This document shows, piece by piece, positions 1 through 45,142 of a stretch of DNA of 45,142 nucleotides. The position numbers and the translations under genes are program-made. Within the stretch, counting starts at the first letter, position 1. Every line of letters starts with the position of its first letter. The notes under the pieces were generated by a model. It had not been told where the DNA came from. It saw only the letters and a list, made by a program, of their open reading frames with translations, and did no database searches. Origin of the DNA: Sphingomonadales bacterium BRH_c3 (lineage in GTDB: Bacteria > Pseudomonadota > Alphaproteobacteria > Sphingomonadales > Sphingomonadaceae); contig LOET01000023.1 of NCBI GenBank assembly GCA_001515985.1, forward strand, positions 1 to 45,142. The letters run 5' to 3'.

Positions 1-129
1 ATCTTGGCTGGCAGTGCCTTGGCTTCATATCGTCTCAGTTGGAGTAAAGCCTTGCGTATGGGTCTGATATGGGCTGCGATCTTTACCGCTGTAGCCTTGC
101 TTTTCAGTATCGTAGGCCCGGGGGGATAG
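1..129 (+). CDS. C-terminal fragment of an unidentified membrane protein (truncated by the window start)
   Basis: Frame 1 is open from base 1 to TAG at 127-129: ...ILAGSALASYRLSWSKALRMGLIWAAIFTAVALLFSIVGPGG*, with a hydrophobic C-terminal helix. Confidence 0.55.
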   Translation: MLAGSALASYRLSWSKALRMGLIWAAIFTAVALLFSIVGPGG

Positions 130-201
130 CACCAGTATGCCAACGAGCATCCATCTTATATTTAACATAATATATATTATCCATTCGCGAAATCGGGTGA
201 C

Positions 202-978
202 GTGGGGAATCCTGGCGTGATCGAGCAAACCACCCGCCTGCTGGCGATTATGGCCAGGTTGCGTGATCCTGAAGGCGGCTGCGAATGGGATATGAAGCAG
301 GACTTCTCCAGCATTGCACCGTACACGATTGAAGAAGCGTACGAAGTCGCCGATGCCATCGAGCGTAACGATATAACCGAATTGCGCGAGGAACTCGGCG
401 ATCTGCTGCTTCAGGTAGTTTTTCATGCCCAAATGGCAGAAGAAGCCGGACATTTCGCATTCGAGGACGTTGCAAAGGCAATATCGGACAAGATGGAAGC
501 GCGCCATCCGCACATCTTTGGCGGCGAAAGCGGCCAGATGGAAGATAGCCGCTGGGAAGCGCTCAAGGCAACTGAACGTAAACAGAAAGGTGCCAGCAGC
601 GCCCTCGACGGTGTTGCAAATGCGCTTCCTGCGCTGATGCGGGCCCAGAAACTACAGAAACGTGCCGCGCGCACCGGTTTCGATTGGCCCGATCCAAGTG
701 GCCCAATTGAAAAAATAAACGAAGAGCTTGAGGAACTTGCGGCTGCCACCTCAGGTTCCGAACGATTTGAGGAAGCGGGTGACTTCCTATTCGCTGCGGT
801 CAATCTGGTTCGCGCACATGGCATAGATGCCGAGGAGGCTCTGCGCAGCGCCAATCGCAAGTTCGAACGGCGCTTTCGCGGTATGGAACAGTTGGCCGAC
901 GGGAATTTCTCCGCGCTGTCACTGGATGAGCAGGAAGCACTTTGGCAGCGGGTCAAGGCCACAGAAAACAAGTCATAA
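202..978 (+). CDS. mazG: nucleoside triphosphate pyrophosphohydrolase MazG
   Basis: LLAIMARLRDPEGGCEWDMKQDFSSIAPYTIEEAYEVADAI and EELGDLLLQVVFHAQMA are MazG motifs; second MazG-like half with EEAGDFLFAAVNLVR. GTG start. Confidence 0.95.
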   Translation: MGNPGVIEQTTRLLAIMARLRDPEGGCEWDMKQDFSSIAPYTIEEAYEVADAIERNDITELREELGDLLLQVVFHAQMAEEAGHFAFEDVAKAISDKMEARHPHIFGGESGQMEDSRWEALKATERKQKGASSALDGVANALPALMRAQKLQKRAARTGFDWPDPSGPIEKINEELEELAAATSGSERFEEAGDFLFAAVNLVRAHGIDAEEALRSANRKFERRFRGMEQLADGNFSALSLDEQEALWQRVKATENKS

Positions 979-2262
979 CCGCGCGAACTGTCCCAATTGC
1001 TTGGGATTGAGCCGCACCGTGAATTGCCTCAGCGGCCCTTCCCTGCCCCCGCGAAGCTCCTGTTCTGCCAGTACTTCGCCATTAGCGTGGAGCCAGGCGA
1101 TGCGCCTACCATCACTCGCAGGTAATTCCAGCTCGACAACGCGCGATTCCTTGGTGAGGATCGAGCCGATCCACTCGAGCAGCGCGTCTATACCTTCGCC
1201 GGTCTGCGCTGAAATGACCAAGGCATCACCCTGAAGCGCGGCCATTTCGCGCAGTTCATCTGCGCGCGACGCGGACACCAGATCAACCTTGTTCCAGGCT
1301 TCTATGATCGGAATGGTGCTCTCCCCATTGTCGTCAGTTACGCCAAGCTCTGCCAGCACGGACAGCACCTGCTTTTTCTGCGATTCATGGGCCGGGTTAG
1401 CCATATCGCGAACGTGCAGGATGATATCCGCGCCAGTAACCTCCTCAAGCGTAGCTCGAAAAGCTGCGACCAGCTGGGTTGGCAGGTCCGAAATGAAACC
1501 GACTGTGTCTGACAGGATCGCCTTTTCGACTGCTGGCAGCTCAATCGCGCGCATAGTTGGATCAAGCGTGGCGAATAACAGGTCTTCGGCCATAACCTCC
1601 GCGCCTGTCAGTCGGTTGAAAAGGGTCGACTTGCCGGCATTGGTGTAACCCACCAGCGCGATGACCGGCCAGGGTGCCCGGCCCCTGCGTTTGCGATGCA
1701 GGCCGCGGGTCTTGCGGACCTGCTCCAGCTCCTTGCGCAATCGCGCCATCCGCTGGCGGATCATGCGCCGGTCAGCCTCGATCTGGGTTTCGCCGGGGCC
1801 GCCAAGGAAGCCGAAACCACCACGCTGCCGCTCAAGGTGCGTCCAGCTGCGCACGAGCCTGCTCTGCTGGTAATCGAGATGTGCCAATTCGACCTGCAGC
1901 CGCCCTTCGGCGGTAACGGCACGCTCGCCGAATATCTCCAGGATGAGGCCCGTGCGGTCAATCACCTTGCGCCTGAGCTTTTCTTCAAGATTGCGCTGCT
2001 GGATCGGCGACAGCGCGCCGTCCACAATGACCAGCTCGGCTTCGTGCAATTCGCAATCGGCCTGGATCTGTTCGACTTGTCCTGAACCGAACAGCGTGCC
2101 CGGGCGCATGGTGCGCACCGGCACCACCCGCGCATCGGCGATCACCACACCAATCGCCAGCGCCAGCCCGCAGGCTTCCTCAAGCCGCTCGGCTGCGTCG
2201 ATAGCGTAGGACTGACCCCGGATATCGGGGCACAGTACGAGTGCGCGCGCGCCGCGCGTCAC
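973..2262 (-). CDS. hflX: GTPase HflX
   Basis: GGPGETQIEADRR, G1 GYTNAGKSTLFNRLTGA and DTVGFISDLP are typical of HflX; downstream of hfq. Confidence 0.96.
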   Translation of the reverse strand: MTRGARALVLCPDIRGQSYAIDAAERLEEACGLALAIGVVIADARVVPVRTMRPGTLFGSGQVEQIQADCELHEAELVIVDGALSPIQQRNLEEKLRRKVIDRTGLILEIFGERAVTAEGRLQVELAHLDYQQSRLVRSWTHLERQRGGFGFLGGPGETQIEADRRMIRQRMARLRKELEQVRKTRGLHRKRRGRAPWPVIALVGYTNAGKSTLFNRLTGAEVMAEDLLFATLDPTMRAIELPAVEKAILSDTVGFISDLPTQLVAAFRATLEEVTGADIILHVRDMANPAHESQKKQVLSVLAELGVTDDNGESTIPIIEAWNKVDLVSASRADELREMAALQGDALVISAQTGEGIDALLEWIGSILTKESRVVELELPASDGRRIAWLHANGEVLAEQELRGGREGPLRQFTVRLNPKQLGQFARL

Positions 2263-2288
2263 CTCGCCCAGAAGATCATCGTCGAAGC

Positions 2289-2831
2289 TCAGTCGTCGCC
2301 ATCCCAGTCATCATCGGCCAGATCCACCGGCGAAGCGGGCTGAATGGTCGATACAGCATGCTTGTAGGCCAATTGCACGAAACCGTCGCGCTCAAGCAGC
2401 ACACAGAACAGATCATAGGCGGCAATCCGCCCTTGCAGCATCACGCCGTTGACCAGGAACATGGTTACCTGGACTTCCGCTTCGCTGACGCGTGAAAGAA
2501 AAACATCCTGCAACAACCGTTGCCGGGCATTGCCGTGTTGGCTGGCGAACTGCTCAGCGTCGATCGGTTGCCCAGGCATGATGGTCGAGATCGCATGCTT
2601 GTAAACCAGCTGCGACTGGCCATCGCGCCGCAAAAGCAGCGAGAAATTGTCAAACCAGGTGACAATACCCTGCAGTTTCACGCCCTTGACCAGGAACACC
2701 GTGACCGGTGACTTGTTCTTTCGCAGCAAGTTGAGAAATGCGTCTTGAAGCTTGGCTTGCTTGCCGGAATTATCGGGTTTGGCCGGAGTTTCCGACGGGG
2801 CACGTGCGGAGAGAATTCGCCCACTAGACAT
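2289..2831 (-). CDS. hfq: Tandem-domain RNA chaperone Hfq (two Sm domains in one polypeptide)
   Basis: Domain 1 [28 protein letters not shown]...YKHAISTI and domain 2 [28 protein letters not shown]...YKHAVSTI. Start chosen at MSSGRIL (2831), preceded by AGGAG at about 7 nt. The ORF track extends upstream to 2903. Confidence 0.95.
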
Positions 2832-3009
2832 TGATATACTCCTGTTATTGGCGGCTGCTTTTTGCAGTCCGCGATCTGGCGCCAGATCGGATTGCTCCGG
2901 CATGGCGCCGTGTCAGTCATGCACAATGACGGTTTTCAGCGCCTTGGGCAATGGAGTTTATCGCGTAAAATCCGCGCGGCGGCGGTTGATGCGCCAAACG
3001 GGACTGCGC

Positions 3010-4383
3010 CTAATCCTTACGATCAGTCATCCCCAGCAGCTTCAGCTTTCGGTGTAAGGCAGAGCGCTCCATACCGATGAAACTCGCCGTTTTCGAAATA
3101 TTTCCCGAGAAACGGCGAATTTGCACCATCAGATACTCACGTTCGAAGCTTTCGCGCGCCTCACGCAAGGGCACGCCCATGACATCGGAGATAGTTGGGC
3201 CAACCGGCTCACCCGCGGCGCCGGTAATCTCGCTTGGCAGCATCTGCGGCTCGACCATGCTCAATTCATCGCGCGGGGTCATGATAATCGTGCGTTCGAC
3301 CACATTGCGCAATTCGCGCACATTGCCGGGCCAGTCATGTGCCTGCAATGCCGCCATTGCCGGTTGGGATATCTCTGGCGGCTGAAGTCCTTGCTCGCTG
3401 GCGTAGCGTGTGAAGAAATGTTCAGCCAGCGCCGGAATGTCGTCGCGCCGTTCGGCCAGTGAGGGAATCGAAACCGGCACCACATTGAGCCGATAGAACA
3501 AATCTTCGCGAAAACGTTTGTCGGCCATTTCCTGCGCCAGGTTGCGCGAAGTCGAAGAAACCACCCGAACGTCAACTCCGATCTGCCTGCTGCCGCCAAC
3601 GCGCACAAAGCTTTGCTCGGTCAGAACGCGCAGTATGCGCGCCTGGGTTGAAAGCGGCATATCGGCTATTTCGTCTAGATACAGCGTGCCACCATCGGCC
3701 AGCTCAAGCAGTCCGGGCCGCACGAGTTTACCGTCTGCTTCCTCACCAAAAAGCTCCTGCTCAAAGCGTTCCGGGGTGATGCGGGCGGAGTTGACGATCA
3801 CGAATGCATGGTCGGAACGCGGGCTCCAACTATGCAGCAGGCGGGCGGCAACCTCTTTACCCGCGCCCGCCGGACCGGAGATCAGCACGCGGCTGCCGGT
3901 ACTGGCGACTCGCTTGAGGGTTGCTCGCACTGCATTGATGATCGACGAATTGCCGGTGAATTCCTCGCCGCGCGAAAATCCTTCGCGAAGCTGGGTATTT
4001 TCACGCCGCAATCGTTCAGTCTCGGTGGCCCGTTCGACCAGCAGTAACAGACGCTCGGCTTCAAAGGGCTTTTCGATAAAGTCCATCGCACCGCGGCTGA
4101 CTGCAGACACCGCCGTGTCGATATTGCCGTGGCCTGAAAAGATAATCACCGGCAGCTGGGGTTCGCGAGCCTTGATTGCGTCAAGCACTTCAAGCCCATC
4201 CATCTGGCTGCCGTGAAGCCATACATCTAGCAATACCAGGCTGGGACGGCGCTCGTCGATCGCGGCTAGTGCGCTTGTGCTGTCAGCTGCGGTGCGGCAG
4301 ATATAGCCTTCGTCACTCAGTACACCGGCAACCAGCTCGCGAATGTCGCGTTCATCGTCAACGATCAGGATTTCGAGTGCCAT
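3010..4383 (-). CDS. ntrX: sigma-54-type response regulator NtrX
   Basis: REC domain (ILIVDDERDIRELVAGVL) plus AAA+ domain and Fis-type HTH; start overlaps the upstream ntrY stop. Confidence 0.93.
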   Translation of the reverse strand: MALEILIVDDERDIRELVAGVLSDEGYICRTAADSTSALAAIDERRPSLVLLDVWLHGSQMDGLEVLDAIKAREPQLPVIIFSGHGNIDTAVSAVSRGAMDFIEKPFEAERLLLLVERATETERLRRENTQLREGFSRGEEFTGNSSIINAVRATLKRVASTGSRVLISGPAGAGKEVAARLLHSWSPRSDHAFVIVNSARITPERFEQELFGEEADGKLVRPGLLELADGGTLYLDEIADMPLSTQARILRVLTEQSFVRVGGSRQIGVDVRVVSSTSRNLAQEMADKRFREDLFYRLNVVPVSIPSLAERRDDIPALAEHFFTRYASEQGLQPPEISQPAMAALQAHDWPGNVRELRNVVERTIIMTPRDELSMVEPQMLPSEITGAAGEPVGPTISDVMGVPLREARESFEREYLMVQIRRFSGNISKTASFIGMERSALHRKLKLLGMTDRKD

Positions 4384-6626
4384 TACGGCATCTCCCTTTG
4401 TTCATTGCTTTCGTTTCTTTTGCCAGATCCGTGTTCCAGCGGATCGCGCGCAAACCGCATCACAACGCGCGTTCCCCCCGCTTCCCCATTGGAAAAGCTC
4501 ATGTCGCCGCCATGCTCGTCGACGATCTTGTTGACGATCGCCAGGCCCAGTCCGGTGCCCTTTTCCCGCGTTGTCACATAGGGTTCGGTTATGCGGTCGC
4601 GTTCCTGCGGCAGGCCAACACCATTGTCTTCGATAGTGATTGTGAGATGCGACAGATCGTCGCTCATAGTCACTGACACATTGCCGCGAAAATCGGGCTC
4701 GGCATTGCGCTGGCGTGCCTCCACAGCTTCAACCGCATTCTTGATCACATTGGTCATCGCCTGGCCGAACTGGTGGCGGTCGCAATTGATCGCGGCGGTT
4801 TCGAGATCATCGTATGTAAGCACAAAATTCACCTGCGGGTTCGCCACTTCCTGCAAGAACAGCGCCTGACGTACCAGGTCAAGCGCGTCTTCGTGGCGGA
4901 AAGTCGGCTTGGGCAGGCGTGCGAAAGAGCTGAATTCATCAACCATTTTCCTGAGATCGCCTACCTGCCTGACAATGGTGTTGGTCAATTCGTCAAACAG
5001 TTCGCCATCGCTTTTTATCTGGCGGCGATAGCGCCGTTTCAGCCGCTCGGTGGCAAGCTGGATCGGGGTAAGCGGGTTTTTGATTTCATGCGCGATCCGG
5101 CGCGCGACATCCGACCATGCCGCCTGGCGCTGGTCGAGCAATTGGCGAGTGATATCCTCAAACGTTATGACATGACCGCCATTTTCGGGCACAATTTTGA
5201 CTGCGAGCGTCAGCAATTCATTGTTATTGGAGTGAGTTACGATCCCGCTGCGTAGGCCGGCTTCGATCATTGCCGAGATTTGCGGAGAAAGATCGCTCAG
5301 CTGCATACCGACTGCCGAACTCTGCTGACCGTGTTGCTGGAGCAATGCTTGCGCAGACCCGTTCATCAATTGCACCTGACCCTTTGGATCGGTCGAGATC
5401 ACACCTGCAGTAACTGAATCCAGCACCGCTTCCATGAATACTCGCCGATCGTCGATCTGGCGATTGGCGTTGACGAGCGCCTGGGTTTGCTTCTCAAGCT
5501 GCGAAGTCATGCGATTGAAGGCGCGGTTCAGCAGGCCAATTTCATCCGCCCCTGTGCGCCCCGCAACCCGCATCGAGAAATTGCCTGAACCCACCTCACG
5601 CGCAGCCGCAACCAGGTCGGTCAACGGCTGAACCTGACGATCTGCAAAACGCAGCGCGAACCAAACCGCGATCCCAACCAGCGCCAGGCTGACAACGAAC
5701 AAGGCAAGATTGAAGCGCAGCTGGAGCGCCCTCGCCCGCTTGGTCAGGACTTCATAGGTCGCGGCAACCGAACGGGCCTTTTCCCAATAGTTGAACGAAT
5801 CTTCTTCGGGGCTGCGCGCATTGTAGAGATATATCCCGGCCTCGCGATCGATCGGTGCCAGGGCCGCGATGCGTTCCGAACTGCCTTCAACCACCACCAA
5901 CTCGCCATTGTCGAGCTTGGGCAAAGCCATTTTGCTGAATTCCAGCGGACGGCTGCCTTCAGCCAAATTCAGGATTGCCGCTGTGCGCAGCGAGCCATCG
6001 GGCAATTGTTGCAGAATCGCACTTTCCGAGATTTCGCGAGCCTGCGCCTGATAGGCATAGACATCGGCAAAGCCCTCTTCAGCCAGCGATCCCCGCTGGA
6101 GATAGTACCGCATGTCCCCCGCCATGGTGACGGTTTCTTCCGCAACATCGCGCTGGTTCTGGTCATAATAACCCTGAGCCAGCTCATTGGCATTGTTCAT
6201 CAGGCCGCGCGACTCATCAGAAAACCAGAAGTCGACGCCCGATTGAAACAGGAAGGCCGCGAATCCTGCCACCAGCAGCGTTGGGACGGCTGCAATAAGC
6301 GAGAAAAAAAACACCAGACGAACATGCAAGCGTGCCGTGCTGCCAGCGGCGCGGCGCATCGCCAGGCGCCTACCGAACAGCACCGCCAGGGCCATCGCAG
6401 GAATCAAGGCAGCGACCAATAGAAATGAGACTTGGGGCGATGGCAGCATCGTCCCGTCGGGCGGCGCATTGGTAAAGGCGTACCATGCGCTCCAAACCGC
6501 AACCAGTAACGCCAATGCCGAAGCCACTTCGAGCCACACGAACAGGTTTGCACGGCGAGCGGTGAGCGAGAACCGACGCCACCATCGCGGAGCACCTTTT
6601 AGAACTTGACCTGCGGGTGGCTGCAT
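4383..6626 (-). CDS. ntrY: sensor histidine kinase NtrY
   Basis: N-terminal TM helices, HAMP, PAS, H-box RRIAHEIKNPLTPIQLATERLKRRY, HATPase; upstream of ntrX. Confidence 0.94.
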   Translation of the reverse strand: MQPPAGQVLKGAPRWWRRFSLTARRANLFVWLEVASALALLVAVWSAWYAFTNAPPDGTMLPSPQVSFLLVAALIPAMALAVLFGRRLAMRRAAGSTARLHVRLVFFFSLIAAVPTLLVAGFAAFLFQSGVDFWFSDESRGLMNNANELAQGYYDQNQRDVAEETVTMAGDMRYYLQRGSLAEEGFADVYAYQAQAREISESAILQQLPDGSLRTAAILNLAEGSRPLEFSKMALPKLDNGELVVVEGSSERIAALAPIDREAGIYLYNARSPEEDSFNYWEKARSVAATYEVLTKRARALQLRFNLALFVVSLALVGIAVWFALRFADRQVQPLTDLVAAAREVGSGNFSMRVAGRTGADEIGLLNRAFNRMTSQLEKQTQALVNANRQIDDRRVFMEAVLDSVTAGVISTDPKGQVQLMNGSAQALLQQHGQQSSAVGMQLSDLSPQISAMIEAGLRSGIVTHSNNNELLTLAVKIVPENGGHVITFEDITRQLLDQRQAAWSDVARRIAHEIKNPLTPIQLATERLKRRYRRQIKSDGELFDELTNTIVRQVGDLRKMVDEFSSFARLPKPTFRHEDALDLVRQALFLQEVANPQVNFVLTYDDLETAAINCDRHQFGQAMTNVIKNAVEAVEARQRNAEPDFRGNVSVTMSDDLSHLTITIEDNGVGLPQERDRITEPYVTTREKGTGLGLAIVNKIVDEHGGDMSFSNGEAGGTRVVMRFARDPLEHGSGKRNESNEQREMP

Positions 6627-6684
6627 AGTTGCATAGATACAACTGTATTGTTGCAGTTATGCAAGTTGTTTTTTGTCGCTCGGG

Positions 6685-8112
6685 TCAGGTTGGCCGGGTG
6701 AAACGGTCAGCGTTGATCGCCAGTTCGCCCAGTCGCTTGCGCAAGGTGTTGCGATTGATTCCAAGCAGCTTTGCCGCGCGTAACTGGTTGCCGCCGGTCT
6801 GCATAAGGGCATATTCCATCAGCGGCTTTTCGAATGCAGCAAGCGCATGATGATAGAGCGCTCCAGGCGGCGGATGATTGGCGGCGAGCCACAATTGCAG
6901 CGTAGCTCCGAAGTCGATCTGTCGATCGGCAGGCGCGGCCTCGCGTTCAGGGCCGATGATCTCGTCTAGTACCTTGCCCTCAATCACATCCTCGCGCGCC
7001 AGCAGCGCAAGTCGATAGATGACATTGCGCAACTCGCGCACATTGCCGCGCCAATGCCGCTGTTCAAGACGCCCCAGTGCATCGCGCGTAATCTGGTGGC
7101 GCGGTAAACCATCTTCAGCTGCGAGGTTCAGGAAGTGCTGGGCAAGCACCTCGATATCCTCGCGCCGCTCGCGCAGCGGCGGTATCTCGATCGGTACCAC
7201 ATTAAGTCGGTAGAACAGGTCTTCGCGGAATTTCCCCTCGGCTATCAGCGGGGCCAGGTCGCGATTGGTCGCCGCTATTATACGAACGTCGACGGAAATT
7301 TCCTGCCGTCCGCCAACCCGGCGGATCCGCCCCGATTGGAGGGCCCGCAACAGGCGGGTCTGCGCTTCCGCCGGCATGTCACCAATCTCGTCAAGGAACA
7401 AGGTGCCGCCATTGGCCTGCTCGAACTTGCCGATCGCCTGCGCCACGGCGCCGGTGAATGCACCCTTCTCGTGACCGAATAGCTCGCTCTCTATCAGTTC
7501 GGAAGGGATCGCAGCAGTGTTGACCGCAACGAAGGGGCCGGACTTGCGCGCGCCGAGCTGGTGGATCGCTTCGGCAACAAGTTCTTTGCCAGTGCCCGAT
7601 TCGCCGGTCACCAGCACGGTCAGATCATTACGCAAAACCCGCGTGATCATGCGGTAAACGCCTTGCATCGCCTGGCTGCGCCCGACCAGCGGCATGCCGT
7701 CACCTTCGGTAGCAGGTGCCGGCTCCGCGCCAGAACGCTGGCCGGCAGCCTGTTTCACCGCACGCACAAGCTCGTCGAGATCGAACGGCTTGGGAAAATA
7801 TTCGAAGGCGTGCGTTTCGCTTGCGCGAACTGCGGTATCGAGTGTGTTCTGGGCGGACAACACGATCACCGGCATTTCCGGGTCTGCCGCGCGCACGGCA
7901 TCGAGCGTCTCGATCCCGTCGCCGTCGCCCAGAACGACATCGGTCAGCATGGCATCGAAGCGATGCTCCGCCAGCAGGCGATCGCGCGCCGCGATGCTTT
8001 CGCAATGATGCAGCGAGAAGCCTTCATCCTCCAGCGCTGCCGTGATCACGGTGGCGATAGAACGGTCGTCCTCGACCAGCAGGATCGATCCGCTCATGCG
8101 CCCTTCTCCCAA
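6685..8112 (-). CDS. ntrC: nitrogen regulation response regulator NtrC
   Basis: REC domain, GESGTGKELVAEAIH, ESELFGHEKGAFTGA sigma-54 contact loop, C-terminal Fis HTH. Confidence 0.95.
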   Translation of the reverse strand: MGEGRMSGSILLVEDDRSIATVITAALEDEGFSLHHCESIAARDRLLAEHRFDAMLTDVVLGDGDGIETLDAVRAADPEMPVIVLSAQNTLDTAVRASETHAFEYFPKPFDLDELVRAVKQAAGQRSGAEPAPATEGDGMPLVGRSQAMQGVYRMITRVLRNDLTVLVTGESGTGKELVAEAIHQLGARKSGPFVAVNTAAIPSELIESELFGHEKGAFTGAVAQAIGKFEQANGGTLFLDEIGDMPAEAQTRLLRALQSGRIRRVGGRQEISVDVRIIAATNRDLAPLIAEGKFREDLFYRLNVVPIEIPPLRERREDIEVLAQHFLNLAAEDGLPRHQITRDALGRLEQRHWRGNVRELRNVIYRLALLAREDVIEGKVLDEIIGPEREAAPADRQIDFGATLQLWLAANHPPPGALYHHALAAFEKPLMEYALMQTGGNQLRAAKLLGINRNTLRKRLGELAINADRFTRPT

Positions 8113-9191
8113 GATGCGACCGCAAGATGAATGCGGAAATGGGTCAAGCCTTCGCGTGTATCGCGCTCATGCCCGATGCGCCCCTGCATGTCGCGCACCA
8201 GCTTGCGCACTAGTGCCAGCCCCAACCCCTGACCCGACTTCTTCGAAGTGACGAAGGGCTCGAAGATGTGATCGCGCAGCGCTTCATCGATGCCGGGACC
8301 ATTATCAGTCACGGTGATCTCGATCGGCAGTTTCACTGTGCGTCCAAGGCGAACCGCGCTGAAGGCAAACCCGCTGACAAAGCGAGTGCGCACACTGATC
8401 TGCGGATTTTCCACCTCGCCTCCGTAAAGCGCATCGCGCGCATTGGAGATGAGGTTGATGAGCACCTGTTCCAGCGCGTCGCGATTGGCCAGTACCGGCG
8501 GCAATGAGGGATCGAATTCCTCGTGGATCTCGATGCCTTCGGTTCCCGCCGCTCGCACTGTGGCGATCGCCGAACGGATCGCTTCGTGCAGGTTGGTGGG
8601 CCCCAATTCCTCTGGCGTCGAACGCCCGAGCTGCTGCATCCGGTCGATCAACCTTGCGATCCGGTCAACTTCATCGGTGATCACGCGGGCGAGGCCGCGG
8701 TCCTTGGGCTCGAGCCTGCGCGCGGCCAGCTGCGCCGCACCGCGGATCGCGGCCAACGGATTGCGGATTTCATGCGCGAGGATTGCCGGAGCACCAAGGC
8801 TCGCGGCTTCACCCTCCTGCTCGCCCGAAGCATCATCATGCCCCGTTTCGGAAAGCGTGACAACGCGCCAACCGGGAAAGGCCGACAACGGCGAGAGCGT
8901 CAGATTCACGCGGTGTTCCTGCCCATCGACAAAAAGGCTTATGTCGCGCGCAACCAGCGAAGCGTCGGGCCGGGCCAGGTGATCGAGCACGCGCTCGTCG
9001 TGAAGAGTGACAACTTCAGTGAAACACTGCCGGGACATCCGCTTCTCGCTTTTGCCCAGCAGCATTTCTGCGGCGTGGTTGGTTTGCGCGATCCTGCCGC
9101 GACCGTCGATCAGCAGCACGGCGAATACCAGGCCGCCGATCTGCGCCGCGTGGTCGGGGATGGCGCCAGCGACGTCAGCCACCCGGTTCAC
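8094..9191 (-). CDS. ntrB: nitrogen regulation histidine kinase NtrB
   Basis: [22 protein letters not shown]-box; HATPase [10 protein letters not shown] and TDNGPGID; overlaps ntrC. Confidence 0.94.
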
Positions 9192-10204
9192 GCAGCACGG
9201 CGCCGCAGGAACGGAACGTAGAAGCGTTCCAGTTCAGCCAGAACCTGGTCGGCATCGTCGATGAAATTGACCTGATTGCGAAACTCTGCCGAGCCATGCA
9301 TGCCCTTGGTATACCAGCCCAGATGCTTGCGCGCGATCTTGACCCCGGTTTCACGGCCATAATGTTCGAGCATGTCGTTATAATGCTCGACCAAGGTTGC
9401 GTATTGTTCGTCGAAATCCGGGCCCTCGAGCTTTTCGCCGGTCTTCCACCAATGCATTATCTGACCCAGCAACCACGGCTTGCCATAGGCGCCCCGCCCG
9501 ATCATCAATCCGTCGGCGCCCGATTGTTCGAGCGCCTGCGCCGCATCGTCGATCGTGCAGATGTCGCCATTGACGATCACGGGGATCGAAACCGCCTGCT
9601 TGACCTTGCGGACAAATGCCCAATCGGCATGCCCCTTGTACATCTGGTTGCGGGTACGGCCATGGACGGTGATCATCTTGACCCCCAGATCCTCGGCAAT
9701 CCTGGCCAGTTCGGGGGCATTGAGGCTGGAGTGATCCCAGCCCATACGCATCTTCACGGTTACCGGCACGTCCACTGCCTTGACTGTCGCCTCGATCAGC
9801 CTCGTCGCCAGCGGCACTTCGCGCATCAGCGCACTGCCGGCATATTGGCCCACGACCTTGCGCACAGGACAACCGAAGTTGATGTCGATGATCGCCGCAC
9901 CATTGCCCTGCTGCAATCTGGCGGCTTCGCCCATGCTGGCCGGATCGCAGCCCACCAGCTGCATCGATACCGGCTCCTCCGCCGGATCCCATTCGGCCTT
10001 TTGAATACTGATCCGCGTAGCGCGAATTGCCGCCTCGCTGGCGATCATTTCCGTGACATTAAGGCCCGAACCATAGCGCCGCACGAGCCGCCGGAAAGGC
10101 AGATCAGTGACACCCGTCATCGGCGCAAGCACCACCGGTGTGTCGATGGTGACAGGCCCGATCTTTATCGGCTTCAAGGCCGGCGGAGTTGGGAGCGCAG
10201 TCAT
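9188..10204 (-). CDS. dusB: tRNA-dihydrouridine synthase DusB (NifR3 family)
   Basis: [49 protein letters not shown]. Start set at [13 protein letters not shown] (10204). Confidence 0.95.
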
Positions 10205-10284
10205 GAATTGATGCAGTTGCCTAAAATTTGGGCAGCGCATAGTGGATTGCACTTGGCTCGTCCAGTCCCTAAGCGCGAGCGCCC

Positions 10285-11433
10285 GTGAACAATAGCTCCA
10301 CTCCCCCTTCCTTTGCGGCCATCGTGGTCGCGGCCGGCAAAGGCCTGCGCGCGGGTGGCGATTTGCCCAAGCAGTTTGCCAGGTGGCGCGGCAAGCCCTT
10401 GTTGCGCCACTCGGTAGAGGCAATGCTGGATAGTGGGGCCAGCGAAGTGGTAGTCGTGATCGCCGACGACGCCGAGGAACTCGCCCGGCTCGCTCTGGCC
10501 GGGCTCGATAGCTGCCGCCTCGTCACCGGCGGCGCCACACGCCAGGAATCGGTGCGTAGCGGGCTAGAGGCGCTCGCCTCTCAAACTCCGGAGCGGGTGC
10601 TCATCCATGATGCCGCGCGTCCCGGCCTTTCCCGCACCGTGATCGATCGCCTGCTCGCTGCGCTTGGCCAGCATGCCGGGGCGATCCCGGTTCTGCCGGT
10701 AGTCGACAGCCTGGCGATTGCAGCTGGCAATATGATGAGCGGTGCGGCCGCGCGCGAGCAATTGCGGCGCGTGCAGACCCCGCAGGCATTCAGATTTGAC
10801 GCCATCCTGGCCGCGCATCGCGCGTGGCAGGGCGAACCTAACGCTGGGGATGATGCACAGGTGCTGATCGCAGCGGGCGGCAATGTCGCACTTGTCGAAG
10901 GCGACGAACTGCTTAGGAAAGTAACCTTTGCGGAGGACTTGATGGCTGCACTTCCCCCAATGCGGATTGGTCAGGGATACGATGTCCACCGGCTCGTTGA
11001 AGGTGAGGAACTCTGGCTCTGCGGGGTACATGTCCCGCACAGTCGCGGTCTGGCCGGGCATTCCGATGCCGATGTTGCACTTCACGCCGTTGTCGACGCC
11101 CTGCTGGGCGCGATCGGAGATGGCGACATCGGCACCCATTTTCCCCCTTCGGACCCGCAATGGGAGGGTTCGCCCTCCCCCCTGTTTGTCGAACATGCGG
11201 TGACTCTGGTCAATGCCGCCGGGTACCGGATTTCCAACCTTGATGTGACGCTCATCTGCGAGGAACCGCGAATTGGCCCGTATCGGGATGCGATGCGCGA
11301 GAAACTGGCCGCGCTCTTGTGCGTTGATCTGACACAGGTCAGCGTCAAGGCGACGACAACCGAGCGGCTTGGCTTTACTGGTCGCGGAGAAGGAATTGCG
11401 GCACAGGCAGTGGCCTGCCTTGAGCGTTACTAG
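10285..11433 (+). CDS. ispDF: bifunctional IspD/IspF (MEP cytidylyltransferase / MECDP synthase)
   Basis: Isp[22 protein letters not shown]. Isp[56 protein letters not shown]. Confidence 0.96.
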
Positions 11434-11446
11434 GAGGCATAGAGGC

Positions 11447-11953
11447 ATGATAGACACAGGTAAGCTGTTGCCCGCCGACATTGAGGAGCTGGCCCGCAAG
11501 GTGGTTGACCAAAACGCTGCGGCTGGGCGCAAGATCGTACTCGCCGAAAGCTGCACTGGCGGCCTAGTGGCGGCAGCCTTGACCGAAGTGCCTGGTTCGT
11601 CCGCTGTGCTCGATCGCGGCTTCGTAACCTATTCCAACGAGGCCAAGATGGAGAGCCTTGGTGTCCCGCTCGACATTATCGAGACATTCGGCGCAGTGTC
11701 GATTGCGTGCGTTTGGGCCATGGCCAAGGGCGCGCTAGAGCGCAGCAATGCCGATGTGGCGGTAGCTATCAGCGGGGTGGCCGGGCCCGACGGCGGAACC
11801 AAGCTTAAGCCGGTCGGCACGGTTGTCTTTGCCCGGGCAACCCGTAATGGCGACGACAAGCCCGAAGGCGAACTCAAGCTGTTCAACGACCTCGACCGCG
11901 CTGGTGTTCGCCATCAGGCGACGCTGTGCGCACTCGAGTTGCTGCTTCCGTAG
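11447..11953 (+). CDS. stand-alone CinA C-terminal domain protein (nicotinamide-nucleotide amidase-like)
   Basis: LAESCTGGLVAAALTEVPGSSAVLDRGFVTYSNEAK, GVAGPDGGTKLKPVGTV. Confidence 0.93.
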   Translation: MIDTGKLLPADIEELARKVVDQNAAAGRKIVLAESCTGGLVAAALTEVPGSSAVLDRGFVTYSNEAKMESLGVPLDIIETFGAVSIACVWAMAKGALERSNADVAVAISGVAGPDGGTKLKPVGTVVFARATRNGDDKPEGELKLFNDLDRAGVRHQATLCALELLLP

Positions 11954-12375
11954 ACCTCGTCGGCGCGCGCTTCGAACGCAGCTACCATCTTGTGGAAAGC
12001 GCGGTCAAAATACTGTCCGGCGAGCCGTTCGAACACCCGGCTTTTAAACGTGAATTCGACGGAGAAATCTATTTCGCAACCGCCATCGGGGCGTGCACGG
12101 AATTTCCATGTGTTGTCGAGGTCTTTCAGCGGGCCATCGACGTAATGAACATCGATCATATGCGGGCGATCCTTTTCGACCCGCGAGGTGAATTTTTCGC
12201 GCAGTGATTTAAAGCCGACCACCATGTCGGCAATCATTTCGGTTTCAGTGTTGGAGCGAACGCGCGTGGCAATCACCCAAGGCAGGAATTCGGCATAGCG
12301 ACCTACATCAGCCACCAGATCGAACATCTGCTCGGCGCTATATGGCAATCGCCTGGTCTCACGGACACCTGGCAT
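11914..12375 (-). CDS. START-domain RatA/COQ10-type polyketide cyclase (ubiquinone-binding)
   Basis: RRLPYSAEQMFDLVADVGRYAEFLPWV motif; abuts lipA. Confidence 0.93.
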   Translation of the reverse strand: MPGVRETRRLPYSAEQMFDLVADVGRYAEFLPWVIATRVRSNTETEMIADMVVGFKSLREKFTSRVEKDRPHMIDVHYVDGPLKDLDNTWKFRARPDGGCEIDFSVEFTFKSRVFERLAGQYFDRAFHKMVAAFEARADEVYGSSNSSAHSVA

Positions 12376-13340
12376 CAGGCCTGCTGGCGAACTTGTGCCT
12401 TGGCCAGCTTCTCGGCGCGGGCGGCCTTCATCTGCGCAAAGTCGTCGCCAGCGTGATAGCTCGAGCGCGTCAGCGGACTTGCAGCGACCTGCAGGAAACC
12501 CTTGGCGCGAGCGATCGAGCCAAAGGCCTTGAATGCATCAGGCGTCACAAACTCCTCAACCGTCGCATGCTTCGGTGTCGGCTGGAGATATTGCCCCATG
12601 GTGATGAAATCCACCTCGGCGCTGCGCATGTCGTCCATCACCTGATGCACTTCAAGCCGCTGCTCGCCCAGGCCCAGCATGATACCAGATTTGGTGAAGA
12701 TCATCGGATCGTGGCGCTTCACCTCTTCCAGCAGGCGCAGCGAGGCATAGTAGCGAGCACCGGGCCGGATGGTCGGATACAGCCTTGGAACAGTTTCGAG
12801 GTTGTGATTGTAAACGTCTGGGCCGGCTTCGCAAATGGCCTCCACAGCAGCGCGCATCTTGCCGCGGAAATCGGGCGTGAGGATCTCGATCGTTGTACCG
12901 GGCGTCTCGCGCCGCAGTGCCTTGATCACTTTCACAAACTGCCCTGCCCCGCCATCGGGCAAATCGTCGCGGTCGACGCTGGTGATGACGATATGCTCCA
13001 GCCCCATCCTGGCTGCGGCAATCGCAGTATTCTCTGGCTCCATCGGATCTACCATGCGCGGCATACCGGTCTTGACGTTGCAAAAGGCGCAGGCCCGCGT
13101 GCAGACATCGCCCAGGATCATCACCGTTGCATGCTTCTTGGTCCAGCATTCACCAATATTGGGGCAGGCCGCCTCTTCGCACACCGTGTTGAGGTTGAGT
13201 TCACGCATTAACTTGCGTGTCTCATTATAACCCTCACTGACGGGAGCCCTCACCCGGATCCAGTCGGGCTTGCGTTGCCGCGCGGGACGCGGAGTCTCGC
13301 TGCCCGACAATTTGGTCGAGAGATCATTCATGGCGCCCAT
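12375..13340 (-). CDS. lipA: lipoyl synthase
   Basis: [12 protein letters not shown] and [10 protein letters not shown] radical SAM motifs. Confidence 0.97.
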
Positions 13341-13426
13341 CTAGGCTTGTCGCTCGCAGCCCGCAACCGTTCAAACATCAAATTTGGGCCTTGCCCATTC
13401 CATCATTTGATTGCAGCAATAATGGT

Positions 13427-14065
13427 ATGAAAAGCTTTGCCGAAATGATTGAAGGTTATCGTCGCTTCCGGGGCGGCGATTGGCGTAGACAGCACGGGCG
13501 CTGGGAGCAGCTGAAGGAAGGGCAGAGCCCCCAGGTCATGGTTATCGCGTGCTCTGACAGCCGGGTTGACCCGACCCAGATATTCGACGTTGATCCCGGT
13601 GAAATTTTCGTGGTTCGTAATGTGGCTGCGCTTGTACCGCCATTCGAAACTACTCCAGGACGGCACGGTGTATCGGCCGCGCTTGAGTTTGCGGTGCAAT
13701 TCCTCAAGATTCGTGAATTGGTGGTTTTGGGCCACGGCATGTGCGGCGGCTGCCAGGCTGCTCTGACACAGGGCATGCATGGTCGCGAGGTGGGCGATGG
13801 CGGCTTCGTTGCACGCTGGATTGACATGCTCGATTCGGTACGAGAACCGATCGCCGCCAATTTGGGCACAACGGGCCGGGCAGCTGAGCTTGCCATGGAG
13901 CAGGCTGCAGTGAAGGTCAGCCTGGCAAATCTGCGGACTTTCCCATATGTGAGCGAGAAGGAAGCAAATGGCACACTCAAGCTGCACGGTGCCTATTTCG
14001 CGATCTCGGATGGAATATTGCACATCCTCAACGAGGCCGATGGCAAGTTCCACCCGACCGAATAA
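13427..14065 (+). CDS. beta-class carbonic anhydrase
   Basis: VIACSDSRVDP and VLGHGMCGGCQAAL zinc-ligand motifs. Confidence 0.95.
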   Translation: MKSFAEMIEGYRRFRGGDWRRQHGRWEQLKEGQSPQVMVIACSDSRVDPTQIFDVDPGEIFVVRNVAALVPPFETTPGRHGVSAALEFAVQFLKIRELVVLGHGMCGGCQAALTQGMHGREVGDGGFVARWIDMLDSVREPIAANLGTTGRAAELAMEQAAVKVSLANLRTFPYVSEKEANGTLKLHGAYFAISDGILHILNEADGKFHPTE

Positions 14066-14105
14066 TTGCTTGCCCGGGCGTGTCGTTAACTCCAAGTAAT
14101 GCGAC

Positions 14106-14819
14106 ATGTCCGAAATTAACGCCAAGAACATCGCCCTGTTGATTGATGCCGACAATGTCGATCCGGGCGGAATTAATGCCGTGCTTACCGTCCTGGCTGA
14201 GCTGGGGCAGGTGAACATCCGCCGCGCCTATGGCAACTGGGCCAAGGATGCGCTCAAGCGCTGGGCCGATATTACCAATCGCTTTGGCATTCGCCCGCAC
14301 CAGCAATTCGATCTTACTCGCGGCAAGAACGCCACTGACATGGCGATGACGATCGACGCGGTCGACCTGCTTTACCAGGGCAAGGTCCACGGCTTCGGGA
14401 TCATGAGCAGCGACAGCGATTTTACCCCGCTGATTACTCGGCTTCGGCAAGATGGTTTGCCGGTTTATTGTTTTGGCGATGCCAAGACGCCGGAAGCACT
14501 GCGCACCGCGTGCACGCGTTTCATCGACATTGGCAAACTGATCAAGGGCGAAGGAACCGGTGGCGCGGCTGCAGGAACCGGCGAGAACGCGGTAGATGAG
14601 GAACTGATCGAGCTTCTTGGCGGGGCCTGGAAGGCCTCGAACCGCGACGATGAAGGCTTCGCCAAACTGCAGGAAGTTGGCCAGATCGCCGGCAACCGAT
14701 CCAGCTTCGATGTCCGCAACTATGGCTTTCGCCGGCTATCAGAGTTGATCCGCTCGCTTGATCGTTTCGAAATGAAGCGCGGCTCGGATGGCCAGGTCTA
14801 CGTCAAGCGCTTGCGTTGA
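14106..14819 (+). CDS. NYN (PIN-like) domain protein with C-terminal LOTUS/OST-HTH-like domain
   Basis: NIALLIDADNVDPGGINAVL, YGNW, GKNATDMAMTIDAVDLL, GIMSSDSDFTPLITRLRQDG; C-terminal DEELIELLGGAWKASNRDDEGFAKLQEVGQIAGNRSSFDVRNYGFRRLSELIRSLDRFEM resembles LOTUS. Confidence 0.9.
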   Translation: MSEINAKNIALLIDADNVDPGGINAVLTVLAELGQVNIRRAYGNWAKDALKRWADITNRFGIRPHQQFDLTRGKNATDMAMTIDAVDLLYQGKVHGFGIMSSDSDFTPLITRLRQDGLPVYCFGDAKTPEALRTACTRFIDIGKLIKGEGTGGAAAGTGENAVDEELIELLGGAWKASNRDDEGFAKLQEVGQIAGNRSSFDVRNYGFRRLSELIRSLDRFEMKRGSDGQVYVKRLR

Positions 14820-14831
14820 AGAATTGACCGC

Positions 14832-14865
14832 AAAAAGCGCGGCCCCCGCCGAAGGGACCGCGCTT
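14832..14865 (-). terminator. Rho-independent terminator-like hairpin downstream of the 14889..16259 gene
   Basis: On the minus strand AAGCGCGGTCCCTTCGGCGGGGGCCGCGCTTTTTG: 8-bp outer stem followed by a short T tract. Confidence 0.65.
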
Positions 14866-14888
14866 GATCCGGCAATCAGCCTTCGAAG

Positions 14889-16259
14889 TCAGGCAGGACT
14901 GTCAACTGCGGTAGCAGCCGCCGGTTCTGCCGGTGCTGCAGGCGCAGCATTATCGCGTTGATCCACATAGGCGGTCCATAGTTTCGCAATCGGAACCCGT
15001 GGGCCCGTAACCTTGGCGAAGTTTGCGCGAGCTTCATCGAATTTGCCCTGCTCAGCCTGGGCGATGCCAAGCCTGGTAAGCACCATATTCGTATCAACGC
15101 CGGGTATCCCAAGCGCCTTGGTGTAGAAGGTTTCAGCCTTGGCATGTTGATCATAGCTCAGGAAGGCATCACCCGCCGCTACGACCGTGCGCAATCCCGC
15201 GCCAGCGGCATTGGCATCGCGTTCCAGTGCCGGCAGTTCGGCCTGGTCAGCAGCTATGCGAGAGTCGGCGGTTTTCAGCGAATCCGAGAGATAGATATCG
15301 TCACGGCTAACCCGACCGGAGGTGTAGCCGAACTCGATCACCCGCTTCACTTCCTTGGGCAGCCGACGCGGATCGGCAGCTTCGACGTAAGCGATGAATT
15401 CCTGTTTGTTCTGGAGCCCATCGACACGCCGTGACAGGCGCAGCAGATCAAGCATCGCAGAAGAATCGAACTCGTTGAGGTTGCGGGCGATGTTGATCGC
15501 GTCGCGCCAATTGGTGGGCGAAGGATAATCCTTAACCCAGCCCGCAGCGAAGTCATAGACCTGCGGCACAACCTCGTTGTTGTAGCCCACGCTCAAGCCG
15601 CGGCGATACCACGCTTCATCGATCTGCTGGCCTTCCGCCTTGGCTTCGCTGATTGCTCTCGAGAGATAGTCGAGACCTTCCGCAAAACGTTCTTCGGTAA
15701 TGAAGCTTTCCGCCATTGCGATCTGCATGATCGGCTTGGATACGTTGTCGGCTGTGAAACCACCATCGATCGCTCGCTGTAGATAGGTACGCGAATCTGA
15801 ATGCTGCCCCAGAGCGTTGGCAAGTTGGTAGGAAATGAAGTTGTAACGCCCGACATTCTCGCCTTCCACTTTCCCGCTTGAAAGCATCAACTTCATTCCT
15901 TCGAGCTGCGCAGCCCGGTCACCGGTCTTTGCACCAGCGTTGTAAATCAGTCCGCCGGCCACGATCTTTTCATCTGGCGAAACCGACAAGGCAATCAGAT
16001 TGCCAAACTGTGGGCTGATCGATGCAATATCGCCGCCTTCTGCGTTGACGACTTCCTGCATAGGCTGGAACATTTCGATGAACTCCTTCGAATATTCCGG
16101 CTTGTTTTCTTTTTTGCGATCCTTCTTTTCGCGCTGAGCCTGTGCAGGCTCTGCAACCACGCCGCTCAGCATCGCAGTGCCAGTCGCCAGCGCGATCGCC
16201 ATAGCGAAATGCGAGCCGGCTTTCCTGCGGGTACGCGAATTGGAAATGAGAAAACGCAT
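14889..16259 (-). CDS. exported TPR-like protein of unknown function
   Basis: Signal peptide-like N-terminus (MRFLISNSRTRRKAGSHFAMAIALATGTAMLSGVVAEPAQAQ) and helical repeats near the C-terminus (AKAETFYTKALGI, GIAQAEQGKFDEARANFAKV). AGGAGG upstream of the ATG at 16259. Confidence 0.8.
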   Translation of the reverse strand: MRFLISNSRTRRKAGSHFAMAIALATGTAMLSGVVAEPAQAQREKKDRKKENKPEYSKEFIEMFQPMQEVVNAEGGDIASISPQFGNLIALSVSPDEKIVAGGLIYNAGAKTGDRAAQLEGMKLMLSSGKVEGENVGRYNFISYQLANALGQHSDSRTYLQRAIDGGFTADNVSKPIMQIAMAESFITEERFAEGLDYLSRAISEAKAEGQQIDEAWYRRGLSVGYNNEVVPQVYDFAAGWVKDYPSPTNWRDAINIARNLNEFDSSAMLDLLRLSRRVDGLQNKQEFIAYVEAADPRRLPKEVKRVIEFGYTSGRVSRDDIYLSDSLKTADSRIAADQAELPALERDANAAGAGLRTVVAAGDAFLSYDQHAKAETFYTKALGIPGVDTNMVLTRLGIAQAEQGKFDEARANFAKVTGPRVPIAKLWTAYVDQRDNAAPAAPAEPAAATAVDSPA

Positions 16260-16562
16260 TGTGATGCCTCCTGAAACCAAAGATACAACGCCTCGATCAG
16301 GCGTCTGGATTATTACATGCGGGCGGTGCCATGGCCTGCCTTTGCCGAATTTGCAATTCTCCCTATGTCAAATGTGCTGAACGCGCTTTGAATGGAACTC
16401 GCAGCAAACTCGCGCCAGCTTAAGTGCCAGAAGGGCCCCTATGTGTGGAAAAAACACCCTGTGCCCGGTTTTTGAGCCGGGCAAGCGGTGGCGAAAGCAC
16501 CTGCCTGCGCCTACATAAAGGACCAGACTTTAGCCCGCACTCAGCGCTAGATCGGACCCATC

Positions 16563-19403
16563 TTGACCGACGATACCGAAACCCTTCCGCCGCCTCACCC
16601 ACTGGGTGAATTCGAACGCATCGACATCGTCGATGAGATGAAGGCGAGCTATCTCGATTACGCGATGAGCGTAATCGTGAGCCGCGCGCTGCCTGACGTG
16701 CGCGACGGGTTGAAGCCGGTGCATCGCCGGATCCTGTTCGCCAGCCAGGAAGGTGGCTTTGTTGCGGGCCGTCCCTATCGCAAGAGCGCCAAGATCGTGG
16801 GTGACGTGATGGGTAACTATCACCCCCACGGCGACAGTGCGATCTATGACGCGCTGGCGCGCATGACGCAGCCTTGGTCGATGCGCGTCCCACTGGTCGA
16901 TGGCCAGGGGAACTTCGGTTCGATGGATCCCGATCCCCCGGCCTCGATGCGCTACACCGAAGCGCGCCTTGCCAGAGTCGCCAATAGCCTGCTTGACGAT
17001 CTCGACAAGGATACGGTCGATTTCGCCGATAACTATGATGGTTCGCGCCGTGAGCCTACGGTCCTGCCGGCGCGCTTCCCCAATCTGCTCGTCAATGGTG
17101 CAGGTGGGATCGCGGTGGGCATGGCTACCAATATTCCGCCCCACAATCTGGGCGAAGTGATCGCCGGCTGCCTGGCGTTCATTGATAACCCTGCAATCAC
17201 GACTGAGGAACTGATCGAATATATCCCGGGGCCAGACTTCCCGACCGCCCCCCTGATACTGGGACAATCGGGCGCGCGGGCCGCCTATACCACCGGGCGC
17301 GGATCGGTGCTTATGCGCGCGCGGCACGAGATCGAAGCGACGCGGGGCGCAAAAAGCGAAGGCCGTCAGTCGATCATCTTCACTTCGATTCCCTTCCAGG
17401 TCGGCAAATCGGGGCTGGTGGAGAAGATCGCCGAGGCGGCCAAGGACAAGCGGATCGAAGGCATTTCCGACATTCGCGACGAAAGTTCGCGTGAGGGCGT
17501 GCGGGTGGTGATCGATCTGAAGCGTGATGCGTCACCCGAAGTCGTGCTCAACCAGATATGGCGATACACGCCAGCTCAGGCGAGTTTCCCGGCCAATATG
17601 CTGGCGATCAAGGGGGGGCGCCCCGAAGTGCTCACCCTGCGTGACATCATCCAGGCCTTCATCCAGTTCCGCGAACAGGTCATCACCCGGCGCACCAAGT
17701 TCGAACTCAACAAGGCTCGCGACCGTGCGCATATATTGCTGGGCCTGGTGGTTGCGGTTTCGAACCTTGACGAAGTGGTCGCAATAATCCGTGGTTCGTC
17801 CAATCCCGCCGAAGCACGGGCAAAATTGCTCACCCGTGACTGGCCGATTGGCAATATCGCCCAATATATCCGCCTGATTGAAGCGATTGACCCTGATGCC
17901 GATCAAGAGGGGGGCACATATCGCCTCAGTGAGCGGCAAGTAAAGGCCATCCTCGATCTGCGCCTGCATCGCCTTACTGGGCTTGGCCGCGATGAGATTG
18001 GCGGTGAGCTGAAAGAGCTTTCCCTGGCGATCGAGGAATTCCTCTCGATTCTGGCGGACCGCGCCAAGCTGTACGGCTTGATGCGCGAAGAGCTAGAGGA
18101 AATCCGCGCCACCTATGCGACGCCGCGCGTATCCGAAATCGCTCCCGCATGGGATGGGCTCGAAGACGAGGACCTGATTGAGCGCGACGAGATGGTCGTC
18201 ACCGTCACCCATGATGGCTACATCAAGCGCACCCCGCTCTCCACTTTCCGCGCGCAGCGCCGCGGGGGTAAGGGCCGCGCAGGCATGTCCACCAAGGACG
18301 AAGATGCCGTGCGGGAGATGTTTGTTACCAGCACGCACAATCCCGTGCTGTTCTTCTCGACATCGGGCAAGGTCTATCGGCTTAAAGTCTGGAAACTGCC
18401 CGAAGGCGGACCCAATACGCGCGGTCGGCCGATCGTGAACATGCTTCCTGCCCTGGAAGATGGCGAGACTATCCGCACCGTATTGCCGCTGCCGGAAGAC
18501 GAAGCAAGCTGGGGTGCGCTTTCGGTGGTATTCGCCACTGCCAAAGGCAACGTCAGGCGCAACAGCATGGACGCCTTCACCAACATTCCATCGAACGGCA
18601 AATATGCCATGAAGTTCGACGATGCCAGCGATGACAAGCTGATCGGAGTGGCCTTGCTAGAGGCCACCGATGATGTGCTGCTCGCCACGCGCCAGGGCAA
18701 GGCGATCCGCTTTGCGGGTGATGATGTCCGCGAGTTCACCTCGCGCACGTCAACCGGCGTTCGGGGCATGAAATTGAAGGCCGATGACGAAGTTGTTTCG
18801 CTTTCGATCCTCCACCGTGTCGGCACCGACGCAGACGAACGCGAGCAATATGTGAAATTCGCGCCGTGGAAGGCCGAGAAAGAAGGCGAGCCCGAACTCG
18901 ATCCCGCGCGCTTTGCGGAGCTCGTCGAGAATGAGCAATTCATCCTTACTGTCTGCGCCAATGGCTATGGCAAGGTTTCGTCCGCCTATGAATATCGCCG
19001 CATCGGGCGCGGTGGCCAAGGCATCGTCAACATTGACAATATCAAGCGCAACGGCCCGGTGGTGGCGAGCTTCCCGGTTCGCCACGGCCAACAACTGATG
19101 CTGGTAACCGACCAGGCCAAGCTGATCCGCCTGCCGCTTGGCCTGCGCCATCTCACCGATGACGAAGATGCTGCCGAAAAGGCATTCCGCGTGATCGGAC
19201 GAAGCTCCGCAGGCGTGCGGCTGTTCAACGTGTCAGAAGACGAAACCATTGTCAGCGCAGTGCTGATCGATGAAACCGAGGCGCCCGAAAACGAAGCGGA
19301 AGAAGCCGTGGTCGAGGAAATGGCTGGGCGCGGGAGCGAAGAGACCACGCCTTACACGCCGCCGCAATCCGACCGGGACATTGAAGGCGAGCCAGGCGGA
19401 TGA
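16563..19403 (+). CDS. parC: DNA topoisomerase IV subunit A
   Basis: YLDYAMSVIVSRALPDVRDGLKPVHRRIL, YHPHGDSAIYDALARM; gyrase A-type beta-propeller repeats. Confidence 0.95.
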   Translation: MTDDTETLPPPHPLGEFERIDIVDEMKASYLDYAMSVIVSRALPDVRDGLKPVHRRILFASQEGGFVAGRPYRKSAKIVGDVMGNYHPHGDSAIYDALARMTQPWSMRVPLVDGQGNFGSMDPDPPASMRYTEARLARVANSLLDDLDKDTVDFADNYDGSRREPTVLPARFPNLLVNGAGGIAVGMATNIPPHNLGEVIAGCLAFIDNPAITTEELIEYIPGPDFPTAPLILGQSGARAAYTTGRGSVLMRARHEIEATRGAKSEGRQSIIFTSIPFQVGKSGLVEKIAEAAKDKRIEGISDIRDESSREGVRVVIDLKRDASPEVVLNQIWRYTPAQASFPANMLAIKGGRPEVLTLRDIIQAFIQFREQVITRRTKFELNKARDRAHILLGLVVAVSNLDEVVAIIRGSSNPAEARAKLLTRDWPIGNIAQYIRLIEAIDPDADQEGGTYRLSERQVKAILDLRLHRLTGLGRDEIGGELKELSLAIEEFLSILADRAKLYGLMREELEEIRATYATPRVSEIAPAWDGLEDEDLIERDEMVVTVTHDGYIKRTPLSTFRAQRRGGKGRAGMSTKDEDAVREMFVTSTHNPVLFFSTSGKVYRLKVWKLPEGGPNTRGRPIVNMLPALEDGETIRTVLPLPEDEASWGALSVVFATAKGNVRRNSMDAFTNIPSNGKYAMKFDDASDDKLIGVALLEATDDVLLATRQGKAIRFAGDDVREFTSRTSTGVRGMKLKADDEVVSLSILHRVGTDADEREQYVKFAPWKAEKEGEPELDPARFAELVENEQFILTVCANGYGKVSSAYEYRRIGRGGQGIVNIDNIKRNGPVVASFPVRHGQQLMLVTDQAKLIRLPLGLRHLTDDEDAAEKAFRVIGRSSAGVRLFNVSEDETIVSAVLIDETEAPENEAEEAVVEEMAGRGSEETTPYTPPQSDRDIEGEPGG

Positions 19404-20242
19404 CGCTCACCGTGATTCCGTCAGGCCAGATCTGCGGCGCGCGCGTCTCTGGAATTGACCTGATGGAAGAGCTCTCGCCTGCGCTGATTGCCGAGATCCG
19501 AACAGCATGGCTTGAGCATAAAGTGCTCGCCTTTGTTGGCCAGAGCATGGACGATGACGCGCTTGAACGCTTCACAATTGCGATGGGCGGATTCGGCGAG
19601 GATCCGTTCTTCGCTCCCATCGAAGGTCGTGAACACATTGCTGCAATCCTGCGCGAGGCCGACGAGCAGACACCCCTCTTTGCCGAAAACTGGCATAGCG
19701 ACTGGAGCTTTCTTGCAGCTCCGCCGGCAGGGACCTGTTTGCTCGCTATTGAGATTCCGCCAATCGGTGGCGACACATTGTTCGCGGATCAGGTTGCGGC
19801 ATTCGCAGCACTGCCTGACCACCGCAAGGAGTATCTGCGGACGCTAATCGCGATCCATAGCGCCCAGATGGCCTATGCACCTGAAGGCGCTTATGGTGAG
19901 AAGGACCGGGGCCGTAGCATGGCGATTCGGCCAGATGAAAGCGCGCGCGCCACGCAGCTTCATCCACTGGTGCAACGCCATCCCGAAACGGGTGAGGAAG
20001 CGCTGTTTTCTACCCTAGGCTATATTATCGGAATCGAAGGCATGGCTCAGGCAGATGCCATCGGGCTTTTGTCAGAACTGGCAGAATGGCAAGGCCGGGA
20101 GGAGTTTATCTACCGCCACCGGTGGGAACCGGGCATGCTTGTTATGTGGGACAACCGCTCTGTCCTGCACAAGGCAACTGGTGGTTACGAAGGGTACCGG
20201 CGTGAGCTTCACCGAACGACCATTGCAGGTTGGACGGCCTAG
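19400..20242 (+). CDS. TauD/TfdA family Fe(II)/2-oxoglutarate-dependent dioxygenase
   Basis: ENWHSDWSFLAAPPAGTCLLAIEIPPIGGDTLFADQ (HxD), VMWDNRSVLHKATGGYEGYRRELHRTTI. Confidence 0.93.
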   Translation: MTLTVIPSGQICGARVSGIDLMEELSPALIAEIRTAWLEHKVLAFVGQSMDDDALERFTIAMGGFGEDPFFAPIEGREHIAAILREADEQTPLFAENWHSDWSFLAAPPAGTCLLAIEIPPIGGDTLFADQVAAFAALPDHRKEYLRTLIAIHSAQMAYAPEGAYGEKDRGRSMAIRPDESARATQLHPLVQRHPETGEEALFSTLGYIIGIEGMAQADAIGLLSELAEWQGREEFIYRHRWEPGMLVMWDNRSVLHKATGGYEGYRRELHRTTIAGWTA

Positions 20243-20320
20243 ATAGTTGGATACGGCAGCCTGGCGGCACATTCCATCGCTGGCCAAATCACATTAGCGT
20301 GTTAAAATTGATATTGCGGT

Positions 20321-20334
20321 CACATTATAATGTG
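20321..20334. promoter_or_regulatory. perfect 14-bp palindrome CACATTATAATGTG overlapping a putative -10 (TATAAT), candidate operator
   Basis: Reverse complement is identical to itself; contains TATAAT at 20326-20331; ends 13 nt before the ATG at 20348. Confidence 0.6.
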
Positions 20335-20347
20335 CTACAATTCGCGT

Positions 20348-21595
20348 ATGAGCACTACGATCATTGAACAAGTCCGCGATCTCGTAAACAGAGGCAAACT
20401 TACTCGTGCCGGCCTGGCCCGTGCTGCGGGACTGCATGCCAATACGCTGCGCGACTGCACAGAGGCCAGCTGGAATCCAACTGCTGAGACGCTTGCCAAG
20501 CTGGAAAACTTCCTGCTGCAAAGCGACGACCGCCCCGCCCTCGTTTCAATCGAGGAAATCATTGACGAGGCGCGCAATGGCCGCATGTATATCCTGGTCG
20601 ATGATGAGGATCGCGAGAACGAAGGTGATTTGATCATCCCTGCACAAATGGCCACGCCCAATGCGATAAACTTCATGGCGACGCATGGGCGCGGGCTGAT
20701 CTGCCTGGCGCTCGCTCGCAAGCGCGTGGAGCAGCTCGGGCTTGAACCGATGAGCCGCAACAACAAGGAAAGCATGCAGACCGCTTTCACGATCTCGATC
20801 GAGGCGAAAGAAGGCGTAACCACAGGAATCTCGGCGGCTGATCGCGCGCGCACCGTTTCGGTAGCGATCGATTCCAGCAAGGGACCGGAGGATATAGTGA
20901 CGCCCGGCCACGTATTCCCGCTTGCCGCGCGCGATGGTGGCGTGCTGGTGCGCGCAGGCCACACCGAAGCGGCGGTCGATATCTCGCGCCTTGCAGGGCT
21001 CAATCCTTCCGGCGTGATCTGCGAGATCATGAACGAAGACGGTTCGATGGCACGGCTCGACGATCTGATCGGCTTTGCCCGCAAGCACGACCTCAAGATC
21101 GGCACTATCCGTGATCTGATCGAATACCGCCGCCGTAACGATCACCTGGTCGAGCGGGTCGACGAACGCAGCTTTGAATCCGATTACGGAGGACAATGGC
21201 GCCTCCTCACTTATCGCAACAAGGTTGACGGCAGCGAGGCCTATGTCCTGCAGAAGGGGCATGTCGTACCGGGAGAACCCACCCTAACCCGTGTTCATCC
21301 CATCTCGGTTCTCGACGATGTGCTGGGCCAACCCGGCCCGCGCAAGCGCACGCTCCAGCGCGCGATGCTGGCGGTGGGCGAGCATGGCTCGGGCGTGATC
21401 GTGATCCTGCGCGATCGCTCGGCTACCGGCACTTACAGCGATAGCGACGAAGAGCGCAATGTGGGGATCGGTTCGCAGATACTGGCCGATCTCAATATTC
21501 ACGAAATGATCCTGCTCACCAACTCGCAGCCCAATGTTGTGGCGATCGAAGGCTTTGGCCTCAACATCGCCAGCCTCATGCCAATCCCGGAGTAA
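20348..21595 (+). CDS. ribB: RibB-type 3,4-dihydroxy-2-butanone 4-phosphate synthase with N-terminal HTH and degenerate GTP cyclohydrolase II-like C-terminus
   Basis: RibB core [17 protein letters not shown] and [31 protein letters not shown]-terminal [40 protein letters not shown]; the C-terminal part lacks GCHII cysteines. Confidence 0.93.
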
Positions 21596-21599
21596 ACCG

Positions 21600-23338
<1,739 letters not shown>

Positions 23339-23475
23339 CTAAGACACCACCATATCGGGGATTGGCAGCGCTCTATGCGCCGGAACATCGCGGCGCAAGC
23401 CGCGTTACCTTATAAAACAGTTCGGCAAACGTATTCTTGCCGGATATAATCGAACTACAAGGCAAAGGACGGATC

Positions 23476-24030
23476 ATGGTAGAGACGACCAAAAGCAAGA
23501 CCCCAAAGAAAGCCACCGCCAAGAAGGCGACAAAGCCCGAAGCGGCCATCAACAATACTGCAGAAGCCAAATCGCGCTTCAATGCGGCGCTTGATGAAGC
23601 TCGTGCAGGCGCCGCCGCACTGAAGGCAGAAGCTGGCGCACGTGCTGGCGTGTATCGCGAACAGGTTCGAGACAAAGGTACCGATCTGGTTGCCGAAGCC
23701 AAGACCTATGGCAACGAAGCCAAGGCGAAGGCCGGCGAACTTGCCGTTGAAGGCAAGGCCCGTGCCAGCGATGCCTTGGCATCTCTCGGCAAAATAGTGG
23801 CCGACACTGCGCCACAGATCGACGAGAGGATTGGCGAACAATATGGCGAGTATGCCCGGAAAGCATCGCGCAGCCTGCAGGAAGCCAGCGCAAAGCTCGA
23901 ATCCAAGAGCGTGGAGGAGATTGGCGAGGACGCGCGCGAACTCGTACGCAAAAGCCCTGGGACCGCGATCGGCATTGCCGCCATTTTCGGCTTCCTCGTT
24001 GCTCGATTGTTCCGCGGCGGGCGCGGCTGA
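23476..24030 (+). CDS. YqjD/ElaB (DUF883)-like membrane-anchored protein
   Basis: Lysine/alanine-rich N-terminus, long amphipathic helical region, C-terminal VRKSPGTAIGIAAIFGFLVARLFRGGRG tail. Confidence 0.75.
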   Translation: MVETTKSKTPKKATAKKATKPEAAINNTAEAKSRFNAALDEARAGAAALKAEAGARAGVYREQVRDKGTDLVAEAKTYGNEAKAKAGELAVEGKARASDALASLGKIVADTAPQIDERIGEQYGEYARKASRSLQEASAKLESKSVEEIGEDARELVRKSPGTAIGIAAIFGFLVARLFRGGRG

Positions 24031-24053
24031 TCGTTTCGTAAAGGGGGCTGAAA

Positions 24054-24494
24054 ATGCGAGATGAGGATCGATCTGATCCGCGCCCCGACGATGTAGATGA
24101 CGAACTCGAAGCCGCCGTGCGCGGTGACGAGCGTACCGGTCCGCCTTCCGGGCCTTCGCTGTTCGACGATGTCGCGGCGTTGGTTTCAGACAGCCGCAAC
24201 TTCGTGCAGGCTGAAGTCGAATTCCAGAAAACCCGACTCGCGTTTGCGGCGAATCGTAGCAAGTCAGCGGTGCTGTCAGGCCTGTTCGCACTGGCCTTCA
24301 TCCACCTTGCGCTCATTGCGCTGGTGGTAGGCCTTGTCATCGCCCTGACTCCTCATGTCACCGCATGGGGCGCGACAGCGATTGTCGTGGGCCTTTTGCT
24401 GCTTGGCGCCTTTATCCTTGTGATGCGCATGCAAACCTCCACCCGCGAAATTGGAGAAGCATTCAACAACGCGAACGAGGATGCCGACGAATGA
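24054..24494 (+). CDS. phage holin superfamily III / YqjE-like membrane protein
   Basis: Two hydrophobic helices (FALAFIHLALIALVVGLVIALTPHV; ATAIVVGLLLLGAFILVMR) with amphipathic flanks. Confidence 0.75.
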   Translation: MRDEDRSDPRPDDVDDELEAAVRGDERTGPPSGPSLFDDVAALVSDSRNFVQAEVEFQKTRLAFAANRSKSAVLSGLFALAFIHLALIALVVGLVIALTPHVTAWGATAIVVGLLLLGAFILVMRMQTSTREIGEAFNNANEDADE

Positions 24495-24880
24495 GCGACC
24501 TCAAGCGACAGTTATCCGAGGATCGGGCGATGCGTAACACGGCGCGATCGATCATTTTCGGCCAGTTCTTGCGTGTACGCGAAGCCGTTTCCGGCAAGAG
24601 GATCGGCACCGAACTGGCCGACAAGGTGGTCGATGATGCACTTGACCTGGCTGACCGCGCCGGGAGCGCTGCGCGCGCCAATCGTGGCCTGATCACGGCG
24701 ATCGCGGGAGTTGCCGGAGCGGCTGCAGCGCTGTGGCTGGCACGCAAATCGATTGCCGCAATGGTTGGTGGTGCGACCAAGGGCGACGATGGAGGGCCTC
24801 AGATAACAGAATCGTCCGACGAGGCCGGCGCCAGCGTTCAAGAAGCAAACCCGAAAGCGGATGACTATCATGACCAGTGA
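24491..24880 (+). CDS. small membrane-associated protein of unknown function (YqjK position)
   Basis: Start overlaps the previous stop; one hydrophobic segment (GLITAIAGVAGAAAALWLARKSIAAMVGG). Confidence 0.7.
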   Translation: MSDLKRQLSEDRAMRNTARSIIFGQFLRVREAVSGKRIGTELADKVVDDALDLADRAGSAARANRGLITAIAGVAGAAAALWLARKSIAAMVGGATKGDDGGPQITESSDEAGASVQEANPKADDYHDQ

Positions 24881-25217
24881 AGCAAATCGAACAGCCTTGC
24901 GCGAACGAATCGAGAAGGCGCAGCAGCGCCTCACGAACCGCCCAGCGAGCGAATATGCCCGCGACGCAGCGCACGAAGCGATCGATTTTGTCAAAGCCAA
25001 TCCCCTGCTGGTGATTGGAGCAGCCGCCGCCGTGGGGCTAGCCTTGGGGACTATGTCGCGCGGAGGGCGCAAGGCGGCCACCGCCACCGGTTTTCTGGGA
25101 CGGATTGCCACCGATGCCGCAATTGCCTTTGCCCTGACTATGTACGAGCGCGCTTCTGAACGCCGAGATGAAGCGGCACAGAATGAAGGCGAATTGCAAG
25201 ATCTTGCAGCTGACTGA
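24861..25217 (+). CDS. second YqjD-like tail-anchored protein
   Basis: Overlaps the preceding gene; FVKANPLLVIGAAAAVGLALGTMSRGGRK resembles the VKxxPxxxxGxAAxxGxxxG pattern. Confidence 0.65.
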   Translation: MTIMTSEANRTALRERIEKAQQRLTNRPASEYARDAAHEAIDFVKANPLLVIGAAAAVGLALGTMSRGGRKAATATGFLGRIATDAAIAFALTMYERASERRDEAAQNEGELQDLAAD

Positions 25218-25322
25218 ATCTGTGCCAGCGGGCTCTTGATCTCCCGATCGTCCCGCTTTTGCTTGCCTGAGCCGCAGGCTAGGCTATGGCGCGCGCGATT
25301 CCCCAAGGAGATACGAAAGATC

Positions 25323-25553
25323 ATGGCTGAACATGAGGCAAAGCAGCGGCTGCACCTGGTGATGGGAGGCCGCGTGAAGGACCCCCGTTCACTGGAATTC
25401 CAGGATCCGGAAAGCGTCCATGTCGTGGGCGTTTTTAGCAATTATGACGACGCGGTTGAGGCCTGGCGCGCCAATGCGCACCGCACAGTAGACGATGCCG
25501 AAATGAAATATGTGGTCGTCCATCTCCACCGCCTGCTCGAGCCGGAAGAATAG
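25323..25553 (+). CDS. DUF4170-like small protein
   Basis: MAEHEAKQRLHLVMGGRVKDPRSLEFQDPESVHVVGVFSNYDDAVEAWRANAHRTVDDAEMKYVVVHLHRLLEPEE. Confidence 0.8.
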   Translation: MAEHEAKQRLHLVMGGRVKDPRSLEFQDPESVHVVGVFSNYDDAVEAWRANAHRTVDDAEMKYVVVHLHRLLEPEE

Positions 25554-25620
25554 GCCCGGCGGACGATGAAAAGGGCACCGGTTTGAGCAAGTTACCCAGT
25601 AGGTCGCCTGCCCACCCGGT

Positions 25621-26097
25621 TCAGATGAATTCGATCTTGTCGAGGAGGTAGAACCGGTCGCCCGATGGCACCGTGACCTCGATCTCGTCGCCTACTTGCC
25701 TGCCGATCAGCGCGCGGGCGATAGGCGAGTTGTAGGAAATCCGTCCCCGGTTCGCGTCCGCTTCGGTCTGGCCGACAATCTGGTATTTTATCGGCTTGTC
25801 GTCTTCATCGAGCAGCGTCACAGTGGCTCCAAACACCACCTTGTCACCCGATAGCATGGTGGGATCGATGATCTGGGCGCGGCTGACCTTGTCTTCGATC
25901 TCAGATATCTGCGCCTCGACCTGGCCCTGACGCTCTTTGGCGGCATGGTATTCGGCGTTTTCCGACAAGTCGCCATGCGCGCGAGCTTCCTCGATCGCAT
26001 CGACAATTTTCGGGCGTTCCGCGCGCAGAACCTTGAGATCGGCCGTCAGCCGCTCATAGCCCTCAGCCAGCATCGGAACCTTTTCCATCGTAGCCAT
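25621..26097 (-). CDS. greA: transcription elongation factor GreA
   Basis: [62 protein letters not shown]. Confidence 0.97.
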
Positions 26098-26210
26098 CCA
26101 GTCTTTCCTCCAGCGCCCTTCCCTTTGATATTCAGAGTTATTTCGGACGTGGCTGCTTCTGCCGAGGCAACCTTGGGAGCGTCGAAATTTGGGGAAAGAG
26201 CTAATGTTCG

Positions 26211-29200
26211 CTAGTTATAATAGTCCTGCAACGAGCGGACTTCAAGCTGGCTTGCATTTACTGCATTAATTGCATTTGCCGCCGCGATGGATGCCGCTGC
26301 CGTTGTGTAATAGGGAATCTTCTCCGTCAGCGCTGATGCACGGATCGATTTCGAGTCCAGCAAGCTCTGCCACCCTTCAGTCGTGTTGAAGATCAGATCG
26401 ACGTCTCCATCGATGATCCGGTCCACCACATGCGGCTGCCCTTCGGCCACTTTGTTGATGCGCTCCACCGGCAGTCCCTGCTCGGCCAGATAGGCCTGCG
26501 TTCCGCCGGTGGCGATGGCAGAGAAGCCCTGTTCGATCAGCGTGCGCACCGCCGGAAGGATATGCGGCTTGTCGCTGTCTTTTACCGAAACGAACAGCGT
26601 GCCTTGAGATGGCAGGATCATCCCGGCAGCAAGCTGGGCTTTGAAGAAAGCGGCCTCGAAACTGCGATCGATTCCCATCACTTCGCCGGTTGATTTCATC
26701 TCGGGGGAAAGGGCCGGATCGCTGCCCGGGAAGCGACTGAAGGGGAACACCGCTTCCTTCACCGCCATATAGGGCAGATCGCGTTTGAAGGGTTCAAAAT
26801 TGGCAAGCATTTCACCTGCCATCACCCGCGCCGCGATCTTGGCCACGGGCTGGCCGATCGCCTTGGCGACGAAGGGCACGGTGCGCGATGCGCGCGGATT
26901 GACCTCGATCAGGTAAACCTCACCATCTTTCACCGCGAACTGGACATTCATCAGGCCTACGACCCCCAAGGCCCTGGCCAGTGCATCAGCCTGCTGCTCC
27001 ATCTGGTCGATGATATCCTTGGGGAGCGAATAGGGCGGCAGGGTGCAGGCGCTATCGCCCGAGTGGACACCAGCTTCCTCGATGTGCTGCATTACCCCGG
27101 CAACCCGCACTTCTTTGCCATCGCACAGCGCATCGACATCGCACTCGATCGCGTCGCGCAAATATTGATCGACCAGCACCGGACTATCGCCGGATACGTT
27201 CACGGCGGTACGGATATAATCGTCAAGCTGCGCCTCGCTGTCGACGATCTCCATCGCTCGCCCGCCCAGCACGTAGGAGGGACGCAGCAATACCGGATAG
27301 CCGATCCGCGCCGCCACCGCCGCGGCCTCGTCACGGCTATAGGCGATGCCATTCTCAGGCTGTTTGAGCTTGAGCTTGTTGACCAGCCTGGCAAAACGCT
27401 CGCGATCTTCTGCAAGGTCGATCGCATCGGGCGATGTGCCAAGGATCGGGATCCCCGCATCCTCCAGCGCCTGCGCCAGCTTGAGCGGGGTTTGCCCGCC
27501 GAACTGCACGATCACGCCTACCAGCTCGCCCTTCGACTGCTCGACGCGCAGGATCTCGAGCACGTCTTCCGCCGTCAGCGGCTCAAAATAGAGCCGGTCT
27601 GACGTGTCGTAGTCGGTCGAGACTGTTTCCGGGTTGCAATTGATCATGATCGTCTCGAACCCGGCCTCCGCCAGTGCGAAACAGGCATGGACGCAGCAAT
27701 AGTCGAACTCGATACCCTGCCCGATCCGGTTGGGGCCGCCGCCAAGGATCACTATCTTCTTGCGATCCGATGGGTCAGCCTCGCACTCCGGCTCGCCAAA
27801 GCTGGGCGCTTCATAGGTCGAATACATGTAGGGCGTAATTGCCTCGAATTCGGCCGCGCAGCTATCGATCCGCTTGAACACCGGATGGACTCCCAGCTTG
27901 TTGCGAAGCTGGCGCACCTCCTCCTCGCTGGTGGCTCCTGCCATCGCTTGGAGCGCATCGTGCAGCAGGCCCGAACGCTTCGCCTGCGTTTCGCCCAGCC
28001 CGCCCGCGACACCGACAGAGCGCACCGCCAGCGTGGCGAGCCGCTTGTCCGAAAAGCCCATCGCCTTCAGCCGCCGCAACTCGGCTGCATCGCGCGGCAG
28101 CCCATCTTCCGAAATCCGTTTTTCCGCCGCGATGATGCCTTCGATCTGGCGCAGGAACCACGGATCATAGGATGTGAGCGCGTGTATCTCCTCCACGCTC
28201 ATCCCCTCGCGGAAGGCCTGCCCGACATAGAGCAGCCGGTCGGGCGTTCGCTTGCTCAGCGCGGCGGTAACGACTTCGCGTGATACGCCTTCGAGCGAAG
28301 GCACGCGGTTGAACCCGTCAAGCCCGGTTTCGAGCCCGCGCAGCGCCTTCTGCACGCTTTCCTGGAAATTGCGCCCGATCGCCATGACCTCGCCAACCGA
28401 TTTCATCGCGGTCGCAAGTTCGGGCTTGGCGCCCTTGAACTTCTCGAAGGCGAAACGCGGGATCTTTGTCACGACGTAATCGATCGTGGGCTCGAAGCTG
28501 GCGGGCGTAGCGCCGGTGATCTCGTTGGTGATCTCGTCCAGCGTGTAGCCTACAGCGAGCTTCGCAGCGACGCGCGCAATCGGGAAGCCGGTCGCCTTTG
28601 AGGCGAGCGCGGAGCTGCGCGATACGCGCGGGTTCATCTCGATCACGATCAGCCGGCCATCGGCGGGATTGACCGCGAATTGCACGTTCGAGCCGCCAGT
28701 TTCGACCCCGATCTCGCGCAGCACAGCAATGCTGGCATTGCGCATGATCTGGTATTCCTTGTCGGTCAGCGTCAGCGCGGGCGCAACCGTGATCGAATCA
28801 CCGGTGTGCACGCCCATCGGATCGACATTCTCGATGCTGCAGATAATGATGCAATTGTCATGGCGGTCGCGCACGACCTCCATTTCGTATTCCTTCCATC
28901 CCAGCAATGATTCCTCGATCAGCACTTCGGTGGTGGGCGATGCGTCGAGCCCTTCTCGCACAATCCGCTCGAACTCGGCCTTGTTATAGGCAATGCCGCC
29001 GCCGGTGCCGCCCAGTGTGAAGCTGGGGCGGATGATCGCGGGCAGCTTGGTCGTCTCAAGCACTTCAAGCGCCTGTTCCAGCGTGTGCGCGATGCCGCTG
29101 CGCGCGCTTTCGAGCCCGATCTTGTCCATCGCCTCGCGGAATTTCTGGCGGTCCTCGGCCTTGTCGATCGCCTCAGCATCGGCGCCGATCATGGTGACGC

Positions 29201-29534
29201 CATATTTCTCCAGCACGCCCATCTTGTTGAGCGACAGCGCGCAATTGAGCGCGGTCTGCCCGCCCATGGTCGGCAGCAGCGCGTCAGGCCGTTCCTTGGC
29301 GATGATCTTTTCGACGATTTCTGGCGTGATTGGCTCGACATAGGTCGCATCGGCGAATTCGGGATCGGTCATGATCGTGGCCGGGTTCGAATTGACCAGC
29401 ACGACGCGATAGCCCTCTTCCTTGAGCGCCTTGATCGCCTGCGTGCCGGAATAGTCGAACTCGCAGGCCTGGCCGATGATGATCGGGCCGGCGCCGATAA
29501 CGAGGATCGAGGAGATGTCAGTGCGTTTGGGCAT
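26211..29534 (-). CDS. carB: carbamoyl-phosphate synthase large subunit
   Basis: [58 protein letters not shown]; duplicated ATP-grasp halves. Confidence 0.98.
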
Positions 29535-29892
29535 TGGTCGCCTTGCGGTAGATAATGTTCATGTCAATTGATTGCGCGGAGGCCTCCGCCATCATACATT
29601 CGGTCGCGTGCTGATTTTCCGGCGTTAGCGCGATTTCAAGAGTTGGCGCACGGTCGGTAGATAAGAAAGTGGTCTCAAAATAATGAGCGCCGCAATCACG
29701 AGCCAGCTTGCCGATCCGGTTCGCAATCATGTCTTCGTCGCGAATTTCAACTCCAGTTGCTACTGGTTCGACAAGTTCAAGATGCGCGATGGTCGGTTGT
29801 TCGGTATACGGTCCAATAGATTTCGCTAGCACAGCAGCAAACGCGGCAGAACCTGCTCCAAGCGCAAACCAGATGAGCTTGGTTCGCCTCAC
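29518..29892 (-). CDS. uncharacterised membrane-anchored small protein encoded between carA and carB
   Basis: GTG start overlaps the carA stop; its 3' end overlaps the carB start by 17 bp. N-terminal hydrophobic segment [18 protein letters not shown]. Confidence 0.7.
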
Positions 29893-31133
29893 CCCAGCAT
29901 CCCCACGAATTTTTCGAACAGGTAGTAACTATCCTGCGGACCGGGTGAGGCTTCGGGGTGGTATTGCACGCCGAACGCCTGCTTGCCCTTGATCGAAATC
30001 CCGCAGTTCGAGCCATCGAACAGGCTGACGTGCGTCTGCTCGACTTCGGGCGGTAGCGTGTCGACATCGACAGCGAAGCCGTGGTTCATCGAAGTGATCT
30101 CGACCAGGCCGTTCGTGTCGCCCCAGCCCTCACCCACGCGCTGAACCGGATGGTTCGCGCCGCGGTGGCCCTGGTGCATTTTCACTGTCTTCGCGCCCGC
30201 CGCAAGGGCCAGTAACTGGTGCCCCAGACAGATACCGAAGAGGGGCACATCGCGCTCTAACAGGCCCTGAATCACCGGCACGGCATATTCGCCCGTCGCG
30301 GCCGGATCGCCGGGGCCGTTGCTCAGGAAAACGCCATCGGGAGCCAGCGCCAGCACTTCCTCGAGCGAGGTCTTGGCCGGGACCACGGTCACCTTTGCCC
30401 CGGCGCGGACGAGGTTGCGGAAGATATTGTCCTTCGCGCCATAATCCACCGCGACAACATGCGGGCTACCGTCATCCCAGCGCACGCTGGGATCGCTCTC
30501 GTCCTGGTCTGAACCCGACCCCAGCTTTCGCTGGGGTGACGACATTGTCGCATACCCTTCACCCAGGTGCCAAATCCCGCCGGTCCATTCCTCGTGGGTC
30601 TCGCGCGTGACGACTTGCGCCAGGTCCATCCCTTCCAGCCCGGCCCAGCCTTGCGCACGATTGAGCAGCGCGGGGATATCGAACTTGCCATCCGGCGAAT
30701 GGGCGATCACCGCATTGGGCGCGCCGTTCATACGGATGCGGCGCGTCAGCGCGCGCGTATCGACGCCGGACAGGCCGATCTTCCCATTTGCCGCCAGCCA
30801 TTCAGTAAAGCCCTGCAAGCTGCGGAAACTGCTCGGCGTGGTCACGTCCTCGCGCACAATGCAGCCCACCGCGCCTTCAACCTTGCTTTCAACATCTTCC
30901 GGGTTCGTGCCGACATTGCCGATATGCGGGAAGGTGAAGGTGACAATCTGCGCTGCATAACTGGGATCGGTCATCACTTCCTGGTAACCGGTCATCGCGG
31001 TGTTGAAGCACACCTCGCCCACAGCTTCGCCGGTGGCGCCGAATCCCCTGCCCCAGATCACCGCGCCATCGGCCAGAACGAGACAACCCGTCGCACCTTT
31101 TGGTTGCGCAGGTCGAGAGGCAGCAGAAGCCAT
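29889..31133 (-). CDS. carA: carbamoyl-phosphate synthase small subunit, with an in-frame palindromic insertion in the interdomain linker
   Basis: FNTAMTGYQEVMTDPSYAAQIVTFTFPHIGNVGTN; FLSNGPGDPAATGEY; PLFGICLGHQLLALA. Confidence 0.97.
   Translation of the reverse strand: MASAASRPAQPKGATGCLVLADGAVIWGRGFGATGEAVGEVCFNTAMTGYQEVMTDPSYAAQIVTFTFPHIGNVGTNPEDVESKVEGAVGCIVREDVTTPSSFRSLQGFTEWLAANGKIGLSGVDTRALTRRIRMNGAPNAVIAHSPDGKFDIPALLNRAQGWAGLEGMDLAQVVTRETHEEWTGGIWHLGEGYATMSSPQRKLGSGSDQDESDPSVRWDDGSPHVVAVDYGAKDNIFRNLVRAGAKVTVVPAKTSLEEVLALAPDGVFLSNGPGDPAATGEYAVPVIQGLLERDVPLFGICLGHQLLALAAGAKTVKMHQGHRGANHPVQRVGEGWGDTNGLVEITSMNHGFAVDVDTLPPEVEQTHVSLFDGSNCGISIKGKQAFGVQYHPEASPGPQDSYYLFEKFVGMLG
30470..30541. 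repeat. 72-bp nested-palindrome (REP/MITE-like) element inside carA
   Basis: Terminal arms cgtcatcccagcg (30470-30482) and cgctggggtgacg (30529-30541) pair over 13 positions with one G:T. Inner hairpins: 30474-30482/30485-30493 (9 bp, 2-nt loop) and 30518-30525/30530-30537 (8 bp, 4-nt loop). Confidence 0.85.
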
Positions 31134-31311
31134 TTGGGGCTCTCCGAGTCAGGGGTTTTCCGGCAATGTCGCTAAGCTTGAGCCGCTAGCCATCCCTTCC
31201 TGCCGCGTCAACCGCACTTGCGCTGAAATAACGACTAATCGGGGCACAATTCCCATTTTCGCGATTTGGCCCTATCAGCCCCAGCAAGCACCAACCAAAG
31301 GATACCAATTC

Positions 31312-31764
31312 ATGCTTCGCGATGACATCAAAGCCGCCACCATTGCCGCCATGAAAGCGGGCGAGAAAGAGCGCACTGCCGCGCTCCGGCTGATCGGCGC
31401 CAAGATCAAGGACCGCGACATCGAAATGCGCACCTCGTCCAAGGAGATAGCAGACGATGATCTGATCATCGAAGTTTTGCAGAAAATGGCCAAGCAGCGG
31501 CGCGAATCGATCGAGATGTATGAACAGGGCGGCCGGCAGGAACTAGCCGACCAGGAACGCGGCGAACTTGCCGTGATCGAGGAATTCCTCCCCGCCATGA
31601 TGGACGAAGCCGCAACAACAGCGGCGATCGAAGCCATCAAGACAGAGCTGGATGCCAGCTCGATCAAGGACATGGGCCGGGTTATGGCCGAGCTCAAGGC
31701 ACGCCATGGTGCAAAGCTCGACATGGGTAAGGCAAGCGGGCTGGTAAAAGCCGCCCTTTCCTGA
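31312..31764 (+). CDS. GatB/YqeY domain-containing protein
   Basis: MLRDDIKAATIAAMKAGEKERTAALRLIGAKIKDRDIEMR; GRVMAELKARHGAKLDMGKASGLVKAAL. Confidence 0.95.
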   Translation: MLRDDIKAATIAAMKAGEKERTAALRLIGAKIKDRDIEMRTSSKEIADDDLIIEVLQKMAKQRRESIEMYEQGGRQELADQERGELAVIEEFLPAMMDEAATTAAIEAIKTELDASSIKDMGRVMAELKARHGAKLDMGKASGLVKAALS

Positions 31765-31829
31765 ACTGCCAACAGGCTGGTCCACAGCTCGAGCTTGAAT
31801 CGTCTGGCTCAGGCGCGCATTGACGCACC

Positions 31830-33716
31830 ATGGCACTTTCCCCGCAGTGGCTTGACGAATTGCGCGCACGGGTGACGCTTTCCAGCGTCATCATGCGCAC
31901 GACCAAGCTCCAGCGCGCGGGGCGCGAGTGGAAGGCCTGTTGCCCGTTCCACAACGAAAAGTCGCCCAGCTTCACCGTCAATGACGAGAAGGGCTTCTAT
32001 CACTGCTTCGGCTGCGGGGCGCATGGCGATGTGATCCGCTGGATGACCGACCAGCGCGGTTTGCAGTTCATGGATGCGGTGAAAGAACTGGCGCAGCAGG
32101 CGGGAATGGAAGTGCCCCGCCCCGATCCGCGCGAGGCGCAGCAAGCCGAAAAGCGCGCCACGCTGGTCGATGCGATGGAGGCGGCTCAGGAATGGTTTGC
32201 CGGGAATCTGCATGGCCCCGATGGTGAGCGCGCGCGTGAATATCTGCGCACCCGCGGTTTCAGCCGCCGTATCGTCGAGCAATTCGGTTTTGGCTATGCG
32301 CCAGACAGCAAGGTTTCAATGAAGGGTGCGCTGTCGCAATTTGACGAGGCGATGCTGGTCGAAACCGGCCTGCTCATCAGCGTGGATGACAAGCCGCCTT
32401 ACGACCGTTTCCGCGACCGGCTGATGCTGCCGATCCATGACGCGCGCGGGCGGGTAATTGCGTTTGGCGGGCGCATTCTTGAAAACCGGGAAGGCGCGGC
32501 GAAATATCTCAATTCTCCCGACACGCCTTTGTTCGACAAGGGCCGCACCCTTTACAATTTGCACCGCGCCGGACCTGCAAGCCGCCAGACCAACCGCATC
32601 GTGGTGGTCGAAGGCTATATGGATGTGATCGCGCTCGCCAATGCCGGGATTGCCGATGTCGTTGCGCCGCTTGGTACCGCGCTCACTGAAATCCAACTCT
32701 CCATGCTTTGGCGCATGGCCGATGTCCCGGTGTTGTGCTTTGATGGCGATTCTGCGGGCCAGCGTGCGGCGATGCGCGCGATCGGCCGGGTGCTACCGAT
32801 GCTGCAACCGGGCAAGAGCCTCTCAATAGTGCATCTCCCAAGCGGGCTGGACCCCGATGATCTGATCAGGCAGCAAGGCAAGGCTGCAATGGAGAAGCTG
32901 CTGTCAACGCCTGCCAGCCTGCTCGACACATTGTGGGCTTACGAACGCGATGCGCAGGAACTGCGCACACCTGAAGACAAGGCTGGGTTGAAAGCACGAT
33001 TGATCGTGCACGCTGACGCCATTCAGGATCCCGATATTCGCGCGCTTTACCGGCGCGAATTGTTGCAGCGCTTTTCCGACTTTGCCTTCCCCCCGCGTCC
33101 GCAGCGCCAATGGAACGGCACGGCCAGGCCCGGCTGGCAACAACCGGCGCCACGCCTGTCAGGCGATGTAGCGGCCCGCCTGCGCAAGGCTTTGGCGGGC
33201 GGCGCGCGCAATGACCTTGCCCGTGCAGTACTTCACGGCCTGCTGCGCCATCCGGGCGAAATTTTGCGCCATACGGAGGCGCTTGGCCGCCTTGCCCGGC
33301 TCGAACCGGAAATGCATGAAACTGTCGAAACTTTGCTGGAACTGTCAGAAACGCTTGATTCGCGGGCCGACATCGCCATATCAGCGGAGAAAGGCCTTCC
33401 TGCCCCACCGGATCAAAATCGATACGCTTTCCTGAGAGAAGGCACCAACCCGGTTGATGCGCGCGAGGAATTGGCTGAAGCTGTATCGCTGCTGGTCGAA
33501 AGACCGGCCCTTTTTGTTGCGCTTGAAGCAGCAAGGGCCCGGTTCGATAATGACCCGGAAGGGGCTTTCGCTGAACAGACCCGATTGCGAGAACGGCTAT
33601 CCGCTTTGAATGAACGCCTGAAACACTTCGGGCGCAAGAAGGCCGCAGTCGCGGCAAACATGGAAATTTCTCGCGAGCCGGCTGACGGGCCGGTCTCCGA
33701 CATGAAAACGGACTGA
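31830..33716 (+). CDS. dnaG: DNA primase
   Basis: Zinc finger CCPFHNEKSPSFTVNDEKGFYHCFGCGAHGDV; TOPRIM VVVEGYMDVIALANAGI. Confidence 0.98.
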   Translation: MALSPQWLDELRARVTLSSVIMRTTKLQRAGREWKACCPFHNEKSPSFTVNDEKGFYHCFGCGAHGDVIRWMTDQRGLQFMDAVKELAQQAGMEVPRPDPREAQQAEKRATLVDAMEAAQEWFAGNLHGPDGERAREYLRTRGFSRRIVEQFGFGYAPDSKVSMKGALSQFDEAMLVETGLLISVDDKPPYDRFRDRLMLPIHDARGRVIAFGGRILENREGAAKYLNSPDTPLFDKGRTLYNLHRAGPASRQTNRIVVVEGYMDVIALANAGIADVVAPLGTALTEIQLSMLWRMADVPVLCFDGDSAGQRAAMRAIGRVLPMLQPGKSLSIVHLPSGLDPDDLIRQQGKAAMEKLLSTPASLLDTLWAYERDAQELRTPEDKAGLKARLIVHADAIQDPDIRALYRRELLQRFSDFAFPPRPQRQWNGTARPGWQQPAPRLSGDVAARLRKALAGGARNDLARAVLHGLLRHPGEILRHTEALGRLARLEPEMHETVETLLELSETLDSRADIAISAEKGLPAPPDQNRYAFLREGTNPVDAREELAEAVSLLVERPALFVALEAARARFDNDPEGAFAEQTRLRERLSALNERLKHFGRKKAAVAANMEISREPADGPVSDMKTD

Positions 33717-33725
33717 CACGGACCT

Positions 33726-35789
<2,064 letters not shown>

Positions 35790-35863
35790 CTTTTTGCCAA
35801 TAGCTTGGTGATTTTCGGAACGGCTCGCTGGCAATCGGCGGGCCGCTTCCCTATGTGCACCCC

Positions 35864-36324
<461 letters not shown>

Positions 36325-36328
<4 letters not shown>

Positions 36329-37647
36329 GCAGTACCGCGCCTACCGCGAATTCCGACATCATGCACCGCTTCTGGCATGACAGCCTGGCTGAGGCCGACC
36401 CTGAGGTCGCGGCTGCAATAGCGAGCGAACTCAAGCGCCAGCAGGACAAGATCGAGCTGATCGCCAGCGAGAACATCGCATCGAAGGCAGTACTGGAAGC
36501 TGCTGGCAGCGTCTTCACCAACAAATATGCCGAGGGCTACCCCGGCAAGCGTTACTACGGCGGCTGTGACTATGCAGACGTGGTCGAGACGCTGGCGATC
36601 GAGCGCGCGAAAAAGCTGTTCGGCTGCAATTTCGCCAATGTGCAGCCCAATTCCGGCAGCCAGATGAACCAGGCGGTGTTCCTGGCGCTCCTCCAGCCCG
36701 GCGATACATTCATGGGACTGGACCTAAATTCGGGCGGCCATCTGACCCATGGATCGCCGGTGAATATGAGCGGCAAGTGGTTCAATCCCGTCGCCTATGG
36801 CGTACGCAGGGATGACGAACGCATCGACATGGACGATGTCATGGCAATCGCGAAGGAGCACAAGCCCAAGCTCATCATCGCCGGCGGCACCGCCTATTCG
36901 CGCATCTGGGACTGGGAAGCCTTCCGCAAGGTCGCGGATGCCGTTGGTGCCTGGCTGATGGTCGACATGAGCCATATTTCGGGACTGGTAGCGGGCGGCG
37001 CGCACCCCTCGCCCTTCCCGCACGCGCATGTCGTGACCACCACTACGCACAAGAGCCTGCGCGGCCCGCGTTCGGGCGTTATCCTGTGGGATGACGAAGA
37101 ACTGACCAAACCGCTGAACATGGCGGTATTCCCCGGCCTGCAGGGCGGCCCGTTGATGCATATTGTCGCGGCCAAGGCGGTGGCCTTCCAGGAGGCGCTG
37201 CGCCCTGATTTCAGTGCCTATGCCCATGCCGTAGTCGAGAATGCCCGCGCACTTGCCGCAAGCCTTGAGGAAAACGGTCTACGGATCGTCTCAGGCGGTA
37301 CAGACAACCACTCGATGCTGGTTGACCTTACCGCCAAAGACGTAACCGGCAAGGACGCCGAAAAGGGCCTCGACCGCGCCTGGCTCACCTGCAACAAAAA
37401 CGGTATACCCTACGATACGCGCAACCCCTTTGTGACCAGCGGCATTCGCCTGGGCACGCCTGCTGGCACTACGCGCGGCTTTGGCCCGGCGGAATTCCGC
37501 AAGATCGGCAAACTGATCGCCGAAGTGGTCGATGGGCTTGCCAAGAATGGCCCGGAAGGCGATGCTCAAATAGAGGAGGCCGTGCGCGGCCGTGTGTCAG
37601 CGCTGTGCGCGGCATTCCCTATTTACCCCGGAAGGATGACATCATGA
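36325..37647 (+). CDS. glyA: serine hydroxymethyltransferase
   Basis: [61 protein letters not shown]. Confidence 0.98.
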
Positions 37648-37862
37648 GCGAGAATGAACCTGAAGACCGCGGCTTGCTTGGCGATGCGAAGGTTGAAATC
37701 GTCGGCATGGCCAAACAGGGCGTCAAGCACCCATCGACCAAGCCGGTTTTGACCGGAGCGGCGATTGGTGCCGTGGCGGGCATTTTGCTGCCTGTGGTTA
37801 GCTGGCCTCTGGGCTTGGCAGCAGGAGCCGGCATTGCACTCTACTCACGTATCAAGAAATAA
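37644..37862 (+). CDS. small predicted membrane protein
   Basis: Start overlaps the glyA stop; glycine-rich hydrophobic hairpin [36 protein letters not shown]. Confidence 0.7.
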
Positions 37863-37870
37863 ACATCTGA

Positions 37871-38341
37871 ATGCGCTGTCCATTTTGTGCCCACGACGAT
37901 AGTCAGGTAAAAGACAGCCGCCCGACGGAGGACAACGCCTCGATCCGGCGCCGACGGCAGTGTTCGAGTTGCGGCGCTCGCTTCACCACTTTCGAACGCG
38001 TGCAATTGCGTGAAGTGACCGTTGTCAAAAGCGGGAACCGCCGCGAAGCCTTTGACCGCGGCAAACTTGAACAATCTGTTGCCCTGGCCTGCCGCAAGCG
38101 CGGGGTCGAACAGGAACGGATCGACCAACTTGTTTCGGGAATCCAGCGACAGGTAGAAACCACCGGCGATGCCGAAATACCCTCTGCCCGGATAGGCGAA
38201 ATGGTGATGAACGGCCTCAGGCAGATCGACAGTGTCGCCTATATCCGCTTTGCCAGCGTCTATCGCGATTTCAGCGAGGCCAAGGACTTCAAGGAATTCG
38301 CCAGCACGGTGCAGGAAGCGGCGCAAGATGGGACAAGCTAA
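37871..38341 (+). CDS. nrdR: transcriptional repressor NrdR
   Basis: [45 protein letters not shown]. Confidence 0.97.
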
Positions 38342-39053
38342 CCAGCCTGCTATCGTCCTCGTCCGGCCACAATTGGGAGAGAATATAGGCAAGGCAGCGC
38401 GCGCGATGCTCAATTTCGGCCTGACCGAGTTGCGCCTCGTGACTCCGCGCGATGGCTGGCCCAATCCTGATGCTGGCCCTGCGGCCGCCGGGGCAGATAT
38501 CGTACTGGAACGAGCGAGGGTATTCGCTACCACCGCAGAGGCCGTGGCCGATTGCGCTCATGTCTATGCTACCACGGTGCGAAAGCGCGGAGTGACCAAG
38601 CCGGTTGTGAGGCCGGATGAGGCTGCACAGGCGATCCATGAAGAGCCGGGCAAGAGCGCGATCCTGTTCGGGCCCGAGCGTTCGGGACTGGAGACCGAAG
38701 ACGTCGCGCTCGCGCGCAGCGTACTCACGGTGCCCATAAATCCTGAATTCGGTTCTCTCAATCTTGCGCAGGCGGTGATCCTGTGCGCCTATGAATGGTC
38801 AAAACAAACCGGGTTGGTTCAGCCAACGGCAGATGAGGCAAACTTGCCTCCTGCCCCGCAGGAGCAGCTTGACGCGCTCATAGCCCATCTCGAATCCATG
38901 CTTGAGCCAAAAGGTTATTTCCTGCCCGATGCGCGGGCGGACTCAACCCGGCGCACGCTACGCACCGTGCTTACCAAGCCAGGCTGGAATCACCTGGAAA
39001 TCAGGACACTGCGCGGCGTGCTGTCATCGCTGCAGCGTCCGCCGCGCGGCTAA
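38328..39053 (+). CDS. TrmJ-like SPOUT RNA methyltransferase (TrmH group 1)
   Basis: [58 protein letters not shown]. Confidence 0.94.
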
Positions 39054-39361
39054 TTCCTCGTCGCGTCCCAGATTTCCAGTTCATAGGCGATCGAAGTTTC
39101 GACCAGAAGATCCCAGATTTCCGCGATTTCCCTCTCTGGTAATCCGCGCGCCCGTGCATCCGCTGCGGCAGCGGCGATCACCGCGGCCTTGCGAACTTCG
39201 TCGCGCACACTCTCGCGAGTTGGCTTGATGCGTGCAGCAGCGCGCATATAGCCGAACCGGCGGGCGAGCAGCGCCATCAGCTCGCGATCGGTTGCGTCCA
39301 CTCCGGCACGCACTTGTTCCATCGTGGCGCATTCGTCAGGCAAAGTAATCGTCTCACTCAT
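39050..39361 (-). CDS. chorismate mutase (AroQ-type), paralog 1
   Basis: VRAGVDATDRELMALLARRFGYMRAAARIKPTRESVRDEVRKAAVI; start MSETITLPDECATMEQ at 39361. Confidence 0.9.
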   Translation of the reverse strand: MSETITLPDECATMEQVRAGVDATDRELMALLARRFGYMRAAARIKPTRESVRDEVRKAAVIAAAAADARARGLPEREIAEIWDLLVETSIAYELEIWDATRN

Positions 39362-39588
39362 GCCGCGTCCTCTGGCTGGTCGATAGACATTTGTCGAGGG
39401 GGCTGGTGCATCCACCTTCCCTTGCTCCCCACTTGACCTTGTGCGCAATCCTGCTAGACGCGCGCCTTCGCGAATTGGCCCTGCACCCCGGTGAAGCAGT
39501 GGCCGCGCCTGGTGTACGGCCAGACGGTGCGATGCCGGGTTGAATGGTCGCCATGTGGGGCGATCCAGCTGATTGAAGGATACGACTT

Positions 39589-40203
39589 ATGTCGAAGCGC
39601 AAAAGCGCCAAGTACAAACTCGACCGCCGGATGGGTGAAAACATCTGGGGCCGCCCGAATTCCCCGGTCAACAAGCGTTCGTATGGCCCCGGCCAGCACG
39701 GCCAGCGCCGCAAGGGCAAGGTCAGCGACTTTGGCCTGCAACTGCGCGCCAAGCAGAAGCTCAAGGGCTATTACGGCGACGTGACCGAAAAGCAGTTCAA
39801 GCGCACCTATCAGGAAGCGTCGCGCATGAAGGGCGATACCAGCCAGAACCTGATCGGTCTGCTCGAACAGCGGCTCGACATGGTGGTCTATCGCGCAAAG
39901 TTTGCGCCGACGATCTTCTCGGCCCGCCAGATCGTTTCCCACGGCCACATCTATGTCAACGGCGTGAAGTGCAACATCGCAAGCCGCCGCATTGTAGTCG
40001 GCGATGTCATCAGCCTGGGCAGCAAGGCCAAGGAAATGGCGCTTGTGATCGAGGCGCAGAGCCTCCCCGAACGTGACATTCCCGACTACGTCTCGCCCGA
40101 CGGCAACGACAAGGTGACCTTCACCCGCGTGCCTAAGCTGGACGAAGTGCCTTACCCCGTGACCATGGAACCGAACCTGGTGGTCGAGTTCTATTCGCGC
40201 TAA
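39589..40203 (+). CDS. rpsD: 30S ribosomal protein S4
   Basis: [55 protein letters not shown]4 domain [34 protein letters not shown]. Confidence 0.98.
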
Positions 40204-40228
40204 GATCTGACGATATCGTCACGCAAGA

Positions 40229-40259
40229 GGGCGGTCCTGCGGGGCCGCCCTTTTTCTTT
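40229..40259 (+). terminator. Rho-independent terminator of rpsD
   Basis: gggcggtcc-tgcg-gggccgccc (9-bp stem with one G:T) followed by TTTTTCTTT. Confidence 0.9.
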
Positions 40260-40276
40260 ATTGCTTCAGGAAGGCG

Positions 40277-40573
40277 TCAACCCCTGATCCAGTGCCACTC
40301 GGCAAATTCGTAAACGATTGAGCCTTCGACCAGGCGCTCCCAGATATCGCCGACGACATCGGCCGGGATGCCGTGCGCTTCAGCCTCGGCGACAGCCGCC
40401 GCGATGACCCCCGCTTTTCTCGCCTCGTCGCGCACCGCTTCACGGCTGGGCATGATACGGGCAGCGGCGCGGATGTAGCCGAACCACGTGGCGAGCATTG
40501 CCACCAGCGCACGGTCTAGCGCATCGACCCCGGCGCGCACCTCGGCCAATCTAGTGCAATCTTCGGGGGCCAA
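40277..40573 (-). CDS. chorismate mutase (AroQ-type), paralog 2
   Basis: VRAGVDALDRALVAMLATWFGYIRAAARIMPSREAVRDEARKAGVI; aligns without gaps to the 39050..39361 product. Confidence 0.88.
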   Translation of the reverse strand: MAPEDCTRLAEVRAGVDALDRALVAMLATWFGYIRAAARIMPSREAVRDEARKAGVIAAAVAEAEAHGIPADVVGDIWERLVEGSIVYEFAEWHWIRG

Positions 40574-40640
40574 GGGACTATCGTCATGGCCAGCGTCCTA
40601 GAGGCAGGATGCGCCTCTTGTCGAGGGCCTTCCGGTCACC

Positions 40641-42632
40641 TCAGTTGCCCGCCAGCGCCTTGTCGAGGAACGTACCAATGTCAGCCAGCATCTCGGCCCG
40701 CACTTTGCTGTCGTCGAGCGCGTGCTGTTGATCGGGATATTCGCGGTAGATGACCGATTTGCCGGCCTGGCTGAGCGCCTTCTCCATCTCCTGCGCATGC
40801 CGCACTTCGACATTGAGATCGCGCGTGCCGTGGAACAGTGCGACCGGTGCGGAAAACTTCTCTGCGTGGCGGCGCGGGCTTCCTGCGGCGATATGCGGAC
40901 CTTCCCCGACATATTCGCGCACGATCCGTACATTGGTGTACCCGCGCGCATCATCGGCCAGAAAGCCGAGGTCGGTCACCGGCGCAATCGCCACCACGGC
41001 CTTGAACAGCGTGGGATCGAGCACCTGCGATTGCAGCGCCGCATAGCCGCCGTAAGACCAGCCTGCGATGGCAAGCTTCTCGGGAACAGCGATCCCTTCG
41101 CTCACCAGCCAGCGGCCCGCATCATTGATGTCGCCGATGGCCACGTCCCACGCCTTGAACCCGTTGCGGCCATACCAGGCATCGCCATACCCGGCCGAGC
41201 CGCGGTAATTGGGCTGGAGCACGGCATAGCCCTTGGCGGTGAAGTACTGCACCAGCCAGTCAAAGCCCCATTCATCGCGCGCGGCAGGACCGCCATGGGG
41301 CAGGACAATGGCGGGCAGGTCCTTTCCGTCCGAACCCGACGGAAGGGTGAGATAGGCGGGGATCACCGTCCCGTCGCGTGCCGGATAGGTTACGGGGCGC
41401 ATCTGACCCATTGCCATCCCTTCGAGCCGCTGGCGAAGCGGCAACAGCGGCTCAAGCGCGCGAGCCTGCCGGTCGAAGAGGTAAACCATCCCTGGCTGCG
41501 TATCGCTCGATGCGATCAGCAACAACTTCTGCTCGTCCGCGCTGGCTCCGACGATGTTGACCAGCGGCTGATCGGGCAGAACCTTGCCAAGATCGGCGGC
41601 GAGCTTCGCCAGTGCCTGGTCGAAATAGACGATCTGGCGCTTTTCGGTAGCATAGCTTGCGCCCACCACGCGGTTCTTGCGGCCGATCCGGATCAGCCGG
41701 TCAACGTCAACATCGCCGCGCGCCATCAGCACCTTGCCCGTGCCCGTGCCATCGAGCGTCACTTCGGCAATCGCGTCATAGCCGCCCTTGCTGACAAAAC
41801 CGATCACCACATTGCGAGCACTGTCGACTGCAAGCGGGGTCATCCGCTCGGTGCTTTGCCCATCAATCAGGAGGGATTCGAGCGGCGACCAGCTGCTGCT
41901 GCCGGGCCTGCGGAAGAAATAGCGGAAGTTGCCGGTAAGGAGCCCGTTCGAATCCCTCTGGGCCTGCATCCTGATCCGCACCTGTCCTTGCTCGTCGGCG
42001 ATGTAGCGCATCGTCGCATCGTCGGGCTGCTCGCGCAAGCGCCGTCGCGCATTGGCGGTGTCGACCAGTTCGACCCCCAGTCCGCTCCGGACGTTGCCGA
42101 GCCGGGTGCCAATCGTGGTTTCCGGCACGAAGTTGCGCGTCATGAGGATCATGCCATCCTCGCCGGCCACATCGAGCGCGAGGACATCACCCCCGAATTG
42201 GTTGAAGCCGAGCGCGCGCAGCGAATCGCGCTGGCTGATCATTTTCACATTGGTCCCGTCGCAATTGAGCGCGATCAGCCTGTCAAAGGGAACCAACAAA
42301 CCGCCATCCCCGCCGCCCATGCCCGAAAACTGGCAGACGAGTCGCACATCGCTGGCCCATTGGCACCAGTCGATGTCGACGATCTTCTCGCTGTTGGTCA
42401 GCACCGGCTTGATCTCAGCGCCCTTGGTGAAATCGATGACGTTGACGATTTCGGTATGCTCTGGCCCGGCGGAGACGAGGACGATCTTTTCGCCTGAAGG
42501 TGACAGACTGATATCGATAACGTCCGATCGCGCGCCGAATATCTCAGCCTCTGTGACCCCGGGTTGTGCCGCCAGAGGCAATGCTGCACCAAGAATCATG
42601 ACCCCGGCGGCAAACTTCAGCAATCTCGTCAT
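40641..42632 (-). CDS. secreted S9 family (prolyl oligopeptidase-like) peptidase
   Basis: N-terminal signal peptide; IAGWSYGGYAALQSQ nucleophile elbow; C-terminal HALDDSKVRAEML. Confidence 0.94.
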   Translation of the reverse strand: MTRLLKFAAGVMILGAALPLAAQPGVTEAEIFGARSDVIDISLSPSGEKIVLVSAGPEHTEIVNVIDFTKGAEIKPVLTNSEKIVDIDWCQWASDVRLVCQFSGMGGGDGGLLVPFDRLIALNCDGTNVKMISQRDSLRALGFNQFGGDVLALDVAGEDGMILMTRNFVPETTIGTRLGNVRSGLGVELVDTANARRRLREQPDDATMRYIADEQGQVRIRMQAQRDSNGLLTGNFRYFFRRPGSSSWSPLESLLIDGQSTERMTPLAVDSARNVVIGFVSKGGYDAIAEVTLDGTGTGKVLMARGDVDVDRLIRIGRKNRVVGASYATEKRQIVYFDQALAKLAADLGKVLPDQPLVNIVGASADEQKLLLIASSDTQPGMVYLFDRQARALEPLLPLRQRLEGMAMGQMRPVTYPARDGTVIPAYLTLPSGSDGKDLPAIVLPHGGPAARDEWGFDWLVQYFTAKGYAVLQPNYRGSAGYGDAWYGRNGFKAWDVAIGDINDAGRWLVSEGIAVPEKLAIAGWSYGGYAALQSQVLDPTLFKAVVAIAPVTDLGFLADDARGYTNVRIVREYVGEGPHIAAGSPRRHAEKFSAPVALFHGTRDLNVEVRHAQEMEKALSQAGKSVIYREYPDQQHALDDSKVRAEMLADIGTFLDKALAGN

Positions 42633-42741
42633 GTGCGACCCCCTGTGTGTGACTCCCTGTGAGGGAATCTAGTCAAAGAGCTAGACGTGTAAACCGTTGA
42701 ATAGAAATTCAAACTGCTTGTGCTGCGTAAACATCAAATTT

Positions 42742-43878
<1,137 letters not shown>

Positions 43879-43886
43879 CTAGCGCC

Positions 43887-44654
43887 TCACGCTCTCAGGC
43901 GCCAGCCTGTCTTGAAGATAAACGCGATGATCGCGGTGCAGAAGGCCAGAAAGCCGAGCGTTATGGCAAGCGACACGCCGAAATCGACATCGGCGCTGCC
44001 ATAAAACGTCCAGCGCAATCCGCTGACGAGATAGACGATGGGATTGAATAGCGCGATCGTGTCCCATGGTTTGGGCAGCATATCGATCGAATAAAAGGTG
44101 CCGCCAAGAAAGGTGAGCGGGGTGAGGAAAAGCATCGGAATGATGCCGAGCTTCTCGAAATTATCCGCCCAGATGCCCAGGATGAAACCGAAAAGGCTGA
44201 ACGCAGCGGCCACCAGCACGACGTAAATGACTGCCAGCAATGGATGCGCGATCGAATAATCGACAAACAGGTGCGCGGTTGCGAGGATGATGCTGGCCAG
44301 GATCAGACTTTTCACCGCCGCGGCCCCGACAAATCCGATCAGCGTCTCAGCCACGCCGACAGGCGCGGAGAGCAGTTCATAGATCGTGCCGGTAAAGCGC
44401 GGCATATAAATGCCGAAGCTGGCGTTGGAGGTGGTTTCACCAAGTAGCGTAAGCATCAGCAGGCCAGGGATAATGAAAGCGCCATATTCAACCCCGCCCA
44501 GATCAGGCATACGGTTGCCGATCGCGGCTCCAAAGACGATGAAATAGAGCGAGGTGGTGAGTACGGGCGCCAGTACTGACTGGAATCCCGTCCGCAGAAA
44601 GCGCAGCAGTTCGCGGGTGAAAATCGACCAGGCACCGCGGAAATTGAACGGCAT
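43887..44654 (-). CDS. ABC-2 type transporter permease
   Basis: Multiple TM helices; GLLMLTLLGETTSNASFGIYMPRFTGTIYELLSAPV; FLTPLTFLGGTFYSIDMLP. Confidence 0.93.
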   Translation of the reverse strand: MPFNFRGAWSIFTRELLRFLRTGFQSVLAPVLTTSLYFIVFGAAIGNRMPDLGGVEYGAFIIPGLLMLTLLGETTSNASFGIYMPRFTGTIYELLSAPVGVAETLIGFVGAAAVKSLILASIILATAHLFVDYSIAHPLLAVIYVVLVAAAFSLFGFILGIWADNFEKLGIIPMLFLTPLTFLGGTFYSIDMLPKPWDTIALFNPIVYLVSGLRWTFYGSADVDFGVSLAITLGFLAFCTAIIAFIFKTGWRLRA

Positions 44655-45142
44655 CAGGCGGCCTCCACTTCATTGACAAGCGAGACGAATATGTCTTCGA
44701 GGCTGCTTTCACGCTGGTCGATGCCCGTGAAATCAATCCCTTCAGCGATCAGCGCCTTGACCAGTTCAGCCACTTCTGCCTTGCCCCTGCCAGTGCCGTC
44801 ACCACCCCGATAGCGAAGGGCGGCGCCCTCGCCCTCAAGTTCGACCGGAAAGCGTGCAATCGCAGCGGGCAATGCTGCAAGCGGCGCAGCCAGCGTGATA
44901 TGCGCTTCTGTTCGCCCAAGCCGCTTCATCATCGCGTCCTTTTCATCCACCATCAGCAAGCGCCCATGGTTGATGATGCCCACACGGTCAGCCATCTCTT
45001 CGGCTTCTTCGATGTAATGCGTGGTGAGGATTACGGTAACGCCGCGCTGACGCATCTCCGCGATCAACCGCCACATGCTCTTGCGCAGTTCAACATCGAC
45101 GCCGGCTGTAGGCTCGTCGAGGAACAGCAGGTCGGGTTCATG
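44654..45142 (-). CDS. ABC transporter ATP-binding protein (N-terminus beyond the window)
   Basis: The minus-strand frame continues to the window edge: HEPDLLFLDEPTAGVDVELRKSMWRLIAEMRQRGVTVILTTHYIEEAEEMADRVGII (Walker B, D-loop and H-loop). Confidence 0.94.
   Translation of the reverse strand, partial: HEPDLLFLDEPTAGVDVELRKSMWRLIAEMRQRGVTVILTTHYIEEAEEMADRVGIINHGRLLMVDEKDAMMKRLGRTEAHITLAAPLAALPAAIARFPVELEGEGAALRYRGGDGTGRGKAEVAELVKALIAEGIDFTGIDQRESSLEDIFVSLVNEVEAA

Follow-up and report, generated by a model that had tools for sequence, protein, structure and literature searches.

Can an enzyme of riboflavin biosynthesis carry the repressor of its own gene? The question is raised by a locus on a 45,142-nucleotide contig of Sphingomonadales bacterium BRH_c3, analysed over its whole length and hereafter called the window. 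Here, a helix-turn-helix (HTH) domain is fused to the N-terminus of a RibB core that is followed by a GTP cyclohydrolase II-like domain (RibX), and a palindrome precedes the start codon. The first-pass annotation had proposed that the fused HTH binds this palindrome and represses its own gene. Based on relatives gathered from the genus, the family, the order and the class, we consider it very likely that the HTH binds an operator in its own promoter and that the enzyme thereby represses its own ribBX-ribH operon. The proposal gains support from the co-occurrence of operator and HTH, from the near-uniqueness of the site in each genome and from the geometry of the promoter. The relevant features are collected in Table 1.

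Table 1. Positions in the window of the HTH-ribBX gene, its domains, the downstream gene and the predicted regulatory elements.
Feature	Position	Strand	Remarks
HTH-ribBX gene	20348..21595	+	415 aa; ATG at 20348; predicted transcriptional start at or adjoining the ATG (leaderless)
N-terminal HTH domain	20348..20539	+	residues 1-64
RibB domain	20552..21127	+	Pfam DHBP_synthase, residues 69-260, E 1e-84
RibX, GTP cyclohydrolase II-like domain, three zinc cysteines absent	21155..21592	+	
ribH (lumazine synthase)	21600..22022	+	starts 4 nt past the HTH-ribBX stop codon
Main operator (predicted), TCACATTATAATGTGC	20320..20335	+	11 of 12 positions of TCACAT-N4-ATGTGA; fills the -35/-10 spacer; encloses palindrome 20321-20334
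Auxiliary operator (predicted), TCACATTAGCGTGTTA	20289..20304	+	10 of 12 consensus positions; 31 bp from the main operator, centre to centre
-35-like element TTGCGG	20314..20319	+	where relatives have TTGC or TTGA
-10-like element TACAAT	20336..20341	+	position of the conserved TA

An alignment with solved RibB proteins revealed that the RibB motifs, including ICEIMNEDG, are intact in the fusion, and RibB activity is therefore expected; the standard RibB core described in the first-pass annotation is thus borne out by both the Pfam match and the motifs. The C-terminal domain matches GTP_cyclohydro2 of Pfam at residues 270-358 (E 5e-28). In the alignments, the RVHSECLTGD...CDCG zinc site of RibA is replaced by other residues in this domain, and the loss of all three cysteine ligands, already remarked upon in the annotation, is evident. 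Both the three cysteines and the GTP-loop motif are missing from the fusion and from the aligned alphaproteobacterial RibBX proteins alike, and RibX is predicted to be catalytically dead. Of 15 other genomes searched, 13 encode a separate true RibA with the CLTGD...CDCG zinc site; none was found in the window's own genome, which is 82% complete. Scans against Pfam and NCBIfam gave no kinase domain in the fusion. The downstream ribH is presumably co-transcribed with HTH-ribBX. The mechanical open reading frame start at 20330 was rejected as the start of the gene: it falls within the operator and differs from the conserved start.

The enzymatic part of the fusion corresponds to the known RibBX arrangement in Proteobacteria, as had been pointed out in the annotation. 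RibBX of Shewanella oneidensis, Aeromonas salmonicida and Bradyrhizobium likewise combines RibB with a GTP cyclohydrolase II-like domain lacking the zinc ligands; a separate true RibA is found in complete relatives. The RibBX structure of A. baumannii (6mnz) ranks third among the fold matches. In the passage of PMC10012899 that cites Brutinel 2013, the X domain fused to RibB is reported to be without cyclohydrolase activity yet to modulate RibB. In contrast to the fusion, no RibBX protein that we found described carries an N-terminal HTH. The genome of the window also encodes a second, stand-alone ribB on another contig (C94; L003:5492-6100, minus strand), which adjoins genes resembling an NADPH-FMN reductase and an FMN-dependent monooxygenase and possibly serves as a local flavin supply.

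Upstream of HTH-ribBX, the sequence contains the perfect palindrome CACATTATAATGTG at 20321-20334, separated by 13 nt from the ATG at 20348, exactly as annotated. Taken alone, this palindrome is no rarer than chance: the window contains seven perfect 14-bp palindromes compared with 3.6 expected, and about 0.008 are expected per 100 bp. The question therefore became one of conservation.

A site of the form TCACAT-N4-ATGTGA, matching at least 10 of its 12 specified positions, precedes 127 of the 128 HTH-bearing ribBX genes of the family. It is perfect (12/12) in 77 of them, and the single exception scores 9; among the first 41 HTH-bearing loci inspected, an operator-type site was found upstream in every case (41/41). 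HTH-bearing homologs without the palindrome, which the annotation had named as the observation that would speak against self-regulation, are thus confined to that one gene. We then consider 120 non-redundant promoters, filtered to less than 70% identity, in which the information content is 1.2-2.0 bits at each specified position of the operator and 0.00-0.14 in the flank upstream of the -35 box. Judged from this alignment, the conserved operator is a phylogenetic footprint and not leftover similarity.

When the promoters are aligned on the operator, which usually starts 28 bp before the ATG, TTGC appears at positions -6 to -3 and TA at +16 and +17, so that the operator constitutes the 16-bp spacer. 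The start codon commonly lies at +28, about 7 nt past the -10 box, and a Shine-Dalgarno-like tetramer is found in only 3 of 67 genes with the start codon at this position. The HTH-ribBX transcript is therefore probably leaderless. In the window, the conserved register reads TTGCGG, 16 nt, TACAAT. The promoter proposed in the first-pass annotation survives in part: TTAAAA (20302-20307) and TATAAT (20326-20331) are both present, with 18 nt between them, but the TATAAT is not the conserved -10 element. It lies within the palindrome, the centre of the operator is nearly free in relatives, and TTGC and TA flank the operator. A second, weaker site (at least 8/12) occurs at an offset of -34 to -30 in 48 of 127 promoters, compared with 0-4 in eight control offsets, and typically lies 31-32 bp upstream of the main operator. 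In one genome (G159), a flavin reductase-like gene (L228:6816-7334, plus strand) is divergent from HTH-ribBX, with the operator region between the two.

The operator accompanies the HTH domain and not the ribBX gene as such. In the same family, 22 ribBX loci lack the HTH, and not one of them carries the site within 400 nt upstream (best score 9/12), in contrast to the 127 of 128 HTH-bearing genes, and among all HTH-less ribBX loci only 1 of 91 reaches 10/12. A maximum-likelihood tree built from the RibBX core shows no row in which HTH and operator disagree (48/48 and 30/30). Each trait changes five times on this tree, and grouping all HTH-bearing rows in one clade is rejected (p-AU 0.026); three of the five co-changes are forced by well-supported branches, and the independent changes are too few for a significant sign test. 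The co-conservation of palindrome and HTH foreseen in the annotation therefore extends to their changing together on the tree.

Gene order differs between the two kinds of loci: HTH-less genomes mostly show ribE-ribBX-ribH, and most HTH-bearing loci show HTH-ribBX-ribH without ribE. We rejected relocation of the gene as the sole reason for its new promoter. In six HTH-bearing loci (L041, L042, L044, L122, L123 and L127), ribE is retained upstream and the operator lies between ribE and HTH-ribBX; the operator therefore goes with the HTH at equal gene order. Outside the family, no HTH-RibBX was found in 69 further ribBX loci (L045-L113, most of them from other orders) or among 387 genomes of the class.

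At the genome scale, 71 genomes contain 33 exact operator sites, 31 of which lie at the HTH-ribBX promoter. An exact site occurs in 31 of 48 HTH-bearing genomes compared with 0 of 23 genomes lacking the fusion (Fisher p 5e-8). The two sites elsewhere are about what base composition is estimated to predict, and no riboflavin gene is recognisable beside them; a larger regulon was rejected on these grounds. A genome has essentially one such operator, located at the HTH-ribBX gene.

What kind of HTH is fused to RibBX? The annotation had called it XRE-like, and the domain may have such a fold: its AlphaFold2 model (pLDDT 81) resembles HTHs of the lambda-repressor type, the top matches including HipB, P22 c2 and restriction controller (C) proteins. 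These matches have probabilities of mostly 0.9-1.0 and TM values of about 0.55-0.6 but weak E values (best 0.09), and they are mostly repressors, antitoxins and controller proteins. By family score, the domain is not a clear XRE member, since it stays below the Pfam gathering cut-offs of both HTH_31 (21.7 bits versus 27) and HTH_3 (17.0 versus 23). Across 24 aligned HTHs, A24, A26, G28, LHAN 29-32, LR 34-35 and WNPT 42-45 are invariant, and the segment comprising helix 2, turn and helix 3 equals the operator in its invariance.

Searches with a model of this HTH gave one match per HTH-bearing genome, always the fusion protein; a stand-alone HTH paralog as the binder of the operator was therefore rejected for these genomes. 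Stand-alone relatives of 78-94 aa occur in two other genomes (L271, G047:C18:6526-6681, and L277, G746:C88:127050-127208, both on the minus strand), with palindromes of the form CGCAT-N4-ATGCG directly before their own genes; in G047, the stand-alone gene has several such copies upstream. The 94-aa relative of G047 has GCGCAT-N4-ATGCGG before its own ATG, in the same -28 geometry as the HTH-ribBX operator, which supports the fused HTH as the operator binder. The module is also fused N-terminally to CoaBC, a flavoprotein of coenzyme A biosynthesis, in two genomes from another family of the order (L269, G461:C1:1173780-1173950, and L270, G497:C294:3616-3768, both on the minus strand); no clear palindrome is present upstream of these two genes.

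These observations bear on the alternative that a separate transcription factor binds the operator while the fused HTH has another role, e.g. in oligomerisation. E. coli has single-target regulators (PMC8249747), so that a count of one site per genome is not enough to identify the binder. Against a separate factor, the operator is present with the fused HTH and absent without it, the HTH model matches no second protein in HTH-bearing genomes, invariance is as strong in the helix 2-turn-helix 3 segment as in the site, and the gene of a stand-alone relative is preceded by an analogous palindrome. We therefore regard this alternative as unlikely.

If the fused HTH itself binds, the architecture of the enzyme suggests how. 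RibB is a homodimer in solved structures, so that the two HTHs, paired by the RibB homodimer, would sit with twofold symmetry over the palindrome TCACAT-N4-ATGTGA. An HTH bound in the spacer between -35 and -10 should block RNA polymerase, and autorepression would therefore be the most likely effect. The ribBX-ribH operon would then be repressed by its own product, with ribH co-regulated, and the weaker second site, three helical turns upstream, would probably add cooperative binding. Repression could be controlled by the concentration of the enzyme alone, by substrate occupancy or by flavin on RibX; an effector binding to RibX would give this domain a function.

Binding at the same operator could instead activate the promoter. 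The sign of regulation cannot be told from sequence alone, and proteins of the MerR family can activate from within the spacer. However, the HTH-ribBX operator covers the whole spacer and abuts both boxes, and the spacer measures 16 bp, whereas that of MerR-type promoters is typically elongated to 19-20 bp. The predominance of repressors, antitoxins and controller proteins among the fold matches also argues against self-activation, which we judge to be less probable still than a separate factor.

That the palindrome arose by chance, or is a promoter feature kept by close ancestry with no dedicated regulator, would agree with the excess of such palindromes in the window; as a complete explanation it appears already refuted and retains next to no probability, since 120 promoters whose flanks have diverged to background retain about 16 conserved bp and HTH-less relatives lack the site. 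Equally improbable is that the inverted repeat, although near the start codon, works at the RNA level, as an attenuator or a leader hairpin, because the inferred -10 box lies downstream of it, which places it outside the transcript, its half-site letters are fixed and do not covary as an RNA stem would, and the window contains no Rfam family at threshold.

In many bacteria, the FMN riboswitch (RF00050) is the usual feedback control of riboflavin genes. No match to it was found in the window or in any of 37 genomes of the same genus (0/37). It is present in 4 of 24 genomes from other families of the order; being missing from most of these too, its absence does not single out the family. The best reading of HTH-RibBX is that of a putative self-repressing biosynthetic ("trigger") enzyme in a setting where FMN riboswitches are absent. 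A further-reaching picture is possible, although we consider it less likely than not: riboflavin control throughout the family might be exerted by a pathway-sensing HTH-RibBX that grips or releases its one operator depending on whether RibB is occupied by substrate or the dead RibX domain has bound flavin, one protein thus doing the job of the FMN riboswitch. The same HTH module might then be reused with other cofactor enzymes, as its fusion to CoaBC in two relatives suggests.

Trigger enzymes, i.e. enzymes with DNA-binding domains that control genes of their pathway, are listed for E. coli in PMC8249747. BirA, NadR and PutA likewise combine a metabolic enzyme with a DNA-binding domain and have their operator at a promoter of the pathway; HTH-RibBX would differ from them in its pathway, in its combination of domains and in its apparently single target, its own operon. 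A precedent for the logic, named in the annotation, is archaeal RbkR, an HTH fused to riboflavin kinase. It likewise joins an HTH to an enzyme of the riboflavin pathway and regulates riboflavin genes, but it is archaeal and its partner is riboflavin kinase rather than DHBP synthase; its role as a regulator is cited in PMC10746257. In Wolbachia, the stand-alone XRE-type proteins wBmxR1 and wBmxR2 are positive regulators of ribA (PMC3518464). They are alphaproteobacterial XRE-like proteins at a riboflavin gene promoter, as we propose for HTH-RibBX, but they are not fused to an enzyme and regulate ribA positively. We found no description of HTH-RibBX in the literature searched.

Control of riboflavin genes in Alphaproteobacteria without the FMN riboswitch is largely unaddressed in the literature we found. 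For a family with many cultured genera, a specific protein, a 16-bp operator and a promoter geometry are now predicted. The repeated joint gain or loss of HTH domain and operator would make this family a natural case of an enzyme acquiring its own repressor.

Two genomes of the same genus, both listed as 100% complete (G006 and G334), have no match to RibB or GTP cyclohydrolase II and no exact operator site, and they probably belong to riboflavin auxotrophs. Elsewhere in the window, positions 2289-2903 (minus strand) encode an Hfq protein of 204 aa in which the Hfq domain occurs twice in tandem, and the open reading frame at 10285-11433 (plus strand) reads like an IspD-IspF fusion.
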